From NCBI RefSeq assembly GCF_007747215.1, contig NZ_CP036273.1, positions 2,526,322-2,590,321 on the forward strand: a stretch of 64,000 bases of DNA, given 5' to 3'. The position numbers and the translations under genes are program-made. This document shows, in pieces, positions 1 through 64,000 of the stretch. Source of the stretch: Urbifossiella limnaea (GTDB lineage: Bacteria > Planctomycetota > Planctomycetia > Gemmatales > Gemmataceae). Each line of letters opens with the position of its first letter. Positions within the stretch are counted from its first letter, which is position 1. Below the pieces are notes generated by a model. The model saw only the letters and a program-made list of their open reading frames with translations. It did not search any database and was not told where the DNA came from.

Positions 1-85
1 CCAGGACACCGGGCACCCAGAGGGGATAGAACGAACTTCACCGGCAGATTGTGCCGAAACCTGTGGTAGCGCCCTGGAGCAGACC

Positions 86-394
86 GTGATTCACGTGATC
101 GCCACGATTCGCCTCAACCCCGGCACCCGGGCCGCGTTTCTGGATGTGTTTCACAAGCTCGTGCCGCTCGTGCTCGCGGAGGACGGCTGCCTCGCGTACG
201 GCCCCACCGTGGACGAGCCGACCGGCCTGGCCGTGCAGGAACTGGCAGGCGAGGACGCGGTGGTGGTCGTGGAGCAGTGGGCGAGCCCGGACGCGCTGCG
301 GGCGCACAGCGCCGCCCCGCACATGGCGGACTACCGCGTGGCGGTGAAGGACTACGTGCGCGGGGTGTCGCTGCTGGTGCTACGGCCGGCGTAG
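86..394 (+). CDS. ABM-domain (YgiN-like) putative monooxygenase
   Basis: A 102-residue protein with the short ferredoxin-like fold pattern of the antibiotic biosynthesis monooxygenase family: an N-terminal strand MIHVIATIRLNPG, a helix leading to AEDGCLAYG, then VVVVEQWASPDALRAH and a second histidine in SAAPHM. Members act as small cofactor-free oxygenases on quinols or similar aromatics, or as haem-degrading enzymes; the substrate cannot be told here. The GTG start at 86 is preceded by GGAG at 76-79 with six bases of spacing. It is a single cytoplasmic domain with no signal peptide. It stands alone, ahead of the porin gene on the same strand. Confidence 0.8.
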   Translation: MIHVIATIRLNPGTRAAFLDVFHKLVPLVLAEDGCLAYGPTVDEPTGLAVQELAGEDAVVVVEQWASPDALRAHSAAPHMADYRVAVKDYVRGVSLLVLRPA

Positions 395-532
395 GGCGTG
401 GTCGGCCACGTGTGTACGCATCCTCCGACCGGTGCGGCCGGTCGGCCTTCTCCAGATTCACACGTCTTCCCCGCCGGGGCAGGTCGGGGGTTCAAGGTAA
501 TCCGCGGGGGTAGCCGAAAACCCCAAAGCCGC

Positions 533-555
533 GGGACCGGTAGCCTACCGGTTCC
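533..555. promoter_or_regulatory. 11-bp dyad in the porin leader
   Basis: Two 11-base arms (533-543 and 545-555) are inverted copies around a single central base, with one G-T pair if read as RNA. The element lies about 50 bases before the porin ATG at 608. It could be an operator for a dimeric regulator or a small leader hairpin. The sequence does not decide between the two. Confidence 0.35.
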
Positions 556-607
556 GCTCGGGCTGTACCACGGCCCGACCACCATCCCCATAGGTCACGG
601 ACGACCC

Positions 608-1927
608 ATGTTCACGTCCCTGCTACTGACGACCGCCGTCGCCGCCGGCCAGCCGCCGGCCGGCGGCTACTACCCGCCGGGCACGCTGCCGACGCGGCAG
701 GTGCCGGTTCAGGTGATCCAGCCCGGTCAGCTCCCGATGACCGCCCAGCCGACCCCGATGCCGATGACCGAGGCCAAGAATGGCAACGGTGCTCCCGCCG
801 CCGAGGCGCCGGCCGCGGAGGAGCCGGAGGAGGCTCCGGAGAAGTACTTCCTGGAGCGGACGATCGAGGGCACCCGGTTCGGCGAGTTGCTCAACAACCG
901 GGGCATCAAGATCTACGGCTGGACCGAAATGTCCTACAGCCCGAGCACGGCCAGCGGCTCGAACGCCCCGATCTACATGAACGACCGGGCCAACGAGTTC
1001 CTGATGAACCAGAACTACCTCGTCGTCGAGAAGACGCTCGACACCGAGAAGGACTGCTTCCAGCTCGGTTGGCGTGTGGACATGATCCTGCCCGGTAGCG
1101 ACTACCGCACCACCCTGCCGCGCGGCATCTGGAACAGCCAGCTGACGCGGAACAACGGCGGCCCCGAGCTGTACGGCATCGACCCGTTCCAGTTCTACAC
1201 CCAGGCCTACCTGCCGGGCAGCGGCACCACGGTGAAGTTGGGCCGGTTCGCCACCCACGTCGGGTACGAGCTGGTGCAGGCCGCCGACACGCCGTTCGTG
1301 AGCCGGTCGTACATGTTCCAGTACAACCCGTTCACCCACACCGGTGTGTACGCCACCACCCCGGTCGGTGACAACTGGACCGTCGGCTACGGTCTCTCGA
1401 CGGGCACCGACACGTTCATCGACGCCCCGACGAACCGGCTGACGTACCTGGGTGCCCTCAAGTGGGCGCCGAAGGACGGCGACACGACGGTGACCGCGAA
1501 CGTGGTGGTGACGAACCCGTCGTTCGTCGCGGCCGAGAATTTCGCCCACTACAACTTCTACAACCTGGTGGTCACCCACAAGCTGACCGAGAAGTTGAGC
1601 TACGTCCTGGACGCCGGCTACGCCCACATGAACAACGCTCCGAACGTCGGGTTCACCAACTGGTACGGGGCCGCCAACTACCTCAGCTACGCCCACTGTG
1701 ACAACCTGACGAGCACCCTCCGGGCCGAGGTGTTCGACGACGCCGACGGGTTCCGCACGGGGTTCGAGGGGCTGTACACGGCCGTCACCTACGGCCTGGC
1801 GTGGAAGCCGATGACCGGGCTGATGGTCCGCCCGTTCGCCCGGTACGACAACAACAACCGGACCAACGTGTGGGAGGGGAACCAGAACCTCTTCACCGGC
1901 GGGATGGACCTGATCGTCCGCTGGTAA
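608..1927 (+). CDS. outer-membrane beta-barrel porin, BBP2/OmpL-like
   Basis: A 439-residue exported protein. The first residues (MFTSLLLTTAVAAGQ) form a short signal peptide, followed by a Pro/Ala/Glu-rich linker to about residue 75. The rest alternates short aromatic-rich strands (YGWTEMSYSPS, FQFYTQAYLPG, GYGLSTGTDTF) and ends in DLIVRW, a terminal aromatic residue typical of barrels inserted by the BAM machinery. This is the layout of the planctomycete putative beta-barrel porin-2 family. Earlier in-frame starts back to 398 exist, but only the ATG at 608 begins a signal peptide. It probably mediates passive uptake of small solutes. A strong hairpin follows the stop. Confidence 0.85.
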   Translation: MFTSLLLTTAVAAGQPPAGGYYPPGTLPTRQVPVQVIQPGQLPMTAQPTPMPMTEAKNGNGAPAAEAPAAEEPEEAPEKYFLERTIEGTRFGELLNNRGIKIYGWTEMSYSPSTASGSNAPIYMNDRANEFLMNQNYLVVEKTLDTEKDCFQLGWRVDMILPGSDYRTTLPRGIWNSQLTRNNGGPELYGIDPFQFYTQAYLPGSGTTVKLGRFATHVGYELVQAADTPFVSRSYMFQYNPFTHTGVYATTPVGDNWTVGYGLSTGTDTFIDAPTNRLTYLGALKWAPKDGDTTVTANVVVTNPSFVAAENFAHYNFYNLVVTHKLTEKLSYVLDAGYAHMNNAPNVGFTNWYGAANYLSYAHCDNLTSTLRAEVFDDADGFRTGFEGLYTAVTYGLAWKPMTGLMVRPFARYDNNNRTNVWEGNQNLFTGGMDLIVRW

Positions 1928-1950
1928 CCGGCGGGTAGTGGACGGGTAAG

Positions 1951-1980
1951 GGAGCCCGGGGACGACCGTCCCCGGGCTCC
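1951..1980 (+). terminator. hairpin terminator after the porin gene
   Basis: A perfect 13-bp GC-rich stem (1951-1963 with 1968-1980) closes a four-base loop 23 bases after the porin stop. The WD40 gene converges from the other side and stops at 1992, so the same hairpin can serve both directions. Confidence 0.75.
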
Positions 1981-1991
1981 ACTCGTTGTGC

Positions 1992-3017
1992 CTACGCTGC
2001 CGGCGGCACGCGCCAGAGTTGAACTGGAGAACGGTTCTCGGGGTAGTCGCCCGCCTGCCCGCGGACGCGACCGTTACCGCTGCTGTTGGCGTTCGTTAAC
2101 GCCGCCGCCAGCTTCGACCCGTCGGCCGTCAGCGCCACGCTCTGCACGTTCGGCTTCGCCACCTGGAACACCGGCTGTGCCTCTCCCGGCTTGAGGATCA
2201 GCACCTTTCCCTGCCCCGGCTGGCCGCTGGTACACGCCACGACGGAACCGCCCGGGTGCCACGCCAGGTCGGTGACGTAGCCCTCGGCGGGGGCGCCGCC
2301 CTTCCACTGCCACAGCCGCTTGCCGCCCGGCCGGTCGAACGCGATCAGCAGTGGCGTACACTCCACGAACCCGCCCGACTTCGGCTCCGCGCCGCCGACG
2401 ACCAACGTCCGCCCGTCGGGGCTGAGGAGGAGGCTGCGGACGCCGCCCACGTCCTGGACGCGGTCGAGCTTGTGCAACTCGCGGGCCTCGAAAGTGCGGC
2501 CGGGTCTGCCGGTTGGCGCCTCGAACTCGCGGACGACGCCGAACAGGTCGCCGGCCAGTACCGTCGCTCCGTCGGGGGTGAAGGTGACGCCCAGAATGTC
2601 CGAGGCGGCGTTCACCTCGGCGCGCTTCGCGCCGGTGCGAGTGTCCCAGAAGCGGACGTGGCCGTCGCGGCCGCCGGAGGCGAGCAGGGTGCCGTCGGCC
2701 GAGACGGCGACGGACCGCGCCCAGCCGTCGTGCGCGGCCTCGACGGTCCACAGTTGCTTGCCGTCGTTGTCGCGGGCGGTGAGGCGACCCCAGCTGTCGG
2801 CCGTGAACAGCGCGGCGGGGCCGAACGCCAGCCCGCTCACCCAGCCGTTGTGACCGTCGAGCGGCGGCAGCACTGTCGGCGTGTCGGCGGACGTGGCCCA
2901 GCGGTGAACTTTGCCGTCGCACCCGGCACCTGCGAGGACGCGGCCGTCGGGCCGGAAGCGGAGGCGGGTGAGCTGGCACGGCGGGTCGAGCGGGCGGCCG
3001 AGTTCGACGGGCGGCAT
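1992..3017 (-). CDS. WD40 repeat protein
   Basis: A 341-residue protein made of WD40-type repeats. Recognisable units include LTRLRFRPDGRVLAGAG, ARSVAVSADGTLLASGG followed by HVRFWDTRTG, LGVTFTPDGATVLAGD and VQSVALTADGSKLAAAL, ending in VQLWRV. About seven such blades would form one propeller used as a protein-binding scaffold. There is no signal peptide, so it is probably cytoplasmic. It is the last gene of a leftward group with a DUF1501 protein, a lipoprotein and a DUF1549/DUF1553 protein, a neighbourhood common in planctomycetes. No catalytic domain is present and the binding partner is unknown. Confidence 0.85.
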   Translation of the reverse strand: MPPVELGRPLDPPCQLTRLRFRPDGRVLAGAGCDGKVHRWATSADTPTVLPPLDGHNGWVSGLAFGPAALFTADSWGRLTARDNDGKQLWTVEAAHDGWARSVAVSADGTLLASGGRDGHVRFWDTRTGAKRAEVNAASDILGVTFTPDGATVLAGDLFGVVREFEAPTGRPGRTFEARELHKLDRVQDVGGVRSLLLSPDGRTLVVGGAEPKSGGFVECTPLLIAFDRPGGKRLWQWKGGAPAEGYVTDLAWHPGGSVVACTSGQPGQGKVLILKPGEAQPVFQVAKPNVQSVALTADGSKLAAALTNANSSGNGRVRGQAGDYPENRSPVQLWRVPPAA

Positions 3018-3045
3018 GGTGGGGGTCCGAAGGAAGGGCGGTGGC

Positions 3046-4311
3046 TCAACTCAGGATTTCGCGCACCGGCTTCATGTCTTCGTGGGCGATCGGCAGCGGC
3101 TGACCCGCGTTGCGGTACTGGGTCGCCTCGGGGTCGATGCCGAGCGCCCGCCACCAGGTGTGGAACAGCGCCCCGATGTCGTGCGGCTCCGTCGCCACGT
3201 CGGTCCCCTTGTCGTTGGTGCGGCCCGCGGCGACGCCGCGCTTCAGGCCGCGGCCGGCCATCGCCACGCTCCACGCCTCCGGCCAGTGGTCGCGGCCGAC
3301 GTGGCCGTTGATCCGCGGCGTCCGCCCGAACTCGGCCATCGCCACCACCAGCACGTCGTCGAGCATGCCGCGCTCGTGGAGGTCTTCGATGATGGCGGCG
3401 AACGGCTTGTCGAACTTCGGGTGCTGGCTCAGCGCCTGGTTGAAGTGGTCGCCGTGCGAGTCCCAGCCGTAGCTCGTCACCTTCACGAACGTGACGCCTG
3501 CTTCGAGCAGCCGCCGGGCGAGCAGCAGGTGCCGGCCGAGGTCGTGAGTGCCGTACCGCTGCTGGTCGCGCTCGGGCAGCTTCGACAGGTCGAACAGCTC
3601 GACGCGGCGCTGCAACTGGGCCGCCATGTCGAAGGCGTAGCTGTTGGCTTCCACGTTCTCGGTGCGGCGGCCGGCGGCGTAGCGCTGGTCGGCGAGGCGG
3701 CGGAGCGCGTTCCGCTCGTCGTCGTCGGCCGCGGCGAGGCCCGGCGGGCGGAGCAGGTTCTCGGGCGGCTTGCCGTCGCCGAGGGCGAGCGCCCCGTAGC
3801 GCGGGCCGAGGAACCCGGCGTCCTTCGGGATGAACCCCCCGCTCATCGGCTTCACCCACACGTAGGGCGGGAGCCCGCTGTCGCCGTCGCCAACGAGTTT
3901 GGCCACGGCCGAGCCGAAAAACGGGAACACGACGCCGCGGTTCTTCGGGTCGCCGCGCTGGATGCGGTCCACGCCCGCGGAGTGTGAGTTGTCCTGCGTG
4001 GACACGCTCCGCACGAGCGCCAGGTGCTTCATCACCCGGGCGGAGTGGGGCAGCGTTTCCGAGATGCGGATGCCGGGGACGCTGGTGGGGATCGCGCGGA
4101 GCGGCCCGCCGAACGGCGTGTTCGGCTTCGGGTCCCAGCTTTCGAGCTGGCTCATGCCGCCGTCGAGCCAGACGAACAGCACCTGCTTGCGCCGGCGCCG
4201 CAGTTCCTGTGCGACGGCGGGGGTGCAGAGCCCGGCGAGGCCGGCCCCCGCGGCGCCGAGCCAGCGGCGGCGCGAGAACCGATGTTCGGCCCGGGTACAC
4301 AGGCGGTTCAT
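3046..4311 (-). CDS. DUF1501 protein with Tat-like signal
   Basis: A 421-residue member of the DUF1501 family, distant relatives of sulfatases and alkaline phosphatases, expanded in planctomycetes and of unproven activity. The N-terminus has FSRRRWLGAAGAGLAGLC, a twin-arginine motif before a hydrophobic stretch. Family blocks visible are VLFVWLDGGMSQLESWDPKP, TQDNSHSAGVDR, VTSYGWDSHGDHF and VVAMAEFGRTPRINGHVGRD, rich in Asp and His as in metal-dependent hydrolases. The ATG at 4311 has GGAG six bases upstream; a GTG one codon earlier is possible. It begins 13 bases after the lipoprotein gene, so the two are probably co-transcribed with the WD40 gene. Confidence 0.9.
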   Translation of the reverse strand: MNRLCTRAEHRFSRRRWLGAAGAGLAGLCTPAVAQELRRRRKQVLFVWLDGGMSQLESWDPKPNTPFGGPLRAIPTSVPGIRISETLPHSARVMKHLALVRSVSTQDNSHSAGVDRIQRGDPKNRGVVFPFFGSAVAKLVGDGDSGLPPYVWVKPMSGGFIPKDAGFLGPRYGALALGDGKPPENLLRPPGLAAADDDERNALRRLADQRYAAGRRTENVEANSYAFDMAAQLQRRVELFDLSKLPERDQQRYGTHDLGRHLLLARRLLEAGVTFVKVTSYGWDSHGDHFNQALSQHPKFDKPFAAIIEDLHERGMLDDVLVVAMAEFGRTPRINGHVGRDHWPEAWSVAMAGRGLKRGVAAGRTNDKGTDVATEPHDIGALFHTWWRALGIDPEATQYRNAGQPLPIAHEDMKPVREILS

Positions 4312-4324
4312 CACCCACTCCCGC

Positions 4325-5599
4325 TTACTTCTTCGGCGGCGCCAGTTCCAGCGTCGCCGTCTCGTTCACCTTAACTTCGACGGTACCGCTCAGCTCGCCG
4401 AGCCGAACCTCGTAGCGGCCGGGGGCCAGCCGCTCGAACCGGGCCACGCCGTCGCGCACGTCGGCGTCGAGCCCCAGCGCCGACGCCGCGGTGGCAAACA
4501 CTTCCGGCGGCAGCGGCGAGTCGTCGGCGGGCACGGCCTGTGCCTTTCCGGTCGTCCCCGCCGGCGCTTTGACGGCCAACTTGCCGGCTGCGGCGGGGTT
4601 CAGCGCGAAGTCGTGCGCCAGCTTGCCGTCGGCCGGCAGGGTCAGCCACTTGGCCTGCGGGGCGAACCCGTCCGACGCCGCGAACACCAGGTACTTCCCG
4701 GCCGGCAGCCGGACGTGCTCGTACCGCCCGGCCTTGTCCGCGGCCTCGGCCGTGACGTACACTGTGGCCCGCGGCTTGGCGTTGTCCGAGCGGCCGAACA
4801 GCCCGCCGGCGCCGGCGAACGGCATCACCAGGGAATCGACCGGCGGCGCCTCCTTCACCAGTCCCACGTAGCCGACCGCGACTTTCGTGTCGGCCTTCGC
4901 CCCGGCCACGGTCACCGCCCCCTGCACGAACGGCGTGTCGTCCGCACCCGGCGGCTCGCTCGGCGACCGCACGAAGTCGGCGGTGAACGTGCCGGCCAGA
5001 AAGTCCTTCTCCTCGCCGGGCAGGCTCAGGTAGACACGGCCGGCGACACTCCCCTTCTCGCGCTTGCCCAGTTCCAGCGTCAGGCCGTAGCCGTGCGGGT
5101 ACTCGTACAGCTTCGGCAGGTCGCCCGCCTTCACCGGCGGCAACTCGACGCCCACCGTGGGCACCTTCCCCATCGGGTCGTCCGGCTTTACGACCAGCTT
5201 GACACCGCCGGCCGCGGTCTTCGCCTGCTCCTCCAGCAGCTTTACGGACATCGTCTTGAGGGCGTTGCCGTCCTTGTCGATGGTGCGGAACGTCAGCGTG
5301 TCGGTCTGGAACTCGACCTGCTGCGGGGCGAACGCGGCCTTGCCGAGTGACCCGGACGGCGGAGCGGCGGGGACGACGTGCTTCGCCGGGTCCGGCTCCC
5401 ACACCGCTGCGGGCACGGAGGGCACTACTGGCGTCTTCGGATCCTCCTTCTTCGGCTCGTCGGGCTTCGGCTGCGGGGTCGGGGTGCCGGCCGGCGGTGC
5501 GTCGGCAGGTGTCGGGGCCTTCGGCTCCGGGGTTGGCGGGGTCGAATTCCCACCGCAGCCCAGCGCCACGATCAGCAACAACCCGCACAGCGTCCGCAT
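4325..5599 (-). CDS. predicted lipoprotein with carboxypeptidase-regulatory-like domain
   Basis: A 424-residue exported protein. MRTLCGLLLIVALGC ends in a lipobox-like cysteine at residue 15, followed by about 50 residues rich in Pro, Lys and Thr. Near residues 280-330 the stretch RYEHVRLPAGKYLVFAASDG resembles the beta-sandwich of carboxypeptidase regulatory-like (Ig-like) domains, and a second similar unit, ERLAPGRYEVRLGELSG, closes the protein. Such modules usually bind or space; no enzyme motif is seen. Longer open frames upstream lack the signal sequence, so the start at 5599 is preferred. It lies between the DUF1549/1553 and DUF1501 genes. Confidence 0.6.
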   Translation of the reverse strand: MRTLCGLLLIVALGCGGNSTPPTPEPKAPTPADAPPAGTPTPQPKPDEPKKEDPKTPVVPSVPAAVWEPDPAKHVVPAAPPSGSLGKAAFAPQQVEFQTDTLTFRTIDKDGNALKTMSVKLLEEQAKTAAGGVKLVVKPDDPMGKVPTVGVELPPVKAGDLPKLYEYPHGYGLTLELGKREKGSVAGRVYLSLPGEEKDFLAGTFTADFVRSPSEPPGADDTPFVQGAVTVAGAKADTKVAVGYVGLVKEAPPVDSLVMPFAGAGGLFGRSDNAKPRATVYVTAEAADKAGRYEHVRLPAGKYLVFAASDGFAPQAKWLTLPADGKLAHDFALNPAAAGKLAVKAPAGTTGKAQAVPADDSPLPPEVFATAASALGLDADVRDGVARFERLAPGRYEVRLGELSGTVEVKVNETATLELAPPKK

Positions 5600-5697
5600 C
5601 GGTGTCTCCGGCCTGGAGTCGGGTGGGCGTCCGCGCCCCCGTACGAGGTCGATTGTAAAGGAAGCTGGCGGGGGCGGGCCAGACCGACTCGCGGCCG

Positions 5698-7263
5698 TCA
5701 GTGGTTCACGCCGAACTCCAGCGACGCCAGCAGCGCCCACGCCAGCCGACCGAGCGCCGCCGGCCGCGCCGCTGCGTGCTTCGCCAGCACCTCGCACACC
5801 GTCCGGGCCTCGTCCGCCGACGGCCGCCGCGTCAGCACCGCCAGGTACAGTTCGTCCGCGACGGCCGCATCCGGCAGCGCCGCGAGCCGCGACACGAGGT
5901 TTCCCGGTGCCGGCTCCACGAGCTTCAGCACGGCCGCGTCGTGGAGCACGAACAGCGCCGCCTTCAGCGACGGGGCGTACTCGTCCTCGGGGTCGCGCGG
6001 CTGGTTGTCGAACGCCTTGTGGAACTTCGCCCGAAGCGCGTCCGCCGCCTTCGCGTCCGCCTCGGTCGCCTTCAGCGTCGCGCTCAGCAGTTGGTCGGCC
6101 GTCAACCGCTTCTCGACGGCGGTACCGAAGTACCACGGGTCGGCCCGCTCCGCGCTCGCGGGGAGGCGGCTGCTCCGCTGGTACGCCTTCGTGCGGGCCA
6201 ACTCACCGATCAGCCACTTCAGGTCGAACCGCTTCGCGGCGAACTCCGTGGCCAGCAGGTCCAGCAACTCGGGGTGCGAGCCGGGGTTCGCGGAGTGGTG
6301 CAGGTCGAGCGGGTGAACGAGCCCGCGGCCCATGAACGCGAACCACACCCGGTTGACGATGTTGCGGGCGAAGTCGCGGTTGCCCGCGCGTGGGATCAAC
6401 TCGGCGGCCGCGGCCAGGGTGCTGAACTTTGGCACGCCGGGGCTGTTCGTCTTGCGGTCCGGCGGCTCGGCGAATTCTTGCCCCTTCGGGAAAGTGGGAA
6501 TGGCGAGCATCGTGCCGCCGGGCAGGGCCGGGGCAGTGGTCATTGGCACCTTCGTGAAGACGCTGGCGAAGCCGAGCTTCTCCGCGGTCACCTTCTCGCC
6601 GACGTGCAGCTTGGCGGCGCTGACCAGCGAGAGGTTGCGGAAGAAGGCGTGGAGCCCCTGAAAGTCCTGCTGCTTGTAGTCGGCCACGACGAGGTGGTCG
6701 TGGCACTCGCAGCACTGGAAGTTCTTGCCGAGGAACAGCCGGCCCACGTCACGGGTGAGGGCCGAGTGGTCCACCGGGTTCTGGCCGTAGTTTTCGAGCC
6801 GCTTGCTGAGGAAGAACGCGGCGCCGAGCGTGTCGGGGTTTTTGTGGTCGGCCCGGAGCATGTCGCGGGCCATCGTGTCCCACGGGGCGTTGGCGGCGAA
6901 CGACTTCCGCAGGTACGCCGTCCACTCGGGGCTGTCGCCGAGCCGCTCCATGAGCGCGACGTGGAACAGGTCCGTCATCCGCTCCGCGTAGCTTGGCGCG
7001 GCCAGCAGGGCGGCGATCCGCTTCTCCCGCTTCTTGGCGTCGATGTCGGCGAGGAACGCTTTCGCCTCGGCGGCGCTGGGCAGCGTACCGGCCAGGTCGA
7101 GGGTGACGCGGCGGAGGAACTCGCCGTCGTCGGCCGGCGGCGACAGCGGCACGGCGTCTGCGGCGGCTTTCGCCTCGATCAGTGCGTCGATGCGAGCCGT
7201 AAGGTCGGCGCGGGCGGTGCCGGCGAGGGCAAGAACGGCCAGTACGGCCGCGAGGCGGGGCAT
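5698..7263 (-). CDS. DUF1549/DUF1553 (PSCyt2/PSD1) protein
   Basis: A 521-residue secreted protein with signal peptide MPRLAAVLAVLALAGTARA. The DUF1549 half (about residues 20-230) holds FLRRVTLDLAGTLPSAAEA and the family hallmark FQCCECHDHL, whose CCECH fits a CxxCH haem-attachment motif. The DUF1553 half (about 290-510) holds FARNIVNRVWFAFMGRGLV and GSHPELLDLLATEF. These proteins are nearly exclusive to planctomycetes and relatives and nearly always accompany a DUF1501 protein, as here two genes downstream. A role in electron transfer or polymer breakdown at the cell surface has been proposed but not shown. The open frame extends far upstream of 7263 without a signal sequence. Confidence 0.88.
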   Translation of the reverse strand: MPRLAAVLAVLALAGTARADLTARIDALIEAKAAADAVPLSPPADDGEFLRRVTLDLAGTLPSAAEAKAFLADIDAKKREKRIAALLAAPSYAERMTDLFHVALMERLGDSPEWTAYLRKSFAANAPWDTMARDMLRADHKNPDTLGAAFFLSKRLENYGQNPVDHSALTRDVGRLFLGKNFQCCECHDHLVVADYKQQDFQGLHAFFRNLSLVSAAKLHVGEKVTAEKLGFASVFTKVPMTTAPALPGGTMLAIPTFPKGQEFAEPPDRKTNSPGVPKFSTLAAAAELIPRAGNRDFARNIVNRVWFAFMGRGLVHPLDLHHSANPGSHPELLDLLATEFAAKRFDLKWLIGELARTKAYQRSSRLPASAERADPWYFGTAVEKRLTADQLLSATLKATEADAKAADALRAKFHKAFDNQPRDPEDEYAPSLKAALFVLHDAAVLKLVEPAPGNLVSRLAALPDAAVADELYLAVLTRRPSADEARTVCEVLAKHAAARPAALGRLAWALLASLEFGVNH

Positions 7264-7362
7264 GGCGGGACCGGGGACGGGCGGCGGGGCGGGAACCAAC
7301 AAACCGAGTCTACCCCGCACTTCGGGTGCGGGGAAGCGGAAACGCCACCTACAATCGGTGCG

Positions 7363-8784
7363 ATGAACAACTCCACCTTCAGCCGCCGCTCCCCCATGCC
7401 GGCGTCGGCCGACGACGTGTTCGCGTGGCACGCCCGGCCCGGCGCCTTCGCCCGACTCACCCCGCCCTGGGAGACCGCCGATGTGCTCGGCGTCGAGGGC
7501 GCGTTCGGCACGCCCGGCTACCGCGTTTCCGTCCGAACCAAGCTCGTCGGTCCGGTCGGCGGTACGATGGTGGCCGAACACCCGTCGTTCACCCCGGGCC
7601 GCGAGTTCCGCGACGTGCAGCGCCGCGGCCCGTTCGCGTACTGGGAGCACACCCACCGCTTCCTTCCTGACGGCCCCGAGGCCTCGACGCTGGAAGACCA
7701 CATCGAGTTCCGCCTGCCGCTGGGGCCGCTCGGCAAGCTGTTCGGCGGCGGGATGGTCGAGCGCCGGCTCGCCGCGATGTTCGCGTACCGCCACGCCGTT
7801 ACCGCCAGTGACCTGCGACGGCACGCCGCGTTCCGCGACCGGCCGCGGTTGCGCGTCGCAATCACGGGGTCGCGCGGGCTCCTGGGCGCGGAGTTGACGC
7901 ACTTTCTCACGTGCGGCGGGCACCGCGTTCGCCGACTCGTGCGCGGCGACGTGCCGAAGGCGACCTACGACGACGGTACCGAGTCGGTGCCGTGGAACCC
8001 GAATGCCGCGCCGCCGCCCGAGCTTCTGGCCGGGTGCGACGCGGTCGTTCACCTCGCCGGCGACAACCTCGCCGACGGCCGGTGGACGGAGCGGAAGCGT
8101 CGAGCCATCCGCGACAGCCGAGTGACGCCGACGCGGCTGCTGGCCGAAGCCGTAGCGAAGGCGCCGAACGGGCCGCGGGTGTTCCTGTCGGGCTCCGCGG
8201 TCGGCATCTACGGCGACCGCGGGGACGAGGTGCTGACCGAGGAGTCGGCACCCGGAAGCGGCTTCCTCGCCGACGTGTGCCGCGAGTGGGAAGCTGCCGC
8301 GACTCCTGCCGCGGATGCCGGGACACGCGTGGCCCTCCTGCGGACCGGAATCGTGTTGACCCCGCGCGGCGGGGCGCTGGCGAAGCAGCTGCCGGCGTTC
8401 CGCGCCGGCGGCGGGGCCGTGCTGGGCGACGGCACGCAGTGGTTTGCGTGGGTCACGAGCGGCGACTGGGTCGGGGCCGTTCACCACGCCCTGATGACGG
8501 ACGCCGTTCGCGGGCCGGTGAACGTCACGGCACCGCATCCGGTGACGAACGGCACGTTCACCGAGACGCTGGCGCGGGTGCTGCACCGGCCGGCGCTTCT
8601 GCGGCTGCCGCGGTCGGTGTTACGCGTGATGTTCGGGGCGATGGCCGACGAGGCACTGCTAACGAGCCTGCGGGCGGTGCCTCGGAAGCTCCTGGAGACG
8701 GGATTCGTGTTCGACCACGCGGACGCGGAGGCGGCGCTGCGATACGTGCTGGGATGCAGTCGCGTAACAGTGCCGGCCCCGTAA
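7363..8784 (+). CDS. SRPBCC domain fused to TIGR01777 NAD-dependent epimerase
   Basis: A 473-residue two-domain protein. Residues 1-155 form a SRPBCC/polyketide-cyclase-like ligand-binding domain (FSRRSPMPASADDVFAWHAR). Residues 165-470 are a short-chain dehydrogenase of the TIGR01777 (YfcH/SDR39U1) type, with the nucleotide loop ITGSRGLLGAEL, DAVVHLAGDNLADGRWTERK, VFLSGSAVGIYGDRGDE and LLRTGIVLTPRGGAL. The substrate of this family is unknown. The start at 7363 is taken because the open frame further upstream is only the antisense shadow of the DUF1549/1553 gene. The stop codon lies inside a 26-bp perfect inverted repeat. Confidence 0.88.
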   Translation: MNNSTFSRRSPMPASADDVFAWHARPGAFARLTPPWETADVLGVEGAFGTPGYRVSVRTKLVGPVGGTMVAEHPSFTPGREFRDVQRRGPFAYWEHTHRFLPDGPEASTLEDHIEFRLPLGPLGKLFGGGMVERRLAAMFAYRHAVTASDLRRHAAFRDRPRLRVAITGSRGLLGAELTHFLTCGGHRVRRLVRGDVPKATYDDGTESVPWNPNAAPPPELLAGCDAVVHLAGDNLADGRWTERKRRAIRDSRVTPTRLLAEAVAKAPNGPRVFLSGSAVGIYGDRGDEVLTEESAPGSGFLADVCREWEAAATPAADAGTRVALLRTGIVLTPRGGALAKQLPAFRAGGGAVLGDGTQWFAWVTSGDWVGAVHHALMTDAVRGPVNVTAPHPVTNGTFTETLARVLHRPALLRLPRSVLRVMFGAMADEALLTSLRAVPRKLLETGFVFDHADAEAALRYVLGCSRVTVPAP

Positions 8785-8826
8785 GGGGTCGGAGCGACAA
8801 TCGCTCCGACCCCTTACGGGGCCGGC
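8772..8826. terminator. 26-bp perfect hairpin overlapping the epimerase stop codon
   Basis: Arms 8772-8797 and 8801-8826 are perfect reverse complements around a three-base loop. The TAA stop of the epimerase gene (8782-8784) lies in the left arm and the leftward glycosyltransferase gene ends at 8844. It fits a two-way terminator between convergent genes. The arms are much longer than an intrinsic terminator needs. Confidence 0.7.
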
Positions 8827-8843
8827 TCAGGACTCTCACGCGC

Positions 8844-9698
8844 TCAGTCCGCCGCCCAGTAGCGGACGATGCACCACAGCGCCTGGAAGGCGTCCTTCAG
8901 CCCGATCTTCTTCCCCTCCTCGTACGTCCGGCCGCTGTAGCTGATCGGCACCTCGTAGATCCGCCACCGGCTGCCGTCCGCCTTCTTCTTGGCGATCTTC
9001 GCCGTCACCTCCGGCTCGAACCCGAACCGGTCGCTCTTGAGGTTCAGGCTCTGAATCACCTCGCGGCGGAACACCTTGTAGCACGTCTCCATGTCGGTCA
9101 GGTTCAGGTTGGTGAACATGTTCGACAGCAGCGTCAGCCCCTTGTTCGCCACCGAGTGCCAGTAGTACAGCACCCGGTGCTGCTCGCCGATGAACCGCGA
9201 CCCGATGACCACGTCGGCCCGGTTCTCGACAATCGGCTGGATCAACTTCGGGAACTCGGCCGGGTCGTACTCCCAGTCGGCGTCCTGCACGATCACCAGG
9301 TCGCCGGTGCAGTGCTTGAACCCCTCGCGGAGTGCGGCCCCCTTGCCCATGTTTTTCGGCTGGTGGAACACGCGGACGTTGTCGTACCGCTCCTCCAGCT
9401 GCTTCAGGATGGCCGGCGTGCCGTCGGTGGACTGGTCGTTGATGAGGATCAGTTCCTTCGGGATCGGCACGACCTGCACCCGCCGCACGAGCTCGGCCAG
9501 CCACCGCTCCTCGTTGTAGACGGGGATGACGACCGAGAGCTTGAACCCGGCGGGGAGCGGGAAGATGCCGATCTGCCGGCACGGGCCTTCGCCGAGGAGT
9601 TTGTGGAGGAACGCCACCCGCGCCTCGCGGTCGGCGGGGAGCCGGTCGAGAATCTGGGTCAGCCCGGTTTCCTGCGTGTTCGATTCCGTCATGGTCAT
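8844..9698 (-). CDS. family 2 glycosyltransferase (dolichol-phosphate mannosyltransferase-like)
   Basis: A 284-residue cytoplasmic GT-A enzyme. After about 45 variable residues come the nucleotide-sugar signatures [30 protein letters not shown] and the metal-binding DAD in [23 protein letters not shown] and the [10 protein letters not shown] segment are typical of the DPM1-like clade, which moves a sugar from a nucleotide donor to a polyprenyl phosphate. There is no C-terminal membrane segment, as in soluble DPM1. Two close ATG codons (9698 and 9692) could start it. The neighbours do not point to a particular glycan. Confidence 0.88.
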
Positions 9699-9802
9699 GC
9701 CTGAGTCCCTGGCGGGCGTCGTGTGGCGGGGCGAGGGCGTCGAATTATGGGTTATCGCCGCACGGCGAGCAACCCGAACCGGAGTCGTCTTAGAATGCCC
9801 GG

Positions 9803-10936
9803 ATGGAACGGCACCCGGACGTGGCGGTGGTGGGCGGCGGCATCGTCGGCCTGACCGCGGCGTATGAGCTGGCGAAGGCAGGGTTTACGGTCGAAGTGCT
9901 AGACCGTGGCCCGCTCGGCGCCGAGGCGTCGTGGGCGGGTGCGGGTATCATCCCGCCGGGGAATCCGGAGCGCGCCGCGACCCCCATCGACACGCTGCGG
10001 GCGCTCGGCTCCGTCGGGATGCCACGGCTCGCGGAGGAGCTGCGCGAGCGGACTGGCATCGACACCGGCTACCGCCGCTGCGGCGGGATCGAGTTCCTGC
10101 ACGCCGCCGACCGCGACGTAATCGACCTGTGGGAGGCTGAAAGACTCCCGTACGAGCGGCTGACGCAGGGGGAATTGGCGGTGCGGGAGCCCGCGGCCGG
10201 CGGCTTCCCCGGCGAGCCGTACCTGCTGCCGACCTGCGCCCAGGTGCGGAACCCGTGGCACGTCCGCGCTCTGATCGAAGCCTGCGGGCGGTTGGGCGTG
10301 CGCCTGCGACCCGACACACCCGTCGATGGTTGGACGTACTCGGGGAAGCGCGTCACCGGCGTGCGCCTGTCGCGCGGCGAGACGGTGACGGCGGAAGCGT
10401 GCGTCCTCGCGGCGGGGGCGTGGAGCGAATCCTTCCTCGAACCGCTCGGCCACGCGCCCGGGGTGCATCCGGTGCGCGGGCAGATCGTCCTGTTCCGCCA
10501 GCCGACGCCGTCCATCGAGCGCGTACTGATGACGGGGAAGCGGTACTTCGTGCCGCGCGCCGACGGCCGCGTGCTGGTCGGTTCGACGGAGGAACCCGAG
10601 GCCGGGTTCGTAAAGTGGTCGACGGCCGGCGGAGTCGCCGATCTACTCGCCTTCACGACGAACCTGATCCCGGCGTGGGCCGACGCCGAGGTCGAGAAGA
10701 CGTGGGCGGGCCTACGCCCGGGCTCGGCCGACGGCCTACCCTATCTCGGGCGGGTGCCCGGGTGGGAGGGCGTGCTCGTAGCCACTGGTCACTTCCGCGC
10801 CGGGGTGCAACTGTCGGTCGGCACGGCTCGCGTACTCGTGGAGCTGCTGACTGGGAAGTCGCCGAGCGTGCCGGTGTCGGCGTTCGCGCTCGACCGCACG
10901 CCGGATCAGACGACGCGGCCGGCATTCCGCTCTTAA
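9803..10936 (+). CDS. thiO: glycine oxidase ThiO-like FAD-dependent oxidoreductase
   Basis: A 377-residue DAO-family flavoenzyme. The FAD loop [19 protein letters not shown] is at residues 8-26, [14 protein letters not shown] follows, [14 protein letters not shown] lies mid-protein and the C-terminal [17 protein letters not shown] contacts the flavin. The GHFRxG pattern and the length match glycine oxidase ThiO, which makes dehydroglycine for the thiazole half of thiamine. No other thi gene is in the window, so another D-amino acid or sarcosine-like substrate remains possible. It is transcribed divergently from the glycosyltransferase gene across about 100 bases. Confidence 0.78.
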
Positions 10937-11024
10937 CCGGGCGAACCGGCGGCGTCGCCGCCGGGTGTGGACGGTATTCACCTACGCGCCGCCACCCGGC
11001 GGCTGACGCCGCCGGTTCGCCCGG
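10937..11024. repeat. long inverted repeat between thiO and the GTPase gene
   Basis: The left arm (10937-10967) begins at the base after the thiO stop codon and matches the reverse complement of 10993-11024 except for one inserted base, around a 25-base spacer. Both flanking genes run rightward. It may end thiO transcription or be a dispersed palindromic element. Confidence 0.65.
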
Positions 11025-11060
11025 CTTGAAACTCCTGGCGCGAAACTCGAAACTGTGCCC

Positions 11061-12857
11061 ATGCAATCCCCCGACACCCGGGCGGCGGTCGGCGAACTGG
11101 CCGCGGACCTCGGCTGGCTCGAAGACCACTGCCGCGCCCAGCCCGGCCTCGCCGACCACGCCGGCAGTCTCCGCCTCGCCTCCGCGCTCACGCGCAACGT
11201 CCTCGGCCCGTTCCTCGAAGACCAGCCGGCCCGGCCGCTCCACGTCGCCGTCGTCGGCGGTGCCGGCGCCGGCAAGAGCACGGTCGTCAACTTCCTGTGC
11301 GGTTCCGTCGTCGCGGAAGCCAACCCGCAGGCCGGCTTCACCCGCCACCCGACGGCGTTTCTACCGGCGAGCGGGGCGGCGCTCCCGAGCACGGTCGGCT
11401 TCCTCGGCCCGCTGCGCCGCGTCAGCGAGTCGAAGCCCGCCGACCTCGACGAGGACGTGTACCAGGTCCGCCGCCTGCAACCCGGCGCGGGCGCCGACGC
11501 ACTCGCCGACTTCGTCGTCTGGGACTGCCCCGACATGACGACGTGGGCGAGCAGCGGCTACGTCGCGCGGCTGATGGAGGTCGCCGCGCTGGCCGATGTC
11601 GTGGTGTACGTCGCGTCCGACGAGCGCTACAACGACGAGGTTCCGACGCAGTTCCTGCACCTGGCGGTGAGAGCCGGCAAGGCGGTGGTGTGCGTCCTCA
11701 CCAAGATGCGCGAGGCCGACGCGCCGGCGATGGTGGAGCACTTCCGGCAGGAGGTGCTGGGTCGCCTCCCGCCGCTCCCGGGCGGAGCTCAACCGGCCGT
11801 GCAGGTGGTGCCGTTCCCGCAAATGCCGCCCGACGTGCGCAACGACCCGGCCGGGGCCGGCGCCAAGCGCCGCGTCCAGCTACTCAACCAGATTCTCGTG
11901 CAGTGCGAGTCGGTCGAGGCGAGCCGCGCCCGCACCGTGACTAACGCGGCACGCTTCCTCGCCTCCGCGGGGGTTGGCCTGCTCGACGTGGCGCGACGCG
12001 ACCTCGCCGAGTTCGAGGCGTGGAAGGGGGCCGTGCAGGACGGCCGGCTCGCGTTCGAGGACCGCTACCGCAACGAGTACCTGAGCGGCGAGCAGTTCCG
12101 CCGCTTCGACCGGTACCGCGAGCGGCTGGTGGAGCTCGTCGAGTTGCCCGGCGCCGGCCGGGTGTGGGGCAACGTGATGTGGGTCCTCCGCGCCCCGTAC
12201 CGCTGGGGCCGTGACACACTGACGCGACTCATCGTGCGGCCCGAGGTGTTCAACCTGTCCGAGAAGACCGTCCTCGACGCGGCCCTCCTCGGCTGGCTCG
12301 ACGGGCTGCGTGCCGAGGCCCTGAAACGGGCGGCGTCGCACCCGGTGTGGAAGGCGGCGGCGCGCGGCTTCGACGGCCCGTTGTCGGCCGAGGCGCGAGA
12401 CCGCTTTCATCACGCGTTCCGCACCTTCGAACTGAAGGAGACCGACGACCTCGAGACGACCGGCCGGCAGCTGGTCGCCCACCTCGAAGGAAACCCGGCG
12501 CTGCTGTACGGCCTCCGCGGTGGGAAACTGGCCGCGGACGCGGCCGTGGTCGGCGCCGCGGTGTGGTTCACGTGGCCGCCGGGGTGGGTGTTGCTCCTGT
12601 TAGTCCCGCTCGGCGTGTCGGCGACGCACCAGGCCGCGGAACTCGCCGCCCGCGGCGCGGCGGAGGCGGCCAGGCTAAAGGTGCGGAACCACCGCGAATC
12701 GCTGATGACGGAGACGCTTACGGCGCCGCTGGCAGTGTGGCTGGCCGACTGGCCTGCGACCGGCGGCACCGCGTTCGAGAAACTGCAACAAGTGTTAGGG
12801 CGGGTGCCGCAGCTGATCCGGCTACTGGAAGCGCAGGTGTCGGCCAAGCTGAAATGA
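11061..12857 (+). CDS. dynamin-like / Era-type GTPase with membrane hairpin
   Basis: A 598-residue protein. The P-loop GGAGAGKST is near residues 66-74, a G3-like DCPDM near 156 and a G4-like TKMREAD near 216, so residues 60-270 form a TRAFAC-class GTPase domain. A helical region follows, and near residue 500 the hydrophobic run AAVVGAAVWFTWPPGWVLLL continues into a second short hydrophobic stretch, fitting a membrane hairpin. The layout recalls bacterial dynamin-like and YcjX/DUF697-type proteins that act on membranes. ATG 11061 is preferred over GTG 11055. It stands alone between two inverted repeats. The function is inferred only. Confidence 0.7.
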   Translation: MQSPDTRAAVGELAADLGWLEDHCRAQPGLADHAGSLRLASALTRNVLGPFLEDQPARPLHVAVVGGAGAGKSTVVNFLCGSVVAEANPQAGFTRHPTAFLPASGAALPSTVGFLGPLRRVSESKPADLDEDVYQVRRLQPGAGADALADFVVWDCPDMTTWASSGYVARLMEVAALADVVVYVASDERYNDEVPTQFLHLAVRAGKAVVCVLTKMREADAPAMVEHFRQEVLGRLPPLPGGAQPAVQVVPFPQMPPDVRNDPAGAGAKRRVQLLNQILVQCESVEASRARTVTNAARFLASAGVGLLDVARRDLAEFEAWKGAVQDGRLAFEDRYRNEYLSGEQFRRFDRYRERLVELVELPGAGRVWGNVMWVLRAPYRWGRDTLTRLIVRPEVFNLSEKTVLDAALLGWLDGLRAEALKRAASHPVWKAAARGFDGPLSAEARDRFHHAFRTFELKETDDLETTGRQLVAHLEGNPALLYGLRGGKLAADAAVVGAAVWFTWPPGWVLLLLVPLGVSATHQAAELAARGAAEAARLKVRNHRESLMTETLTAPLAVWLADWPATGGTAFEKLQQVLGRVPQLIRLLEAQVSAKLK

Positions 12858-12862
12858 GTCAC

Positions 12863-12902
12863 CGCTTGCGGCGTAGCGACACGTCGCTACGCCGCAAGCG
12901 GC
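12863..12902. terminator. 19-bp perfect hairpin, repeat family B copy 1
   Basis: Arms 12863-12881 and 12884-12902 are perfect reverse complements around two bases, placed between the stop of the rightward GTPase gene and the stop of the leftward response regulator. The outer 13 bases of each arm recur in the hairpin at 36090-36131, also between convergent genes. Confidence 0.7.
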
Positions 12903-12921
12903 GGACGAGAATCACCACCTC

Positions 12922-13611
12922 TTACCCGCGCTGCACCGCCTGGAACAACTCGCTCATCTTCATCCCCAGAGCCAGGCAGATGCGGTACAGCGTCTCGATC
13001 GACGCCGAGTTCTTCCCGAGCTCGATCTGGCTCAGGTAGCCGAGCGACACGCCGGTCCGGTCGCTCATGTTCGACAGCGTGAGGCCCAGCGCCTTGCGGC
13101 GCTCGCGGATGGCGTTGCCGAGGCTCTCGCGGAGCGCCGACTCGGTCATCCGCAGCAGCCCCTTCCCCTCCAGGCAGCGGAACACCACCTCACGCAGTTG
13201 GTCCACCTGGAACGGCTTCGTCAGGTAGTCGAACGTGCGAGCCCGCAGGCAGCTGAGGGCGCTGTCCACCGACGGGTAGCCGGTGACGACGACCACGTTG
13301 GCGTCCGGCTGCAACTCCCGCACCCAGGCGAACACCTGCTCCGCCTCGACGCCCGGCAGCACGTAGTCGAGGATGACCAGGTGGTACCGGCCGGCCCGCA
13401 GCGCCGACTCGACCAGCGCCGGGTCCGACACCGTGTCGATGACGAAGTCGCGGTTGGCCAGCGCCGACTTCATGACGGCGCAGGTAGGCGGGTCGTCGTC
13501 GATGACGAGAATACGGATGTCCCCGGACGACTGCAATTCGAGCAGCGGGGCGGCGGGGGCGCGGGCCGGTCGCGGCGTCTGAATCAGGCGGTCCTCAACG
13601 TCGAACGGCAT
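12922..13611 (-). CDS. response regulator with C-terminal XRE/Cro-type HTH
   Basis: A 229-residue protein. Residues 32-150 are a receiver domain with acidic pocket VIDDDP, phospho-acceptor Asp82 in LVILDYVLPG, Thr110 in VVVTGYPS and Lys132 in YLTKPF. Residues 163-226 are a Cro/C1-type helix-turn-helix: IRERRKALGLTLSNMSDRTG, VSLGYLSQIELGKNSASIET, LYRICLALGM. Receivers normally carry OmpR, NarL or Fis-type output domains; an XRE output is uncommon. It starts three bases after the kinase stop, so it is the partner of that kinase. No target operator can be assigned. Confidence 0.9.
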   Translation of the reverse strand: MPFDVEDRLIQTPRPARAPAAPLLELQSSGDIRILVIDDDPPTCAVMKSALANRDFVIDTVSDPALVESALRAGRYHLVILDYVLPGVEAEQVFAWVRELQPDANVVVVTGYPSVDSALSCLRARTFDYLTKPFQVDQLREVVFRCLEGKGLLRMTESALRESLGNAIRERRKALGLTLSNMSDRTGVSLGYLSQIELGKNSASIETLYRICLALGMKMSELFQAVQRG

Positions 13612-13614
13612 CGA

Positions 13615-14892
13615 TTAGCCTCGGCTGGTGGCGTGTGGGTGGGGCCGGACGGCGTCGGCGAGCGACGTGGGGTGGGCCGGCGGCGGAGTGGTCGACGCGA
13701 CGGGGGCACGGTGGGCGGCCAGGGGCAGCACCACGCGGGCCACGGTGCCCGAACCCGGCGGGGGGGCCGGGTCGAGCTGAACGCCCCCGCGGTGGGCGGA
13801 CAGGATGCGGAACGCCACCGCGAGCCCGAGCCCGCGGTGCCGGACCTTGGTCGTGAAGAACGGCTCGGCGATCAGGCGCCGCCGCACCTCCGGCTTGATG
13901 CCGGTCCCGGTGTCGGTGACGACTACGATCACGTGCGGCCCGGCCTCGGCCTTCCCGAGGTAGCCGCGGGCGTCGGCCGCACTGAGGTCGATCGCCCGCG
14001 CCGCGACGCGGACCAACCCGCCTTGCGGACACGCCTCGACGGCGTTCTCCAGCAGGTGCCCGAGGGCCGTCTGCAACAGCGCCGCCTCGACGGCGACGGC
14101 CGGCAGCCCACTCGGCAGGTCTTTCTCGAACCGCAGGTTCGGGTGCATCAGCGGCCGTAGGCGTGCTTCTTCGCGGCCGAGCGTGGCGACCACCGAGCCG
14201 GGGTTCGGCCGGGCGTGACCCGCGCGGCTGAGCGAGTGCAACTGCTGGGTGAACGCGATGCCGCGCTGCCCGACCTTGGCGATCTCGGCGACGAAGCTTT
14301 GGGCCTGTGACCCGGCCGGGAGCAGCGGCGCGGCCAGGTCGGAGTAGCCGATGATGCCGGTGAGGATGTTGTCGAAGTCGTGCGCCATCCGCCCGGCGAC
14401 GACGGCCGCGTCGGCGAGTCGCTGCTCGAGCCGGTCGGCATCTACCACCGGCCCGACGAGCGCGGCCGCGGCGGGCGAGCGCTCCAGCGCCTTGCCGGCG
14501 AGGGCGATGTACGCGTGGTCGGCGTCGCTCCACGTCTGCCCCGCGGCGCGCTCGGCCCACAGTACGGCTGGCACGCGGCCGGGGAACTGCACCGGGGCGT
14601 AAACGCGGCCCGCGGTGTGGGCAGTGGCGACGAAGGCCGTCGCCTCACCGCCTCGAAGGCGAGTCAGCACCTCGGGTAGTTCCTGCGGCAGTACGGCGTC
14701 CGACACGAAGCCGGTGGGGGCGACGCGGACGACGGCGGGGCCGGATTCCGCGGCCCAGACGAACCCGGCGGCGCGCCACCCGCAAGCCCGCACCCAACCG
14801 GCGAGGAGGGCGTCGAAGGCGGAGGGCTCAGCGGCGTCCTGCCACCAGCTCGGCAAATATGCCAGGGCGGCGGGAAAGCCGGGCGTGGTCAT
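13615..14892 (-). CDS. soluble histidine kinase
   Basis: A 425-residue kinase with no membrane segment. The first 140 residues resemble a GAF-type sensor domain (weak). The H-box GRMAHDFDNILTGIIGYSD places the phospho-acceptor at His171. The ATPase domain shows the N-box LLENAVEACPQGG, the G1 box DTGTGI, the F-box EPFFTTK and the G2 box RGLGLAVAFRI. It should phosphorylate the receiver encoded three bases downstream. With no transmembrane region it probably senses a cytoplasmic signal. A Pro/Thr/His-rich tail of about 30 residues ends the protein. Confidence 0.9.
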   Translation of the reverse strand: MTTPGFPAALAYLPSWWQDAAEPSAFDALLAGWVRACGWRAAGFVWAAESGPAVVRVAPTGFVSDAVLPQELPEVLTRLRGGEATAFVATAHTAGRVYAPVQFPGRVPAVLWAERAAGQTWSDADHAYIALAGKALERSPAAAALVGPVVDADRLEQRLADAAVVAGRMAHDFDNILTGIIGYSDLAAPLLPAGSQAQSFVAEIAKVGQRGIAFTQQLHSLSRAGHARPNPGSVVATLGREEARLRPLMHPNLRFEKDLPSGLPAVAVEAALLQTALGHLLENAVEACPQGGLVRVAARAIDLSAADARGYLGKAEAGPHVIVVVTDTGTGIKPEVRRRLIAEPFFTTKVRHRGLGLAVAFRILSAHRGGVQLDPAPPPGSGTVARVVLPLAAHRAPVASTTPPPAHPTSLADAVRPHPHATSRG

Positions 14893-14956
14893 GGGGTGCG
14901 TCTCCGGGCCGTCGCGGCCGCGTCACTTTGGCGTGGGCTGAATCGCCGGTTCAACT

Positions 14957-14986
14957 GGTATCTAGAACGGCGCCCTGCCAAGTCAA
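14957..14986 (-). promoter_or_regulatory. putative sigma70-type promoter of the kinase-regulator operon
   Basis: On the minus strand TTGACT (14986-14981) is followed after 18 bases by GATACC (14962-14957), about 65 bases before the kinase ATG. The -35 is strong and the -10 matches the consensus at only three positions. Confidence 0.35.
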
Positions 14987-15086
14987 CCGAAACGGTCTGT
15001 CGGGATGAGAATGGTCGCAACGGTTCTGACGGGGTCGAAGGGGAGGTTCCGACTTCGGATTCCACAGTTCAGAGTTGAGAAAGGGC

Positions 15087-15116
15087 GTGAAGCCCGCCGC
15101 GGCCGGCGGGCTTCAC
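15087..15116 (-). terminator. hairpin terminator after the HEAT-repeat gene
   Basis: A perfect 13-bp stem (15087-15099 with 15104-15116) closes a four-base loop, eight bases after the leftward stop at 15124. Confidence 0.7.
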
Positions 15117-15123
15117 GTGGGCC

Positions 15124-16263
15124 TCACTTCTTGGCCGGCTCCTTCGGCTCCACCTTCTTCTCGATCCGCCGCACCGCGGCGGCAGCGGCCTGCCGTACCT
15201 TCACCTGGGGGTCGCTCTGCCGCGCCCGCAGCGCGCCGGTGATGAGCGCGTCGCCCTTCGCGAGGGGGCCGAGCGCCCCCAATTCCTCGACGGCCGCGAG
15301 CCGCACCTCGAACTCCGGGTCGGCCTCCATCACCTTGACCACGTCGGCCGCCCGCGTCTTCAGCCCGTCGGGCCCGAGTACGGCCGCGAACGCCCGTAGC
15401 GCGTCCTCGCGCAGCGCCTTGTCCGGGTTCGCCGTCGCCGACTTTAGCAGCGGGTCGGCGGCGGCCTTCGCCGGCGGGCCGAACGAACCGAGCGTCCGCA
15501 CCGCGCCCGTTCGCGTCTCCGCGTCGGCGTCGGCGGTAGCGCCGGCGAGCATAGCCACGACCGCGTCCGATTTGTCGCCCAGAAGCTTGAGAGATCCGAC
15601 GACCTCGCGGCGGACCTCGACGTCGGGCTCACGTCCGAACCGGCCTGCGAGCGCGGCTGCGACGAACGACGGGTTGTCCGGCCCGACCCGGCCGAGCGCG
15701 AACACGGCCGCCTGCCGCACCGGCTTCTCCTTGTCGTCGAGCAGTGGCAACAGGTCGTCGGCCGAATCCTTCGCGTCCTTGCCGGCGCGGGCGAGTGCCT
15801 CCGCGGCCGCAACCTTCGCGGCCGGGTCGGGGTCTTTCAGGACGCCCGACAGCGGCTCGACGGCTTTCTTGGCCACGTCCGGGAAGCGGGATAGTGCGAC
15901 GGCCAACTCCTTGCGGACGGCCGCTTCTTTCTCCTCCGCGAACGCCGCGGACACCTCCTTGGCGAGCACCGCGGCGGTGTCGGGTGGGAGGCTGCCGAAC
16001 GTACGCACGCACTGGGCGCGGACGGCCGCGCTGGTGTCCACCTTCATGGATCGCACCAGGTCCGGCAGGGCGTCCTTGTGCTGGTGCTTGAGCCAGAGCG
16101 GCCCGAGTGCGGCGGCCGCCTGGGCGCGCTTGCGCGGGCTGGCGTCGTTGCGGAGGATGCTGAACCACTCCGAGGCCTTCTTGCCGTCCACCTCCGGGTC
16201 GCCGTCCTGCGCGGCGGCGATCGTGATCGTGAAGGCGACGAGCAGAAGGGCGGCGCGGCGCAT
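15124..16263 (-). CDS. secreted HEAT-repeat protein
   Basis: A 379-residue protein with signal peptide MRRAALLLVAFTITIAAAQ, followed by eight to ten HEAT-like repeats of about 35-40 residues. Clear units include KAVEPLSGVLKDPDPAAKVA, KPVRQAAVFALGRVGPDN, VEVRREVVGSLKLLGD and FEVRLAAVEELGALGP. The alpha-solenoid would offer a binding surface in the periplasm. Lysine-rich residues close the protein. Open frame upstream of 16263 does not extend the signal peptide, so that ATG is used. No enzymatic motif is present and the partner is unknown. Confidence 0.85.
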   Translation of the reverse strand: MRRAALLLVAFTITIAAAQDGDPEVDGKKASEWFSILRNDASPRKRAQAAAALGPLWLKHQHKDALPDLVRSMKVDTSAAVRAQCVRTFGSLPPDTAAVLAKEVSAAFAEEKEAAVRKELAVALSRFPDVAKKAVEPLSGVLKDPDPAAKVAAAEALARAGKDAKDSADDLLPLLDDKEKPVRQAAVFALGRVGPDNPSFVAAALAGRFGREPDVEVRREVVGSLKLLGDKSDAVVAMLAGATADADAETRTGAVRTLGSFGPPAKAAADPLLKSATANPDKALREDALRAFAAVLGPDGLKTRAADVVKVMEADPEFEVRLAAVEELGALGPLAKGDALITGALRARQSDPQVKVRQAAAAAVRRIEKKVEPKEPAKK

Positions 16264-16369
16264 GGCGGAACCTCCGGGGCCGGGTGCATGATAAGACGCC
16301 CGGCGGCAGGAGGGCAAACGGTTTTGGCGGGAGCGCCCGCGGCCCGACGCGAGCCGGCGGCGCTTCGCG

Positions 16370-19300
16370 TCAACTACACCCGCTGGTCGCCCCGCAGGTG
16401 TCGCACTTCGCGCACGCCCCGCTCCGCACCAGCGTCAGCTGGCCGCACTCGGAGCACGGGTCGCCCTCGTACCCCTTCGCGCGGGCCTGCCGAATCTTCT
16501 CCTCGCGCGAGTTCACCGCCGGCGCGTAGGCCGTCACCCGCGGCGGCGGGGCCGCGACCGGCGCCGCGACGACCGCCGGCTTCGCGCTGCCGTTCACGAC
16601 CGGCGCCGGCGCGGGTGCTGCCCCGGGCCGGGCGTGCGACGACCGCGGCGGCGCGAGCGACGACTTCGGCGACGCGGACTCCGCGGCGCTCACCGTCCGC
16701 GTGCTGACGACCTCCTCCGAGTCGAAGTCCGGGTCGTCCCCGTCGTCGTGGAGCGCGTCGGCCCGCAGGTCTTCGGGCAGCACGTGGGCCAGGTCCTTGC
16801 GGTCCAGGTACGTGATGGCCAGCTCCCGGAAGATGTAGTCGATGATCGACGTGGACATTTTGATGTACGGGTTCCCCTGCACGATCCCGTTCGGCTCGAA
16901 GCGGGTGAACAGGAAGGCGTCCACGTACTCCTCCAGCGGCACGCCGTGCTGCATGCCGAGGCTCACCGCGATGGCGAAGCAGTTCGTCATGCTGCGGAAC
17001 GCGGCCCCCTCCTTGTGCATGTCGATGAAGATCTCGCCGAGCGTGCCGTCCTCGTACTCGCCGGTGCGGATGTACATCTTGTGGTTGCCGATCCGCGCCT
17101 TCTGCGTGTACCCGGCCCGCCGGTCCGGCAGCCGCCGCCGCCGCGCGATGTAGCGGTGGACGATCTTCTCGGTGATCTTCTCCGCCGCCGCCACAGCCGC
17201 CGGCTTCGGCGCCTCCGCGACCACGACCGGTTCCGGCTCGGCCGTCACACTCGCCAGCAGCGCCGCCTCGGGCGAGTCGGCAACCGAGTTCAGCGGCTGG
17301 CTCAGCTTCGACCCGTCGCGGTACAGGGCGTTGGCCTTCGTCATCAACTGCCAGCTCAGCCAGTACGCCCGCTTCACCTCCTCGACGGTGGCGTCGTTCG
17401 GCATGTTGATGGTCTTGGAGATGGCCCCGCTGATGAACGGCTGCGCGGCCGCCATCATGCGGATGTGCGACTCCCACGACAGGAACCGCCGGCCGAGCCT
17501 CCCGCACTTGTTGGCGCAGTCGAAGATCGGGTAGTGGTCCGGCTTCAGGTGCGGCGCCCCCTCGATGGTCATCGTGCCGCAGACGAACGTGTTCGCCTCC
17601 TCGATCTGCTTGCGCGTGAAGCCGAGGTGCGTCAGCAGGTCGAACCCGGGGGCGTTCGCCACCGCTTCGGGAATCTTCAACACGTCGGTGAAGAGGGCGT
17701 CGCCCAGCGTCCAGCGGTTGAAGACGAACGGCAGCTCGAACGCGCCGTGGAGAGTCTCCTCGACCTTCAAAATGATCTCGTCGGTGAACCCCTTCGCCTT
17801 GAGGCTCGACGGGTTGATGTGCGGGCAGCCCTGGAGCGTGGCCGCGCCGCGGCAGTGGCGGACGATGTCGTCCACCTGCCACGGGGCGTACCCGAGCTTG
17901 ACGAGGGCCGGCGGCACCGACTGGTTGATGATCTTGAAGTACCCGCCGCCGGCGAGCTTCTTGAACTTCACCAGCGCGAAGTCCGGTTCGATGCCGGTGG
18001 TGTCGCAGTCCATGATGAGGCCGATGGTGCCGGTCGGCGCGACGACCGTGACCTGGGCGTTGCGGAAGCCGTGCCGCTCGCCCAGCTCCAGCATCCGGTC
18101 GCTCTCGAAGCGTGCGGCCGCCAACAGGTCCGGCGGGCAGTAGCGGGCGTCGATTCCGACGGGCGTGACGGTGAGCCCTTCGTACTCAGCCGGGGCCGCG
18201 TTGTACGCCGCGCGGCGGTGATTGCGGATCACCCGCAGCATCGCGTCCTTGTTCGCCTCGTAGCGGGGGAACGGCCCGACCTCGGCTGCAATCTCGGCGC
18301 TGGCGGCGTAGCTGCCGGCGTGCATGATCGCGGTGAGCGCCCCGCACTGCGCCCGGCCCTCGGCCGAGTCGTAGGGGATGCCCTGCACCATGAGCAGCGC
18401 GCCGAGGTTGGCGTACCCGAGTCCGAGGGTGCGGAAGTCGAACGACTTCCGCGCCACGCTAACGCTCGGGAACTGTGCCATGTACACGCTGACTTCGAGG
18501 ATCAGCGTCCAGACGCGGACGGCGTGGCGGTACGCCTCGGTGTCGAACTTGGCGGTCTTGGCGTCGTAGTACGTCAGCAGGTTGAGCGACGCGAGGTTGC
18601 ACGCCGTGTCGTCGAGGAAGGCGTACTCGGAGCACGGGTTCGTGGCGTTGATGCGGCCGTCGGCGGGGCAGGTGTGCCACTCGTTGAACGTGGTGTCGAA
18701 CTGCACGCCGGGGTCGGCACAGCTCCACGCCGCGTACGCGATCTGGTCCCACAGTTCGCGGGCCTTCATCGTCTTCTTCGCCCGCGGGGCGCGGCCCTCC
18801 TTCGCCGCCTTCTCCAACTCCGTCCGCCAGTACAAGTGCCACGGGCCGTCGGTCTCCACGGCCTTCATGAACTCGTTCGTGATCCGCACCGAGTTGTTAC
18901 TGTTCTGCCCGGACACCGTGTAGTACGCCTTCGAATTCCAGTCGGTGTCGTACTCCTCGACTTCGAGGTGCGTGAAGCCCTGCTTCGCCAGTTGCATCAC
19001 GCGGGCGATGTAGTTCTCCGGGATGAGCGCGACGCGGGAGTCGAGGATTGCCTGCTTCAGCGCCGGGTTCTTGGCCGGCTCGAACCGCTCCGCCGCGGTC
19101 GGGTGCGTGTGAATGGCCGTGAGCACCGCGTTGAGGTGCTTGTTCATCAGCCGCGACCCGGTGACGAGGTCCGCGACCTTCTGCTCCTCGGTCACCTTCC
19201 AGTTGACGAACTCCTCGATGTCCGGGTGGTCCAGGTCGAGGACGACCATCTTGGCCGCGCGCCGCGTCGTCCCGCCGCTCTTAATCGCCCCGGCGGCGCG

Positions 19301-20062
19301 GTCGCCGATCTTGAGGAAGCTCATCAGGCCCGACGACTTGCCGCCGCCGCTGAGCGGTTCGCCCTCGCCGCGGAGCTTGGAGAAGTTCGAGCCGGTGCCG
19401 CTGCCGTACTTGAAGATGCGGGCCTCGCGGACCCACAGGTCCATGATGCCGCCCTCGTTCACCAGGTCGTCGGTGACCTCCTGGATGAAGCAGGCGTGCG
19501 GCGCCGGGCGCTCGTAGGCCGAGCCGCTGCGCGTGACCTCGTTCGTGAGCGGGTCGACGAAGTGGTGCCCCTGCGGTGGCCCCTCGATGCCGTAGGCCCA
19601 GTGCAGGCCGGTGTTGAACCACTGCGGGCTGTTCGGCGCCGCCATCTGCGTCGCCAGCATGAAGCAGGTTTCGTCGTAGAACGCGCGGGCGTCGCGCGGG
19701 CCGCTGAAGTAGCCGCCCTTCCAGCCCCAGTACGCCCAGCAGCCGGCGAGGCGGTGGAACACCTGGCGGCTGTCGGTCTCGCCGCCGAGGGGGGCGTCGC
19801 CGTCGGCCGCGGCGCGCTGGAGCCACTGGGGCACCGCGTCCTCGTGGACGCGCACGGTGCGGGCCGGCACGCCGGCGCGGCGGAAGTACTTCTGCGCGAG
19901 GATGTCCACCGCCACCTGCGACCACCCGGCCGGGACCATCACGTCCTTCATCTCGAACACCACCGACCCGTTCGGGTTGACGATCTTCGAGGTCCGCGGG
20001 GCGAAGGTGATCCCGGCGAACGGGTCCTGGCCTTCGCGGGTGAAGCGACGAGTGATCTGCAT
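16370..20062 (-). CDS. nrdJ: adenosylcobalamin-dependent ribonucleoside-diphosphate reductase (class II)
   Basis: A 1230-residue enzyme that reduces ribonucleotides to deoxyribonucleotides using adenosylcobalamin to make the thiyl radical, so it needs no oxygen and no small subunit. NPCSE (Cys477) gives the active-site Asn, radical Cys and Glu; [11 protein letters not shown] and [10 protein letters not shown] supply further conserved cysteines; [15 protein letters not shown] and [16 protein letters not shown] are typical of NrdJ. A C-terminal extension from about residue 1130 ends in a zinc-ribbon-like segment with CSECGQ and CAKCDTCG, as in other long NrdJ proteins. ATG 20062 ([15 protein letters not shown]) is preferred over an earlier frame start at 20119. 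No intein is present and no cobalamin riboswitch could be recognised upstream. Confidence 0.95.
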
Positions 20063-20871
20063 CTGCGAATCCGCCTCTGGGTAACCCGACCCGCGGTGTC
20101 GCGCGCGGCCGGACTTCATCTTGCCTTCACGCCGGACGTGGGGGATCGTGAGTCGCTGCCCCGGCGCCCGGAAGTTCCCCGCCGGGAGCGCTAATGCCGC
20201 GCCAACCGAAACACCCGGTACGACTCACCGGAGTGGAATGGTCAACCGGCACCCGTGGGTGGAACAATGCCGCTCCGTGGCAGGTGCTGCGAGGCTCGGC
20301 GTTGGGTTTGAGCGATTTGATCCCGGGTGACGTTGTATGCCGCGCCAGCCGACCGCGGGGTCCGCTGCGCGGAAGCACCCGCAGCGAGCCGACGAGAAAC
20401 GCGGCAAACGGTAATGAGCTCCTGTTCGGGGATAAGTCGCTCTTTTCATGTTTGATGCCGGAAACCCGCTCCACCCCCACTGTAGCGCCAGGTACCCGAC
20501 TCTTGACAGGGCTTTTTTCGGTCCCGGCAGGGCCGCGGCAGAAGAATACTCGGCTGCGATTGGGGCCCGCCATCCGTGTTGCGACAGAAGACTCTCAAGC
20601 TACCACCAAGGCTGCCCGTGAGGCTGCAAGACCCGACGATCTGCTCACAATTCCCCCCGACGGGTGCGAATGCCGGTGTTGCGGCCTCTGGGCCGTAGTT
20701 TCCGTCTCGCTTTGCCACTCGGTGTGGCGAGCGAACACGCCGCGACCGACGGTCGAAATCACAGGTGCGGTCGGAGGCCGTTCCTCGGCAGGTGTCGTTG
20801 TCGTATCCTGCCCGGAACGCCCACCCGGTGCGCCGGGTGCGCGTCGTCGCCCGGCGGAACGGAGGCTGCCC
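20063..20871. other. 809-bp stretch without a recognisable gene
   Basis: This divergent region separates nrdJ from the UDP-xylose synthase gene. Open frames on both strands lack family motifs and ribosome sites. A near-identical 16-base motif occurs at 20193 and again near 20337. TTGACA at 20503-20508 has no -10 partner at normal spacing. A 7-bp hairpin (20822-20839) lies just before the synthase start. It is somewhat richer in A and T than its surroundings near 20410-20460, so promoters may sit there. No riboswitch or RNA gene was recognised. Confidence 0.4.
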
Positions 20872-21807
20872 ATGCGCGTGCTCATCACCGGTGGGGCCGG
20901 GTTCATCGGCTCACACCTCTGCGAGCGGTTCCTGGCCGACGGCCACACCGTGGTGGCCGTCGACAACCTGCTCACCGGCCGCCTGGAAAATCTCGACCCG
21001 TTCCGCGCCGACCCGCGGTTCCGGTTCGTCGGCCACGACATCTCCGCCCTGCTGAAGGTGAAGGAACCGCTGGACGCGGTTCTCCACTTCGCAAGCCCGG
21101 CGAGCCCGGTGGACTACCTGGAACTGCCGATTCAGACGCTCAAGGTGGGCTCGCTCGGCACCCACAACGCCCTCGGCATCGCCAAGGCGCACGGGGCGCG
21201 GTTCCTGCTGGCGAGCACTTCCGAGGTGTACGGCGACCCGCTCGAACACCCGCAGACGGAGGCGTACTGGGGGAACGTGAACCCGGTGGGCGTGCGCGGC
21301 GTGTACGACGAGGCGAAGCGGTTCGCCGAGTCGATGACGATGGCCTACCACCGCGTCCACGGGCTGAACACGCACATCGTCCGCATTTTCAACACGTACG
21401 GCCCGCGGATGCGGCTGAAGGACGGCCGGGTTCTTCCAAACTTCATGGACCAAGCTCTACGCGGCGAACCGCTGACCGTGTACGGTGACGGCTCGCAGAC
21501 CCGCAGTTTCTGCTACGTGACAGATCTGGTAGAGGGCATCGTCCGGCTGCTGATGACGGACGAGCACGACCCGGTGAACGTCGGTAACCCGGCGGAGATC
21601 ACCATCCGCCAGTTCGCGGAGGAGATTCTGGCCCTGTGCGGCCGGCCGGGGACGGTCGAGTACCGGCCACTCCCGCAGGACGACCCGAAGGTGCGCCAGC
21701 CGGACATCACCCGCGCCCGCCGGTTGTTGGGGTGGGAGCCGAAAGTGGACCGCGGCGAGGGGCTGAGGCGCACCATGGAGTACTTCCGCGGACTCGTCCG
21801 GGTGTGA
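20872..21807 (+). CDS. uxs: UDP-glucuronate decarboxylase (UDP-xylose synthase)
   Basis: A 311-residue extended short-chain dehydrogenase that converts UDP-glucuronate to UDP-xylose through a bound NAD cycle. [16 protein letters not shown] binds [15 protein letters not shown] carries the catalytic Ser region, YDEAKR holds the Tyr-x-x-x-Lys pair, and [17 protein letters not shown] with [13 protein letters not shown] is diagnostic of UXS. Longer open frame back to 20194 is the non-coding upstream region. The product would feed a xylose-containing surface glycan. The acceptor glycosyltransferase is not evident nearby. Confidence 0.92.
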
Positions 21808-21847
21808 CCGGAGGCGTCGAAGAGATCGTTTTCGAGGAGGCACGCCC

Positions 21848-22228
21848 GTGCCCTCGCCGTCGCCGGTGGACCCGCGTGTGATACTTGCCGCCGAGCGGAC
21901 CCTCCTCGCGTGGGTTCGGACCGGCCTTGCACTGATGGGGTTCGGGTTCGTCGTGGCCCGGTTCGGCCTGTTCCTGCGCGAGTTGGCCGCGGCCCGCGCC
22001 GGACCCGTACCCGATGGCCCCGTCGGATCGATGTGGCTCGGCGTCGGCCTGGTACTGTTCGGCGTTTTCGTGCTCGGGCTGGCCGGGTGGCGGCACTGGC
22101 GCTACACGTCCACGCTCCTGAGAGGTGGCGACAACGCCGCGCCCGGTCAGGGGTTCGGGCTCCTGGTGGCGACGGTTCTGGCCGCAGGCGGGCTCGGGCT
22201 CGCGGCGTATCTGTTGGGGACACCGTGA
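21848..22228 (+). CDS. DUF202 (YidH-type) small membrane protein
   Basis: A 126-residue inner-membrane protein with the DUF202 opening VILAAERTLLAWVRTGLALM and three predicted membrane segments (about residues 23-43, 62-82 and 104-123). The conserved ERTLLAWxRT motif defines the family, whose function is unknown. A GTG start at 21848 has GAGGAGG a few bases upstream (from 21834). It follows uxs by 40 bases on the same strand and precedes the arsenic module. Confidence 0.85.
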   Translation: MPSPSPVDPRVILAAERTLLAWVRTGLALMGFGFVVARFGLFLRELAAARAGPVPDGPVGSMWLGVGLVLFGVFVLGLAGWRHWRYTSTLLRGGDNAAPGQGFGLLVATVLAAGGLGLAAYLLGTP

Positions 22229-22241
22229 CTTCAGTGGGGCA

Positions 22242-22260
22242 CGAGTACCCGTCGTACTCG
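22242..22260. promoter_or_regulatory. small dyad before the arsenic module
   Basis: Six-base inverted arms (22242-22247 and 22255-22260) lie about 50 bases before the aquaglyceroporin start. It could be an operator, for instance for an ArsR-type repressor, but no arsR is in the window and the arms are short. Confidence 0.2.
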
Positions 22261-22311
22261 GGTGCTGGAATCGCAGCCGTCGCGCGCCTACGGTAACAGG
22301 AGGATTACCCC

Positions 22312-22986
22312 TTGCTCCCGCTCCGGAAGCGTCTCGCGGCCGAAGCACTCGGCACGTTCGCACTCGTGTTTGCCGGTACCACCGCCGTCGTCGTCAACTC
22401 CACCGGGGCGGTGTCGCACGTCGGTGTGGCTCTCACCTTCGGTCTCGTCGTGTTCGCCCTCATCGCAGCACTCGGCGACGTGTCCGGGGCACACCTGAAC
22501 CCGGCCGTAACCCTCGCGTTCCGCCTCGCCCGCCGCTTCCCGGGCCGCGAAGTGCTGCCGTATATTGCCGCCCAGTGCGCCGGGGCACTCGCGGCGAGCC
22601 TCACGGTGCGGCTCCTGTTCCCCGAAGCCATCAGCCTCGGCGGTACGACGCCGTCGGGTTCCGAAACGCAGTCGTGGGCGCTCGAACTGCTGCTCACGGC
22701 CGGGCTCATGTTCGTGATTCTGGGTGTCTCCACTGGCGCCAAAGAGAAGGGGATCACGGCCGGGCTGGCGATCGGCGGCGTCGTCGCGCTCGAGGCGCTG
22801 TTTGCCGGGCCGGTCAGCGGCGCGTCGATGAACCCGGCCCGGTCACTCGGCCCGGCGCTGGTCGCCGGCCAACTCGGCGGGCTGTGGCTGTACCTGACGG
22901 CCCCCGTCGTCGGCGCCGCGCTTGCCGTCCCCGCGTGCCGCTGCGTCCGCGAGCCCGGCTGCTGTTCCGCCCCCGCCCCGGAGTGA
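22312..22986 (+). CDS. MIP-family aquaporin/aquaglyceroporin
   Basis: A 224-residue six-helix channel. Both half-helix NPA motifs are intact: AHLNPAVTLAF near residue 65 and ASMNPARSLGPAL near 172. The TTG start at 22312 is supported by AGGAGG at 22298-22303, eight bases upstream. The next two genes are DUF6428 and thioredoxin-type arsC. In Sinorhizobium an aquaglyceroporin (AqpS) replaces the arsenite pump by letting arsenite made by ArsC leave down its gradient, so the same use is inferred here. A cysteine-rich tail (CRCVREPGCC) is unusual for MIP channels and could bind metalloid. Confidence 0.88.
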   Translation: MLPLRKRLAAEALGTFALVFAGTTAVVVNSTGAVSHVGVALTFGLVVFALIAALGDVSGAHLNPAVTLAFRLARRFPGREVLPYIAAQCAGALAASLTVRLLFPEAISLGGTTPSGSETQSWALELLLTAGLMFVILGVSTGAKEKGITAGLAIGGVVALEALFAGPVSGASMNPARSLGPALVAGQLGGLWLYLTAPVVGAALAVPACRCVREPGCCSAPAPE

Positions 22987-22990
22987 CGCG

Positions 22991-23416
22991 ATGCTACTGA
23001 GCGAGTTCACGACGCTGCTGACCGCCCACCCCGCGGCCGGGCTCCACCTGATGCTCCCCGACGGCGACTTTGTCCCCGCCCACTTCCACGTTACCGAGGT
23101 GGGGCGGGTGGCGAAGGACTTCATTGACTGCGGCGGTGAGCGGCGCTCGACCCGCAGTTGCGTCCTTCAGGTGTGGGTGGCCGACGACACCGCCCACCGG
23201 CTCCTCGCAGGCAAGCTGGCGCGGATTATCCAGCTCGGCGCGCCGGTGCTCGGCGCGGACGACCTGCCCGTCGAGGTCGAGTACGACGCCGGCGTCATCA
23301 CCCAGCTGCCGGTGACGGGCGCTGAGGTGACCCCCGCCGGGCTGCTGTTCCACCTCGGTGGGAAGCACACGGCCTGCCTCGCCCCGGACCGCTGCGGCGT
23401 GTCCGGGTGTTCCTGA
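22991..23416 (+). CDS. DUF6428 family protein
   Basis: A 141-residue cytoplasmic protein. LLSEFTTLLTAHP, LPDGDFVPAHFHVTEVGRV and FIDCGGERRSTRSCVLQVWV match the small DUF6428 family, which is usually found in arsenic-resistance operons between a regulator and arsC. It ends in CLAPDRCGVSGCS, three cysteines that could bind arsenite. It starts four bases after the aquaglyceroporin stop and ends 19 bases before arsC, so all three are one operon. The biochemical function is not known. Confidence 0.75.
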   Translation: MLLSEFTTLLTAHPAAGLHLMLPDGDFVPAHFHVTEVGRVAKDFIDCGGERRSTRSCVLQVWVADDTAHRLLAGKLARIIQLGAPVLGADDLPVEVEYDAGVITQLPVTGAEVTPAGLLFHLGGKHTACLAPDRCGVSGCS

Positions 23417-23435
23417 CTTTCCCGGAGGGTTCCGC

Positions 23436-23849
23436 GTGGGCGACGTGAAGCGCGTGCTGTTCGTGTGCGTCGAGAACGCCAACCGAAGCCAGATGGCCGA
23501 GGCCTTCGCCCGGATGCTCGGCGGCCCCGCCGTCGAGGCGTACAGTTCCGGCTCGCGGCCGTCGGGGGTCGTGAACCCGAAGGCGATCGCGGCGATGGCT
23601 GAGCTGGGGTACGACCTGACGAAGCACGGGTCGAAGTCCCTCACCGAGTTGCCGGACGTGCCGTTCGACTTCGTCGCCACGATGGGCTGCGGCGACGCCT
23701 GCCCGCTCGTCCGCGCGGCCGTCCGCGCCGACTGGCAGATCCCCGACCCGAAGCACATGCCGCCGGAAGAATTCCGGGCCGTCCGCGACCTGATCCGCGG
23801 CAAGGTGCGCGAGGCGCTCGAGAGCATCGGCGTGGCCGTGACTGCGTAA
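23436..23849 (+). CDS. arsC: arsenate reductase, low-molecular-weight phosphatase type
   Basis: A 137-residue enzyme that reduces arsenate to arsenite with electrons from thioredoxin. Cys11 starts the phosphate loop CVENANRS (Cys-x5-Arg), Cys85 and Cys89 in MGCGDACP are the two relay cysteines, and the general acid is in IPDPK. The triple-cysteine layout identifies the thioredoxin-coupled class rather than a protein tyrosine phosphatase. The GTG start at 23436 has GGAGG upstream. It is the last gene of the arsenic module. Confidence 0.92.
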   Translation: MGDVKRVLFVCVENANRSQMAEAFARMLGGPAVEAYSSGSRPSGVVNPKAIAAMAELGYDLTKHGSKSLTELPDVPFDFVATMGCGDACPLVRAAVRADWQIPDPKHMPPEEFRAVRDLIRGKVREALESIGVAVTA

Positions 23850-23883
23850 ACTGGAAGGGACGCACCCTCCCCGTGGGCCGCAC

Positions 23884-24942
23884 ATGGCGACGCTCGTCCA
23901 GGCCGTCCGGATGGCCCTCCACTACGGCGAGACGCACCTCGGCGTCACCGACATCTTCGGCGAGGACGTGGGGCCGCCGCTCGGCGGCGTCTTCACCGCC
24001 ACGCAGGGGCTGAAGACCGCCTGGAACTCGCCGCTCGACGAGCGCGGCATCCTTGGTACGGCGATGGGCATCGCCTACGCCGGCGGTCGGCCGGTGTGCG
24101 AGATTCAGTTCGCCGACTACGCCTTCAACGCCATCGACGTGTTCAAGATCGCCGGTAACCAGCGCTGGGCCGGCGCCGGCGGGTACGACATGCCCATCGT
24201 CGTGATGACGCCCAACGGGGCCGGCATCCGCGGCAGCCTGTACCACTCGCACAGCTTCGAGAGCTGGGCCAGCCGGCTCGGCGGGTGGAAGGTGGTCATG
24301 CCGTCCAACCCGCTCGACGCCTACGGCCTCGTCACCGCCGCCATTCTCGACCCGAACCCCGTGCTGGTGCTGCTGCCGAAGGCGCTGCTGCGGGTGAAGG
24401 GCGACAAACTCCTCCCCGGCGAGCCGGCCGACGCGGAGGAGTTGGCGCGGATGATCGACGCGCCGATCGGCGACCGTTCGGCGTGGAAGCCGCAGTGGCC
24501 GGCCCTTCGGGAGTACGTCGTCCCCATCGGCCAGGCCGATCTGATCCGCGAGGGCAGCGCCGGTACAGTGGTGAGCTACGGCCGGCCGCTGCCGCTGTGC
24601 GCGCAGGCGGCCGACGAGCTGGCCCTCGAGGCCGGCCACGGCTTCGACGTGATCGACCTGCGGAGCATCTTCCCGTACGACTGGCCGCTGCTCTCGGCGA
24701 GCGTCCTGAAGACGGGCCGCTTGCTGATTGTCAACGAAGACACCGAGGTGACGAACTTCGGCGAGCACCTGCTTCGTCGCGTCGTCGACGAGCACTTCTA
24801 CGACCTGGCGGTGCGGCCGCGGTGCCTCATGGGGAAGCACCTGCCAGGCATCGGGATGAACACGGTGTACGAGTCGAACAGCGTGCCGCAACTCGCGGAC
24901 ATCAAGGGGGCGATGCGCGAGCTGGCGAACGAGCCGGCGTGA
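23884..24942 (+). CDS. 2-oxoacid dehydrogenase E1 beta subunit (transketolase-like)
   Basis: A 352-residue protein of the pyruvate/branched-chain oxoacid dehydrogenase E1-beta family. FGEDVG near residue 20 holds the ThDP-activating Glu, IQFADYAFNAIDVFKIAGNQ and the GSLYHSHSFESW block follow, and the C-terminal transketolase domain has VIDLRSIFPYDW and LLIVNEDTEVTNFGEHL. It should pair with an E1-alpha subunit that carries the rest of the ThDP site, plus E2 and E3, but none is adjacent. It could use pyruvate, branched-chain oxoacids or acetoin. Its stop abuts the convergent EF-hand gene with no spacer. Confidence 0.88.
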   Translation: MATLVQAVRMALHYGETHLGVTDIFGEDVGPPLGGVFTATQGLKTAWNSPLDERGILGTAMGIAYAGGRPVCEIQFADYAFNAIDVFKIAGNQRWAGAGGYDMPIVVMTPNGAGIRGSLYHSHSFESWASRLGGWKVVMPSNPLDAYGLVTAAILDPNPVLVLLPKALLRVKGDKLLPGEPADAEELARMIDAPIGDRSAWKPQWPALREYVVPIGQADLIREGSAGTVVSYGRPLPLCAQAADELALEAGHGFDVIDLRSIFPYDWPLLSASVLKTGRLLIVNEDTEVTNFGEHLLRRVVDEHFYDLAVRPRCLMGKHLPGIGMNTVYESNSVPQLADIKGAMRELANEPA

Positions 24943-25344
24943 CTACCGCTTGCCGTTCGGGTAGACGGCCCCGACCACGCCCTTGAACTCGTCCGGCGAC
25001 AGTTTCTTGTTGCCGTCGGCGTCCAGGCTCTTGAACACGAACGGCAGGTCCGGCGCCTCGGCCTCCTTCCCCTTCTTGCCCCTCGGCGCCGGCTCGACCG
25101 ACAGGATGCGGCCGAACTCCTCGCCGTCGAGGAACAGGTCCTTGTTGGCGTCGAGCTTATTGAACAAGGCGCCGGTGTTCAGCGGCTCGAACTTGGCCTT
25201 GGCCTTGGCCGTCGCCTTCACGGTCGCCTTGGTCTTGGCCGTGGCCTTCGTCTTCGCCTTGTCCTGGGCGTCGAGTGGGTCGGAACCGATCAGCAGAACC
25301 GCCGCCAGAGTCGCCCCCCCGGCCACCGTAACTCGCGCGAACAT
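24943..25344 (-). CDS. secreted EF-hand protein with Lys/Ala/Thr repeat region
   Basis: A 133-residue protein. A signal peptide (about residues 1-26, VAGGATLAAVLLIGSDPLDA) is followed by residues 28-51, an almost pure Lys/Ala/Thr repeat that resembles histone H1-like tails. Two EF-hand loops follow: DANKDLFLDGEE (65-76) and DADGNKKLSPDE (108-119), each with the acidic residues needed for calcium. Paired EF-hands in small exported proteins are common in planctomycetes and probably sense or buffer calcium outside the cytoplasm. The basic segment could bind acidic polymer. Confidence 0.8.
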   Translation of the reverse strand: MFARVTVAGGATLAAVLLIGSDPLDAQDKAKTKATAKTKATVKATAKAKAKFEPLNTGALFNKLDANKDLFLDGEEFGRILSVEPAPRGKKGKEAEAPDLPFVFKSLDADGNKKLSPDEFKGVVGAVYPNGKR

Positions 25345-25502
25345 GGTCGTGTCTCCTGACGATGCGGCCCGTGTCTACGGACGTGATACCCGTTGGAACC
25401 CCAGACGGTCCGTCGGGTTCCGCCTCCGGGACGGATTTGGTGAAACCCGCCGCAGACCCCCTGGGGTAACTCCTGACGCGCCTCCCTTTCCCGGACCGCC
25501 CC

Positions 25503-27218
25503 ATGATCCGCTCGGCCGCTCTCGTTGCGTTACTCGCACTCGCGCCGGCCGCCCGCGCCGACACCCCCGACCCGCTCCGCTTCGTTTCCGCGAAGGCGGG
25601 TTTCTTCTTGAAGGTCGAACGCCCCCGGGCCTTGGCCGAGGTTGTCACCGGCCTCGATGCCGTGAGGGCCGCTCCGACGCTCGGCCCCGTTCGCGACGTT
25701 CTCGACGGCCCGGTCGTCCGCCGCGGGTTGCAACTACTCGGCTTCGTCGAACGTGAGCTCGGGGCGAAGTGGCCCGAACTACTCGACCAACTCGCCGGTG
25801 GTGGGGCGGTCGTGGCCGGCACACTCGGCGAGGGGAATCAACCGGCGCTGCTCGTCGTACAGGGGACGGAAGAGGTCGCGGTCCGGAAGGGGTTCGACCT
25901 GTTGATCCGGGCTCTGGACGACGAACTGGCCCGGCAGGGGTCGAAGGAGAAGGTCGGCCGCGGCACGCAGGCCGGGGTCGACACCGCCCGGCTCGGGAAG
26001 GATTTTTTCGCCGCCCGCGTCGGGGCCGCGCTGCTGATCTCCAATCGCGCCGAGGTGCTGGCTTCGGCGCTCGCGCAGCCTACGGACAGGGCCGGGTCGC
26101 TCGCCGTGAAGCCGAGCGTGGCCGCGGCTCGGGGGGCGCTGCCGGCCGACCCGCTGGCGTGGGTGTGGGTCGATTTCGCCGCCGTCCGCTCTGCGCAGGC
26201 CACTCGCGACTTTCTCGACAGCACCCGCAACGACTTCCTCTTCCAGATGGTCTTGGGTGGCACGATGGCGTCGCTGCGGCAGTCCGACTTCGTCGCCGCC
26301 GGGCTCCACCGCGAGGGGCGTGGGCTGCGCTTCGCGGTGCGGCTGCCGGGTGGTCGCGGCGGCTTCCCCGACGGGTACGCCCTCCACACGCCGGCCGCCG
26401 GCGGCCCCGGCTCGCTGCCGCTGCTCGAGCCGCCGGGCGTGGTGTACAGCCAGAGCTTCTACCTCGACTTCGGCCACGCCTGGGCCAAGCGCGGCGACCT
26501 GTTCACCGCCGAGATGGTCGGGCAACTCGACAAGGCGAACGCCGACCTGTCGAAGTTGCTGCCGGGCTCGGCCAAGTTCGGCGAACTCCTGGAGGCGTGG
26601 GGGCCGCACCACCGGCTCGTCGTCGTGAACCGGCCGACACAGCCGTACAAGACGACCCCCGGACAGGCGCTGCCGGGGTTCGGCTACGTCGCCTCGGCCC
26701 GCGACCCGAGGTTCCTCACGGGAGTCCCCGCGACCATCCGCGCGGCCGGGCTCGTCGCCAGCCTTCAGCTCGGTCTCAAGATGACAGAGACGACGCACGA
26801 CGGCGTGAAGATCGTCGGCTGGCGGTTCCCCGAGAACAAGGCGCTGGACGGCGACCCGGACGGGCTGAGGTTCAACTTCGAGCCGTGCTTCGCGGTCGTC
26901 GGTGACAGCCTCGTCGTGGCCAGTACCGTGGACGTGTGCAAGGCGTTAATTCCCGAAGTGAAGCGGACCGCGACGCTCCCGGGTGGCGCGGCCGTGTGGC
27001 GCGGCAAGGGTTACGCCGCCGGCGCGGCCGACGCCCTCGCGGCGGTGCCGGAGCCGTTCATCACCGACGCGGTGCTGCGGAACGGCGTCGGCCTCGCGGA
27101 CGCGCGGAAGCAGGTGGACGCGCTGACGGCGTGGGTGCGCGGCCTCGGCACCGCCCGCGCCGAACTCGACATCGGCCGCGACGTGTACCGGGCGGACGTG
27201 ATCTGGGAGCCGAAGTAA
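25503..27218 (+). CDS. secreted protein of unknown function (DUF3352-like)
   Basis: A 571-residue exported protein with signal peptide MIRSAALVALLALAPAARA. The N-terminal half resembles planctomycete DUF3352-type proteins (FVSAKAGFFLKVERPRALAE, LLDQLAGGGAVVAG, LISNRAEVLASALAQP) with alternating strands and helices. No catalytic motif is seen and the assignment is weak. It ends five bases before the DUF1800 gene, so it is translated with that gene and the DUF1501 gene that follows, suggesting a joint role at the cell surface. Confidence 0.6.
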   Translation: MIRSAALVALLALAPAARADTPDPLRFVSAKAGFFLKVERPRALAEVVTGLDAVRAAPTLGPVRDVLDGPVVRRGLQLLGFVERELGAKWPELLDQLAGGGAVVAGTLGEGNQPALLVVQGTEEVAVRKGFDLLIRALDDELARQGSKEKVGRGTQAGVDTARLGKDFFAARVGAALLISNRAEVLASALAQPTDRAGSLAVKPSVAAARGALPADPLAWVWVDFAAVRSAQATRDFLDSTRNDFLFQMVLGGTMASLRQSDFVAAGLHREGRGLRFAVRLPGGRGGFPDGYALHTPAAGGPGSLPLLEPPGVVYSQSFYLDFGHAWAKRGDLFTAEMVGQLDKANADLSKLLPGSAKFGELLEAWGPHHRLVVVNRPTQPYKTTPGQALPGFGYVASARDPRFLTGVPATIRAAGLVASLQLGLKMTETTHDGVKIVGWRFPENKALDGDPDGLRFNFEPCFAVVGDSLVVASTVDVCKALIPEVKRTATLPGGAAVWRGKGYAAGAADALAAVPEPFITDAVLRNGVGLADARKQVDALTAWVRGLGTARAELDIGRDVYRADVIWEPK

Positions 27219-27223
27219 ACGCC

Positions 27224-28600
27224 ATGCTCGACCCCTACCTCCCCACCGCCGCCGACCCGTGGGACCGCCGCAAGGCCGGTCACCTCCTCCGCCGTACCGG
27301 TTTCGGCCCCACACACGCCGAGCTCGACGCGGCTGTCCGCGACGGGTTTGAGGCGACGATGCGGCGCGTCCTCACCGGCCGCCCGGAGTCGGACGACTTA
27401 GCACGCACGTCCGACTTCATGGCGAGCGAGCGGAGCTTGCCCGCCGGCGCCCCGCTGCCCCGGCTGACGGCGTGGTGGCTCGACCGGATGCTGAAGACGG
27501 CGCACCCGCTCCGCGAGAAGTTGTCACTCTTCTGGCACAACCACTTCGCCACGAGCCACGCCAAGGTCGGCAACGCCCGGTTCATGCTCGGACAGTACCG
27601 CTTGATTCACCGCCACGCGCTGGGCAGCTTCCGCGACCTGCTCATCGAGATGGGCATCGACCCGGCCATGATGGTCTGGCTCGACATTACCGAGAGCGTC
27701 CGCGGCCGGCCGAACGAGAACTACGCCCGCGAACTGATGGAACTGTTCAGCCTCGGCATCGGGAATTACACGGAGACCGACATCCGCGAGGCGGCGCGGG
27801 CGTTCACCGGCTACAAGGTGACCGGCGGCACCGGCGTGTTCACCCCCCGCGAGCACGACCCGACGCCGAAGACGGTGTTCGGCCGCACCGGCGCGTTCCG
27901 CGGCGACGACATCGCCCGCATGTGCCTCGACCACCCGGCGTGCGCCCGCTTCGTGGTGCGGAAGCTGTACCGCGCGTTCGTGAGCGAGGCCGAGCCGCCG
28001 GCCGCCGAGGTGCTAGACGCACTCGCGACGCAGTTCCGCGACAGCGGGTACGACACCGGCCGCGTGGTGGCGACGATTCTGCGGTCGAAGCTATTCTTCA
28101 GCGCGGCAGCGTATCGGCAGCGGATCAAGCCGCCGGTCGAGTTCGCGCTCGGCATCGTCCGCGGGCTCGAAGCGACGGTCGGCACCTTGCCGCTGGCCGA
28201 GGCGCTGCCGGGGCTCGGGCAGGTGCCGTTCGCGCCGCCGTCGGTGAAGGGCTGGGACGGCGGCCCCGCCTGGCTGAACGCCCAGACGCTGCTCGCCCGC
28301 AACAACCTGGCGCTCGCCCTCACCAGCGCGGAGGATTCGCGCTTCGGTCGTCGCAGCGACCCCGCCGCGTTCCTCGCCCGCCACGGTAAGACGACCGACG
28401 TCGAAGTTGTCGATTTCCTCCTCGGCGTGTTCCTCCAGGGCGACGTGCCGGCAGGTTCGCGCGAGCGGTTGCTCGGCTACCTGGAGCAGGCGAAGGGAGT
28501 GCGTCACCCCGGCTACTGGTCCGCCGCCGACGCCGCCGGCCACCGCTCACGCGCCGTCACGCACCTGGTACTGACGCTTCCCGAGTTCCAACTGGATTGA
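27224..28600 (+). CDS. DUF1800 protein
   Basis: A 458-residue member of DUF1800. Family blocks are AGHLLRRTGFGPTHAELDA, EKLSLFWHNHFATSHAKV, NENYARELMELFSLGIGNYT, ARAFTGYKV and FVVRKLYRAFVSE. These proteins are nearly always encoded just before a DUF1501 protein, as here, and are linked to secreted hydrolase systems, but no activity is proven. No signal peptide is seen, which is usual for the family. The start at 27224 is five bases after the previous stop. Confidence 0.9.
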   Translation: MLDPYLPTAADPWDRRKAGHLLRRTGFGPTHAELDAAVRDGFEATMRRVLTGRPESDDLARTSDFMASERSLPAGAPLPRLTAWWLDRMLKTAHPLREKLSLFWHNHFATSHAKVGNARFMLGQYRLIHRHALGSFRDLLIEMGIDPAMMVWLDITESVRGRPNENYARELMELFSLGIGNYTETDIREAARAFTGYKVTGGTGVFTPREHDPTPKTVFGRTGAFRGDDIARMCLDHPACARFVVRKLYRAFVSEAEPPAAEVLDALATQFRDSGYDTGRVVATILRSKLFFSAAAYRQRIKPPVEFALGIVRGLEATVGTLPLAEALPGLGQVPFAPPSVKGWDGGPAWLNAQTLLARNNLALALTSAEDSRFGRRSDPAAFLARHGKTTDVEVVDFLLGVFLQGDVPAGSRERLLGYLEQAKGVRHPGYWSAADAAGHRSRAVTHLVLTLPEFQLD

Positions 28601-28607
28601 AGACGAA

Positions 28608-28729
28608 GACAGGACCGCCACAAAAAGGCACGAAAAGACACAAAAAGAGAACAAAGACGAAGAACGGGTTGAATCTAGGTTCGGTCTTACTTTTTGTGTC
28701 TTTTCGTGCCTTTTTGTGGCCGTCCTGTC
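28608..28729. repeat. 40-bp inverted repeat with A-runs between DUF1800 and DUF1501 genes
   Basis: Left arm 28608-28647 and right arm 28690-28729 are reverse complements with a single mismatch, around a 42-base spacer. The arms are A/T-rich, unlike the surrounding DNA. Both flanking genes run rightward. An RNA hairpin this long would be a strong block or a stability element between the two genes. Confidence 0.8.
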
Positions 28730-28747
28730 TTGAATCGGAGCCCCGCC

Positions 28748-29989
28748 ATGACCGACCGCCGCGAGTTTCTCCGCCGCTCGACGCTGCTCGGGTTCGGCGC
28801 CTCCGTCCCCGGCTTCGTCGGCCGCTCGGCGGTGGCCGCGCCGCCGACCGGTACCGCGGGCAGCCGCGACACCGTCCTGGTCGTGGTCCAGCTCACCGGT
28901 GGCAACGACGGGCTCAACTCCGTCGTGCCGTACCGCAACGCCGACTACTACCGCCTCCGGCCGACCATCGCCGTGCCGCGCGACCAGCTCAAGCCGATCG
29001 GCAACGACCTGGGCTTGCACCCCGGTCTGGACATGCTGGCCCGGCTCTTCAACGACCGCGGCGTCGTCTCGGTCGTGCAGGGCGTCGGCTACCCGAACCC
29101 GAGCCAGTCGCACTTCCGGTCGATGGACGTGTGGCACGCCGCCAGCACCGCCGAGACGCTCACCGAGGGCTGGGTCGGCAAGGCACTCAAGGCGAAATCA
29201 CTGCCCGCGTTCCACCTGACGGCTCCGAACGAGGCCGCACCGCTGGCTCTCGCCGGGGCGCCTGTGCGGGTGCCGTCGGTGGCGTCGCTCGACGACTTCC
29301 GCCTGCGGCTGACCGCCTCCGGGGGTGCCGACACCGCCGCCCAGCGCGGCGTGATGACCGGCGCCGCGCAACCCGCGCCGGACGCCCGTACCCCGGGCCT
29401 GCTCGACTTTGTGGCGCGGACGCAGCTGAACACGTACAGCAGCAGCGACCGCCTCGCCGCGGTCGGCCGGGAGTACCAGCCGAAGGTGCCGTACCCCGAC
29501 ACGCCGTTCGCCAACCGGCTGAAGCTCGCCGCGCAACTCATCGACGCGGGCGTCGGCGCCCGCATCTTCTACGTGTCGCTGGACGGGTTCGACACGCACG
29601 CCGGGCAGGGGGGCGCGGTCGGGGCGCATTCGGCACTGTTGAAGCAGTTCGCGGACGGCGTGTCGTCGTTCTACCGCGACCTGTCCGAGCGCGGGCAGCG
29701 CGAGCGAGTGTGCGTGCTAACGTTCAGCGAGTTCGGCCGGCGGGCGCACGAGAACGGCAGCAAGGGGACCGACCACGGGGCCGGCGCCCCGGTGTTCCTG
29801 GTCGGCGGCAGGGTGAAGGGCGGCGTGGTCGGCGACCACCCTCGAATTGTGAATTTGCAGGACGGAAACCTGCCGCACGCGACCGACTTCCGCCAGGTGT
29901 ACGCGGCCGTACTCGACCGCTGGCTCGGCGTCGACAGCAAGGCGATTCTCGGCGAGGGGTTCCCGCCGCTGGACGTGTTTGCGTCGTAG
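28748..29989 (+). CDS. DUF1501 protein, Tat-exported
   Basis: A 413-residue DUF1501 protein. The start carries a twin-arginine signal, DRREFLRRSTLLGFGASVPG. Core blocks are LVVVQLTGGNDGLNSVVPYR, HPGLDMLARLF, SQSHFRSMDVWH, VSLDGFDTHAGQGGAVG and LTFSEFGRRAHENGSKGTDH, with the Asp/His pattern of the alkaline-phosphatase superfamily. Export through Tat implies it folds, probably with bound metal, before secretion. It is the partner of the DUF1800 protein upstream. The substrate is unknown. Confidence 0.92.
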   Translation: MTDRREFLRRSTLLGFGASVPGFVGRSAVAAPPTGTAGSRDTVLVVVQLTGGNDGLNSVVPYRNADYYRLRPTIAVPRDQLKPIGNDLGLHPGLDMLARLFNDRGVVSVVQGVGYPNPSQSHFRSMDVWHAASTAETLTEGWVGKALKAKSLPAFHLTAPNEAAPLALAGAPVRVPSVASLDDFRLRLTASGGADTAAQRGVMTGAAQPAPDARTPGLLDFVARTQLNTYSSSDRLAAVGREYQPKVPYPDTPFANRLKLAAQLIDAGVGARIFYVSLDGFDTHAGQGGAVGAHSALLKQFADGVSSFYRDLSERGQRERVCVLTFSEFGRRAHENGSKGTDHGAGAPVFLVGGRVKGGVVGDHPRIVNLQDGNLPHATDFRQVYAAVLDRWLGVDSKAILGEGFPPLDVFAS

Positions 29990-29992
29990 TCG

Positions 29993-30070
29993 GGCGAGCG
30001 GCCCGCGTCAGCGGGCTGTTCCGGAGCGCTCCCGCCCTCCGGAACAGCCCGCTGACGCGGGCCGCTCGCC
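29993..30070. terminator. 34-bp perfect hairpin, repeat family A copy 1
   Basis: Arms 29993-30026 and 30037-30070 are perfect reverse complements around ten bases, lying three bases after a rightward stop and six before a leftward stop. The outer 29 bases recur, with one matched change in both arms, at 42079-42157. It fits a bidirectional terminator built from a repeated palindromic element. Confidence 0.8.
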
Positions 30071-30076
30071 ACGGCT

Positions 30077-30637
30077 TTACTTCTTGTTCCCCGTCTCCGT
30101 CAGCTCCATCTTCATCGTCATCGCCATGCCGGCGACCTGGCTCGACATCTCCATCTTGGCGAGGCCCAGCGGCACGTCGTTGCCGACCCACGTCTTCATG
30201 TCCATCGTCACCTCGCCGGCCGGGGTCTTCGTCGTCACCTTCATCTTCACCCACTTCGCGTCGTAGCTCTTGCCGCCGACGGTGACCTTCTCCGTCCCCT
30301 CCCCGGACTTCTCGATCTTGGCGTCGCCCTTCGCCCCGCCGCCGGCCAGGGCCGTCGGGTCGAACGCCTTCGTCAGGTCGATCTTCTGCGTCTGCTTGGG
30401 GATGTCCATGCCGTTCATCTTGCCGGTGATCTCGAGCGTGACCTCCTTGTCGGACACGGCCTTCACCGTGTTCGTGATCGTCCCCTGGATGTCGATCGCG
30501 CCGAACTTCGTGGTCGAGGCGTAGCTGGCGTAGTCGCCGACCTTGGCGTTCTTGTACGGGTTCTGGGCGGCGTCCTGGGCGTGGGCCGCCAGCGGGGCGG
30601 CGACCGCGACCAGGGCGGCGAAGAAGCGGAAACGCAT
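30077..30637 (-). CDS. secreted protein of unknown function
   Basis: A 186-residue protein with signal peptide MRFRFFAALVAVAAPLAAHA. The mature part is mostly beta-strand with alternating Lys and Thr (TLEITGKMNGMDIPKQTQKI, VTTKTPAGEVTMDMKTWVG) and methionine-rich near the end (MAMTMKMELTETGNKK). This recalls small lipocalin or LolA-like exported beta proteins of planctomycetes, but no family can be named. It follows the dehydrogenase gene by 26 bases on the same strand. It is probably periplasmic. Confidence 0.6.
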   Translation of the reverse strand: MRFRFFAALVAVAAPLAAHAQDAAQNPYKNAKVGDYASYASTTKFGAIDIQGTITNTVKAVSDKEVTLEITGKMNGMDIPKQTQKIDLTKAFDPTALAGGGAKGDAKIEKSGEGTEKVTVGGKSYDAKWVKMKVTTKTPAGEVTMDMKTWVGNDVPLGLAKMEMSSQVAGMAMTMKMELTETGNKK

Positions 30638-30663
30638 GAGCAGTCCTCGGGTACGGAGTCGGA

Positions 30664-31728
30664 TCAGCCGATCGCGGCGACGACGGCGTCGCCCATCTGC
30701 GTCGTCGTGGCGGTGCCGCCCAGGTCGGGCGTCTTCACGGCCCCGGCGGCCAGCACCGTCGCCACCGCGGCGCGGACGGCGTCCGCACTCGAGGCGAGGG
30801 TCAGGTGGTCGAGCATCAGTGCCGCGCTCAGCACGGCCGCGAGCGGGTTTGCGATCCCCTTGCCGGCGATGTCCGGGGCGCTGCCGTGGACCGGCTCGAA
30901 CATGCTCGGGAACTTCTTCGTCGGGTTCACGTTCGCCGAGCTGGCCAGGCCGATGCTGCCGGTCACGGCGGCGCTCAGGTCCGTCAGGATGTCGCCGAAC
31001 AGGTTGCTCGCCACCACCACGTCGAACGCCTCGGGCTTGCGCACGAAGTCCATCGCGCAGGCGTCGACGAGCAGGCTGTTCGACTTCACGTCGGGGTAGT
31101 CCTTCCGCACCGCCTCGAAGGCGTGGTCCCACAGGCCCATGCCGTACACCAGGGCGTTCGATTTGGTGATGCTCGTGAGCAGCTTGCGGGGCCGCTTCCG
31201 GGCGGCGTCGAACGCCGCGCGCAAAATGCGCTCGCAGCCGCGGCGGGTGAACACGCTGGTCTGAATCGCCACCTCGTCGGCGGTCTGCGGGTAGAGTTGG
31301 CCGCCGATAGGGGCGTACTCGCCCTCGGTGTTCTCGCGGTACACCAGCATGTCGATCGCGCCCGGCTTCTTGCCGACGAGCGGGCAGGGCACGCCGGCGA
31401 ACAGGTACGCCGGCCGCAGATTCACGTACTGGTCGAACTTCCGCCGCATCGGCAGGAGCAGTTCGTGAACGGTGATCTTGTCCGGCACGCTCGGGTCGCC
31501 GACGGCGCCGAACAGGATGGCGTCGTGCTCGGCCAGCGTGTCCCACCCGTCGGCGGGGAGCATCCGGCCGGTCTGCTTGTAGAAGGCGGTGGACCAGGGG
31601 AGCTTGTTCCAGCTCAGTTCGGCGCGGTCGTGCTTCTTCGCCGCAGCCTCGGCCGCGCGAATGGCCTGGTCGATGACCTCCGGCCCGATGCCGTCGCCGC
31701 CGATGACCGCGATCCGGTGCCCCGCCAT
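30664..31728 (-). CDS. isopropylmalate/tartrate-type beta-decarboxylating dehydrogenase
   Basis: A 354-residue NAD-dependent 2-hydroxyacid beta-decarboxylase. RIAVIGGDGIGPEVIDQ opens the fold, FDQYVNLRPAYLFAGVPCPL and VVYRENTEGEY-like LVYRENTEGEYAPIGGQLYP bind substrate, and DVVVASNLFGDILTDL with FEPVHGSAPDIAGKGIANP binds metal and NAD. The family includes 3-isopropylmalate dehydrogenase (leucine synthesis) and tartrate/malate dehydrogenase. The GVPCPL and SVFTRRGCERIL segments look closer to the tartrate-dehydrogenase branch, and no leuA, leuC or leuD is near, so no gene symbol is given. Confidence 0.82.
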   Translation of the reverse strand: MAGHRIAVIGGDGIGPEVIDQAIRAAEAAAKKHDRAELSWNKLPWSTAFYKQTGRMLPADGWDTLAEHDAILFGAVGDPSVPDKITVHELLLPMRRKFDQYVNLRPAYLFAGVPCPLVGKKPGAIDMLVYRENTEGEYAPIGGQLYPQTADEVAIQTSVFTRRGCERILRAAFDAARKRPRKLLTSITKSNALVYGMGLWDHAFEAVRKDYPDVKSNSLLVDACAMDFVRKPEAFDVVVASNLFGDILTDLSAAVTGSIGLASSANVNPTKKFPSMFEPVHGSAPDIAGKGIANPLAAVLSAALMLDHLTLASSADAVRAAVATVLAAGAVKTPDLGGTATTTQMGDAVVAAIG

Positions 31729-31916
31729 GGAACCCGCCTTGTGGAAGAGGAACGCTACCGCTACAACCCGCGCCGCCGGGCGCCGCCGGAGGGGCCGCCG
31801 CGCGCCCGCGGCCGAATCCGCCCGCCGCGCCTGGACCCTGGACCGCCCGCGGTGAACGATACATCCGGAGGACTGTCGATCCCCTGTGGTGTAGCCGCCC
31901 CCGGAGGCGGGTCAAG

Positions 31917-32558
31917 ATGACCGCACGAGCCCCCACCGCCGCCCGCCGCCTCGCGGTCCTTGCCGCGGCGCTGGCGCTCGCGCCCGGCTGCAAGAGCAAG
32001 GACGGGAGCACCGCGTCCGGCGACACGCGGCCCGACCCGCTCGTGGCCGGCCCGGGGCGCATCCCGCGGCAGAACATCCCGCTTCCCGAGAAGGGCGGCA
32101 CCGCGGGTAACCGCCGCGGCGACCCGCTGCTGGGGGCACCGGTAGCGCGGCCCAACGACCGATCCGGCTACACGAACGACCCCGAGCGCTGGAAGGGTGG
32201 CCCCTACGTGCCCGGCCCCGGCGGCACCCCTGCGGCGTTGACGAACCGGACGAAGGACGACGGCTTCGGCCTGAAGATGGACGGCCACGGCGGCACGCAG
32301 CTGACGCCGACGGGCGGATCGGCCGCCGCGGCGACGAGCGTGCCGAGCGGGGCCGAGTCGCTGTACGCCGAGCTGAAGCGGTACCGCGTGGACCGCGGCG
32401 ACTACACGGTAACGCGCGAGGGCGGGCGGACGCTGTTCCAGGCGCGGGTACCGCTGCCGGACGGGGGCGTCCGCGGCTACACTGGAGCGGGGCCGACCGA
32501 GGCCGACGCGATCCGGCACGCGCTGGAGCAGATGCGGGGCGACCTCGGAGCGCGGTAG
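31917..32558 (+). CDS. predicted lipoprotein of unknown function
   Basis: A 213-residue exported protein. The signal ends in LALAPGC, placing the lipidated cysteine near residue 25. The next 90 residues are Gly/Pro-rich and look unstructured. The last 70 (SLYAELKRYRVDRGDYTVTR, ALEQMRGDL) may form a small alpha/beta domain resembling a double-stranded-RNA-binding-like or BON-like fold, but no family is certain. It is transcribed divergently from the dehydrogenase gene across 188 bases that hold the promoters of both. Confidence 0.55.
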   Translation: MTARAPTAARRLAVLAAALALAPGCKSKDGSTASGDTRPDPLVAGPGRIPRQNIPLPEKGGTAGNRRGDPLLGAPVARPNDRSGYTNDPERWKGGPYVPGPGGTPAALTNRTKDDGFGLKMDGHGGTQLTPTGGSAAAATSVPSGAESLYAELKRYRVDRGDYTVTREGGRTLFQARVPLPDGGVRGYTGAGPTEADAIRHALEQMRGDLGAR

Positions 32559-32582
32559 CGGAACAGGGTTCGTACGTGAAAC

Positions 32583-32604
32583 CCCACCCGTCGCAACGGG
32601 TGGG
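32583..32604. terminator. short bidirectional hairpin
   Basis: A 9-bp perfect stem (32583-32591 with 32596-32604) around four bases lies between the rightward lipoprotein gene and a leftward gene that ends at 32618. Confidence 0.6.
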
Positions 32605-32617
32605 CTTCGTCATTTGG

Positions 32618-33379
32618 TTACGGCTTCACGAACAGGCCGGCGTCGAGTGTCTCGGTGAGCGTGACCTCGCTCGCCTCGCCCTCCAGGTAAAGCTTGCTGT
32701 CGCGCTTCACGACGAACTTGAACGACTGCTTCGTCCCGTTCACGTCCTTGTAGTTACTCGGGTACGTCTCCTGCGCCACCTCGCGGCCGCTCCCCTCATC
32801 GTTCACCGTCTGGTCGTGTCGGACGAGCAGGCCGGTGGTCTTGTCGAAGTAGAGCGTCACGTCGCGACGGCCCTTCGCCGACACCTTGACGCCGAGTGCC
32901 GCCTTGTCGTTCACCAGCATCTCGCCGGCCGGGGCCAGGGTGTAGCCCTTGGCGGCGCCGACGAGCGGGGTGAGCGACGCGAGGTAGCCGGCGTGCTGCT
33001 CCTGTTGGCCCTGGGCGATCTCGTCCTTGCTCATGTCCTTCGTGTCGTTGCCGAACTTGGCCCACCCCTTGTCCCCGGCCAAGACGTTGACGATGCGGAA
33101 CTTCTGGCCGCCGGCCTCGATCTCGATGTCGGCTTTGACCTTGTCGTCGGCGTAGGTCATGATCGTGCCGGTCATCGGCACCTTCATCCCCATGCCGTGG
33201 AACGTGCCGCTGAACGTGACGGAGCCGCCCTTGAACTTGGCGAGGTTCGCGCCCCCGCCGTGGGCCTTGATCGCCTTGTCGACCAGGGCGCGGGCGTCGG
33301 CGGCGTCGTCGCCGCGGGCGGAACTGGTGACCAGCAGAGCGAGCGAGAACGTGAGACCGGCCAGCCGGGTGCGCGTCAT
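32618..33379 (-). CDS. secreted LolA-like fold protein
   Basis: A 253-residue protein with signal peptide MTRTRLAGLTFSLALLVTSSARG. ARALVDKAIKAHGGGANLAK at the mature start, followed by successive beta-strands (VTFSGTFHGMGMKVPMTGTI, DVTLYFDKTTGLLVRHDQTV, QETYPSNYKDVNGTKQSFKF), is the pattern of the LolA/LolB superfamily of periplasmic lipid-binding half-barrels. The close of the chain is EASEVTLTETLDAGLFVKP. It may carry lipids or lipoproteins between membranes, but true LolA cannot be claimed. Confidence 0.6.
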   Translation of the reverse strand: MTRTRLAGLTFSLALLVTSSARGDDAADARALVDKAIKAHGGGANLAKFKGGSVTFSGTFHGMGMKVPMTGTIMTYADDKVKADIEIEAGGQKFRIVNVLAGDKGWAKFGNDTKDMSKDEIAQGQQEQHAGYLASLTPLVGAAKGYTLAPAGEMLVNDKAALGVKVSAKGRRDVTLYFDKTTGLLVRHDQTVNDEGSGREVAQETYPSNYKDVNGTKQSFKFVVKRDSKLYLEGEASEVTLTETLDAGLFVKP

Positions 33380-33458
33380 CGGGAACCTCGTCGCGTGGAG
33401 TTGGGCGAGAGACGCCGGGTGATTCGCCGCGAGACGAGACTTATTGTAGCCGGCCGCG

Positions 33459-35354
33459 TCAGTCGTTCAGTTCGGGCCGCAGGTTCAGGGTGCGGGCGCT
33501 GATGCGCGTCAGGAAGCGGGCCTTCTGCGCCGCCGACAGGTCGTTCGTGTAGCGATCGCGGACGGCCTCCACCCAGCGCACCTTCCGCTCGCCGTAGTCG
33601 GTGGCCACGCGCACCAGCACCGGCCGCGGCTCGCACACCGCCGCCCGTAGCTTCGGCTCGAGCTCGGCCTGTGCCAGCACTTCGACGTAGCCGAGCCCGA
33701 ACGCCTGGGCCAGCGCCCGGTAGTCGATCGCCGCCAGCTGCGTCGCCGTGGTGCGGCGGTACGCCGGCATCTGGAGCATCTGCATGTAGTGGTAGGCGTG
33801 GTCGTCCAGGATCACGAACGTGACCGGGAGCCCCTCGCGGGCCGCGGTACTCATCTCGACGGCGGTCATCAGCATGCAGCCGTCGCCGGTGAGCGTGGCG
33901 ACGCGGCGGCCGTGGTGCACCTTCGCCGCGCCGATCGCCGCGGGGATGCTCCAGCCCATCGCCTGGTTGTCCACCGGGTTGAAGTACGTCCGCGGCCGGC
34001 ACACCCGGTAGAACTCCGCGGCCAGGTGCTCGGTCACCGACACGTCGGTGAACAGCAGCGCGTCCTCGGGCAGCACGCGGCGCAGGGCGGCGACCACGGC
34101 CAGCGGATCGGAGCCGCACCGCGCCGCCGGCACGGAACAGAGCGTGCGGTCGGCGTCCACCTTCAGCCGGCGAATGCGCTCGGTAAGGCGCTGGTCCGGG
34201 GCGCGGCGGAGCTGATCGGCGCAAGCCAGCAGGCGGCCGAGGAAGATGCCGGCGTCGGCGTGGACGCACACGTCGGCGCGCACGGCGCGGCCGAGGTTGC
34301 AGTGGTTCGCGTCGACGTGGATCAGGTGCCGCGGCTGCGGGTTGCCGTAGTACCCGGTCGAGACCTCCGAGTACTTCACGCCGACGGCCAGCACAGTCGT
34401 CACGCCGGTGCGCAGCGGGTGGGCGCGTTCGCCCTCGAACGCCGCTTCCGCCACGGCCGAGGCGTGCGGCCCGTAGCCCCAGCCGACCGCGAGCGGGTGC
34501 GCCTCGCTGATGACCCCCTTGCCCGACACGCTCGTCGCCACGGGCGCTTGCAGCAGCTCGGCGACCGCGGCCAGCTCGCCGGGGTAGTCCATGCAGCCGG
34601 CGCCGGCATAAATGCCCACACGCTGGCGCGGGTCGCGCAGGATGGCGTGGGCACGGGCGAACGCGGCGTCGTCGAACGGCGGGGCGGGGACGGCCGGCGG
34701 CGGGCAGCGGAAGTCGGCCGCCTCGATCAGCAGGTTGTACGGCACCACGACTGCGACCGGGCCGGGCTCGCCGCACACGGCCGTGACGAACGCCTGCCGC
34801 ACGAGCGCGGGAAGCTGCTCGACCGTGCTGACGGGGTAAACCGCCTTGCAGACCGGCCGCAGGATGTCGGCGTTCGGCAGGGCGTGGACCTGGAACGGCT
34901 TGAAGTGCTCGCCGTTCGCCACGTCGCCGACGATCGCTACCACCGGCGACGAGTCGAGCAGCGCCTCACCGAGGCCGGTGAGCGAATTCGTGACGCCGGG
35001 ACCGGGGACGACGCACATCACACCGGGTCGGCCGGTGGTGCGGCCGTAGGCGTCGGCCATGACCGCGGCGCTGAACTCGTGGGTGACCAGCAGGTACGGC
35101 AGGTGCTTCTGCTTGAACGTGTCCCAGAGTTCGTTCCCCTGGGCGCCGGGGATGCCGTACACGCAGCCCGTGCCTTCGAGGAGCAGCGCTTCGGTGAGGG
35201 CGGCGGCGCCGGTCATGCGGCCGAAGACCCAGCCCGGGTGACGGGCGGCCTGGACGCGGGTGAGGGGGTTGGCCGTGGTCGCGGATGCGGCGAGGACGCC
35301 ACCTACGGCCGCGGCGCCTTCGAGCCAGCCCCGTCGGGTGAATCCGCCGGCCAT
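33459..35354 (-). CDS. Tat-exported thiamine diphosphate-dependent enzyme (acetolactate synthase-like)
   Basis: A 631-residue protein of the acetolactate synthase/pyruvate decarboxylase superfamily. Residues 1-38 carry a twin-arginine signal (FTRRGWLEGAAAVGGVLAAS). The N-terminal ThDP domain has CVYGIPGAQGNELWD, the cofactor-activating Glu in LVTHEFSAAVMADAYG and VVPGPGVTNSLTG; the central domain follows; the C-terminal domain has GWSIPAAIGAAKV and TGDGCMLM. In the metal motif the usual Asn-Asn about 27 residues after GDG is Asp-Asp (VILDDHAYH). Cytoplasm-type ThDP enzymes are rarely exported. The start at 35354 is chosen because it opens the signal. The reaction is unknown. Confidence 0.82.
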   Translation of the reverse strand: MAGGFTRRGWLEGAAAVGGVLAASATTANPLTRVQAARHPGWVFGRMTGAAALTEALLLEGTGCVYGIPGAQGNELWDTFKQKHLPYLLVTHEFSAAVMADAYGRTTGRPGVMCVVPGPGVTNSLTGLGEALLDSSPVVAIVGDVANGEHFKPFQVHALPNADILRPVCKAVYPVSTVEQLPALVRQAFVTAVCGEPGPVAVVVPYNLLIEAADFRCPPPAVPAPPFDDAAFARAHAILRDPRQRVGIYAGAGCMDYPGELAAVAELLQAPVATSVSGKGVISEAHPLAVGWGYGPHASAVAEAAFEGERAHPLRTGVTTVLAVGVKYSEVSTGYYGNPQPRHLIHVDANHCNLGRAVRADVCVHADAGIFLGRLLACADQLRRAPDQRLTERIRRLKVDADRTLCSVPAARCGSDPLAVVAALRRVLPEDALLFTDVSVTEHLAAEFYRVCRPRTYFNPVDNQAMGWSIPAAIGAAKVHHGRRVATLTGDGCMLMTAVEMSTAAREGLPVTFVILDDHAYHYMQMLQMPAYRRTTATQLAAIDYRALAQAFGLGYVEVLAQAELEPKLRAAVCEPRPVLVRVATDYGERKVRWVEAVRDRYTNDLSAAQKARFLTRISARTLNLRPELND

Positions 35355-35465
35355 AGATGTCCCTCCGCGCACGTCGGGGCGAATCACGCGGGTTGTATCG
35401 GCAGACGGGGCCGGGAGAATTCGGTGAAGATGGGTGAACCCGCGGCCGTCGGCTAAAACAGCGGG

Positions 35466-36089
35466 ATGCGAACCACTCTTGTCTTGCTACTGCTCGTCGC
35501 CGCCGGCTGCGGCCCCCGCGGTTCCTCGTCCGCACGTTCGAGCGGCACGTCGGACCTGGACTTCCCGGTCGGCGCGTTCAGCCTCACCGATCGCTCGGGG
35601 AGGACAGTCACCGACAAGGACTTACTCGGCAAGGTGTGGGTGGCGTCGTTCGTGTTCACGCGCTGCCTCGGGCCGTGCCCCGCGGTCACCGGCACCGTGA
35701 AGGAACTCCAAGCCGACCTGCGCGAGCTGCCGGACGTGCGCTTCGTGACGTTCACGGTGGACCCGAGCCGCGACAACCCGGACGAGCTGGCGAAGTACGC
35801 CGCGAAGTACGCGGCCGACCCGGAGCGGTGGCTGTTCCTCACCGGCCCGGAGGCGACGGTTCACGCCCTGATGCGCGACCGCTTCAAGCTCGCCGTCGGC
35901 CGCAAAGAAGAGGCGAAGGAGGGCGACGAGTACGACCACAGCACGCGGCTGACGGTGGTCGACAAGAAGGGCGTGATCCGCGCCACGTTCGCGGGGATGC
36001 GCGACGACGCCCGGCCGGACGCGAAAGAAGCGTTCGCGGAGAACCTGACGAAGTTGAAGGAGACGGTACGGCGACTTGTGGCGGAGTAA
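35466..36089 (+). CDS. SCO1/SenC-family copper-binding lipoprotein
   Basis: A 207-residue exported protein with lipobox LLLVAAGC (Cys15). The thioredoxin-like core has FVFTRCLGPCP, the Cys67-x3-Cys71 copper site, DVRFVTFTVDPSRDNPDEL and a distal histidine in EYDHSTRL. SCO proteins load copper into the CuA centre of cytochrome c oxidase or act as thiol-disulfide donors to it. No oxidase gene is close by. It is divergent from the exported ThDP enzyme gene and followed by a strong hairpin. Confidence 0.9.
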   Translation: MRTTLVLLLLVAAGCGPRGSSSARSSGTSDLDFPVGAFSLTDRSGRTVTDKDLLGKVWVASFVFTRCLGPCPAVTGTVKELQADLRELPDVRFVTFTVDPSRDNPDELAKYAAKYAADPERWLFLTGPEATVHALMRDRFKLAVGRKEEAKEGDEYDHSTRLTVVDKKGVIRATFAGMRDDARPDAKEAFAENLTKLKETVRRLVAE

Positions 36090-36131
36090 CGCCGCTTGCG
36101 GCGTTGCACTGAGGCAACGCCGCAAGCGGCG
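36090..36131. terminator. 18-bp perfect hairpin, repeat family B copy 2
   Basis: Arms 36090-36107 and 36114-36131 are perfect reverse complements around six bases. The left arm begins at the base after the SCO stop and the leftward gnd gene ends at 36138. It shares a 13-base core with the hairpin at 12863-12902. Confidence 0.75.
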
Positions 36132-36137
36132 GGTTGG

Positions 36138-37610
36138 TCACACGTTGTAGGCGTTGCTGGTCGTGTTCCCGCCGCGGCCCGTCCAGTTCGTGTGGAAGAA
36201 CTGCCCGCGCGGCTTGTCGGTCCGCTCGTAGGTGTGAGCCCCGAAGTAGTCGCGCTGCGCCTGCAGCAGGTTCGCCGGCAGCGCCGCCGTGCGGTAGCCG
36301 TCGTAGTAGCTCAGGGCGCTCCCCAGCGCCGGCAGCGGGATGCCGCCCGTCACGCCGGCCGCGATCGCCCGCCGCCAGCCGTGCTGGGCGCGGCCCAGCT
36401 CGCCGGCGAAGTACGGGTCGGTCAGCAGATTCACCAGCTTCGGGTTCTTGTCGAACGCTTCCTTGATCTTGCCCAGGAAGGCGCTGCGGATGATGCAGCC
36501 GCCGCGCCACATCAGGGCGATGCCGCCGTTGTTCAGCGTCCACCCGCTGGCTTTCGCCTGGGCCGCCATCAGCGCGTATCCCTGGGCGTAGCTCACCACC
36601 TTGCTCGCGTACAACGCCATCTCCACGTCCGCGATGAACTGCGTCTTGTCGGCCACCTTCGCCACCTTCGGCCCGGCCAGCAGTGGGGCGGCGGCGACGC
36701 GCTCGTCCTTCTGCGCCGACAGGCAGCGGGCGAACACGGCCTCGGCGATCAGCGTCAGCGGCACGCCGTGCTCGGTGGCCGCGTCCACCGTCCACTTCCC
36801 GGTCCCCTTCTGGCCGGCCTTGTCGAGAATCAGGTCCACCATGTCCTTTCCCGTCTCCGGGTCCTTGTACCCGAAGATCTCGGCGGTGATCTCGACGAGG
36901 TAGCTGTCGAGCACCCCCTTGTTCCACTTCGTGAACGTCTGCTGGACCTCGGCGTTGGACAGGCCGCCGACGTCGCGGAGGAGCTGGTAGCTCTCGCAGA
37001 TCATCTGCATGTCGCCGTACTCGATGCCGTTGTGGACCATCTTCACGAAGTGCCCCGACCCCTCCGGCCCGACCCAGTCGCAGCACGCCGCCTCGGTGCC
37101 GTCGGTGTCCTTCACCTTGGCGGCGATGGCCTGGAAGATCGGCTTGATCTCGGGCCACGCCGTTTCGTCGCCGCCGGGCATGATGCTCGGCCCCTTCAGC
37201 GCCCCCTCCTCGCCGCCGCTGACGCCACTGCCGACGTAGCGAATACCCTTCGCGGCGAGCTCTTTCATGCGGCGGGTGGTGTCGGGGAAGTGGGTGTTGC
37301 CGCCGTCGATGAGGATGTCACCCTTCTCCAGGAACGGGGCGACGGAGGCGATGGTGTCGTCCACGGCCTGACCGGCCTTGACCAGCATGACGATCTTGCG
37401 CGGCCGCTTAATGCTGGCGACGAACTCCGGCGGCGTCTTGCCGCCGACGAACTTCTTCCCCTTGCCGCGGCCGTTGACGAACTCGTCCACCTTGGCGGCG
37501 GTGCGGTTGTACACGGCGACGGTGTACCCGCGGGACTCCATGTTGAGCACGAGGTTCTCGCCCATGACGGCGAGACCGACGAGGCCGATGTCGGCGGTGG
37601 GGGTGGCCAT
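36138..37610 (-). CDS. gnd: 6-phosphogluconate dehydrogenase, decarboxylating
   Basis: A 490-residue enzyme of the oxidative pentose phosphate pathway that makes ribulose 5-phosphate, CO2 and reduced nicotinamide. The coenzyme loop GLVGLAVMGENL and NRTAAKVDEF are at the N-terminus, VGSGVSGGEEGALKGPSIMP and GHFVKMVHNGIEYGDMQ carry the catalytic Lys and substrate contacts, and the helical C-terminal domain ends in QFFHTNWTGRGGNTTSNAYN. The NRT sequence after the second strand fits NADP preference. The length is that of the long (about 470-490) homodimeric class. It is transcribed alone. Confidence 0.95.
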   Translation of the reverse strand: MATPTADIGLVGLAVMGENLVLNMESRGYTVAVYNRTAAKVDEFVNGRGKGKKFVGGKTPPEFVASIKRPRKIVMLVKAGQAVDDTIASVAPFLEKGDILIDGGNTHFPDTTRRMKELAAKGIRYVGSGVSGGEEGALKGPSIMPGGDETAWPEIKPIFQAIAAKVKDTDGTEAACCDWVGPEGSGHFVKMVHNGIEYGDMQMICESYQLLRDVGGLSNAEVQQTFTKWNKGVLDSYLVEITAEIFGYKDPETGKDMVDLILDKAGQKGTGKWTVDAATEHGVPLTLIAEAVFARCLSAQKDERVAAAPLLAGPKVAKVADKTQFIADVEMALYASKVVSYAQGYALMAAQAKASGWTLNNGGIALMWRGGCIIRSAFLGKIKEAFDKNPKLVNLLTDPYFAGELGRAQHGWRRAIAAGVTGGIPLPALGSALSYYDGYRTAALPANLLQAQRDYFGAHTYERTDKPRGQFFHTNWTGRGGNTTSNAYNV

Positions 37611-37683
37611 GGGCTTCCCTGGGGGACGGTGGATGGGGTCGGGTCGGGGGCCATTCTAGGAAGCGCCCCGGGGTCCGCCACGG

Positions 37684-39237
37684 TCACGCCCCGGCGACGG
37701 GTTCGCCCTCGGTGTCGCGGTGGGGTCGGCCGGCGGTGTAGGTGTCACGGCGAGTCGCATAGTCCGGCCGTTGCTCCGACGGTGCCAACTCCATCGCCTG
37801 TTCCTGCCGACGGACCGCCTCGGCGAAGTCGCCAGCTTCGGCCAGCGCCGCGGCCAGCGTGTCCACGTAGCTCGCCACGCGGAAGCCGGTCAGCTCGCAC
37901 GCCCGGGTCGCGTCCGTCACGGCCGCTGGGCCGTCGCGCAACCCATCGACGGGGCACGTCGCGCGCAGCCACGCCAACACGTTCAGGGTCGCCGGGTCGT
38001 CGGCGTTCCGCTCCTTCGCCATCAGATGGTCGGACAGTGCCCCCGAGTGGTCGCCGAGCTGCGCCCGGACCGCGCCGCGCAGGTTCAGCGGTCCCACGCC
38101 CACCTCGTCGCGCTCGACCGCGGCGGTGGCGTCGAGGAGGGCGCCGGTCAGGTCGCCCGACCGGCGTCGCGCCACGGCGCGGGCCACGTACCCACGCGGA
38201 CTATCGGGCGTCAGTCGGATCGCGGTCGTGAAGTCGGCCTCCGCGGCGTCGCGGTCACCGCGCTCGTGGTGGAGGTAGCCGCGCTGCACGAAAACGGCCG
38301 GGTCGTCGGGGGCCAGCTCGGCGGCGCGGTTGAAGTCGGCGAGCGCGCCGTCCGTGTCGCGGAGGCGGACGCGCGACAGCCCGCGGTTGAACACCGGGGC
38401 CACGTCGTCCGGGTCGAGCTTCACCGACTCGCCGAAGTCGGCCGCGGCCGCCGCGTAGTCGCCTAGCTCGGAGTGGGCCACGCCGCGGAGGTTGAACGCC
38501 GCCGCGTTGTGCGGGTCGAGGCGGAGTACCCACGTGAAGTCGTTGACCGCCTTGGGGTGCTCGCCGCGAGCCGACCACAGCCGGCCGCGGTGCCAGTAGG
38601 CGTCGGGGCCGGTCGGGTTCAGCCGCAGCGCCGTCGCCAGGTCCGCGAGCGCCTCGTCGCCGCGGCCGAGGTCGTTTAGCGACAGCGCGCGGTAGACGTA
38701 CGCGCGGGCGTGGTGCGGGTTCAGCGCCAGTGCGGCGTCGTAGTCGGCCACCGCGTCGGCGTGGCGGCTGAGCGACGACAAGGCGTTCCCCCGGTTGAAC
38801 AGCGCCCGGAAGGTCTGCGGTGCGAGCGCCAGCGCGGCGTCGAAGTCCGCGAGTGCCGCCTCGTACTCGCGGAGTCGGCTGCGGGCCGCGCCGCGGCCGT
38901 TGAGCGGGTCGGGGTCGTCGGGGGCGAGCTCGGCAGCGCGGGTGTAGTCGGCGACGGCATCGGCCAGGTCGCCGGCGTCGGCGCGGGCGGTGGCGCGGTT
39001 GTGGAACGCGGCCGCGAAGTCGGGTCGTAGGTCGATGGCCCGCGTGAAGTCGGCAACGGCCGCGGCCGGGTCGCCGGCGGCGGCGTGGGCGTTACCGCGG
39101 AGGAACAGGAGTTCGGGGTCCGTCGGGTCGAGGTCGATTGCCCCGGAGAACACGTCGGCCGCCTTCTCGTACTCGCCGCGGCGGACGTAGGTCTGGCCGC
39201 GGCGGACAAGGGTCGGCAGGTCGGGCACGAAGCTCAT
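37684..39237 (-). CDS. tetratricopeptide repeat protein
   Basis: A 517-residue protein made of about 13 consecutive TPR units of 34 residues. Examples are RGEYEKAADVFSGAIDLDP, GDPAAAVADFTRAIDLRPDF, GDLADAVADYTRAAELAPDD and GDYAAAAADFGESVKLDPDD. The superhelix would bind other proteins. There is no signal peptide. The last two units diverge (GPAAVTDATRACELTGFR, GDFAEAVRRQEQAMELAP) and look like the family of planctomycete TPR proteins that end in a basic tail. Starting at 39237 removes an unrelated upstream extension. The partner is unknown. Confidence 0.88.
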   Translation of the reverse strand: MSFVPDLPTLVRRGQTYVRRGEYEKAADVFSGAIDLDPTDPELLFLRGNAHAAAGDPAAAVADFTRAIDLRPDFAAAFHNRATARADAGDLADAVADYTRAAELAPDDPDPLNGRGAARSRLREYEAALADFDAALALAPQTFRALFNRGNALSSLSRHADAVADYDAALALNPHHARAYVYRALSLNDLGRGDEALADLATALRLNPTGPDAYWHRGRLWSARGEHPKAVNDFTWVLRLDPHNAAAFNLRGVAHSELGDYAAAAADFGESVKLDPDDVAPVFNRGLSRVRLRDTDGALADFNRAAELAPDDPAVFVQRGYLHHERGDRDAAEADFTTAIRLTPDSPRGYVARAVARRRSGDLTGALLDATAAVERDEVGVGPLNLRGAVRAQLGDHSGALSDHLMAKERNADDPATLNVLAWLRATCPVDGLRDGPAAVTDATRACELTGFRVASYVDTLAAALAEAGDFAEAVRRQEQAMELAPSEQRPDYATRRDTYTAGRPHRDTEGEPVAGA

Positions 39238-39325
39238 GCCCCGATTATACCGCGATGAGCACGGATGAAGCGGCACCCGGGTTGCAAGCTCGCAGCGGTC
39301 GATTTTGTCCCTGTGGAGGAACCCT

Positions 39326-39544
39326 ATGAACCGGGTCATCGTGTTCGCGTCCGTCTGCTCCCTGACCGTTGGCGGCTTGCTCGGATGCGGCGCCGGCTCC
39401 GGCTCGCCGACGACCCGCTCCGTCACCCCGACCGAGAAGCGCCACGACGTGCAGGTCGAGCTGCCCGGCGCGAAAGTGAAAGTGCGAAGCGAAGATGACG
39501 GCCGGGTAAAGTTGGACGTGCAGACGAAGGGCACGGGGCGTTGA
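39326..39544 (+). CDS. small lipoprotein
   Basis: A 72-residue protein. MNRVIVFASVCSLTVGGLLGC is a lipoprotein signal with the lipidated Cys at 21. The mature part is about 50 residues, with VQVELPGAKVKVRSEDDGRV forming two likely beta-strands. GGAGGA at 39315-39320 supports the ATG at 39326. It is divergent from the TPR gene across 88 bases. No family is recognised. It is probably a surface or periplasmic peptide. Confidence 0.6.
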   Translation: MNRVIVFASVCSLTVGGLLGCGAGSGSPTTRSVTPTEKRHDVQVELPGAKVKVRSEDDGRVKLDVQTKGTGR

Positions 39545-39745
39545 TTCCTGCAACACTCTTTCTTACCGCCGACTCGAGGGGTCCCCGAAACCCCCGGGGA
39601 AATTTCAGGCGAATCAGTCGTGGGCCGAACGCCGGTGATTCGTTTGGCATTTCGCTTGCGTTCGCCCCGCCGCACGCTATTGTCCCCGCCTTCCGGGACG
39701 CGGCGCAAGGGGGGACCAGTGCGCCGACCCGGCCGGGGAACCCTT

Positions 39746-39934
39746 ATGGCCCGCCGTCTCTCCCTCGTGCTTTTCGTCGGCGTCGCCACGGCGTCCGCCT
39801 CCGGCGCCGCCCCGACCGTTCCTGCTGCCGCGGTGTCGACCGCCGTCCGCGCTACTCATGTCCCGGTGATCGACCTCACACACCTGTTCGACCGGCTAAC
39901 CGTTCCCCTGGGTACGGTACCGGTTCGGGACTGA
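39746..39934 (+). CDS. possible small secreted peptide
   Basis: A 62-residue open frame starting MARRLSLVLFVGVATASASG, a good signal peptide, leaving about 40 residues ending VIDLTHLFDRLTVPLG. A promoter-like pair (TTGCGT, 16 bases, TATTGT) lies about 60-90 bases upstream. No homologue is recognised and the ribosome site is weak, so it may not be a gene. Confidence 0.35.
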   Translation: MARRLSLVLFVGVATASASGAAPTVPAAAVSTAVRATHVPVIDLTHLFDRLTVPLGTVPVRD

Positions 39935-40037
39935 CCCGGGCGCTTCCCGGCGGACACCCGGACGGGTACAGTACGGACGCGGGGACGTGAGCCGGAACAA
40001 CCCGGCCGTCGGCCCGCCGCTCGACCCCGGGGTTTCC

Positions 40038-40862
40038 ATGCTGTCCGCCCGCCGCCGGCTCGCGCTGCTCCTGTGCGCCGCCCCGCTGGCCCTCCCCGCC
40101 GCTTCCACCGCCGACGATAAGGCCGACCCGAAGTTACTCGTCGAGGTGCAGACCGGGACGCTGCCGATCGTCATCGTCGCCGCGCACGGCGGCACCGAGA
40201 AGATTCCCGGCGTGCCCGAGCGGATGGGCGTCGGCGTCAAGCAGTTCGCCACCGTCCGCGACGTGGGCACGGACAAGCTGGCCAAGGCCTACGCCGCCGA
40301 CGTGGAGCGGCAGCTGGGCAAGAAGCCGTGGGTGGTCATCGCCAAGTACGACCGCAAGTTCGTGGACGCCAACCGCGCCGCCGACCAGGCCTACGAGGTG
40401 AAGGAGGCGAAGGCCTACTACGACGCCTACCACGTGCCGCTGGTCGCCGCCCTGAAGGCGGTGAAGGAGAAGCACGGCAACGGCATCCTGCTCGACGTTC
40501 ACGGCCAGGGGAAGTACCCGGACGCGTTGCTCCGCGGCACCCAGAACGGCAAGTCCGTGGTGCTGTTGCGGCAGCGGCACGGGTTCGCCGCGGTCAACGG
40601 CAAGAACAGCATCCTCGGCCGGTTCGAGCGCGGCGGCAACAAGGTACTGCCGCGGGCCGACGCCGGGGAGAAGGCGAAGGAGGAGACCGGCTACACCGGC
40701 GGGTTTGCCGTCGCCAACTACGGCAGCCACACCGGCTACGGCATCGACGCCATTCAACTGGAGATCGGCACCAACTACCGCTCGGCCGACAACCTCGCCA
40801 AGACGGCCCGCGACCTGGCCGACGCCACGGTCGCGTTCCACGACGCGTACCTGAAGAAGTAG
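40038..40862 (+). CDS. secreted N-formylglutamate amidohydrolase-like protein
   Basis: A 274-residue protein with signal peptide MLSARRRLALLLCAAPLALPAAST. The fold pattern of the N-formylglutamate amidohydrolase (FGase) family is present: PIVIVAAHGGTEKIPGVPER with a metal-type His, ANRAADQAYEV, HGNGILLDVHGQGKYPD with a second His, and GYGIDAIQLEIGTNYR near the C-terminus. Cytoplasmic FGases act in histidine breakdown, whereas this one is exported and may cleave another amide. A GTG at 39987 would only lengthen the N-terminus. A terminator hairpin follows. Confidence 0.78.
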   Translation: MLSARRRLALLLCAAPLALPAASTADDKADPKLLVEVQTGTLPIVIVAAHGGTEKIPGVPERMGVGVKQFATVRDVGTDKLAKAYAADVERQLGKKPWVVIAKYDRKFVDANRAADQAYEVKEAKAYYDAYHVPLVAALKAVKEKHGNGILLDVHGQGKYPDALLRGTQNGKSVVLLRQRHGFAAVNGKNSILGRFERGGNKVLPRADAGEKAKEETGYTGGFAVANYGSHTGYGIDAIQLEIGTNYRSADNLAKTARDLADATVAFHDAYLKK

Positions 40863-40865
40863 AGG

Positions 40866-40966
40866 ACGGGAGACCGGATTCAGGAGTCAGGAAAGCCCGG
40901 GGTACACCCCCCGGGCTTTCCTCGTTTACCTGCGTCTCCCGTCTCCTGTCTCCTGCCTCCTGAGTC
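40866..40966. repeat. heptamer run and imperfect inverted repeat around a terminator
   Basis: Five variants of a 7-base CTC-rich unit stand in tandem at 40932-40966. Their complement is partly present on the other side of the terminator hairpin: nine bases at 40866-40874 match 40934-40942, and 40875-40890 match 40951-40966 at 14 of 16 positions. It looks like one more intergenic palindromic element wrapped round the terminator. Confidence 0.45.
40890..40921 (+). terminator. hairpin terminator
   Basis: A 13-bp perfect stem (40890-40902 with 40909-40921) around six bases, followed by CTCGTTT, 27 bases after the amidohydrolase stop. Confidence 0.75.
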
Positions 40967-41098
40967 CCCGGCAAGTGGCGCAGACACGGCAAGAAGGTGC
41001 CGCTATCGTCCCGCCGCGTTGACCCGGGCAGGTCGGCCCCCGCGGCACCGGAACGTCGTGGGTTCCCCCGTCCGACCCGCCCGCCAGGAGACGAGGCG

Positions 41099-42067
41099 AT
41101 GACGATTTCCCGGTACAAGATCATGGCCGGCATCCTCGGCGTGTCGCTCGGCGGGCTCGCCGTCGCGGGCCAGTGCAGCCGCCCCGACACCCCGCACCGC
41201 AGCAACGACACCCCGACCGCCGACCCGAAGGTGCCCAGCGCCGGGGCCAAGCCGGCGCCACTGCCGGCCGTGCCGCCGCCGCCGGCCGTGTTGCCGTTGC
41301 CGACCGTGCCGAGCCCTGTGACGGTGGACCTGCCGGCGCTGCCGCTGCCACTGCCCACGTCCGCGCCGTCGAAGCTGCCCGAACTGCCGGTGGCGCCGCC
41401 GGTAAAGGTCGAGGCCCCCCGGCCGGTGTCGGTGCCGACTCCGATCGTGATCCCTGCATCCGGGACGACGCTGCCGGACGTCACGCCCGCGCTGCCGCCG
41501 ATGACGCCGAAGGCGGCCCCGCTTCCTGCAGTCGAGCCGATGCCCCCGACGGCCGCGCTGATCCCGGCGCCGCCCGCTACGACCGCCGTCGTCACCACGC
41601 CGGCCCTGCCGCCGACCGCGGTGCCGCCGACGCCGTCCGTCGAACCCGCCCCGCCGCGCCCGACGCCGGCCGCCGTGACGCCGGCGCCGCAGCAGCAGGC
41701 CGTTGCGGTGGCCAACCGGTTCCGCATCCTGCTGCGGGTCGGCGAGGGCGAGCCGATGTTCGAGGTCAAGAGCGGCGACGACCTGGTGTTGCGCGTCGTC
41801 TGCGAGAAGGTGGACGTGAAGAGCCCCGAGAAGGGGCAGGGGCCGTCGTCGGTCGTGGCCACGGGCCGCGTGCGGTTCGTCGGGTTTGGGGCCGAGGGGA
41901 CGTGCGAGAGCCTGTCGTTCCAGGCCGGTTCCGGTGAGGTGGCGATGACCGGCGCCGTCCGCGTGCAGGTAAAGGACCGCATCGGTCGGGTCGAGTCCGA
42001 GCTGACCAGCGACCGCCTCCAATACCGGCTCGACGCCAACGCGCTACCGGGCACCCTGCGGCCGTAA
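41099..42067 (+). CDS. proline-rich exported protein with LptA/OstA-like C-terminal domain
   Basis: A 322-residue protein. Residues 1-24 (MTISRYKIMAGILGVSLGGL) form a signal anchor or signal peptide. Residues 35-205 are an extended Pro/Ala/Val-rich region that could span the periplasm or cell wall. The last 110 residues (FRILLRVGEGEPMFEVKSG, VVATGRVRFVGFGAEGTCES, EVAMTGAVRVQVKDRIG) are repeating strands like the beta-jellyroll of LptA/OstA proteins that bind lipopolysaccharide. That match is by pattern only. AGGAG at 41086-41090 supports the start. Confidence 0.55.
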   Translation: MTISRYKIMAGILGVSLGGLAVAGQCSRPDTPHRSNDTPTADPKVPSAGAKPAPLPAVPPPPAVLPLPTVPSPVTVDLPALPLPLPTSAPSKLPELPVAPPVKVEAPRPVSVPTPIVIPASGTTLPDVTPALPPMTPKAAPLPAVEPMPPTAALIPAPPATTAVVTTPALPPTAVPPTPSVEPAPPRPTPAAVTPAPQQQAVAVANRFRILLRVGEGEPMFEVKSGDDLVLRVVCEKVDVKSPEKGQGPSSVVATGRVRFVGFGAEGTCESLSFQAGSGEVAMTGAVRVQVKDRIGRVESELTSDRLQYRLDANALPGTLRP

Positions 42068-42078
42068 GCGAGAGCGCA

Positions 42079-42157
42079 GGCGAGCGGCCCGCGTGAGCGG
42101 GCTGTTCCTCAGCGCCACATGGGCTGAGGAACAGCCCGCTCACGCGGGCCGCTCGCC
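42079..42157. terminator. 35-bp perfect hairpin, repeat family A copy 2
   Basis: Arms 42079-42113 and 42123-42157 are perfect reverse complements around nine bases. They share the first 29 bases of the copy at 29993-30070 except for one C-to-G change that is matched by the opposite change in the other arm. It lies between convergent genes. Confidence 0.8.
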
Positions 42158-42170
42158 TTTGCGCATCTGG

Positions 42171-42431
42171 TCAGAACCGCGGCGTCGGCCGCTCCCAATT
42201 CGCGTCGTAGGCCAGCGAGAACACCTGCTGCACCTTCTCCGCCCGGTTCGGAGCGTCGCTCAACAGCACCTCCAGCGCCTGCCGCAGTAGCTTTGCCCGC
42301 GGGTCGGCCGCGGCCGCGGCCGGGTCGGCGCCTCGGCCGACGCGGTCGAGTGTCGCGGCGAGGTCGAGCACCCGGCTGCGGGCGTCCAGGAAGAACTGGT
42401 CGAGCGCGCGGGCGGCGGGGAGCGGTGTCAT
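42171..42431 (-). CDS. small hypothetical protein coupled to larE
   Basis: An 86-residue, mostly helical protein (ALDQFFLDARSRVLDLAATL, KLLRQALEVLLSDAPNRAEK) ending in a short aromatic tail. No family is recognised. Its ATG overlaps the TGA of larE by the ATGA pattern, so translation is coupled to that gene and the pair probably act together. There is no signal peptide or membrane segment. It is the last gene of the four-gene operon and is followed by the family A hairpin. Confidence 0.65.
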   Translation of the reverse strand: MTPLPAARALDQFFLDARSRVLDLAATLDRVGRGADPAAAAADPRAKLLRQALEVLLSDAPNRAEKVQQVFSLAYDANWERPTPRF

Positions 42432-43285
42432 GTCGGGTTCGCGGTCGGGGTGAAACGGGCCTTCAGTTCCAGCGGCACCAGCTCGTTCAGGCTCCCGGAG
42501 CGGAAGCCGTCCAGGTCGAGCGTCACGAACGTGAACCCGAGCCGGCGGAACTCGCGCGTCAGCCCGGCACGCATGTCCGCGTCGGCGAGCCGCGCGATCT
42601 CGTGGGCCGGCACCTCGACGCGGGCCAGCTCGCCCTCGTGGTAGCGGACGCGGCACTCGCGCAACCCCAGCCCACGCAGGTACGCCTCGGCGTCTTCCAC
42701 GCGGCGGGTGCGCTCGGGCGTGACGGCCAACCCCGGGGCCAGCCGGCTCGACAGGCACGGGGCGGCGGGCTTGTCCCACGTCGGCAGGTTCCAGTGCCGC
42801 GCGACCGCCCGCACGTCGGCCTTCGTGAACCCCGCTTCCTGTAACGGGTGTCGCACGGCGTGCTCCGCGGCGGCGGCGAGGCCCGGGCGGTAGTCGCCGT
42901 TGTCGTCGAGGTTCGCCCCGCTGACGATCACTGGTACGCCGAGCCGTGGGAGTAGGTCTTCGACCCGCGCGTAGAGCTCGCTCTTGCAGTGGTAGCAGCG
43001 GTCGCCGCCGTTCCGCAGGTAGTCCGGGTTCTCGAACTCGTCCGTGGCGACGACGACGTGCCGGATGCCGATGTGGGCCGCCAGTTCACGGGCGGTGGCG
43101 AGTTCGGCCCGCGGCACGCTCGGGCTGTCGGCCGTGACCGCGACCGCCCTGTCGCCGAGCGCAAGGTGCGCCGCCTGTGCCACGACGGTGCTGTCGATGC
43201 CGCCGCTGAACGCGACCGCGACGCCCGGCAGCTCGCCAAGCACGGCGAGGAGCCGGTCGCGCTTTGTGATCAACTCGGGCGTCAT
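42428..43285 (-). CDS. larE: LarE-type ATP-dependent sulfur transferase
   Basis: A 285-residue PP-loop enzyme. SGGIDST (27-33) binds ATP, HPLQEAGFTKADVRAVAR and PTWDKPAAPCLSSR are family hallmarks, and Cys177 in PCLSSR matches the sacrificial cysteine that supplies sulfur in Lactiplantibacillus LarE. CYHC (97-100) adds a further Cys pair, as in LarE proteins that may hold an iron-sulfur cluster. LarE thiolates pyridinium dicarboxylate mononucleotide for the nickel-pincer cofactor. larB, larC and larA are absent here. It lies three bases after uspA in a coupled operon. Confidence 0.88.
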   Translation of the reverse strand: MTPELITKRDRLLAVLGELPGVAVAFSGGIDSTVVAQAAHLALGDRAVAVTADSPSVPRAELATARELAAHIGIRHVVVATDEFENPDYLRNGGDRCYHCKSELYARVEDLLPRLGVPVIVSGANLDDNGDYRPGLAAAAEHAVRHPLQEAGFTKADVRAVARHWNLPTWDKPAAPCLSSRLAPGLAVTPERTRRVEDAEAYLRGLGLRECRVRYHEGELARVEVPAHEIARLADADMRAGLTREFRRLGFTFVTLDLDGFRSGSLNELVPLELKARFTPTANPT

Positions 43286-43288
43286 GGC

Positions 43289-43741
43289 TCACTTCGCCGG
43301 CGGGCGGACGGTCAGGACGGGGCAGGGGGCGTGCCGCACGATCCGCTCGGCGACGCTGCCGAGGAGGAAGTGCGCCAGACCGGTACGGCCGTGGGTCCCG
43401 ATGCACAGCAGGTCGGCCTTTAACTCCTCGGCCGCGGTCACGATCTCCGCGGCGGGGGCGCCGATGCGCACCTCGGTCGTCGGGCGCAATCCTTCTAGCC
43501 CGACGCGCTTCACGAACGCGGCCAGCCCGGCCTTACCGGCCTCGACCATGTCGGCGAGTGCGGGTGTGGTGACGGGCGTCGGCATCATCACGTCGGGGAC
43601 GACGAGTGTCAGGTCTTGCACGACGTGTACGAGCGTGAGTTCGGCGCCGAACTTCGTGGCCAGCTCGGCGGCGTAGCGGACGGCGGGGACGGACGAGTCG
43701 CTGAAGTCGGTCGGAGCGAGGACTCGGCGGATGGCGATCAC
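43289..43741 (-). CDS. universal stress protein (UspA family)
   Basis: A 150-residue single-domain protein. IRRVLAPTDFSDSSVPAVRY at the N-terminus and GTHGRTGLAHFLLGSVAERI near residues 115-134 match the UspA fold, the latter carrying the G-x2-G-x9-G-S pattern of ATP-binding members. Such proteins support survival of stress or energy limitation through poorly defined ATP-dependent steps. A GTG start overlaps the upstream stop (GTGA), so translation is coupled to the aminotransferase-like gene. Confidence 0.9.
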   Translation of the reverse strand: MIAIRRVLAPTDFSDSSVPAVRYAAELATKFGAELTLVHVVQDLTLVVPDVMMPTPVTTPALADMVEAGKAGLAAFVKRVGLEGLRPTTEVRIGAPAAEIVTAAEELKADLLCIGTHGRTGLAHFLLGSVAERIVRHAPCPVLTVRPPAK

Positions 43742-44607
43742 GGGGCACCTCCTTCCGCGGGCATTGTATCCGCACCGCGGGTGAGGGCATGGTACGCCTC
43801 GCGCACCGCGCGCGTGACCGGTCCTTCCGTGCCGTTACCGATGGTGTGCCCGTCGATGCGGACGACGCCGATGACGCCGCACGCGGTGCCGACCAGGAAC
43901 ACCTCGTCGGCGGTGTTGAGGTCCGACGGCGTGGGGGGCGGCTCAAGCTTCCACGGTCCCAAGTCGCGGGCCAGTTCGGCGACCGCCCGGGCTTCGACTG
44001 TCGTCGTCGGCGGGACCGGCGACACTGTGCCGCCGCGGGCGAAGAACAGGTCGCCCTCGGTCGTGCCGATCACGCCCTCCCCGGGACCACAGATCACGGC
44101 GTCGAGACACCCCGCCCGGAGGGCGTGGCGGCGTGCGGACACGATGTCCGGTCGGCCGAGCGCCTGAAGCCAGAACCGCGGCCCGGCGGCCGCCACCGGG
44201 TGCGGGTAGGTGACGACGTGGAGCCCGTGGCCGGCCAACTCCGACGGGAAGGGGTAGTACTCTTCCGCGGTGATGAACACCTGCGGGTCGAGCTTTCGCG
44301 GGTCGGGGCCGATCGTGCCGGGGCCGCGGGTGACGATGACGCGGCAGTAGCCGTCGGTGCGGTGGTTCGCACGCACGGTTGCTTCGACCGCGGCGAGCAA
44401 CTCGGCCGCGGTGTAGGGAACATCGAGTTCGTAGTGCTCGGCGACGGCGAACAGTCGGTCGATGTGATCGGCGCCGCGGAACAGCCGGCCGCCGAAGACG
44501 CGGAGCGGCTCCCACACGCCGTCGCCGTAGAGGAACCCGTGGTCGAACGGGCTGACCCGGGCGTCGGCCTTGTCCACGAGCGTGCCGTTCACCCACAACA
44601 GCGACAT
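43738..44607 (-). CDS. class IV aminotransferase-fold protein lacking the PLP lysine
   Basis: A 289-residue protein of the branched-chain/D-amino-acid aminotransferase fold (class IV). VNGTLVDKADARVSPFDHGF and YGDGVWEPLRVFGGRLF are typical, and YCRVIVTRGPG matches the family core. The stretch that normally begins with the PLP lysine (Lys-x-Leu-Asn of D-amino-acid aminotransferase) reads QALGRPDIVSARRHALRAGC without gaps, so Gln148 replaces Lys. The Glu that pairs with the PLP ring nitrogen is also missing (GVIGTTEGDLFF). It is probably not a PLP enzyme. It is the first gene of the operon with uspA, larE and a small protein. Confidence 0.75.
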   Translation of the reverse strand: MSLLWVNGTLVDKADARVSPFDHGFLYGDGVWEPLRVFGGRLFRGADHIDRLFAVAEHYELDVPYTAAELLAAVEATVRANHRTDGYCRVIVTRGPGTIGPDPRKLDPQVFITAEEYYPFPSELAGHGLHVVTYPHPVAAAGPRFWLQALGRPDIVSARRHALRAGCLDAVICGPGEGVIGTTEGDLFFARGGTVSPVPPTTTVEARAVAELARDLGPWKLEPPPTPSDLNTADEVFLVGTACGVIGVVRIDGHTIGNGTEGPVTRAVREAYHALTRGADTMPAEGGAP

Positions 44608-44626
44608 GCGGGAAGTGTAGGAACGA

Positions 44627-44660
44627 CGAAAGCCCGGGGACGGCTGCCCCCGGGCTTTCG
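44627..44660 (-). terminator. hairpin terminator
   Basis: A perfect 13-bp stem (44627-44639 with 44648-44660) lies between the stop of the leftward lipoprotein gene (44678) and the start of the next leftward gene (44607). Its stem core is nearly the same as the terminator at 40890-40921. Confidence 0.7.
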
Positions 44661-44677
44661 AGCGTCAACGCCTTCTG

Positions 44678-45373
44678 TCAGCGGGCGGCGATCCCGTCGG
44701 CGGCCTTGTGGTCGATGTGGCGGAACACCACGTCCTGGGCGAGCTTGTCCAGGAACTCGAGCTTGAACTGCGACGGCGAGACGGAGTCGGCGGGGCGCGG
44801 GAAGCCGGGGTGCGAGAACGTGAAGGCGTAGCGGAACTTCGGCTCGCCGCGCTCCTCCGACGTGTCCGTCACCTCCACCGCCACCTGCGCCTTCCCCTCG
44901 TAAATCTGGTTCAGCGACCCCGGCTGGTACGTCTGCAGGCCGCTGAGCGTCATCTCGACCACGTAGTCGGCCTTCAGCCGCTGGCCGATCGACCCGGCCC
45001 GCATCCCGCGCCAGTTCGGGTTGCGCATCTTGAACGTGTCCAACTCGTGCGGCGGGATGACGGTGTAGAGCTCCTTGTTCGCCTTCCCGACCTCCGGCAG
45101 CTTCTTGGCGACGGCCGCGGCCAGCTCGCGCTCGTACCCGGCGAACTCGCCGGTCATCGAGCCGGGGGCCATGTTCGCCAGGAGGAGGACCTTGATCTCC
45201 TCGTCCTTGTCGTGCTTCGGGCCTTCCTTCGGCCGCAGCGGGTACTGGGCCGGAATCTTGGCCTCGGTCCGCAGCAGCACGAACGGCAGGGTGATCGGGT
45301 TGCACCCGATGGCAATGACCGCGGCCAGGGTCAGCCACACGCTCCGCTTGGCCCACTTCCCGGTCGCGTCCAT
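44678..45373 (-). CDS. predicted lipoprotein of unknown function
   Basis: A 231-residue exported protein. SVWLTLAAVIAIGC ends with a lipobox Cys near residue 24. The mature part has EIKVLLLANMAPGSMTGEFA and ELYTVIPPHELDTFKMRNPN, then VEMTLSGLQTYQPGSLNQIY and a conserved-looking close, PADSVSPSQFKLEFLDKLAQ. The alternating pattern recalls outer-membrane assembly lipoproteins, but no family is named. ATG 45373 starts the signal; frame upstream of it is unrelated. It follows the DUF2752 gene by 17 bases. Confidence 0.55.
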   Translation of the reverse strand: MDATGKWAKRSVWLTLAAVIAIGCNPITLPFVLLRTEAKIPAQYPLRPKEGPKHDKDEEIKVLLLANMAPGSMTGEFAGYERELAAAVAKKLPEVGKANKELYTVIPPHELDTFKMRNPNWRGMRAGSIGQRLKADYVVEMTLSGLQTYQPGSLNQIYEGKAQVAVEVTDTSEERGEPKFRYAFTFSHPGFPRPADSVSPSQFKLEFLDKLAQDVVFRHIDHKAADGIAAR

Positions 45374-45390
45374 GCGAACCCCCCCTTGAC

Positions 45391-45900
45391 TCAGTCCAGC
45401 AGGATCACCGCCCACCGCCCGAGCGCCAGCACCAAGAATGCCGCGACCAGCAAGGTCAGGGCCAACTCGCCGCGGCGGACGAACAGCATCCGGCCCGCGA
45501 AGAGGCTCGCCACCGACCACACGAGCAGCGCGGCCCACCCCAGGGCGGTTACGGTACCGACCCAGTTCGCGGCCAGCGACGCCCGCACGTCCCCCCGGAC
45601 GAGCAGGGCGAAACTGGTGGTCATCCCGCACGTCGGGCACGGCTTGCCGGTCAGGCTCACCATGTTGCACGGCGGGAGGCCGAGCTGGGTGTGCGTCGCC
45701 ATCGTCCGGGCGGCCCCGTCGGGGCCGTACGGGTTCAGGTACGCCGCCACCCCAAACACCACCGCCAGCGTGACCGCGACGGCCGCGAGGCCGACCCGCA
45801 CGCCCCGCGTCAGCCGCGGGTCCGGGCGGACCGGGACGGCCAGCGGGATCGACTCGGGAGGCACCGGTGTCGCGTCCTGGGGCTGCTGTTCAGCGGGCAC
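45391..45900 (-). CDS. DUF2752 membrane protein
   Basis: A 169-residue inner-membrane protein. The family hallmark LTGKPCPTCGMTTSFALLV (Cys-Pro-x-Cys-Gly-x-Thr-Thr) lies near residues 83-101, flanked by predicted membrane helices at about 35-55, 110-130 and 145-167. DUF2752 proteins are small membrane proteins of unknown role, common in Bacteroidetes and planctomycetes; the cysteine pair might bind metal. A GTG start at 45900 opens a proline-rich cytoplasmic segment. It is co-directional with the lipoprotein gene downstream. Confidence 0.85.
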   Translation of the reverse strand: MPAEQQPQDATPVPPESIPLAVPVRPDPRLTRGVRVGLAAVAVTLAVVFGVAAYLNPYGPDGAARTMATHTQLGLPPCNMVSLTGKPCPTCGMTTSFALLVRGDVRASLAANWVGTVTALGWAALLVWSVASLFAGRMLFVRRGELALTLLVAAFLVLALGRWAVILLD

Positions 45901-46001
45901 GGATAGCCTCGGGTCCGGGGCGAATCAAGCGGAAGTCAGGGCCGGGTAGGGTATAACGGGGGTGGCCGCGGGGGCACGGGGAATTGTACCGGGGGCGGGG
46001 A

Positions 46002-46964
46002 ATGGGGGCGCCGCTGCCCGCCGCCGTGCGGGCCTTCTTCGCCGAGCACCGCATCACCGGGCCGGGCGTCGTCGCCGTCTCCGGCGGGGCCGACAGCGTG
46101 GCGCTGCTGCGGGCGCTGGAGGGTGTCGAGCCGTTGATCGTGGCTCACTTCCACCACGGGTTACGCGGCGCGGAAGCGGACGCCGACGCCGCATTCGTAC
46201 GCGAGCTGGCCGGGCGGCTGGGGTGCCGCTTCGAGCTGGGCGGCGCCGACGTGCGGGCCGCGGGTGGGAACCTGGAAGCAGCGGCGCGGCGGCTCCGCTA
46301 CGGGTGGCTCGCCGAGGTGGCCGCGGCGACCGGCGCCGCGTGGGTGGCGACCGGCCACACGGCCGACGACCAGGCGGAAACGGTGCTGCACCGGCTCGTG
46401 CGAGGGACCGGACTGCGCGGCCTGCGCGGGATTGCGGCGGCGATGCCGCTCGGGACGGTACAACTCGTCCGCCCTCTGCTCGCCGTCGGCCGCGTGGACG
46501 TGCTCGCGTTCCTCGCCGACCTCGGCCAGCCGTTCCGCACCGACACGTCGAACGCCGACCCGCGCTTCACCCGCAACCGCGTCCGCGCCGAACTCCTGCC
46601 GCTGCTGACAACCTTCAACCCCGCCGCCCCCGCCGCGCTGACCCGTGCCGCCGAGCAGTCGTCGGAAGCGTTCGACCTGATCGATCGTCTCGCCGCTGAA
46701 CTCCTCGGCCGCGCCGAGTTGCCGCGCGCCGGCGACCTCGTCATTCTCGACTCCGCCGCGATCGTCGGCGCGGTGCCGCTGCTGGCGCGTGAGGCGTTCC
46801 GTCGCGTGTGGGAGCGTGAGGGCTGGCCGACGAGTCAGTTCCGCGCCGCGCACTGGCACCGACTGCTGGCCGTGGCCCACGGCGACCCCGCGGCGGCTGA
46901 TTTCCCCGGCGGCACCTGCGCGCGGCGGGTCGGGCGGGTGGTTCGGCTCGGGCGGCAGTCGTAA
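46002..46964 (+). CDS. tilS: tRNA(Ile)-lysidine synthase
   Basis: A 320-residue PP-loop enzyme that modifies C34 of the AUA-reading tRNA-Ile to lysidine using ATP and lysine. VVAVSGGADSVALLRAL is the PP-loop, VAHFHHGLRGAEADADA and ATGHTADDQAETVLHRLVRG are TilS signatures, and FTRNRVRAELLPLL follows. The C-terminal domain is short, as in the compact TilS class. A TTG at 45984 could add six residues, but ATG 46002 has GGGGCGGGG just before it. It begins a rightward run with purH. Confidence 0.9.
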   Translation: MGAPLPAAVRAFFAEHRITGPGVVAVSGGADSVALLRALEGVEPLIVAHFHHGLRGAEADADAAFVRELAGRLGCRFELGGADVRAAGGNLEAAARRLRYGWLAEVAAATGAAWVATGHTADDQAETVLHRLVRGTGLRGLRGIAAAMPLGTVQLVRPLLAVGRVDVLAFLADLGQPFRTDTSNADPRFTRNRVRAELLPLLTTFNPAAPAALTRAAEQSSEAFDLIDRLAAELLGRAELPRAGDLVILDSAAIVGAVPLLAREAFRRVWEREGWPTSQFRAAHWHRLLAVAHGDPAAADFPGGTCARRVGRVVRLGRQS

Positions 46965-46995
46965 AACACCCGTCTTCGTTCCCGCCGAGGCCGCC

Positions 46996-48594
<1,599 letters not shown>

Positions 48595-48609
48595 AAGGCA
48601 GAATCCGAT

Positions 48610-48738
48610 TTAACCACAGAGTCACAGAGAGCACCGAGGGAAGACAGAAACCCGAGTCGAAGCAGAGTTAGAAATCAATCTCCTGCTTTCGCTCTGCTTT
48701 CTGTCTTCCCTCGGTGCTCTCTGTGACTCTGTGGTTAA
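48610..48738. repeat. 41-bp perfect inverted repeat after purH
   Basis: Arms 48610-48650 and 48698-48738 are perfect reverse complements around 47 bases. The arms contain the ACCACAGAGTCACAGAGAGC motif, a type of repeat that recurs between genes in planctomycete and related genomes. Flanking genes both run rightward. A transcript here would fold into a very stable hairpin. Confidence 0.85.
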
Positions 48739-48762
48739 TCTTCTTTCCACGAGCCAGACTAC

Positions 48763-49833
48763 ATGGAACACACTTCACACGACTTCCTCCGCCGCCTGCT
48801 GGACACGCCGAGCCCGTCCGGGTTCGAGCAGCAAATCCAGCAGGTCGTCCGCGACCACGTTCGCGACTTCGCCGACGAGGTGACCACCGACCGCCACGGC
48901 AACGTCTTCGCCAACCGCTTCCCCGACGGCCGCCCCGCCGACGCCCCGCGGATCCTCCTGGCCGGCCACTGCGACCAGATCGCATTGATGGTGCAGCACG
49001 TCGACGACGCCGGCTACCTGTACGTGCAGCCCATCGGCGGCTGGGACATGCAGGTGCTCCTCGGCCAGCACCTCACCGTGTGGACGAAGACCGGCCCCGT
49101 CGCCGGCGTGGTCGCCCGGCGGGCGATTCACCTGCTGAAGCCGGAGGAGCGGACGAAGGTGCCGGACTTCGCCGACGTGTGGGTGGACATCGGCGCGAAG
49201 GACAAGGCCGACGCGGAAGCCGTGGTGCGGCACGGCGACCCGGTGACGTTCGAGCTGGGGTACCGGCCGCTCCGCAACGGCCTCGCGGCCAGCCCGGCGA
49301 TGGACGACAAGGTCGGCCTGTGGGTGGTGATGGAGGCCGTGCGGCTGCTGAAGGGGAAAACCCTGAAGGCGGCCGTGTACGGCGTCTCGACGGTGGCCGA
49401 GGAGATCGGCCTGCGCGGGGCGACGACCGCGAGCTACGCCGTGGACCCGACCGTCGGCATCGCCGTGGACGTGACGCACGCCACCGACACGCCGGGCAAC
49501 GACAAGAAGACGCAGGGCGACATCAAGTGCGGGGCCGGGCCGGTGCTGTTCCGCGGGCCGAACATCAGCCCGCGGGTGTTCGACCTGCTCGACGAGCTGG
49601 CGAAGGCGCACGGCATCCCGGTGCAGGTGCGCGGCGTGCCGCGGGCGACGGGGACGGACGCGAACGCCATCCAAATTAGCCGGGCCGGCGTGGCGTGCGG
49701 CCTGCTGGGCATCCCGAACCGCTACATGCACAGCCCGGTGGAGGTCGTCCACCTCGACGACCTGACGAACGCGGCGAAGCTGCTGGCGGAGTTCTGTCTG
49801 GCCGTCGGGCCGGAGACGAACTGGATTCCGTGA
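48763..49833 (+). CDS. M42-family metallopeptidase
   Basis: A 356-residue cytoplasmic aminopeptidase of the M42 (glutamyl aminopeptidase/TET) family. LDTPSPSGFEQQIQ opens the fold; metal and catalytic residues are in LLAGHCDQIALMV (His and Asp), SPAMDDKVGLWVV (bridging Asp), STVAEEIGLRG (Glu pair), GIAVDVTHATD and MHSPVEVVHLDD (distal His). M42 enzymes form dodecameric shells and trim peptides with N-terminal Glu, Asp or hydrophobic residues. The gene starts 24 bases after the 41-bp repeat. Confidence 0.92.
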   Translation: MEHTSHDFLRRLLDTPSPSGFEQQIQQVVRDHVRDFADEVTTDRHGNVFANRFPDGRPADAPRILLAGHCDQIALMVQHVDDAGYLYVQPIGGWDMQVLLGQHLTVWTKTGPVAGVVARRAIHLLKPEERTKVPDFADVWVDIGAKDKADAEAVVRHGDPVTFELGYRPLRNGLAASPAMDDKVGLWVVMEAVRLLKGKTLKAAVYGVSTVAEEIGLRGATTASYAVDPTVGIAVDVTHATDTPGNDKKTQGDIKCGAGPVLFRGPNISPRVFDLLDELAKAHGIPVQVRGVPRATGTDANAIQISRAGVACGLLGIPNRYMHSPVEVVHLDDLTNAAKLLAEFCLAVGPETNWIP

Positions 49834-49840
49834 CGCGGTC

Positions 49841-49896
49841 GTGGGGCCGGTTTTCAGCCGGCCGGTTCACGCCGGCCGGTTGGAATCCGACCCCAC
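49841..49896. terminator. imperfect hairpin overlapping the end of the sugar isomerase gene
   Basis: Arms 49841-49865 and 49872-49896 pair at 21 of 25 positions around a six-base loop. The stop codon of the leftward sugar isomerase gene lies in the loop region (49867-49869) and its last nine codons lie in the right arm. Confidence 0.6.
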
Positions 49897-50709
49897 TCTC
49901 GAGTACACGTCGCGGACGAGCCGCACCGCATCGGATACCGCATCGGTCGTGAACGGCGTCGGCTCCCGCATCTCCACCGACACCCACTCCGCGTACCCGC
50001 GCTGCTTCAACTCGCCGGCGAACGCCGCGTGATCGACCGCGCCTCGCGCCCCGGGGGCCGCCAGGTCCGGCTCGCTGACATGGAAGTGCCCGAGCAGCGC
50101 GAAGCCGGCTTCGAACGTCTCTCGGAGCGGGTCGCCGGCGAGCGTCATGCACGCCGTATCCAGGTGCAGTCGAAACGCCGGGTGGTCGACGACGCGGACC
50201 AGCTCGACCGCATCCGCGGCCCGCGTGACGAAGTCGGCCCCGTACCGCGGCGGATTCGCCTCCAGCACCACGGTCGTGCCGGCGTCCGCGGCGTGCGCCG
50301 CGAGGCGGCGGAAGAATGGTACCGCGGTGTCACGCGCCGCCGTGCCCGGCAGGTCGCCGCGGCGGCGGTTCTTCGGCGAGCCGAACACGCACGCCCCGGC
50401 CCCGAGCCGGCCGCACGTCGCCAGCACGCGCCCCAGGTATTCCAGGGTTCGCTCGCGCACCTCGGCGGAATCGAACAGCGTGAGGTCGGGCCGCCCGAAC
50501 AGGAGTGCCTGGGCCGCGACGACGGCGAAGCCCTGGTCGGCCCACCACTCGCGGGCCGCGTCCACGTCCGCGGGCGCTGCCGCCGACGGGTCCGCGAACA
50601 GCTTCGTCGGCGCCACCTCGACGGCCGTGACACCGAGTTCACGGAGCGCGGAAAGCACCGCCGGCTGCTCGGCGACCGGCCAGGCGATGTTCGAGACGGC
50701 CAGCTTCAC
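49867..50709 (-). CDS. sugar phosphate isomerase/epimerase (AP-endonuclease-2 TIM barrel)
   Basis: A 280-residue TIM-barrel protein. LAVSNIAWPVAEQPAVLSAL, TTVVLEANPPRYGADFV (metal Glu), FRLHLDTACMTLAGDP (Asp) and FHVSEPDLAAPG (His, Glu) match the xylose isomerase-like/AP endonuclease family 2 fold, with final metal-type Glu in WVSVEMREP. Members isomerise or epimerise sugars or dehydrate inosose. A GTG start overlaps the upstream stop (GTGA). It is the last gene of the six-gene cluster. Its last residues are encoded by an inverted repeat. Confidence 0.82.
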   Translation of the reverse strand: MKLAVSNIAWPVAEQPAVLSALRELGVTAVEVAPTKLFADPSAAAPADVDAAREWWADQGFAVVAAQALLFGRPDLTLFDSAEVRERTLEYLGRVLATCGRLGAGACVFGSPKNRRRGDLPGTAARDTAVPFFRRLAAHAADAGTTVVLEANPPRYGADFVTRAADAVELVRVVDHPAFRLHLDTACMTLAGDPLRETFEAGFALLGHFHVSEPDLAAPGARGAVDHAAFAGELKQRGYAEWVSVEMREPTPFTTDAVSDAVRLVRDVYSRVGSDSNRPA

Positions 50710-51488
50710 GCCGCGAGCCTCGGGGCGGTCCGCTGGGCGGCGACGAAGCGCGTCAACCCGGCGAGCACTTCATCGCGTGTTTCCAGGTAGTCTCCGCGGC
50801 CGCCGAACAACTCGGCGTGCGCCGTGCGCACGTCGAAGCACGCCGGTCGCGTGCCGGGGTCGTTCGTGAAGTCGCGGCCGAACGCCGCCCGCGCCACCTC
50901 GCGCACCGTGACCGGCGCCGTCGCCAGGTTGACGCGCCGCAAGCCGGCGGCGAGGGCCGTCTCGATGTCGCGGCCGAGTCGGGCCAGGTTGTAGAACTGG
51001 TAGCTGGCGCCGGCGTGAACCTTGTCCAGCCGGTTGTCGTGGAGGAGGTCGTACAGGGCGTTCTTCTTCAGGCCCGGCCCGTACAGCCCGGGGAGCCGCA
51101 CCGCCAGGCTGCGCGGGAAGTGCCACCGCACGCGGCGCTCCAACTCCCACCGGTGCTCGCCGTACGGCGTCGAAAAGTTCGGCTCGATCATCGAGCCCTC
51201 GTCCACGCAGATCGGCGTGGCGTACACGGCCACGGTCGAGATCACCACGCACTCGTCGGCCCGGCACTGTTCCAGGTTCGCCCACAGCCGTTCGAGGTTG
51301 GCGCGGTCGGCGACCGGGTCGCGGTTGGCGACCCACATCTCGGCCGGCATCGCGCTCACCACCAATCGGCGGAACCGCTTCCCGCGGATGGCCTCGATCG
51401 TCTTGGAGTTGAAGACGGCGTCGAACCGGTGCTGCGCGGCGAGGTTGCCGCCGACGAACCCGGTGTGGCCGACGAGGGCGTCCGACAT
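50706..51488 (-). CDS. NAD(P)-dependent sugar epimerase/dehydratase-like (SDR)
   Basis: A 260-residue short-chain dehydrogenase of the extended type but smaller than usual. The nucleotide loop is altered to VGHTGFVGGNLA, FRRLVVSAMPAEMWVANRDP follows, ECVVISTVAVYATP is the Ser region and STPYGEHRWELERRV supplies the Tyr (its Lys partner is replaced by Arg or Glu). RLPGLYGPGLKKNALYDLLH is the sugar-binding part. It probably acts on a nucleotide-linked sugar, but the changed Tyr-x3-Lys pair casts doubt on classic chemistry. It is followed in translation by the TIM-barrel gene. Confidence 0.7.
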   Translation of the reverse strand: MSDALVGHTGFVGGNLAAQHRFDAVFNSKTIEAIRGKRFRRLVVSAMPAEMWVANRDPVADRANLERLWANLEQCRADECVVISTVAVYATPICVDEGSMIEPNFSTPYGEHRWELERRVRWHFPRSLAVRLPGLYGPGLKKNALYDLLHDNRLDKVHAGASYQFYNLARLGRDIETALAAGLRRVNLATAPVTVREVARAAFGRDFTNDPGTRPACFDVRTAHAELFGGRGDYLETRDEVLAGLTRFVAAQRTAPRLAA

Positions 51489-51503
51489 GGCAATCTCCGC
51501 GTA

Positions 51504-52301
51504 TCAGGGGTTGAACCGGCCGAGGCACGCGGCGAACAGGCACCGCAGAACCCGCAGGTTGCCGCGGACCGGACTGATCTTCGTCGGCGTCGGCCCGTGT
51601 CGCGGGTATCGGCGCGCGACCGGGATTTCCTTGACCCGGAACCCGAGCCGGGCGGCCCGGATGGCCAGGTAGTAGTGCAGCTCGTAGCCGGGGAACACGT
51701 CGCGGAACGCCGCCACCCGCGGGTCGGCGAGGAAGCGGGCGCTGTAGCCGCGGAAGCCGTTGGTCGTGTCCGTGTAGCGGAACCGGCTCGCCAGCGACAC
51801 CAGCGGTGCGTGAACGAGCTTCACCCCCAGCCAGCGCGACAGCGGCAGGTTCTCCGACACGCCGCCGGGGACGAAGCGCGAACCCTGAACGTGATCACAG
51901 CCGGCTCCCAGGGCGGCGACGAACCGCGGAATCGCGTCGGGGCCGTCCTTGCCGTTGCCGTCCATCGCCACGACGCCGCGGTAGCCGCGATCGAGCGCCC
52001 AGGCGAAGGCCATTCGCATCTGCGCACCGAGCTTGCCGGCCCCGGTCTTCGTCAGCAGCGTGTTCACGCCCAGGGCTCGGAGCGCCTCACGCTCCGTCGA
52101 GCCGTCGGTGCTGCCGCCGTCCGCGACGACCACGTCGGCGAGCCCGGCGCAGTGCTCCCGCATGGCGGCGAGTTGCTTCGGGAGCTTGGCGGCCTCGTTG
52201 ATGACGAACACGCACACGCAGTAGTCCGTGGCGCGCGGCGCGAACTCGTCGGCCGTGAAGGCCGGCACCTGCCGCGGCTGGAGGAGCGCGTCGGGCATCA
52301 T
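51504..52301 (-). CDS. family 2 glycosyltransferase
   Basis: A 265-residue GT-A enzyme with no membrane segment. CVCVFVINEAAKLPKQLAAM and VVVADGGSTDGS bind the nucleotide, and GVVAMDGNGKDGPDAIPRFV carries DGN in place of the usual DxD. VQGSRFVPGGVSENLPLSRW and YTDTTNGFRGYSARFL are typical of polyprenyl-phosphate glycosyltransferases. ATG 52301 (MMPDALLQ) follows the previous stop by two bases. It is the third glycan gene in the cluster counted from the 3' end. Confidence 0.85.
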   Translation of the reverse strand: MMPDALLQPRQVPAFTADEFAPRATDYCVCVFVINEAAKLPKQLAAMREHCAGLADVVVADGGSTDGSTEREALRALGVNTLLTKTGAGKLGAQMRMAFAWALDRGYRGVVAMDGNGKDGPDAIPRFVAALGAGCDHVQGSRFVPGGVSENLPLSRWLGVKLVHAPLVSLASRFRYTDTTNGFRGYSARFLADPRVAAFRDVFPGYELHYYLAIRAARLGFRVKEIPVARRYPRHGPTPTKISPVRGNLRVLRCLFAACLGRFNP

Positions 52302-52303
52302 GT

Positions 52304-53302
52304 CTACTCGGAGTGGCTCATCACGTTTCGGCGTGTGAGGTCGGACAACATCACGGCGCTGGCCTGCTCCTCGCGGACGTGGTACAGCGGCCGCCCGCCC
52401 GAGTCGTCGACCAGCCGGCCGAGGTGCTCGCCGATCATGGTGAGCATCACAAACACGAGGAAGAACAGGCCGCTCGTCTGGAGGCTGATCCCCGTCCACC
52501 CCGGCATCACGTCCGGCTTGGTGAGGTACACGCCGATCACGTACAGGCTGTACAGGACGCTCAGGGCGCTGCCGCCGAGGCCGAGGAGTGAGACGACGCG
52601 GAGCGGGGCGACGGAGTGGCCGAGCGTGAGGCTCACGGCGCGGCGGGCGGAGCGGCGGAGGTTGACGCGCGGCTGCTTGCCGCCGCGGGCCAGGAAGCGG
52701 TACGGGTGCGTCGTGGTCGTCAGCCCGATCTCGGCGGCGAGGAGGCCGAAGTGTCGCTTGCGGACGCGGACGCGCGTCAGGGCGTTCACCGCGGCGCGCG
52801 TCAGGCAGCGGAAGCCGCTGTTCACGCGGACCACGTTCGCGCCGAACGTCGGCCCCGCGATACGCTGGAAAAGCCAGCGGAGAACCCGGTACGAGACGCC
52901 CGGCGCGGCGGGGTACGGGGCCACGCCGACGACCACGTCCGCCCCGCCGCGGCACGCCTCGACCAACTCCGGGATCACCGCGGGCGGGTCGAACTCCGGG
53001 TGAAGCGTCACCACGTAGTCGCCGATGGCCGCGTCGAGGCCGGCCATGACGGCGGTCTCCGGCGCCTGCCGCCGCGACAGCCGCAAGTAGCGGACGCACT
53101 TGTACCGGGCCAGCAGTTCCCGCACGACAGCGGGCGTGTCGTCGCGGGAGCCGTTGTCGACTAACACCAGCTCGAAATTCGTGTAGTGCGCGTCGAGCGT
53201 CTTGTAGGATTCGTCCACGAACGCCGGGAGGAACCGCGCGTAGCTCCGCAGCGCGGCGACCACGGAGACGAACACGTCGGATCGAGGTGCGGCGCGGGTC
53301 AT
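52304..53302 (-). CDS. GtrB-like family 2 glycosyltransferase without DxD
   Basis: A 332-residue membrane-anchored GT2. FELVLVDNGSRDDTPAVVRE keeps the nucleotide site, but the expected DADLQDPP motif reads LHPEFDPP in DYVVTLHPEFDPPAVIPE, so both metal-binding Asp residues are missing. Two C-terminal membrane helices (about residues 235-262 and 277-298) match bactoprenol glucosyltransferases. It overlaps the upstream oxidoreductase gene by ATGA. It may be inactive, may use another ligand set, or may act with the second transferase next door. Confidence 0.8.
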   Translation of the reverse strand: MTRAAPRSDVFVSVVAALRSYARFLPAFVDESYKTLDAHYTNFELVLVDNGSRDDTPAVVRELLARYKCVRYLRLSRRQAPETAVMAGLDAAIGDYVVTLHPEFDPPAVIPELVEACRGGADVVVGVAPYPAAPGVSYRVLRWLFQRIAGPTFGANVVRVNSGFRCLTRAAVNALTRVRVRKRHFGLLAAEIGLTTTTHPYRFLARGGKQPRVNLRRSARRAVSLTLGHSVAPLRVVSLLGLGGSALSVLYSLYVIGVYLTKPDVMPGWTGISLQTSGLFFLVFVMLTMIGEHLGRLVDDSGGRPLYHVREEQASAVMLSDLTRRNVMSHSE

Positions 53303-54420
53303 GCAGCCTCGCGGAGTGTCGTCGGCGGCGCGTCGAGGCGCTTGTTCAATTCGTCGGTCACGTCGTACACGTTGTCGATTTTACCGCCCATCACCACGTG
53401 ATAATTCGGCACGCCGTGGTCGGGGCGGAACAAGATCGGCCGGCTGTCGTCGGCCTCGCTGCGGGGCAGCACCGTCTTCACCTCCCACAGCGAGTCACGG
53501 TACTCACAGCGGGCCAGCGCCGGCAGGTAGCGGGCGGCGTCCCGCACCATGTGCGGGAAGGCGGTGCGGCGCTCGGCGGCGGCGGCTACGGCGTAGGCCG
53601 CCGTCGGGGCCGGGTCGTACCAGTGGCCGTGCGGCGTGTAGCGGACGTGGCTCAGCGTGTGGAGGCCGCGCGGGGGGAACGGCATGCACGAGAAGAACGG
53701 GCCGTCCATGACCGTCACCCCGAGCCCCTTCAGCGCGGCCGGCACCTCGACCAGCGCCATCTCCGCGAGTTCGTGCTTCAGCGGGATCACCGGCAGCCCC
53801 GACGCGGCGGCCGCCGCGTTCGTCTGGGCGTAGGAGCAGGTCACAACCAGCCCCGCCGCCACGTCTGCCCCCGCCGCACGTACCCGCAACGCGGCACCGG
53901 GTAGCGGCGTAACCTTTTCCACCGGCGTGTTCAGCCGCACGGTCACGCCTGCGCGTCGCACCCGCTCAGCCATCACGTCGCGGAGGCGGGCGGCGTCGAA
54001 GGCGTATTCGCGGACGCGGAATACGTCCTCGACCAGGTCGCGGTCGAACAGCCGCGTCACGCCCACGTCCGCCGGCTCGACCGGGGCGCCGATCCGCCGC
54101 ATGGCCTCGGCGAACTGGCCGGCCGTGACCTTCGAGCCGCGGCGGGCCACGGCGTACAGCTTCTCGAACGTCGCGTCCACGGCCGGGGCGAACTCGGCGA
54201 CGAACCGCGGGAAGTTCACCCGGCTGCGGACGGCGGTGAGCACGCTCCGCGGGTAGTGGTAGCCGTTGTGGACGCGGGCCTGGTTCGCGTAGGACGCCCG
54301 CGCCATCAGCGCCGGCCCGGCCTCGCACAGCAGCACCCGGCGGAAGCGGGCGGCCAGTTGCTCGGCCAGGTACAGGCCGTAGAACCCGCCGCCGACCACG
54401 ACCGCGTTCCACCGCTCCAT
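53299..54420 (-). CDS. FAD-dependent oxidoreductase of the glycan cluster
   Basis: A 373-residue DAO-fold flavoprotein. The FAD loop is AVVVGGGFYGLYLAEQLAAR, and YANQARVHNGYHYPRSVLTA is a recognisable block of oxidoreductases that sit in surface-polysaccharide clusters. The end, NYHVVMGGKIDNVYDVTDEL, closes the flavin site. Substrate could be a nucleotide-linked or lipid-linked sugar rather than an amino acid, given the neighbours. ATG 54420 starts the flavin fold. It ends in a 4-base overlap with the next gene. Confidence 0.78.
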   Translation of the reverse strand: MERWNAVVVGGGFYGLYLAEQLAARFRRVLLCEAGPALMARASYANQARVHNGYHYPRSVLTAVRSRVNFPRFVAEFAPAVDATFEKLYAVARRGSKVTAGQFAEAMRRIGAPVEPADVGVTRLFDRDLVEDVFRVREYAFDAARLRDVMAERVRRAGVTVRLNTPVEKVTPLPGAALRVRAAGADVAAGLVVTCSYAQTNAAAAASGLPVIPLKHELAEMALVEVPAALKGLGVTVMDGPFFSCMPFPPRGLHTLSHVRYTPHGHWYDPAPTAAYAVAAAAERRTAFPHMVRDAARYLPALARCEYRDSLWEVKTVLPRSEADDSRPILFRPDHGVPNYHVVMGGKIDNVYDVTDELNKRLDAPPTTLREAA

Positions 54421-54428
54421 CGGTGCCC

Positions 54429-55250
54429 CTACGCGGCTTCGCCGTCCGGGCGGAACCCGGACGGCCCGGTCACCCCCCGCTTCGAGTCTCTCACGAAGTC
54501 GATCAGCTCCCGCACCGCGGGGAGCGCCCCGAATTGGGCCTCGGCCCGCAGCATCGCCACCGGAATCAGGAGCCGCTCGACGTAGATCGACCGGAAGACG
54601 CGCCGCACGGCGTTGATCTCCGCGTTCGATACGCCCGCGCGGCGCATCCCGACGACGTTCACGCCGCAGACGTGGTTCACGTCCTGGATGACCCAGAACG
54701 GCGGGATGTCCTTGCTGCTGGCCGACGAGCCGCTGAGCAAGGCCAGTCGGCCGACGCGGCAGAACTGGTGGACGGCCGAGTTCCCGCTGAGGAAGACGCG
54801 GTCGCCGGTCGTCACGTGGCCGCCGAGCAGGGCCGAATTCGCGTAAATGCCGTGGTTGCCCACCACACAGTCGTGGGCGACGTGGGCACCGGCCATGAAC
54901 AGGTTTCCGTCGCCGATGGTCGTCACGCCCGTCCCCGGGCCGGCGCCGGTCGGCATGCCGCGGTGAACGGTGACGTGTTCGCGGAACGTGTTGCCGGCGC
55001 CGATCACGACGCGAGTCGGCTCGCCGGCGTAGGCCGTGTGCTGCGGGGCGCCGCCGATCACACTGCCAGTGTCGAACGTGTTGTTCGGGCCGGCCGTCAG
55101 CGGGCCGGTCAGACGGGCTTGCGCGGCGACCACGCAGCCGGGGCCGAGTTCGACCTGGCCGTCGATTACCGCCAGCGGGCCGACGCGTACGTCCGGGGCG
55201 AGTTGGGCGTCGGGCGACACCACGGCAGAGGGGTGAATCAGCGGCGGCAT
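54429..55250 (-). CDS. LpxA-like acyltransferase with left-handed beta-helix
   Basis: A 273-residue trimeric hexapeptide-repeat enzyme. PPLIHPSAVVSPDAQLAPDV begins the helix, AHVAHDCVVGNHG carries the catalytic His of LpxA, and SSASSKDIPPFWVIQDVNHV precedes the C-terminal helical domain (VRRVFRSIYVERLLIPVAML). LpxA adds a 3-hydroxyacyl chain to UDP-GlcNAc in lipid A synthesis. Here it opens a glycan cluster instead of an lpx operon, so it may acylate another UDP-sugar. A GTG at 55268 could extend it by six residues. Confidence 0.85.
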   Translation of the reverse strand: MPPLIHPSAVVSPDAQLAPDVRVGPLAVIDGQVELGPGCVVAAQARLTGPLTAGPNNTFDTGSVIGGAPQHTAYAGEPTRVVIGAGNTFREHVTVHRGMPTGAGPGTGVTTIGDGNLFMAGAHVAHDCVVGNHGIYANSALLGGHVTTGDRVFLSGNSAVHQFCRVGRLALLSGSSASSKDIPPFWVIQDVNHVCGVNVVGMRRAGVSNAEINAVRRVFRSIYVERLLIPVAMLRAEAQFGALPAVRELIDFVRDSKRGVTGPSGFRPDGEAA

Positions 55251-55341
55251 GGGCTTCCTTCCGGGCACCGCGGGCGGCTCGGTTTACCCCAAGCCCCGCC
55301 GCCGTGCCAGCCCAGTTTCCCCAGCCGCATATCCTGACGGG

Positions 55342-55671
55342 ATGCCGACCCTGTTCATGGTCGAACTCGCCGTCGCTGACGCCGCCGCGTCCCGCAGGTG
55401 GTACGAGGTCACGCTCGGGATGAAGGTCGTGACGGTCGATGCGTCCACCGGGTTCGCGCTGCTCCAGGACGAGCGCGGCGGGCGGCTCGCGCTGAAGCCA
55501 GGCACGCCGAACCCGGGGGGTGTGACGCTGCACTTCGAGGTCGCGGACGTGGCCGCGGCGATACGGGGGCTACGGCCGGACGGCCCGGCCGTGGTCAGCC
55601 CCGAGGGCTACCGCGAGGCGTTCGTCCGCGACCCGGACGGGTATCGCGTGGGGCTGTTCGCGTGGACCTGA
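55342..55671 (+). CDS. glyoxalase/bleomycin-resistance/dioxygenase (VOC) protein
   Basis: A 109-residue vicinal-oxygen-chelate protein. LFMVELAVADAAASRRWYEV, GMKVVTVDASTGFALLQDE and FEVADVAAAIRGLRPDG form the two beta-alpha-beta-beta-beta units, ending with FVRDPDGYRVGLFAWT. Metal positions are partly conserved (Glu in VELAV and HFEV) but the substrate cannot be told: members include lactoylglutathione lyase, fosfomycin and bleomycin resistance and dioxygenases. It converges on the TPR gene with two bases between stops. Confidence 0.85.
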   Translation: MPTLFMVELAVADAAASRRWYEVTLGMKVVTVDASTGFALLQDERGGRLALKPGTPNPGGVTLHFEVADVAAAIRGLRPDGPAVVSPEGYREAFVRDPDGYRVGLFAWT

Positions 55672-55673
55672 GC

Positions 55674-55997
55674 CTACTCGACCGTCGCTAGCAGGCCCAA
55701 CATTTCGCCACGGGCGTGCATGGCGTCCGCCGTTCCGACTCGATCCGCCGCCGCTATCCCGTCGCGCAGCACCGTCGCCGCCTCGTCGGTGCGGTCCAGC
55801 CGCGCCAGCGCCTGACCCGCTTGCAGGTACGCCGGGATGAACGGCGCCGCGGCGAACCTCGCGATCATGTCGCGCAGCACCGTAACGCACCCGGCGTCGT
55901 CGCCGGCACTACTGTGCTCCATCGCCAGGGCGTAGTGCAGCTCCGGGTCGTCCGGCGTCTCGGCCAGGAGTGCCTCGATTCGAGCCATCCGCGACAT
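55674..55997 (-). CDS. small TPR-like protein
   Basis: A 107-residue helical protein with three TPR-like units (DDPELHYALAMEHSSAGDDA, PFIPAYLQAGQALARLDRTD, EAATVLRDGIAAADRVGTAD). It would bind a partner through a small superhelix. There is no signal peptide. It converges on the VOC gene and is divergent from the protease gene across 296 bases. Confidence 0.75.
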   Translation of the reverse strand: MSRMARIEALLAETPDDPELHYALAMEHSSAGDDAGCVTVLRDMIARFAAAPFIPAYLQAGQALARLDRTDEAATVLRDGIAAADRVGTADAMHARGEMLGLLATVE

Positions 55998-56293
55998 CGT
56001 TCGCTCCGTGCCGGTCGTGCCGGTTCTGCGGTCACCTGCTCACGCTACGGCCGCCGCCGCCGCCGGACAACCGGACCGACCCGCACCGTCGCACGGACCG
56101 GCCGAACCCGCGGACACTGACCCACCCCGCACCGCCGTCGCAGCCGCGCCCCGGCCCGGAAATCCCGGGCGTTCCACCGCTTGCCGCGATGCAGCGGGCG
56201 CCGCCGAAGGGCCGATCGTTCACCCGTCCACCGACGGCACGGACGGCCGCCCCCGCGGGATGGCACGTCCGGCTCGGCAGCTCCGGGGTCACC
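55998..56293. other. 296-bp GC-rich divergent spacer
   Basis: This spacer lies between the leftward TPR gene and the rightward protease gene. It is GC-rich and open in several frames but has no ribosome site or family motif. It must hold the promoters of both genes. No clear -10/-35 pair was found by eye. Confidence 0.3.
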
Positions 56294-57718
56294 ATGCGTT
56301 CGCCGATGGCCACGCGCTTCGTCCGCCGGCTGTTTCTCGGGGCCGGCCTCGCCGCCGGTTTCGGGTTCGCCGTTGCCGCCCCCAGTACCGCGCCCGTGGC
56401 GTCGGCCGAGCCGCCGGCGGTCGTGACCGCGTCGGGCCGCAGCATCACCCCCGGCAAGCGGCGCGACGAGGTCGTGGACGTGTACGACCGGGTGAAGGCG
56501 TCCGTCGTCAACATCCACTCCGAGCGAACGGTCAACACCCCGGGCGACGACCCGTTCAGCCGCACGCCCGTGCGGCCGCAGCAGGTCAACGGCATGGGCA
56601 CGGGCATCGTGCTCGACCCGCGCGGCTACATCCTCACCAACTTCCACGTCATCGAAGACGTGTCCGCCCTGCGGGTGCGGCTGCACGACGGCACCGGCTA
56701 CCCGGCGCGCGTGGTCGGAACCGACAAGGAGGCCGACCTGGCGCTGGTGAAGATCGACCCGGCCCGGCCGCTGCCGGTGATGCCGCCGGGCACGTCCACA
56801 GACCTGATGGTCGGCGAGCCGGTCATCGCCATCGGCAACGCCTTCGGGTACGAGCACACGGTGACGCAGGGCCGCGTGTCGTTCAAGGGCCGCGACGTGT
56901 CGCTGAACAAGGACACCGGCTACAAGAACCTCATCCAGACGAGCGCCCCCATCAACCCCGGCAACAGCGGCGGCCCCCTCCTGAACGTGCTCGGCGAGCT
57001 GGTCGGCGTGAACGTCGCCATCCGCGCCGGCGCCCAGAACATCGGGTTCGCACTGCCGATCGACTACGTGGTCGGTCGTGCCGCGAACATGATGGCGCTC
57101 CGCCGCGGCGGCGTGCGGCACGGGCTGAGTGTTCGCAGCGACGTGATCCGCGATGCCACCGAGGGGCCGGTTCGGCGCAGCGTCGCGGTCGAGTCGGTGG
57201 AGGCCGGTTCGGCGGCGGCCGCGGCGGGCTTCAAGGCCGGCGACGTGATCGACCGCGTGGACGACGTGCCGGTGCTGAGTGCCATCGACCTGGAGCGCGG
57301 CCTGCTCGACAAGCCGGCCGGGAAGCTGGCCGTCCGCGTGACGCGCGGCGGGGCCGCCGTCGAGCCGCTGGAGTTGGCTCTGGAGCCGGCCACGAAGGCC
57401 ATCTCGAACCCGGTCGACCTGGCGTGGCGGCGGCTCGGGGTGAAGCTGAACCCGGTGGGCGCCGACGCCGTTGCGAGGGCCAACCCCCAACTCCGCGGCG
57501 GACTGCTGGTGACCGAGGTTGTGCCGGGCGGGGTTGCCGGGTCGGCGGGCATCCAGCGCGGCGACATCCTGGTGGGCTTGCACACGTGGGAGACGCTGCG
57601 GGTGGACGACGTGGCGTTCGTGCTGACGCACCGCGACTACGCGACGTTCCTGCCGCTGAAATTCTTCCTGGCCCGCGACGGCAAGCTCCGCGACGGCCAC
57701 CTCGCCGGCTCGCCCTAA
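56294..57718 (+). CDS. HtrA/DegP-like serine protease with two PDZ domains
   Basis: A 474-residue exported protein. The signal is [20 protein letters not shown]. The trypsin-like domain has the full triad: His118 in [10 protein letters not shown], Asp148 in [11 protein letters not shown] and Ser225 in [11 protein letters not shown]. Two PDZ domains follow (about residues 300-375 and 400-470; [20 protein letters not shown] and [18 protein letters not shown]). HtrA proteins degrade or refold damaged envelope proteins. It stops on an overlapping TAA/TAG pair with the convergent hscA gene. Confidence 0.92.
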
Positions 57719-59544
57719 ACGCCGCGGCCCAGCTCGTCCTCGGTCCGGCCGCCGACCGCCCGCCGCAGCACCTCGTTCATCACGAGCTGCGCCAGCGGGT
57801 TGGTCGCGGCCGCGAACCGGTCGATCGCCCGCTGCAACGCCGGGAGTTCGCTCCCGGCCGCGGCATTCCTCAACTCCACGCCGGCGGCGTCGATCGCGGC
57901 CCGCTGCTCGGCGGTGAGCCGGTCGCCGGCCTGCGCGAGTGCCTTCTCCGTGTGCCGCTGATCCACGGCGGCCTTGTTCCGCAGCTCGATCAGCCGGCGG
58001 GCGGTAAAGTCGTCCGCGGCGTTCTCGATGCTCTCCGTCACCAACTGATCCACCTCCGCGGGCGACAGCCCGTGAGTCGGCTGGACCGTCACCTCGGCCG
58101 CGGCGCCGCTCCGCAGTTCCTTCGCCGACACCGTCAGGAGGCCGTTCTGGTCCACGAGGAAGGTCACGTCCACCTGCGCGAACTGCGCCGGCATCGGCGG
58201 GATGCCGGCGAGCTTGAACGTGCCGAGGCAGCGGCAGTCGCGGGCGAGTTCGCGCTCGCCCTGGTAGATGTTCAGGAGGATGGCGGTCTGGCCGTCGGCG
58301 GCGGTGGTGTAGCGCGTGGTGGCCCGGCACGGCACGGTGGTGTTGCGGTGGACGAGCTTGTCCACGACGCCGCCGAGCGTCTCGACGCCGAGCGACAGCG
58401 GTACCACGTCGAGTAGTAGCACGTCGCGGCGGCCGCCGGCGAGGATGTCGGCCTGTACCGCGGCCCCGAGGGCGACGACCTCGTCGGGGTTCAGGTCGGT
58501 ATGCGGGGTGCGGCCGAAGAACTCGCCGACGCGCCGCCGCACGTAGGGGATGCGGGTCGAGCCGCCGACCATCACGACTTCCTGCACCTGGGCCGCGGCG
58601 AGGCCGGCGTCCTTGAGTGCGGCCTTACAGCGGGCGAGGCTGCGGTCGATGTGCGGGGCGATCAGCGCCTCGAACTCGGTTCGCGTCACGACCCGCTCGA
58701 ACGGCGGGCGATTCGGCGCCCGTACGGTCAGCGGTGCGGAGTCGCTGTTGCTCAGGGCGATCTTGCAGCGCTCGGCGGCGTCGCGGAGGTGCTGCAACAG
58801 CTCCGGGTCGCGGGCGGTCAGGTCGGCCCCCATCTCGCGGGCGGCGAGCGTCATCAGCTCGCGGTCGAAGTCGTCGCCGCCGAGGTACGTGTCGCCGTTG
58901 GTGGCGAGCACCTTGAAGACGCCGTCGGCGAGCGTGAGGAGCGAGCAGTCGAAGGTGCCGCCGCCGAGGTCGTACACGGCGACGGTGCCGGCTCCCTTGC
59001 GGTCGAGCCCGTAGGCCAGCGCCGCGGCCGTCGGCTCGTTCACGATCCGCAGTACGTCCAGCCCGGCGATGCGGCCGGCGTCGCGGGTCGCCTGCCGCTG
59101 GGCGTCGTCGAAGTACGCCGGGACGGTGATGACCGCCTTCGTCGGGTTGCCGGCCCGCTTCCGGACCTCCTTCAGGATCATCGCCGAGAGTTCTTCCGGC
59201 GTGTGCTCGTGCCCGGCGACGTTCACGCGGAGCACTTTCCGCCCGCCGTCCGTCTCGCGCTCGACGATCTGGTGCGGGATGAGCTTCAGCTCGCGCTCGA
59301 GGTCGGCGAGGGTGCGGCCCATGAGCCGCTTGACGCTGAAGATGGTGTGCTCGGGGTCCGACAGGGCCCGCTCGCGCGCGGCCGTGCCGACGAGGACCGT
59401 GCCGTCCGGGTGGAAGCTGATGGCGCTGGGGATGAGGGCGTTCCCCGCCGCGTCGCGGAGGACGGTGGGCGACCCGTCCACGACCGCGGCGGCGAGGCTG
59501 AACGTGGTCCCGAGGTCGATGCCGACGACGGCCGGTGTGGTCAT
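57715..59544 (-). CDS. hscA: Hsp70 chaperone of the Isc system (HscA-like)
   Basis: A 609-residue Hsp70. The nucleotide domain has [49 protein letters not shown] and [17 protein letters not shown]; the substrate domain follows with [17 protein letters not shown]. Its place after hscB, iscA, iscU, iscS and iscR identifies it as HscA, which releases clusters from IscU, rather than DnaK. Its ATG overlaps the upstream small gene (ATGA). Two small genes and a tRNA separate it from hscB, which is unusual. Confidence 0.88.
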
Positions 59545-59765
59545 GCGGGGAGATTTCCGTTCTTGTCGTACCCGAGCATCTGGTACATCGCGTCGAGTAA
59601 CTCGGGCGGTGGGTTGTGCGCGAAATCGAGTACGAGCGCCCGTTGAAGGATGTTATCGGGTGGGAGATCGGGTCGCGCTACGTCGTCGAGTAGCGCGTGC
59701 AGGAGTCGCAGTCTCTCTGGCCGCGGCAAAATGCGGGCAGCGTTAAGGAGCTCATCAGCAGACAT
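59541..59765 (-). CDS. small addiction-module-like protein
   Basis: A 74-residue protein. [27 protein letters not shown] (in two parts) resembles the short family called putative addiction module components (LPPEERAELAEALLDSL type), then a tail [20 protein letters not shown]. No toxin partner such as RelE or ParE lies next to it. The ATG of hscA overlaps its stop. It may be a remnant of a toxin-antitoxin pair inserted in the isc operon, or an unrelated small regulator. Confidence 0.5.
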
Positions 59766-59783
59766 TGACTCCTCATTTGCGGA

Positions 59784-60053
59784 CTACCAGCCGAAATGCG
59801 TGTTCAACGCAGCCTTCCCACTCGGTGTTAGTGTGTAACGTAACGCTCTGTCGGCTTCCACTGTGCCAGCGATGAATCCCTTTCCGAGCAACCCACCGCC
59901 TTGTGTGCCGTAGTCAGGCGGACCCACGGTCAACGCACCGAGGATTCGTGCACGTCCACCAACTTGTTCGAGAACGTCGCGCAACAACCCGGTCGGACCT
60001 GCTTGGTACAACTCAAGAAGGATCGCGGCTTCCGCCTCAGTAAGGCTGTTCAC
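59784..60053 (-). CDS. small hypothetical protein in the isc operon
   Basis: An 89-residue protein starting VNSLTEAEAAILLELYQAGP, with a helical N-terminus that resembles a winged-helix or MarR-like half-domain (GPTGLLRDVLEQVGGRARIL), and RALRYTLTPSGKAALNTHFG near the end, a pattern seen in DNA-binding transcription factors. GTG 60053 is preferred because GGAGG stands seven bases upstream; the open frame beyond is the tRNA gene. It lies 18 bases before the addiction-like gene. Confidence 0.55.
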   Translation of the reverse strand: MNSLTEAEAAILLELYQAGPTGLLRDVLEQVGGRARILGALTVGPPDYGTQGGGLLGKGFIAGTVEADRALRYTLTPSGKAALNTHFGW

Positions 60054-60103
60054 GTGGCATCCTCCGAGTTGAATTGCGTCGCATCGGACTGGCGGCCGAG
60101 CAG

Positions 60104-60175
60104 TGGACGCTACAGGATTCGAACCTGTGACCACTCCCGTGTAAGGGGAGTGCTCTACCGCTGAGCTAAGCGTCC
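60104..60175 (-). tRNA. tRNA-Val (UAC anticodon)
   Basis: A 72-base gene with a 7-bp acceptor stem (GGACGCT with AGCGTCC), D-arm GCTCAGCGGTAGAGC, anticodon stem-loop CTCCC-CTTACAC-GGGAG with anticodon UAC, variable loop TGGTC and T-arm ACAGG-TTCGAAT-CCTGT. The discriminator base is A and CCA is not encoded. It begins four bases after the hscB stop and is followed by two small genes and hscA, so it lies inside the isc operon. Confidence 0.96.
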
Positions 60176-60179
60176 AAAG

Positions 60180-60671
60180 TTAGTCTTCGGGCAGCGCCCG
60201 CGCCAGGCTGCGGAGCGTCTTCAGGGCGTTCAACGACCGGCGGACCGCCACCAACCGCCCCGCGTCGCCGGCTTCGACCCGTGCGAACCCGTCCGCGACT
60301 TGCGTCATCAGCGCGGCCGATCGCTCCTCGATGTCGGCCCGAACGGCGGCGTGCTGGATCGCGTCCTCGGCTCGTTCGCGCAGGTCCATCACCTCCGCGA
60401 GGAACGTCGGCTCGACGCCCTTCTCCTGGCTCGCCGGCGGGCCGCCGAGCAACCCCAGAAGGTAGTCGGCGCGGGCGAACGGGTCGCGCAGTGTGGTGTA
60501 CGCCTCGTTCACCGCGGCCGACAGGTCGGTGCTCGCGGCCAGGTCGGCCGCGGCCCCCGCAGCGTGGTAGTCCGGGTGGACGGCCCGCGACTGCGCCAGG
60601 TACGCCCGCTCCAGCGCGGCCGCGTCAACGACGAACCGCCTCGGCAGGCCGAGGCGGGTGAAGTGATCCAT
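60180..60671 (-). CDS. hscB: Fe-S co-chaperone HscB
   Basis: A 163-residue J-protein. MDHFTRLGLPRRF opens the J-domain and HPD is kept in RAVHPDYHAA. The C-terminal helical domain (FLAEVMDLRERAEDAIQHAA, LNALKTLRSLARAL) binds IscU. It stimulates the ATPase of HscA to transfer clusters from IscU. ATG 60671 is preferred to a GTG at 60683 that touches the iscA stop. It belongs to the isc operon and is directly followed by tRNA-Val. Confidence 0.9.
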   Translation of the reverse strand: MDHFTRLGLPRRFVVDAAALERAYLAQSRAVHPDYHAAGAAADLAASTDLSAAVNEAYTTLRDPFARADYLLGLLGGPPASQEKGVEPTFLAEVMDLRERAEDAIQHAAVRADIEERSAALMTQVADGFARVEAGDAGRLVAVRRSLNALKTLRSLARALPED

Positions 60672-60683
60672 GCCGGTGACCAC

Positions 60684-61094
60684 TTACATCGAGTACGAGC
60701 TGCCGCACCCGCAGGTGCTCTTGGCGCTCGGGTTGTTCACGGTGAAGCCGCGCTTGTTCAGGTCGTCGTGGAAGTCCACGACCGCCCCGTCCAGGTACAG
60801 CATCGACCGCTTGTCCACCACCACCTCGATGCCGTGGAACTCGAACTTGTGGTCGGTCTTCTCGTCGTACTTCGGGTCGAGGTCGAGCTTGTTCTGGAAG
60901 CCGCTGCACCCGCCGCCCTGCACCCGGACGCGCAGGTACAGCTTCGACTCGGCCTCCGACGCCCCGCCAGCGGCCACGTCGGCGATGTGCCGCTTCACCT
61001 CCGCCGCCGCCTTCTCCGTCACCGTCAGCGGGGCCGCCACCGGGGTCGGGCTGCTGGTCCGGCCGAGGCCGATCGTTTCCGTCGCGGTCGCCAT
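60684..61094 (-). CDS. iscA: iron-sulfur assembly protein IscA/ErpA family
   Basis: A 136-residue A-type carrier. LTVTEKAAAEVKRHIADVAA opens the fold, VQGGGCSGFQNKLDLDP contributes one conserved Cys and STCGCGSSYS at the end gives the CGCG pair, the three cysteines that hold Fe or an iron-sulfur cluster. VVVDKRSMLYLDGAVVDFHD is typical. It receives clusters from IscU and passes them to client proteins. It starts 72 bases after iscU. Confidence 0.93.
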   Translation of the reverse strand: MATATETIGLGRTSSPTPVAAPLTVTEKAAAEVKRHIADVAAGGASEAESKLYLRVRVQGGGCSGFQNKLDLDPKYDEKTDHKFEFHGIEVVVDKRSMLYLDGAVVDFHDDLNKRGFTVNNPSAKSTCGCGSSYSM

Positions 61095-61166
61095 GAGTGT
61101 GTCCCTTTCGAGGAATAGGTCTGCGGGTTAGAGCATTGTACCGCCGGCGGCGGTTCGCCTTTCGGG

Positions 61167-61583
61167 TCAGCCGACCGCGGCCGGCTCGCGGGCCTCGACG
61201 GCGTCCTGCTTCTGCTGGTAGTTCTGGATCGCCGCCTTGATCGCGTCCTCGGCCAGGACCGAGCAGTGGACCTTGACCGGCGGCAGGGCCAACTCCTCGA
61301 CGATCTGCGTGTTCTTGATGTCGAGCGCCTCGTCCACCGTCTTGCCCTTGAGCCACTCGGTGGCCAGGGAACTGGACGCGATGGCCGAGCCGCAGCCGAA
61401 CGTCTTGAACCGCGCGTCCTCGATCACGCCGGTGGTGGGGTTCACCTTGATCTGCAACTTCATCACGTCGCCGCACTCCGGGGCGCCGACGAGGCCGGTG
61501 CCGACCGTCTCGTCCTTGGCGTCGAAGCTGCCGACGTTCCGCGGGTTGTTGTAGTGCTCGAGCACCTTGTCGCTGTACGGCAT
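61167..61583 (-). CDS. iscU: iron-sulfur scaffold IscU
   Basis: A 138-residue scaffold. YSDKVLEHYNNPRNVGSFDA, GAPECGDVMKLQIKV (Cys with Asp), FGCGSAIASSSLATEWLKGK and LPPVKVHCSVLAEDAIKAAI place the three cluster cysteines at about residues 37, 63 and 106. LPPVKVHC is the HscA-binding motif of IscU. It accepts sulfur from IscS and iron and builds [2Fe-2S]. It lies between iscS and iscA, as in proteobacterial isc operons. Confidence 0.96.
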   Translation of the reverse strand: MPYSDKVLEHYNNPRNVGSFDAKDETVGTGLVGAPECGDVMKLQIKVNPTTGVIEDARFKTFGCGSAIASSSLATEWLKGKTVDEALDIKNTQIVEELALPPVKVHCSVLAEDAIKAAIQNYQQKQDAVEAREPAAVG

Positions 61584-61640
61584 CGTGCGTCTCCTGCTCG
61601 GTAAGCCCGGGTCACTCGCCCCCGCGCTGTGGTTGGTGGT

Positions 61641-62858
61641 TTAGTGCGCCGCCCACTCGATCGTCTTCAAGTCCACGCCCTGCTGCACCAGTTCGAACAG
61701 CGGCGACATCTCGCGCAGCCGGTTCACCTCGCGGGTCACGAGGTTCACCACGAAATCGACCTCGGCCTCGGTGTTGAACCGGCCCAGGCCGAAGCGGATG
61801 CTGCTGTGCGCCAGTTCGTCGCCGACGCCCAGCGCCCGCAGGACGTAGCTCGGCTCCAGGCTCGCGCTCGTGCACGCCGAGCCGCTCGACACGGCCACGT
61901 CCTTGATGCCCATCATCAGCCCCTCGCCCTCGACGTAGGCGAAACTGATGTTCGCGTTCCCCGGCAGCCGCTCGGTCGGGTGGCCGTTGAGGTAGCTCTC
62001 GGGGAGCACCTCCATGATCCCCTTGCGGAGCCGTTCCCGCAGCGCGAACGTGCGGGCGGTCTCCTCCGGCATCACGCGGCGGGCGATGTCGCAGGCGGTG
62101 CCCAGGCCGACGATCAGCGGCACCGGCAGGGTGCCCGACCGCATCCCGCGCTCGTGGCCGCCGCCGTCGATCTGCGGCTCCAGCCGGACGCGCGGGTCCT
62201 TCTTGCGGACGTACAGCGCCCCGATCCCCTTCGGCCCGTAAATCTTGTGGGCCGTGAGGCTCAGCAGGTCGATCCCCATCGCCTCCACGTCCAGCGGAAT
62301 CTTGCCGACGGCCTGCACCGCGTCGGTGTGGAACAGCACGCCGCGTTCCTTGCACATCTTGCCGATGGCGCCGATCGGCTGGACCGTGCCGATCTCGTTG
62401 TTCGCGGCCATGACCGACACGAGGATGGTCTTGTCGGTGAGGGCTTCCTTCACCTGCTCGGCGTGGACCTGGCCGTACTTGTCCACCGGCAGGTAGGTCA
62501 CCTGGAACCCGTCGCGCTCGAGCCGCTTGCAGGTGTCGAGCACGGCCTTGTGCTCGGTCGCCTGCGTGACGATGTGGTTCCCCTTCTTCTTGTACATCGC
62601 GGCGACGCCCTTGATCGCCAGGTTGTTGCTCTCGGTGGCGCCGCTGGTGAAGATCACTTCCTTCGGGCTGGCGCCGATGACGCCGGCGATCTGGTCGCGG
62701 CTCTCCTCGACGGCGCTCTCGGCCTCCCACCCGTAGGCGTGGCTGCGGCTGGCGGCGTTGCCGTACTTCTCGGTGAAGTACGGCAGCATGGCCTCGACCA
62801 CGCGCGGGTCGCACCGCGTCGTCGAGTTGTTGTCCATGTAGATCGGCAGCGTCGACAT
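61641..62858 (-). CDS. iscS: cysteine desulfurase IscS
   Basis: A 405-residue PLP enzyme that takes sulfur from cysteine and passes it to Isc[21 protein letters not shown] opens, [17 protein letters not shown] and [20 protein letters not shown] follow, the PLP lysine is in [19 protein letters not shown] and the mobile catalytic Cys in [18 protein letters not shown]. It is IscS rather than NifS or SufS on operon context. ATG 62858 has AGGA eight bases upstream; ATG 62867 is possible. Confidence 0.95.
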
Positions 62859-62879
62859 CGTTCGCATCCTGGGGGTGAT

Positions 62880-63377
62880 TCAGGCCGGGGTGCCGAGCGG
62901 ACGGGCCGACCCGCAACAGCCGCCGGACAGCACCGGCAGCGCGGGGTAGGCGGTCGGCTTCGGCGTCGCCGGGTCGAACAGCTCGGCCAGCGTCACCCCG
63001 CGGAGGACGCCGACGAGCCGGTTGTGAACCTCGGCCATCGGGCCGTAGATCGTACACACGTCGGTCAGTGAGCAGGCGTCGGCACCGTCGTGCTGCGACG
63101 GGTTGCAGGCCGTCAGTCGGAACCCGTCCTCGACGGATTCGAGCAGTTCGGCGAGGCTGATCGAGTCCGCCGGCCGGGCCAGGGCGTAGCCGCCCTTCAC
63201 CCCGCGGTGGCTCGTCACAAAGCCTTTCTGGCACAGCTCTTTGAGAATGTTTGCCACGAAGGGACGGCTCAGGTTGAACGTCTCGGCGATGCTGCGGGCG
63301 TTGCCGCCGACGGGCTTGCCGTGCAGGTACGACAGAATCAGGAGGGCGTAGTCCGCTTTGCGGCTCAGGAGCGTCAT
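62880..63377 (-). CDS. iscR: Rrf2-family iron-sulfur regulator IscR
   Basis: A 165-residue winged-helix regulator. LLSRKADYALLILSYLHGKP and NLSRPFVANILKELCQKGFV form the DNA-binding domain, HRGVKGGYALARPADSISLA continues it, and Cys91, Cys102 and Cys108 (CNPSQHDGADACSLTDVC) are the usual cluster ligands, with wider spacing than Escherichia IscR. A Gly-Cys-Cys tail is extra. It should sense the iron-sulfur supply and control the isc operon that it opens. Confidence 0.92.
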   Translation of the reverse strand: MTLLSRKADYALLILSYLHGKPVGGNARSIAETFNLSRPFVANILKELCQKGFVTSHRGVKGGYALARPADSISLAELLESVEDGFRLTACNPSQHDGADACSLTDVCTIYGPMAEVHNRLVGVLRGVTLAELFDPATPKPTAYPALPVLSGGCCGSARPLGTPA

Positions 63378-63427
63378 CGCTCGCCCTACTGGGGTGGGAT
63401 CGGGGAATCAGCAGCACCGCACTCCTA

Positions 63428-63455
63428 TTTGTAGACAGAAGATCGCCCCAGGCAA
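63428..63455 (-). promoter_or_regulatory. putative iscR promoter
   Basis: On the minus strand TTGCCT (63455-63450) and TACAAA (63433-63428) stand 16 bases apart, about 50 bases before the iscR start. The match to the sigma70 consensus is fair. It lies just beyond the terminator-like hairpin of the upstream RNA gene. Confidence 0.4.
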
Positions 63456-63484
63456 GTGCGATTTCACGAAGCGGTTCGCGGGAA

Positions 63485-63783
63485 GCGAAAACGCCAACCG
63501 GCGGTCGTCGGCCGCGCGGGAACGCGGTGCGACGGCCGCCGGCGGCGGGGTGTCGGGTTTCGGCACAGACGCGCCCTCCGGGCCGCACTCGTTAGCCAGG
63601 GGGTTTGCAGGTTCGACCCTGCGGCCAGTCGCCCGGACGACCGGCGCCCCCCGGCACCTCCTGAAGGAGGCGTACCGCGCGGCTCGCGTTGGGACCCACG
63701 GGTCGAGGTGGGGTTGACCGGCCACTCTTGTTGCGCGGTCCGGGCCGCGACGAACTCAGGCTTGAACCCCACCCGACACCTCA
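63485..63783 (-). ncRNA. candidate structured non-coding RNA, family unknown
   Basis: From a near-consensus minus-strand promoter (-35 63818-63813, -10 63795-63790) the transcript should start near 63783. Its first bases (63780-63771) are the exact complement of 63549-63558, giving a 10-bp helix that closes a 212-base domain. Inside are clear hairpins: 63654-63667 (CCTCC-TTCA-GGAGG), 63621-63642 (8 bp, one G-T pair) and 63605-63620 (GCAGG with CCTGC). A terminator-like 12/13-bp stem (63542-63530 with 63510-63498) and a T-rich tract follow. RNase P, tmRNA, SRP and 6S signatures were not recognised. No protein frame in it has a ribosome site. Confidence 0.5.
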
Positions 63784-63789
63784 AGAGCA

Positions 63790-63818
63790 ATCATACGGAA
63801 CGGGTGTTCACTAGTCAA
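63790..63818 (-). promoter_or_regulatory. near-consensus promoter of the candidate RNA
   Basis: Minus-strand TTGACT (63818-63813) and TATGAT (63795-63790) are 17 bases apart, each with five of six consensus bases. This is the best promoter match found in the window. It points toward iscR, across the candidate RNA. Confidence 0.7.
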
Positions 63819-63826
63819 GCCCCGCC

Positions 63827-63846
63827 GGCGGCGTTGCAACGCCGCC
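63827..63846. repeat. 20-bp perfect palindrome
   Basis: 63827-63836 and 63837-63846 are exact reverse complements with no spacer. The half-site GGCGGCGTTG resembles the inner part of the family B hairpin at 36090-36131. It stands between the RNA promoter and the divergent glycosyltransferase gene and could be a protein-binding site. Confidence 0.45.
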
Positions 63847-63893
63847 GCACCCTGGGTACAGTTCCCGCGCACAACCCCACCCACCGGGCGAGC

Positions 63894-64000
63894 ATGGACG
63901 CACCCCTTCGCATCAGCCTCGTCCTCCCGGCGTTCAACGAGGCCGCAGTCATCGGCCGCGCCGTTGCCGAGGCGGAAGCCGCGCTCGCCGGCCGCTTCGC
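63894..64000 (+). CDS. family 2 glycosyltransferase (start only)
   Basis: The first 35 codons of a gene cut by the window end. MDAPLRISLVLPAFNEAAVI carries the GT2 start signature (strand followed by PAFNE), the segment that binds the nucleotide. Divergent from the candidate RNA and iscR. The rest of the gene is needed to place it in a subfamily. Confidence 0.75.
   Translation, partial: MDAPLRISLVLPAFNEAAVIGRAVAEAEAALAGRF

What the first reader, a model, noticed from the sequence alone, without database searches (positions are those of the whole stretch)
49867..55250. Six-gene co-directional cluster for an unidentified acylated or modified surface sugar
LpxA-like acyltransferase, FAD oxidoreductase, two GT2 glycosyltransferases, an SDR epimerase and a TIM-barrel sugar isomerase run leftward with spacings of 8, -4, 2, 15 and -4 bases. 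Together they could oxidise, epimerise, acylate and transfer a sugar to a lipid carrier. The LpxA homologue is outside an lpx operon, one transferase lacks DxD and the SDR has a changed catalytic pair, so the chemistry may be non-standard. No matching described pathway was recognised.
Basis: partly seen in the sequence, partly recalled or inferred. Interest (0 to 1): 0.65.

Follow-up and report, generated by a model that had tools for sequence, protein, structure and literature searches.

The report
Travelling kit for an unusual sugar
Five of the six neighbouring genes form a kit, seen also on plasmids of other bacteria and with its core in bacterial viruses, that probably remodels a sugar and loads it on a membrane lipid; the sixth is an ordinary gene for making the outer membrane.

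Summary
The six leftward genes and their spacings are real. "LpxA-like" is the genome's only LpxA; LpxC, LpxB and KdtA are also single and far apart, so it is a housekeeping neighbour, linked only in this genus (6 of 6 genomes). The other five (FAD oxidoreductase, two GT2 proteins, SDR, TIM barrel) are one cassette: of 72,556 plasmids the same 12 carry FAD and SDR, and all 10 with the second GT2 are among them; four more genomes of a 392-genome phylum sample have all five together. FAD+SDR+TIM alone recur in phage contigs (58 of 80 SDR loci; 7 of 14 clusters). Fusions: FAD-SDR, and the two GT2s as one 592-residue frame. Family-wide oddities: SDR Tyr-x-x-x-Arg (98 of 98), no complete DxD at its place in the first GT2 (16 of 16), Asp-Gly-Asn-x-Lys-Asp in the second (15 of 15). 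Best reading: flavin oxidation, epimerisation and reduction of a sugar, loaded on polyprenyl phosphate as in Gtr systems. All reactions are inferred; acylation is unsupported. No description found in nine literature searches. New variant of a known kind.

The parts
54429..55250 (-). LpxA, acyl-ACP--UDP-GlcNAc O-acyltransferase; sole copy in the genome; housekeeping neighbour, judged not part of the cassette
   Evidence: Over two curated NCBIfam cut-offs; only match over cut-off in G000; 17 distinct solved LpxA-type sequences at E<1e-37
53299..54420 (-). FAD-dependent oxidoreductase of the DAO superfamily; proposed oxidation of a sugar hydroxyl to a ketone
   Evidence: PF01266 72.7 bits; model pLDDT 84, VIA-align Z 30.1 to E. 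coli GlpD, 29.6 to glycine oxidase; H51, G53, R58, E138, G240 in 81 of 81 sequences
52304..53302 (-). GT2-a: GtrB/ArnC-like protein with two C-terminal membrane helices and no complete DxD at the usual place (His-Pro-Glu here); proposed membrane partner of GT2-b, perhaps inactive by itself
   Evidence: PgfS 105.9 bits, ArnC 70.2 bits, both below cut-off; profile match to GtrB sll0501 E 1.2e-45; no complete DxD in 16 of 16; two hydrophobic segments; one frame with GT2-b in L089
51504..52301 (-). GT2-b: soluble AglJ/dolichyl-phosphate-mannose-synthase-like GT2 with invariant DGNxKD; proposed catalytic polyprenyl-phosphate sugar synthase
   Evidence: AglJ 57.7 bits, below cut-off; DPMS match E 4e-9; DGNxKD in 15 of 15; fused to a multi-span part in L093 and to GT2-a in L089
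50706..51488 (-). Extended SDR with Tyr-x-x-x-Arg; proposed keto-sugar reductase
   Evidence: No family match; model pLDDT 92, nearest folds GalE, RmlD, RMD; S84, Y109, R113 in 98 of 98
49867..50709 (-). TIM-barrel sugar isomerase/epimerase; proposed epimerisation next to the ketone
   Evidence: PF01261 99.5 bits; IolO and D-psicose 3-epimerase below cut-off; metal-site residues E150 80 of 80, D184 78, H210 78, E246 77, the rest gaps, aligned with D-tagatose 3-epimerase

Best explanation
Five genes (FAD, GT2-a, GT2-b, SDR, TIM; 49867-54420) are a horizontally spread sugar-tailoring and lipid-loading cassette; LpxA is a housekeeping gene that became its upstream neighbour in this genus. Proposed mechanism: the flavoenzyme oxidises one hydroxyl of a sugar (nucleotide- or lipid-linked) to a ketone; the metal-dependent TIM barrel inverts a neighbouring carbon, as ketose 3-epimerases do; the SDR reduces the ketone. 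GT2-b puts the sugar on undecaprenyl (or other polyprenyl) phosphate, held at the membrane by GT2-a; a GtrA/SMR-type protein flips it and a GT-C enzyme transfers it to a surface glycan or protein. Shown: gene content, linkage, family membership, conserved residues, fusions. Inferred: every reaction, substrate and product; flippase and GT-C are not next to the cassette in the window.
For: Linkage: FAD in 12 of 72,556 plasmids and SDR in the same 12; GT2-b at E<=1e-20 in 10, all among them. Of 8 plasmid regions opened (of 12), 7 have all five genes (GT2-a in L089 and L093 by position and alignment only) and 6 a GtrA or SMR gene inside. Phylum sample of 392 genomes: 9 SDR matches, the window's genome included; of the 8 others, 4 have all five clustered. 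Distances of the five proteins correlate over 19 complete cassettes, r 0.88-0.94, 0 of 1000 permutations. Core triad: 58 of 80 phage SDR loci carry FAD and TIM, 7 of 14 clusters. Fusions: FAD-SDR in L101; GT2-a with GT2-b as one 592-residue frame in L089; GT2-b with a weakly PMT_2-like membrane part in L093. Chemistry: TIM metal ligands kept; FAD fold near GlpD, a secondary-alcohol oxidiser (reaction recalled); SDR fold near RmlD, RMD and GalE. Lipid loading: GT2-a is GtrB/ArnC-like, GT2-b DPMS/AglJ-like; multi-span proteins beside the cassette in L032, L176, L177, L178 and five plasmids. Precedent for Gtr-type systems with a tailoring epimerase: PMC11127046 (passages).
Against: No GtrA/SMR or GT-C gene seen next to the cassette in the window (by eye); a GT87 follows it in L026 and 11 GT87 matches over cut-off lie elsewhere in G000. 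Most of the solved DAO matches are amine oxidisers by name. Arg for the catalytic Lys may lower SDR redox activity (recalled; a lab-made K140R of GDP-fucose synthase is among the fold matches). Incomplete sets exist: G055 lacks GT2-b and TIM, G030 has only FAD and SDR, G033 only FAD; L178 lacks FAD, L181-L183 have SDR matches alone; M. huakuii has only FAD, SDR, TIM among insertion sequences. Phages carry the triad without GT2-a/b, so the triad does not need a polyprenyl-linked donor. GT2-a may still be active: an acid remains at the third DxD position in 13 of 16, and L031-L033 have a D-x-D string two or fewer residues off. 10 of the 12 plasmids are typed non-mobilizable.
Confidence: 0.55

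Rival explanations
1. A six-gene lipid A/LPS modification operon in which LpxA acylates the odd sugar made by the others, so an unusual acylated lipid A or glycolipid results.
For: All six genes are in order and co-directional in 6 of 6 genomes of the genus; LpxA variants with other sugar substrates exist (recalled).
Against: LpxA is the sole copy, so it must make ordinary lipid A precursor if the cell has lipid A. None of the 24 LpxA loci fetched outside the genus has FAD, GT2-a, SDR or TIM within up to about 1.5 kb, and one has a 56-residue GT2-b match. No LpxA match in the cassette regions L031-L035 and L176-L183 or in the 81 phage loci, and no LpxA-annotated gene in the 8 opened plasmid regions.
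Confidence: 0.07
2. The triad makes a rare nucleotide sugar in the cytoplasm, and GT2-a/GT2-b are ordinary transferases that add it to a growing surface glycan; no polyprenyl monophosphate donor is involved.
For: In phages the triad sits with a PHROG-named glycosyltransferase, a DXD-type protein (just under its Pfam cut-off) and a DUF4422 protein, not with GT2-a/b, so it can serve other donors; analogous stepwise GDP-heptose remodelling in Campylobacter (PMC10680097, abstract).
Against: GT2-a is GtrB/ArnC-like with two membrane helices; GT2-b resembles polyprenyl-phosphate synthases and is fused to a PMT_2-like part in L093 and to GT2-a in L089; GtrA/SMR genes sit inside 6 of 8 opened plasmid cassettes.
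Confidence: 0.23
3. The SDR is not a reductase: with Arg for Lys it catalyses a non-redox step or only binds, and the flavoenzyme both oxidises and re-reduces the substrate.
For: Tyr-x-x-x-Arg in 98 of 98 SDRs, too constant for drift; FAD-SDR fusion suggests direct hand-over.
Against: Ser84, Tyr109 and the glycine-motif residues G7, G10, G13 are kept at 100% and the fold is that of GalE/RmlD-type redox enzymes.
Confidence: 0.1

Closest known systems
Gtr three-component extracytoplasmic glycosylation (GtrA flippase, GtrB undecaprenyl-phosphate glucose synthase, serotype-specific GT-C)
   Same: GtrB-like GT2 with membrane helices; GtrA or SMR gene in 6 of 8 opened plasmid cassettes; multi-span transferase-like proteins beside it; PMC11127046 passages describe the scheme
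   Different: GtrB-like member lacks a complete DxD and is paired with a second, soluble GT2; three sugar-remodelling enzymes are built in; GtrA and GT-C not adjacent in the window
Mycobacterial DprE1/DprE2 route to decaprenyl-phosphate arabinose, and the Citrobacter pentofuranose systems (PMC11127046)
   Same: Oxidation and reduction by two enzymes to change a lipid-linked sugar's stereochemistry, SMR exporter, GT-C use (passages)
   Different: FAD enzyme is DAO-type (PF01266), not DprE1's family (recalled: FAD_binding_4/VAO); an extra TIM-barrel epimerase; GT2 loading, not phosphoribosyl transfer
Campylobacter GDP-heptose remodelling (C4-dehydrogenase, C3/C5-epimerases, C4-reductases)
   Same: Separate enzymes oxidise, epimerise and reduce one sugar (abstract of PMC10680097)
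   Different: No flavoenzyme or TIM-barrel epimerase is named in that abstract; no lipid-loading module there
D-tagatose/D-psicose 3-epimerases and IolO (TIM partner)
   Same: Same fold family and metal-site residues
   Different: 45 and 58.7 bits against cut-offs of 300; substrate unknown

Membership tests
LpxA (acyl-ACP--UDP-GlcNAc O-acyltransferase) | Curated equivalog score | tested here: met
   278.4 vs 226 and 269.9 vs 231.05 bits
LpxA (acyl-ACP--UDP-GlcNAc O-acyltransferase) | Acyl transfer to UDP-GlcNAc | not testable with these tools
   Needs an enzyme assay; the AHxAHDC motif with the catalytic His (recalled) is in the translation
Gtr three-component system | GtrB-type membrane GT2 with DxD | tested here: not met
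   GT2-a is GtrB-like by profile but has no complete DxD at the aligned place in 16 of 16; an acid stays at its third position in 13
Gtr three-component system | GtrA-type flippase and GT-C transferase linked to it | tested here: inconclusive
   Not seen among window neighbours; GtrA or SMR in 6 of 8 opened plasmid regions; 11 GT87 over cut-off elsewhere in G000
DprE1/DprE2 pathway | DprE1-type flavoenzyme | tested here: not met
   Window FAD protein matches DAO (PF01266) and no FAD_binding_4 model at E<=0.01
DAO superfamily FAD oxidoreductases | PF01266 over cut-off and fold | tested here: met
   72.7 vs 27.9 bits; Z 28-30 to GlpD, glycine oxidase, NikD, L2HGDH
Classical extended SDR | Ser/Tyr-x-x-x-Lys catalytic set | tested here: not met
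   Ser84 and Tyr109 kept, Lys replaced by Arg113 in 98 of 98
AP_endonuc_2 ketose 3-epimerases | E-D-H-E metal site | tested here: met
   E150 80 of 80; D184 78, H210 78 and E246 77 of 80, the rest gaps
Described O-antigen or lipid A cluster | Same gene set in print | tested here: inconclusive
   Nine searches of an open-access library, five of them aimed at the cassette or its hosts (63, 72, 73, 90, 104), found none; subscription papers and preprints not held

The most novel reading that the evidence does not exclude
A previously undescribed, phylum-crossing glycosylation module: a flavin-dependent oxidise-epimerise-reduce triad (also a phage auxiliary pathway) that makes a rare sugar, feeding a two-part polyprenyl-phosphate sugar synthase in which a soluble GT2 with a DGNxKD site works with a membrane-anchored GtrB-like partner that has lost its DxD and, in five plasmid versions, also the nucleotide-binding motif; the two parts are one frame on a Psychrobacter plasmid.
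Probability: 0.35. Interest if true: 0.78.

Novelty: new variant of a known kind. Interest (0 to 1): 0.6.

Why it matters
If right, it is a portable route to an unknown surface sugar shared by the window's phylum, alpha- and gammaproteobacterial plasmids and, for its three-enzyme core, phages, small enough (one 10.8-kb Psychrobacter plasmid carries all five parts) to be tested directly. It would add flavin-based three-step epimerisation and a two-part GT2 synthase to the known ways of making polyprenyl-phosphate sugars, and would say what genes now annotated 'FAD-dependent oxidoreductase', 'TIM barrel protein' and 'hypothetical protein' do.

Tried and rejected
Rejected: LpxA as a special acyltransferase (sole copy; other lpx genes single and far apart). 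Rejected: chance neighbourhood. Set aside: weak SDR matches L181-L183 with no partner nearby, which look like other SDRs. PHROGs gave nothing for FAD, SDR or TIM of window or phage. Literature (titles and abstracts as listed): 3 papers, none on the cassette; 3, mycobacterial; 0; 36 hold the terms, 20 listed, none on the cassette; 0; 5 listed: lipid A evolution, planctomycete outer membrane and essential genes, two others; 0; 13 hold the terms, 6 listed, Campylobacter; 13, 8 listed, Gtr-type systems and others. Papers: PMC3422733, PMC10632474 and PMC11127046 seen as passages, PMC10680097 as abstract and outline. PMC3422733 (passage) tells of an absent O-antigen pathway in R. baltica; PMC10632474 (passage) says almost all of lpxABCDKL are essential in P. 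limnophila. A view of chromosomes outside the window's phylum was not obtained: the one genome-contig scan used a single protein and found one near relative.

Weak points of counts: the phage loci are redundant (80 loci, 14 clusters at 80%); the IMG/VR list kept 80 of 97 matches; 4 of 12 plasmid regions were not opened (three Cereibacter, M. loti); GT2-a in four alphaproteobacterial plasmids rests on weak matches (E 8e-5 to 2e-10), in L093 and L089 on position and alignment; the DxD column comes from a MAFFT alignment without a GtrB row, placed by the profile match; distance correlations cannot separate co-transfer from shared descent; the shortened TIM gene of M. huakuii (L092) was left out of the 80 TIM rows.
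Full report
What is there. In transcription order: LpxA, a DAO-type FAD oxidoreductase (FAD), GT2-a, GT2-b, an SDR and a TIM barrel. Flanking genes run the other way: 48763-49833 below and 55249-55671 above. The genome, G000, is one contig of 7,795,793 bases.

LpxA is housekeeping. It is the only match over the LpxA cut-off in G000 (269.6 bits; the next is 63.6). Of 59 genomes, G000 included, 58 have a match at E<=0.001 and 56 a strong one (E<=1e-40); G028 and G032 have weak ones, G033 none. LpxC lies at 2.65 Mb, KdtA at 1.87 Mb and LpxB at 4.04 Mb, each a single match, against 2.58 Mb for LpxA. So being outside an lpx operon is the rule here. All six genomes of the genus, G000 included, keep LpxA upstream of the five. 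None of the 24 LpxA loci fetched outside the genus has FAD, GT2-a, SDR or TIM within up to about 1.5 kb; one (L073) has a 56-residue match to GT2-b at E 2e-5.

The five-gene cassette. Outside the genus the FAD protein has five strong relatives in the 59-genome set (E<=1e-60): G014 and G025 have all five genes, G055 has FAD, GT2-a and SDR, G030 FAD and SDR, G033 FAD alone. In 392 genomes of the phylum the SDR profile matched 9, G000 among them. Of the other eight, four (L176, L177, L179, L180) have all five clustered, L178 has SDR, TIM, GT2-b and a 591-residue multi-span protein but no FAD match, and three weak ones (L181-L183) have no partner. In 72,556 plasmids, SDR (E<=0.001) and FAD (E<=1e-10) hit exactly the same 12 records, and GT2-b (E<=1e-20) hit 10, all among them; 10 of the 12 are typed non-mobilizable. 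I opened 8 of the 12. Seven carry all five genes (GT2-a in L089 and L093 by position and alignment); Mesorhizobium huakuii keeps FAD, SDR and TIM among transposases. Six of the eight have a GtrA-annotated or SMR gene inside the cassette. On the 10.8-kb Psychrobacter plasmid (L089) the cassette is the main cargo beside mobilisation and replication genes. Gene order differs among hosts while content persists. Over 19 complete cassettes all ten pairs of protein distance matrices correlate at r 0.88-0.94, with 0 of 1000 permutations as high.

Fusions. In L101 FAD and SDR are one 593-residue frame. In L089 GT2-a and GT2-b are one uninterrupted 592-residue frame, 5410-7188, although the plasmid's gene table lists only the second half. 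In L093 GT2-b is joined to a multi-span part with a weak PMT_2 match. Each join links partners of the proposed pathway.

A three-enzyme core in phages. The SDR profile drew 97 matches in IMG/VR, 80 kept: 58 of the 80 loci also carry FAD and TIM, 5 SDR and TIM, 3 FAD and SDR, 14 SDR only. At 80% identity these are 14 clusters; 7 have the full triad and 3 more FAD with SDR. In the type seen in L126, SDR and TIM overlap, FAD lies convergent, and a PHROG-named glycosyltransferase, a DXD-type protein (22.6 bits, cut-off 23) and a DUF4422 protein follow, between genes that look by eye like portal and protease. A 385,934-base contig (L171) has FAD-SDR-TIM in a row. None of the 81 phage loci had a GT2-a, GT2-b or LpxA match, so the triad is a separable unit and can serve other transferases.

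Family-wide oddities. In 98 SDRs Ser84, Tyr109 and Arg113 are invariant: the catalytic Lys is Arg throughout. In 80 TIM proteins the four metal-site residues are kept wherever the row is not a gap (80, 78, 78 and 77 rows). In 81 FAD proteins H51, G53, R58, E138 and G240 are invariant. GT2-a has no complete DxD at the aligned place in 16 of 16: the first Asp is lost in 15, the window reading His-Pro-Glu; an acid stays at the third position in 13, and L031-L033 have a D-x-D string starting two residues on, so loss of activity is not proven. Five alphaproteobacterial plasmid versions also lack the nucleotide motif (DNGS in the window). GT2-b has DGNxKD in 15 of 15. GT2-b is the most conserved member (mean identity 56%), GT2-a the least (31%, minimum 11%); the window's GT2-a has two hydrophobic C-terminal segments and its GT2-b none.

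Structures. The SDR model (pLDDT 92) is nearest to GalE, RmlD and RMD. The FAD model (pLDDT 84) is a DAO fold: Z 30.3 to 3dme (2.9 A, 341 residues), 30.1 to E. coli GlpD, 29.6 to glycine oxidase (these are ties). GlpD and L-2-hydroxyglutarate dehydrogenase oxidise secondary alcohols, most of the others amines (recalled).

Mechanism. A ketone made by FAD, an inversion beside it by the TIM barrel (as its ketose 3-epimerase relatives do) and reduction by the SDR is the simplest chemistry for this trio; none of it is shown. GT2-a is GtrB-like (E 1e-45 to sll0501) and GT2-b DPMS/AglJ-like; multi-span proteins sit beside the cassette in L032, L176, L177 and L178. That points to a polyprenyl-phosphate sugar used outside the membrane, as in the systems described in PMC11127046 (passages). 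I suggest, at about 0.35, that GT2-b is the catalytic part and GT2-a its membrane partner; the L089 fusion speaks for their working together, not for GT2-a being dead. In the window genome no flippase or GT-C gene is seen next to the cassette; a GT87 follows it in L026 and the second gene after TIM in L028 looks alike by eye, and 11 GT87 matches over cut-off lie elsewhere in G000.

What is known. Gtr systems, DprE1/DprE2 and the Campylobacter heptose enzymes each share a part, none the whole. Nine literature searches, five of them aimed at the cassette or its hosts, found no description of this gene set; subscription journals and preprints were not searched. Verdict: real, conserved beyond the genus as five genes rather than six, probably undescribed, product unknown.

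Noticed in passing
L126:7998-13812; similar in L104, L109, L111, L115, L133 (IMG/VR): A phage gene block of SDR-TIM-FAD with several glycosyltransferase-like proteins sits inside what looks by eye like the head-gene operon; it may decorate the phage or its DNA with the same kind of sugar.
   Followed up: partly
L089:5410-7188: GT2-a and GT2-b form one uninterrupted 592-residue open frame on the Psychrobacter plasmid; the gene table lists only its second half.
   Followed up: partly
L101:6906-8687: FAD and SDR fused in one 593-residue open frame on a viral contig.
   Followed up: partly
L093:16492-18930: GT2-b fused to a multi-span, weakly PMT_2-like part (812 residues) on a Rhodobacter plasmid.
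   Followed up: partly
L095:7166-13832: A 145-kb viral contig has a distant FAD relative beside a Gfo/Idh-like protein and genes that read like NeuA and NeuB (by eye), without an SDR or TIM match in the 17 kb held.
   Followed up: no
L030:8944-10137: The FAD gene of one genus member has an apparent internal tandem duplication of about 20 residues; it could be real or an assembly error.
   Followed up: no
L093:9979-11589 and L094:17436-19088: Exosortase-annotated genes (xrtE, xrtD) lie beside the cassette on two rhodobacteral plasmids, hinting at a link to sorted surface proteins.
   Followed up: no
MT839812.1:2415-4010 (phages collection): A 4-kb human faecal contig labelled phage has GT2-b and FAD side by side; it may be bacterial DNA.
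   Followed up: no
L073:1501-2458: In one order-level relative LpxA is followed by the start of a GT2 protein that weakly matches GT2-b.
   Followed up: no

Follow-up and report, generated by a model that had tools for sequence, protein, structure and literature searches.

A promoter and a predicted structured RNA upstream of iscR

The window analysed here is a stretch of 64,000 nucleotides of the Urbifossiella limnaea genome. Near its right end, on the minus strand and upstream of iscR, it carries a promoter, a predicted RNA reading from around position 63783 to around 63490, and a 3' hairpin (Table 1). A first-pass annotation had described a strong promoter (TTGACT, 17 bases, TATGAT), and this was confirmed as a near-consensus site at 63818-63790 of the minus strand; it is the sole sigma-70-like site found by the scan in 62000-64000, where shuffled sequences yield 0.1. 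The structured RNA postulated downstream of it was likewise borne out by the sequence, as ~290 nt with a good fold, no protein coding and no Rfam family. The fold of 63783-63485 (minus strand) has a minimum free energy of -171 kcal/mol (z = -3.39), a value equalled by none of 200 shuffles. A protein gene was considered and rejected: only 15 of the 224 indels between the copies in this genome are multiples of three, which breaks the frames, and the open frames in this stretch are of the kind usual in high-GC DNA.

Table 1. Features of the unit upstream of iscR (window coordinates)
Feature	Position	Strand	Evidence
Promoter, CTTGACT (-35) and TATGAT (-10), 17-base spacer	63790..63819	minus	Promoter scan; both boxes kept in 9 of 9 U. 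limnaea copies
Operator-like palindrome TGAAC-ACCC-GTTC within promoter spacer	63798..63810	minus	Alignment of copies
Conserved RNA body, 235 nt (model R1)	63549..63783	minus	237.5 bits to R1, a covariance model built from 15 copies and partly from this copy itself; fold z = -2.68; pair statistics
Closing helix P1, 5' strand, GGUGUCGGGU	63771..63780	minus	Fold; 96.7% of cells paired, outer five pairs
Hairpin P3, invariant loop CCCGGA	63738..63743	minus	44 of 44 copies covering the loop
Hairpin P6, invariant GGUCG-UCCGGG-CGAC(C/U)	63625..63640	minus	59 of 59 rows and all 44 fuller copies; loop invariance partly by selection, as the pattern that collected the sister copies contains UCCGGG
Closing helix P1, 3' strand, ACCCGACACC	63549..63558	minus	Fold; 96.7% of cells paired, outer five pairs
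Terminator-like 3' hairpin region closing the conserved unit (GGCGTT)	63490..63548	minus	Scan finds the last part; kept in 9 of 9 U. limnaea copies

The 10-bp closing helix seen on first inspection is present, with 63780-63771 paired with 63558-63549. An alternative pairing overlapping it, which had been put forward as a possible switch, does exist, but a switching role is unsupported, both helices being kept and competing over only about three G residues. The stem of hairpin P3 varies while its loop, CCCGGA, is constant, and this loop and the P6 loop, UCCGGG, are exact complements over six bases. We infer that the two may form a kissing pair, within or between molecules; RNA dimers would also be possible, because UCCGGG contains the palindrome CCGG. 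In an alignment of 59 rows, itself fitted to the structure, 98.6% of cells pair. Double-sided changes occupy 40 cells in eight pairs (shuffles, 7; slid controls, 1-6), although as events they are few and are mostly differences between species or subtypes. Compensatory types are found at six pairs among the U. limnaea copies alone. With stems kept and some compensatory changes, the alignments point to an RNA under constraint.

The 3' end was more equivocal. The first-pass annotation ended the RNA in a terminator-like stem with a T tract; the hairpin is conserved, but TTTT is unique to the copy upstream of iscR, the other U. limnaea copies having GGCGTTC or GGCGTTTC at that position. Intrinsic termination is therefore uncertain.

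Within the RNA, an Rfam search with E values up to 10 returned no match on the RNA strand worth the name; two overlapping matches (E 7.7 and 7.9) have most of their length upstream of it, and five copies searched at E up to 1 gave none. A literature search turned up no planctomycete RNA of this kind. The assignment to no recognised family is thus supported, with conserved fold, promoter and 3' hairpin and some compensatory changes.

Two other RNA genes were called in the window. A tRNA-Val (TAC), confirmed by Rfam, lies directly downstream of the isc cluster (60103-60175, minus strand). The tRNA-Phe reported by ARAGORN at 38259-38349 (plus strand), 91 bases long with the unusual anticodon AAA, is not confirmed by Rfam and is probably a false call.

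Dispersed copies in two genomes

The whole unit, from the -35 box to the 3' hairpin (~330 bp), exists in nine copies at unrelated intergenic sites in the U. limnaea genome. A DNA search recovered at least seven copies of the RNA unit, and nine were returned by each of three further searches, namely those with a left-end pattern, a right-end pattern and the covariance model R1. The right-end pattern also has six one-mismatch matches without the RNA, about the number expected by chance. The edges of the unit are sharp in the alignment of copies, similarity starting with the CTTGA of the -35 box and ending with GGCGTT past the 3' hairpin. The nine copies fall into two subtypes, A (six copies) and B (three), and none overlaps a gene. 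Their neighbours are unrelated: iscR, a prolyl-tRNA synthetase-like gene, carB and a sigma factor, a threonyl-tRNA synthetase-like gene, protein kinases and others, the names being putative readings of the sequences.

The closest sequenced relative is the metagenome-assembled genome (MAG) SCN18_30_10_14_R2_B_71_11, with an IscR 87% identical to that of U. limnaea. In this sister genome 50 contig stretches carry the hairpin pattern, and the copy number is put at about 33 to 50, because 33 of the matches are uncut by contig ends and 17 are cut. One of the 33 (L101) has no recognisable 5' half. In one sister copy (L138, 7047-7280, plus strand) the RNA body is intact and an unrelated promoter, TTGATT..AAATAAT, replaces the GGGCAGGCAA motif that is usual there. 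Other dispersed repeats, such as CCGGAGGGGCGGCCGTGCCTCGCCCGGG and CGTCCGGCGGATGACGGAGAACGGCAACCC, often adjoin the sister RNA units, as in the flanks L106, L116, L120, L127 and L136. Apart from large paralogous families, the copies of the two genomes share no neighbours.

Beyond these two genomes, the covariance model gave no convincing match in 93 further Gemmataceae, ten of which were searched again with looser filters to the same result, and the family was not found in 391 further genomes sampled across the phylum. An exact pattern gave no convincing match elsewhere among 84,980 species; such a pattern misses diverged relatives and the filters of the large searches were strict, which leaves room for a family that is wider but diverged. 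The best distant match of the covariance model in the genus and family (E 0.004) is short, and we treat it as chance, as we do the two exact pattern matches outside planctomycetes, in Nocardioides oceani and one deltaproteobacterial MAG. A phage or plasmid origin was rejected, since viral contigs, plasmids and phages contain no match to the RNA.

Four orthologous sites were compared between the two genomes, and none of the insertions is shared. The iscR site of the sister is flanked by the same two genes and contains no RNA, and an outgroup (G092) likewise has none upstream of iscR. The interval between carB and the sigma factor gene measures 4 bases between aligned blocks in the sister and 391 in U. 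limnaea, and that upstream of thrS measures 12 and 773, respectively, with the right end of the RNA unit on the junction; both inserted blocks are larger than the unit and their intergenic flanks have diverged, so that the exact ends of the element are not proved by them. A second outgroup (G090) lacks most of the block upstream of thrS, and the proS site of the sister is occupied by other genes, without the RNA. The RNA-bearing block before thrS also contains a 94-aa ORF (L064, 5240-5521, plus strand; G000:C1:3805240-3805521), which the sister lacks at this site. Because the sister lacks all four insertions and the outgroups lack the two checked, the unit appears to have spread recently, and recent spread in each lineage would be the simplest account of these comparisons.

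The conventional marks of a DNA transposon were sought. Inspection of the nine copies revealed no terminal inverted repeats, the left end reading CTTGA and the right end GGCGTT. Across 30 copies with both flanks, direct repeats of 3-8 bases at all offsets showed no excess over mispaired flanks and hence no target-site duplication. No larger element sharing these ends was found in the U. limnaea genome, and neither end occurs without the RNA; a related full-length element with different ends is possible. Large planctomycete families aside, no recurrent neighbouring protein or linked transposase was found near the copies. Taken together, the sequence comparisons argue for a real, new family of structured RNA genes, which has apparently spread through two planctomycete genomes as a unit.

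An operator-like palindrome in the promoters

In all nine U. limnaea promoters the palindrome TGAAC-N4-GTTC is placed between the -35 and -10 boxes. Its half-sites are exact in seven and have one mismatch in the remaining two, and the central four bases vary. The same palindrome precedes a Y-family polymerase gene (CTTGACTGAACACCCGTTCACAAT), the start of an IntI-like integrase (31 bases ahead) and two small similar ORFs, in each case near a TTGAC box. Genome-wide, the pattern has 33 matches against 9 for a reversed control, and matches other than those named are mostly intragenic. It was searched for in the lexA and recA promoters of U. limnaea and is absent from both. The RNA promoters of the sister have the unrelated motif GGGCAGGCAA in its place.

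GAAC-N4-GTTC is the LexA operator of Bacillus, which the U. limnaea palindrome resembles. LexA-like control of these RNA promoters is plausible, because the palindrome is common to them, the Y-family polymerase and the integron-type integrase. The E. coli site is noted not to be the one used by LexA of planctomycetes (PMC3108266).

Two of the loci concerned deserve a separate description. The IntI-like integrase (L222, 2777-3758, plus strand; G000:C1:29.3 kb) has TGAACGCCCGTTC 31 bases before its start codon, and the locus is possibly a planctomycete chromosomal integron controlled by DNA damage. The small ORFs (L221 and L181; G000:C1:7445062 and 4841164) begin MTATLNALPDL and MTAAPDIAALA, respectively, and have TTGACA together with the palindrome in their promoters.

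Nature of the family

The reading that we favour, as a probable one, is a new non-autonomous, dispersed and recently spread family of small-RNA genes, either trans-acting or selfish. Each gene would be transcribed on its own from its own promoter, and the transcript would fold into a compact body locked by the CCCGGA/UCCGGG kissing pair. The RNA would act in trans, or serve its own spread alone, rather than being the leader of the next gene, and the units would be mobilised by a factor encoded elsewhere. The least certain step is control: a LexA-like repressor at TGAAC-N4-GTTC perhaps holds expression in U. limnaea, and the RNA would then rise upon DNA damage. Among known kinds of element the closest appear to be MITEs that make small RNAs and multicopy small RNAs, although the MITE tests for ends and target duplications failed.

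An ordinary trans-acting small-RNA family, useful to the cell, multiplied by duplication, equalised by gene conversion and not mobile, is the less probable but serious competitor. Such RNAs would pair with mRNAs or bind a protein. All nine U. limnaea copies are intact, with promoter and 3' hairpin present, and the linkers drift, unlike the promoter boxes and the RNA, which are kept: copies A1, A2 and A3 are 99.1-99.6% identical over the 235-nt body, and the six bases preceding it agree at only zero to two positions. Multicopy small RNAs are known, such as the trans-acting LhrC family of Listeria (PMC4132741), which resembles the new family in having several near-identical genes with their own promoters and perhaps one stress regulator. 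The new RNA is a larger molecule with extensive folding, in which no conserved single-stranded seed was noticed, and it is distributed differently. Its copies are scattered one by one at sites not shared between the two genomes; they number up to about 50 per genome, and none was found in close relatives or elsewhere in the genus. This is better explained by spread than by duplication, whether tandem or segmental.

The A1-A3 pattern also bears on how the favoured family of spreading RNA genes multiplied. It concerns three copies only, and would fit both gene conversion confined to the transcribed part and copying via RNA; in the sister copies, unlike A1-A3, promoter and RNA body diverge together. 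Copying through the transcript is possible because the three bodies are nearly identical while the linkers before the start are unrelated. A bacterial counterpart of SINEs, that is, a free-standing unit of promoter, RNA and hairpin without transposon ends, with damage-type control and possibly copied through its transcript, is conceivable, but we regard it as unlikely.

Also unlikely is a MITE-like DNA transposon, the RNA being a by-product and its structure being selected as DNA ends for a trans-acting transposase. Copy number, intergenic spread and empty sites are what such an element would leave, and MITEs encoding small RNAs are reported, such as the QMITE elements of Coxiella (PMC10969869); like them, the new units are short, non-autonomous, intergenic, numerous, lineage-specific and, judging from the predicted transcript, RNA-producing. 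They differ from MITEs in that terminal inverted repeats, target duplications (in 30 copies) and a larger element with the same ends were all missing from the searches described above. Moreover, each unit is a full gene of promoter, RNA and hairpin, and the promoter boxes and the two inner hairpin loops rank among its most conserved parts.

The remaining readings are very improbable. On one of them the units are free-standing omega RNAs, which would serve an IscB- or TnpB-like nuclease as guide scaffolds and draw the guide from the adjacent DNA; these would likewise be structured RNAs tied to mobile DNA that can be multicopy (HEARO, RF02033; PMC9755519) and could account for many separate RNA units without a protein gene. 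The U. limnaea copies start with TTGA(T/C/A), recalling a known IS605-type target motif; however, the sister units do not, no copy adjoins a nuclease gene, neither HEARO nor any other Rfam family matches, no guide is evident, and the -10 box and the conserved body leave no space between them for one at the 5' end. The other reading, first suggested for this RNA, is that it acts in cis as leader or switch of iscR and the iron-sulfur genes. This might be read from the position of the RNA on the same strand 112 nt ahead of iscR, and from the same-strand gene within ~120 nt downstream of seven of the nine U. limnaea copies, but it is hardly tenable when iscR in the sister (with the same neighbours) and in G092 has no RNA, the other eight copies stand beside unrelated genes with no common function, and sister copies are mostly downstream of genes, often between convergent ones.

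A divergent housekeeping RNA, also once considered, was rejected as very unlikely on copy number and distribution, with nine copies in one species, at least 33 in the other and none found in their relatives. The RNA shares with 6S RNA (RF00013) a long closing helix and the character of a promoter-driven bacterial RNA of a few hundred nucleotides; it differs in its many copies and branched fold, and a search with RF00013 gave no match in it. The matches of that model in the genome lie at other places, and a better one, at G000:C1:664935-665139 (plus strand; L047/L031; 33.7 bits against a cut-off of 46.4), is a candidate divergent planctomycete 6S RNA.

We believe the present family to consist of RNA genes that stand alone, carry their own promoter, fold into a locked structure and spread, a kind rarely described in bacteria. 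One genome has as many as about 50 copies and none was found in near relatives, which would amount to a natural experiment on movement and on useful versus selfish RNA; both questions are directly testable through the empty sites and the pair of complementary loops.
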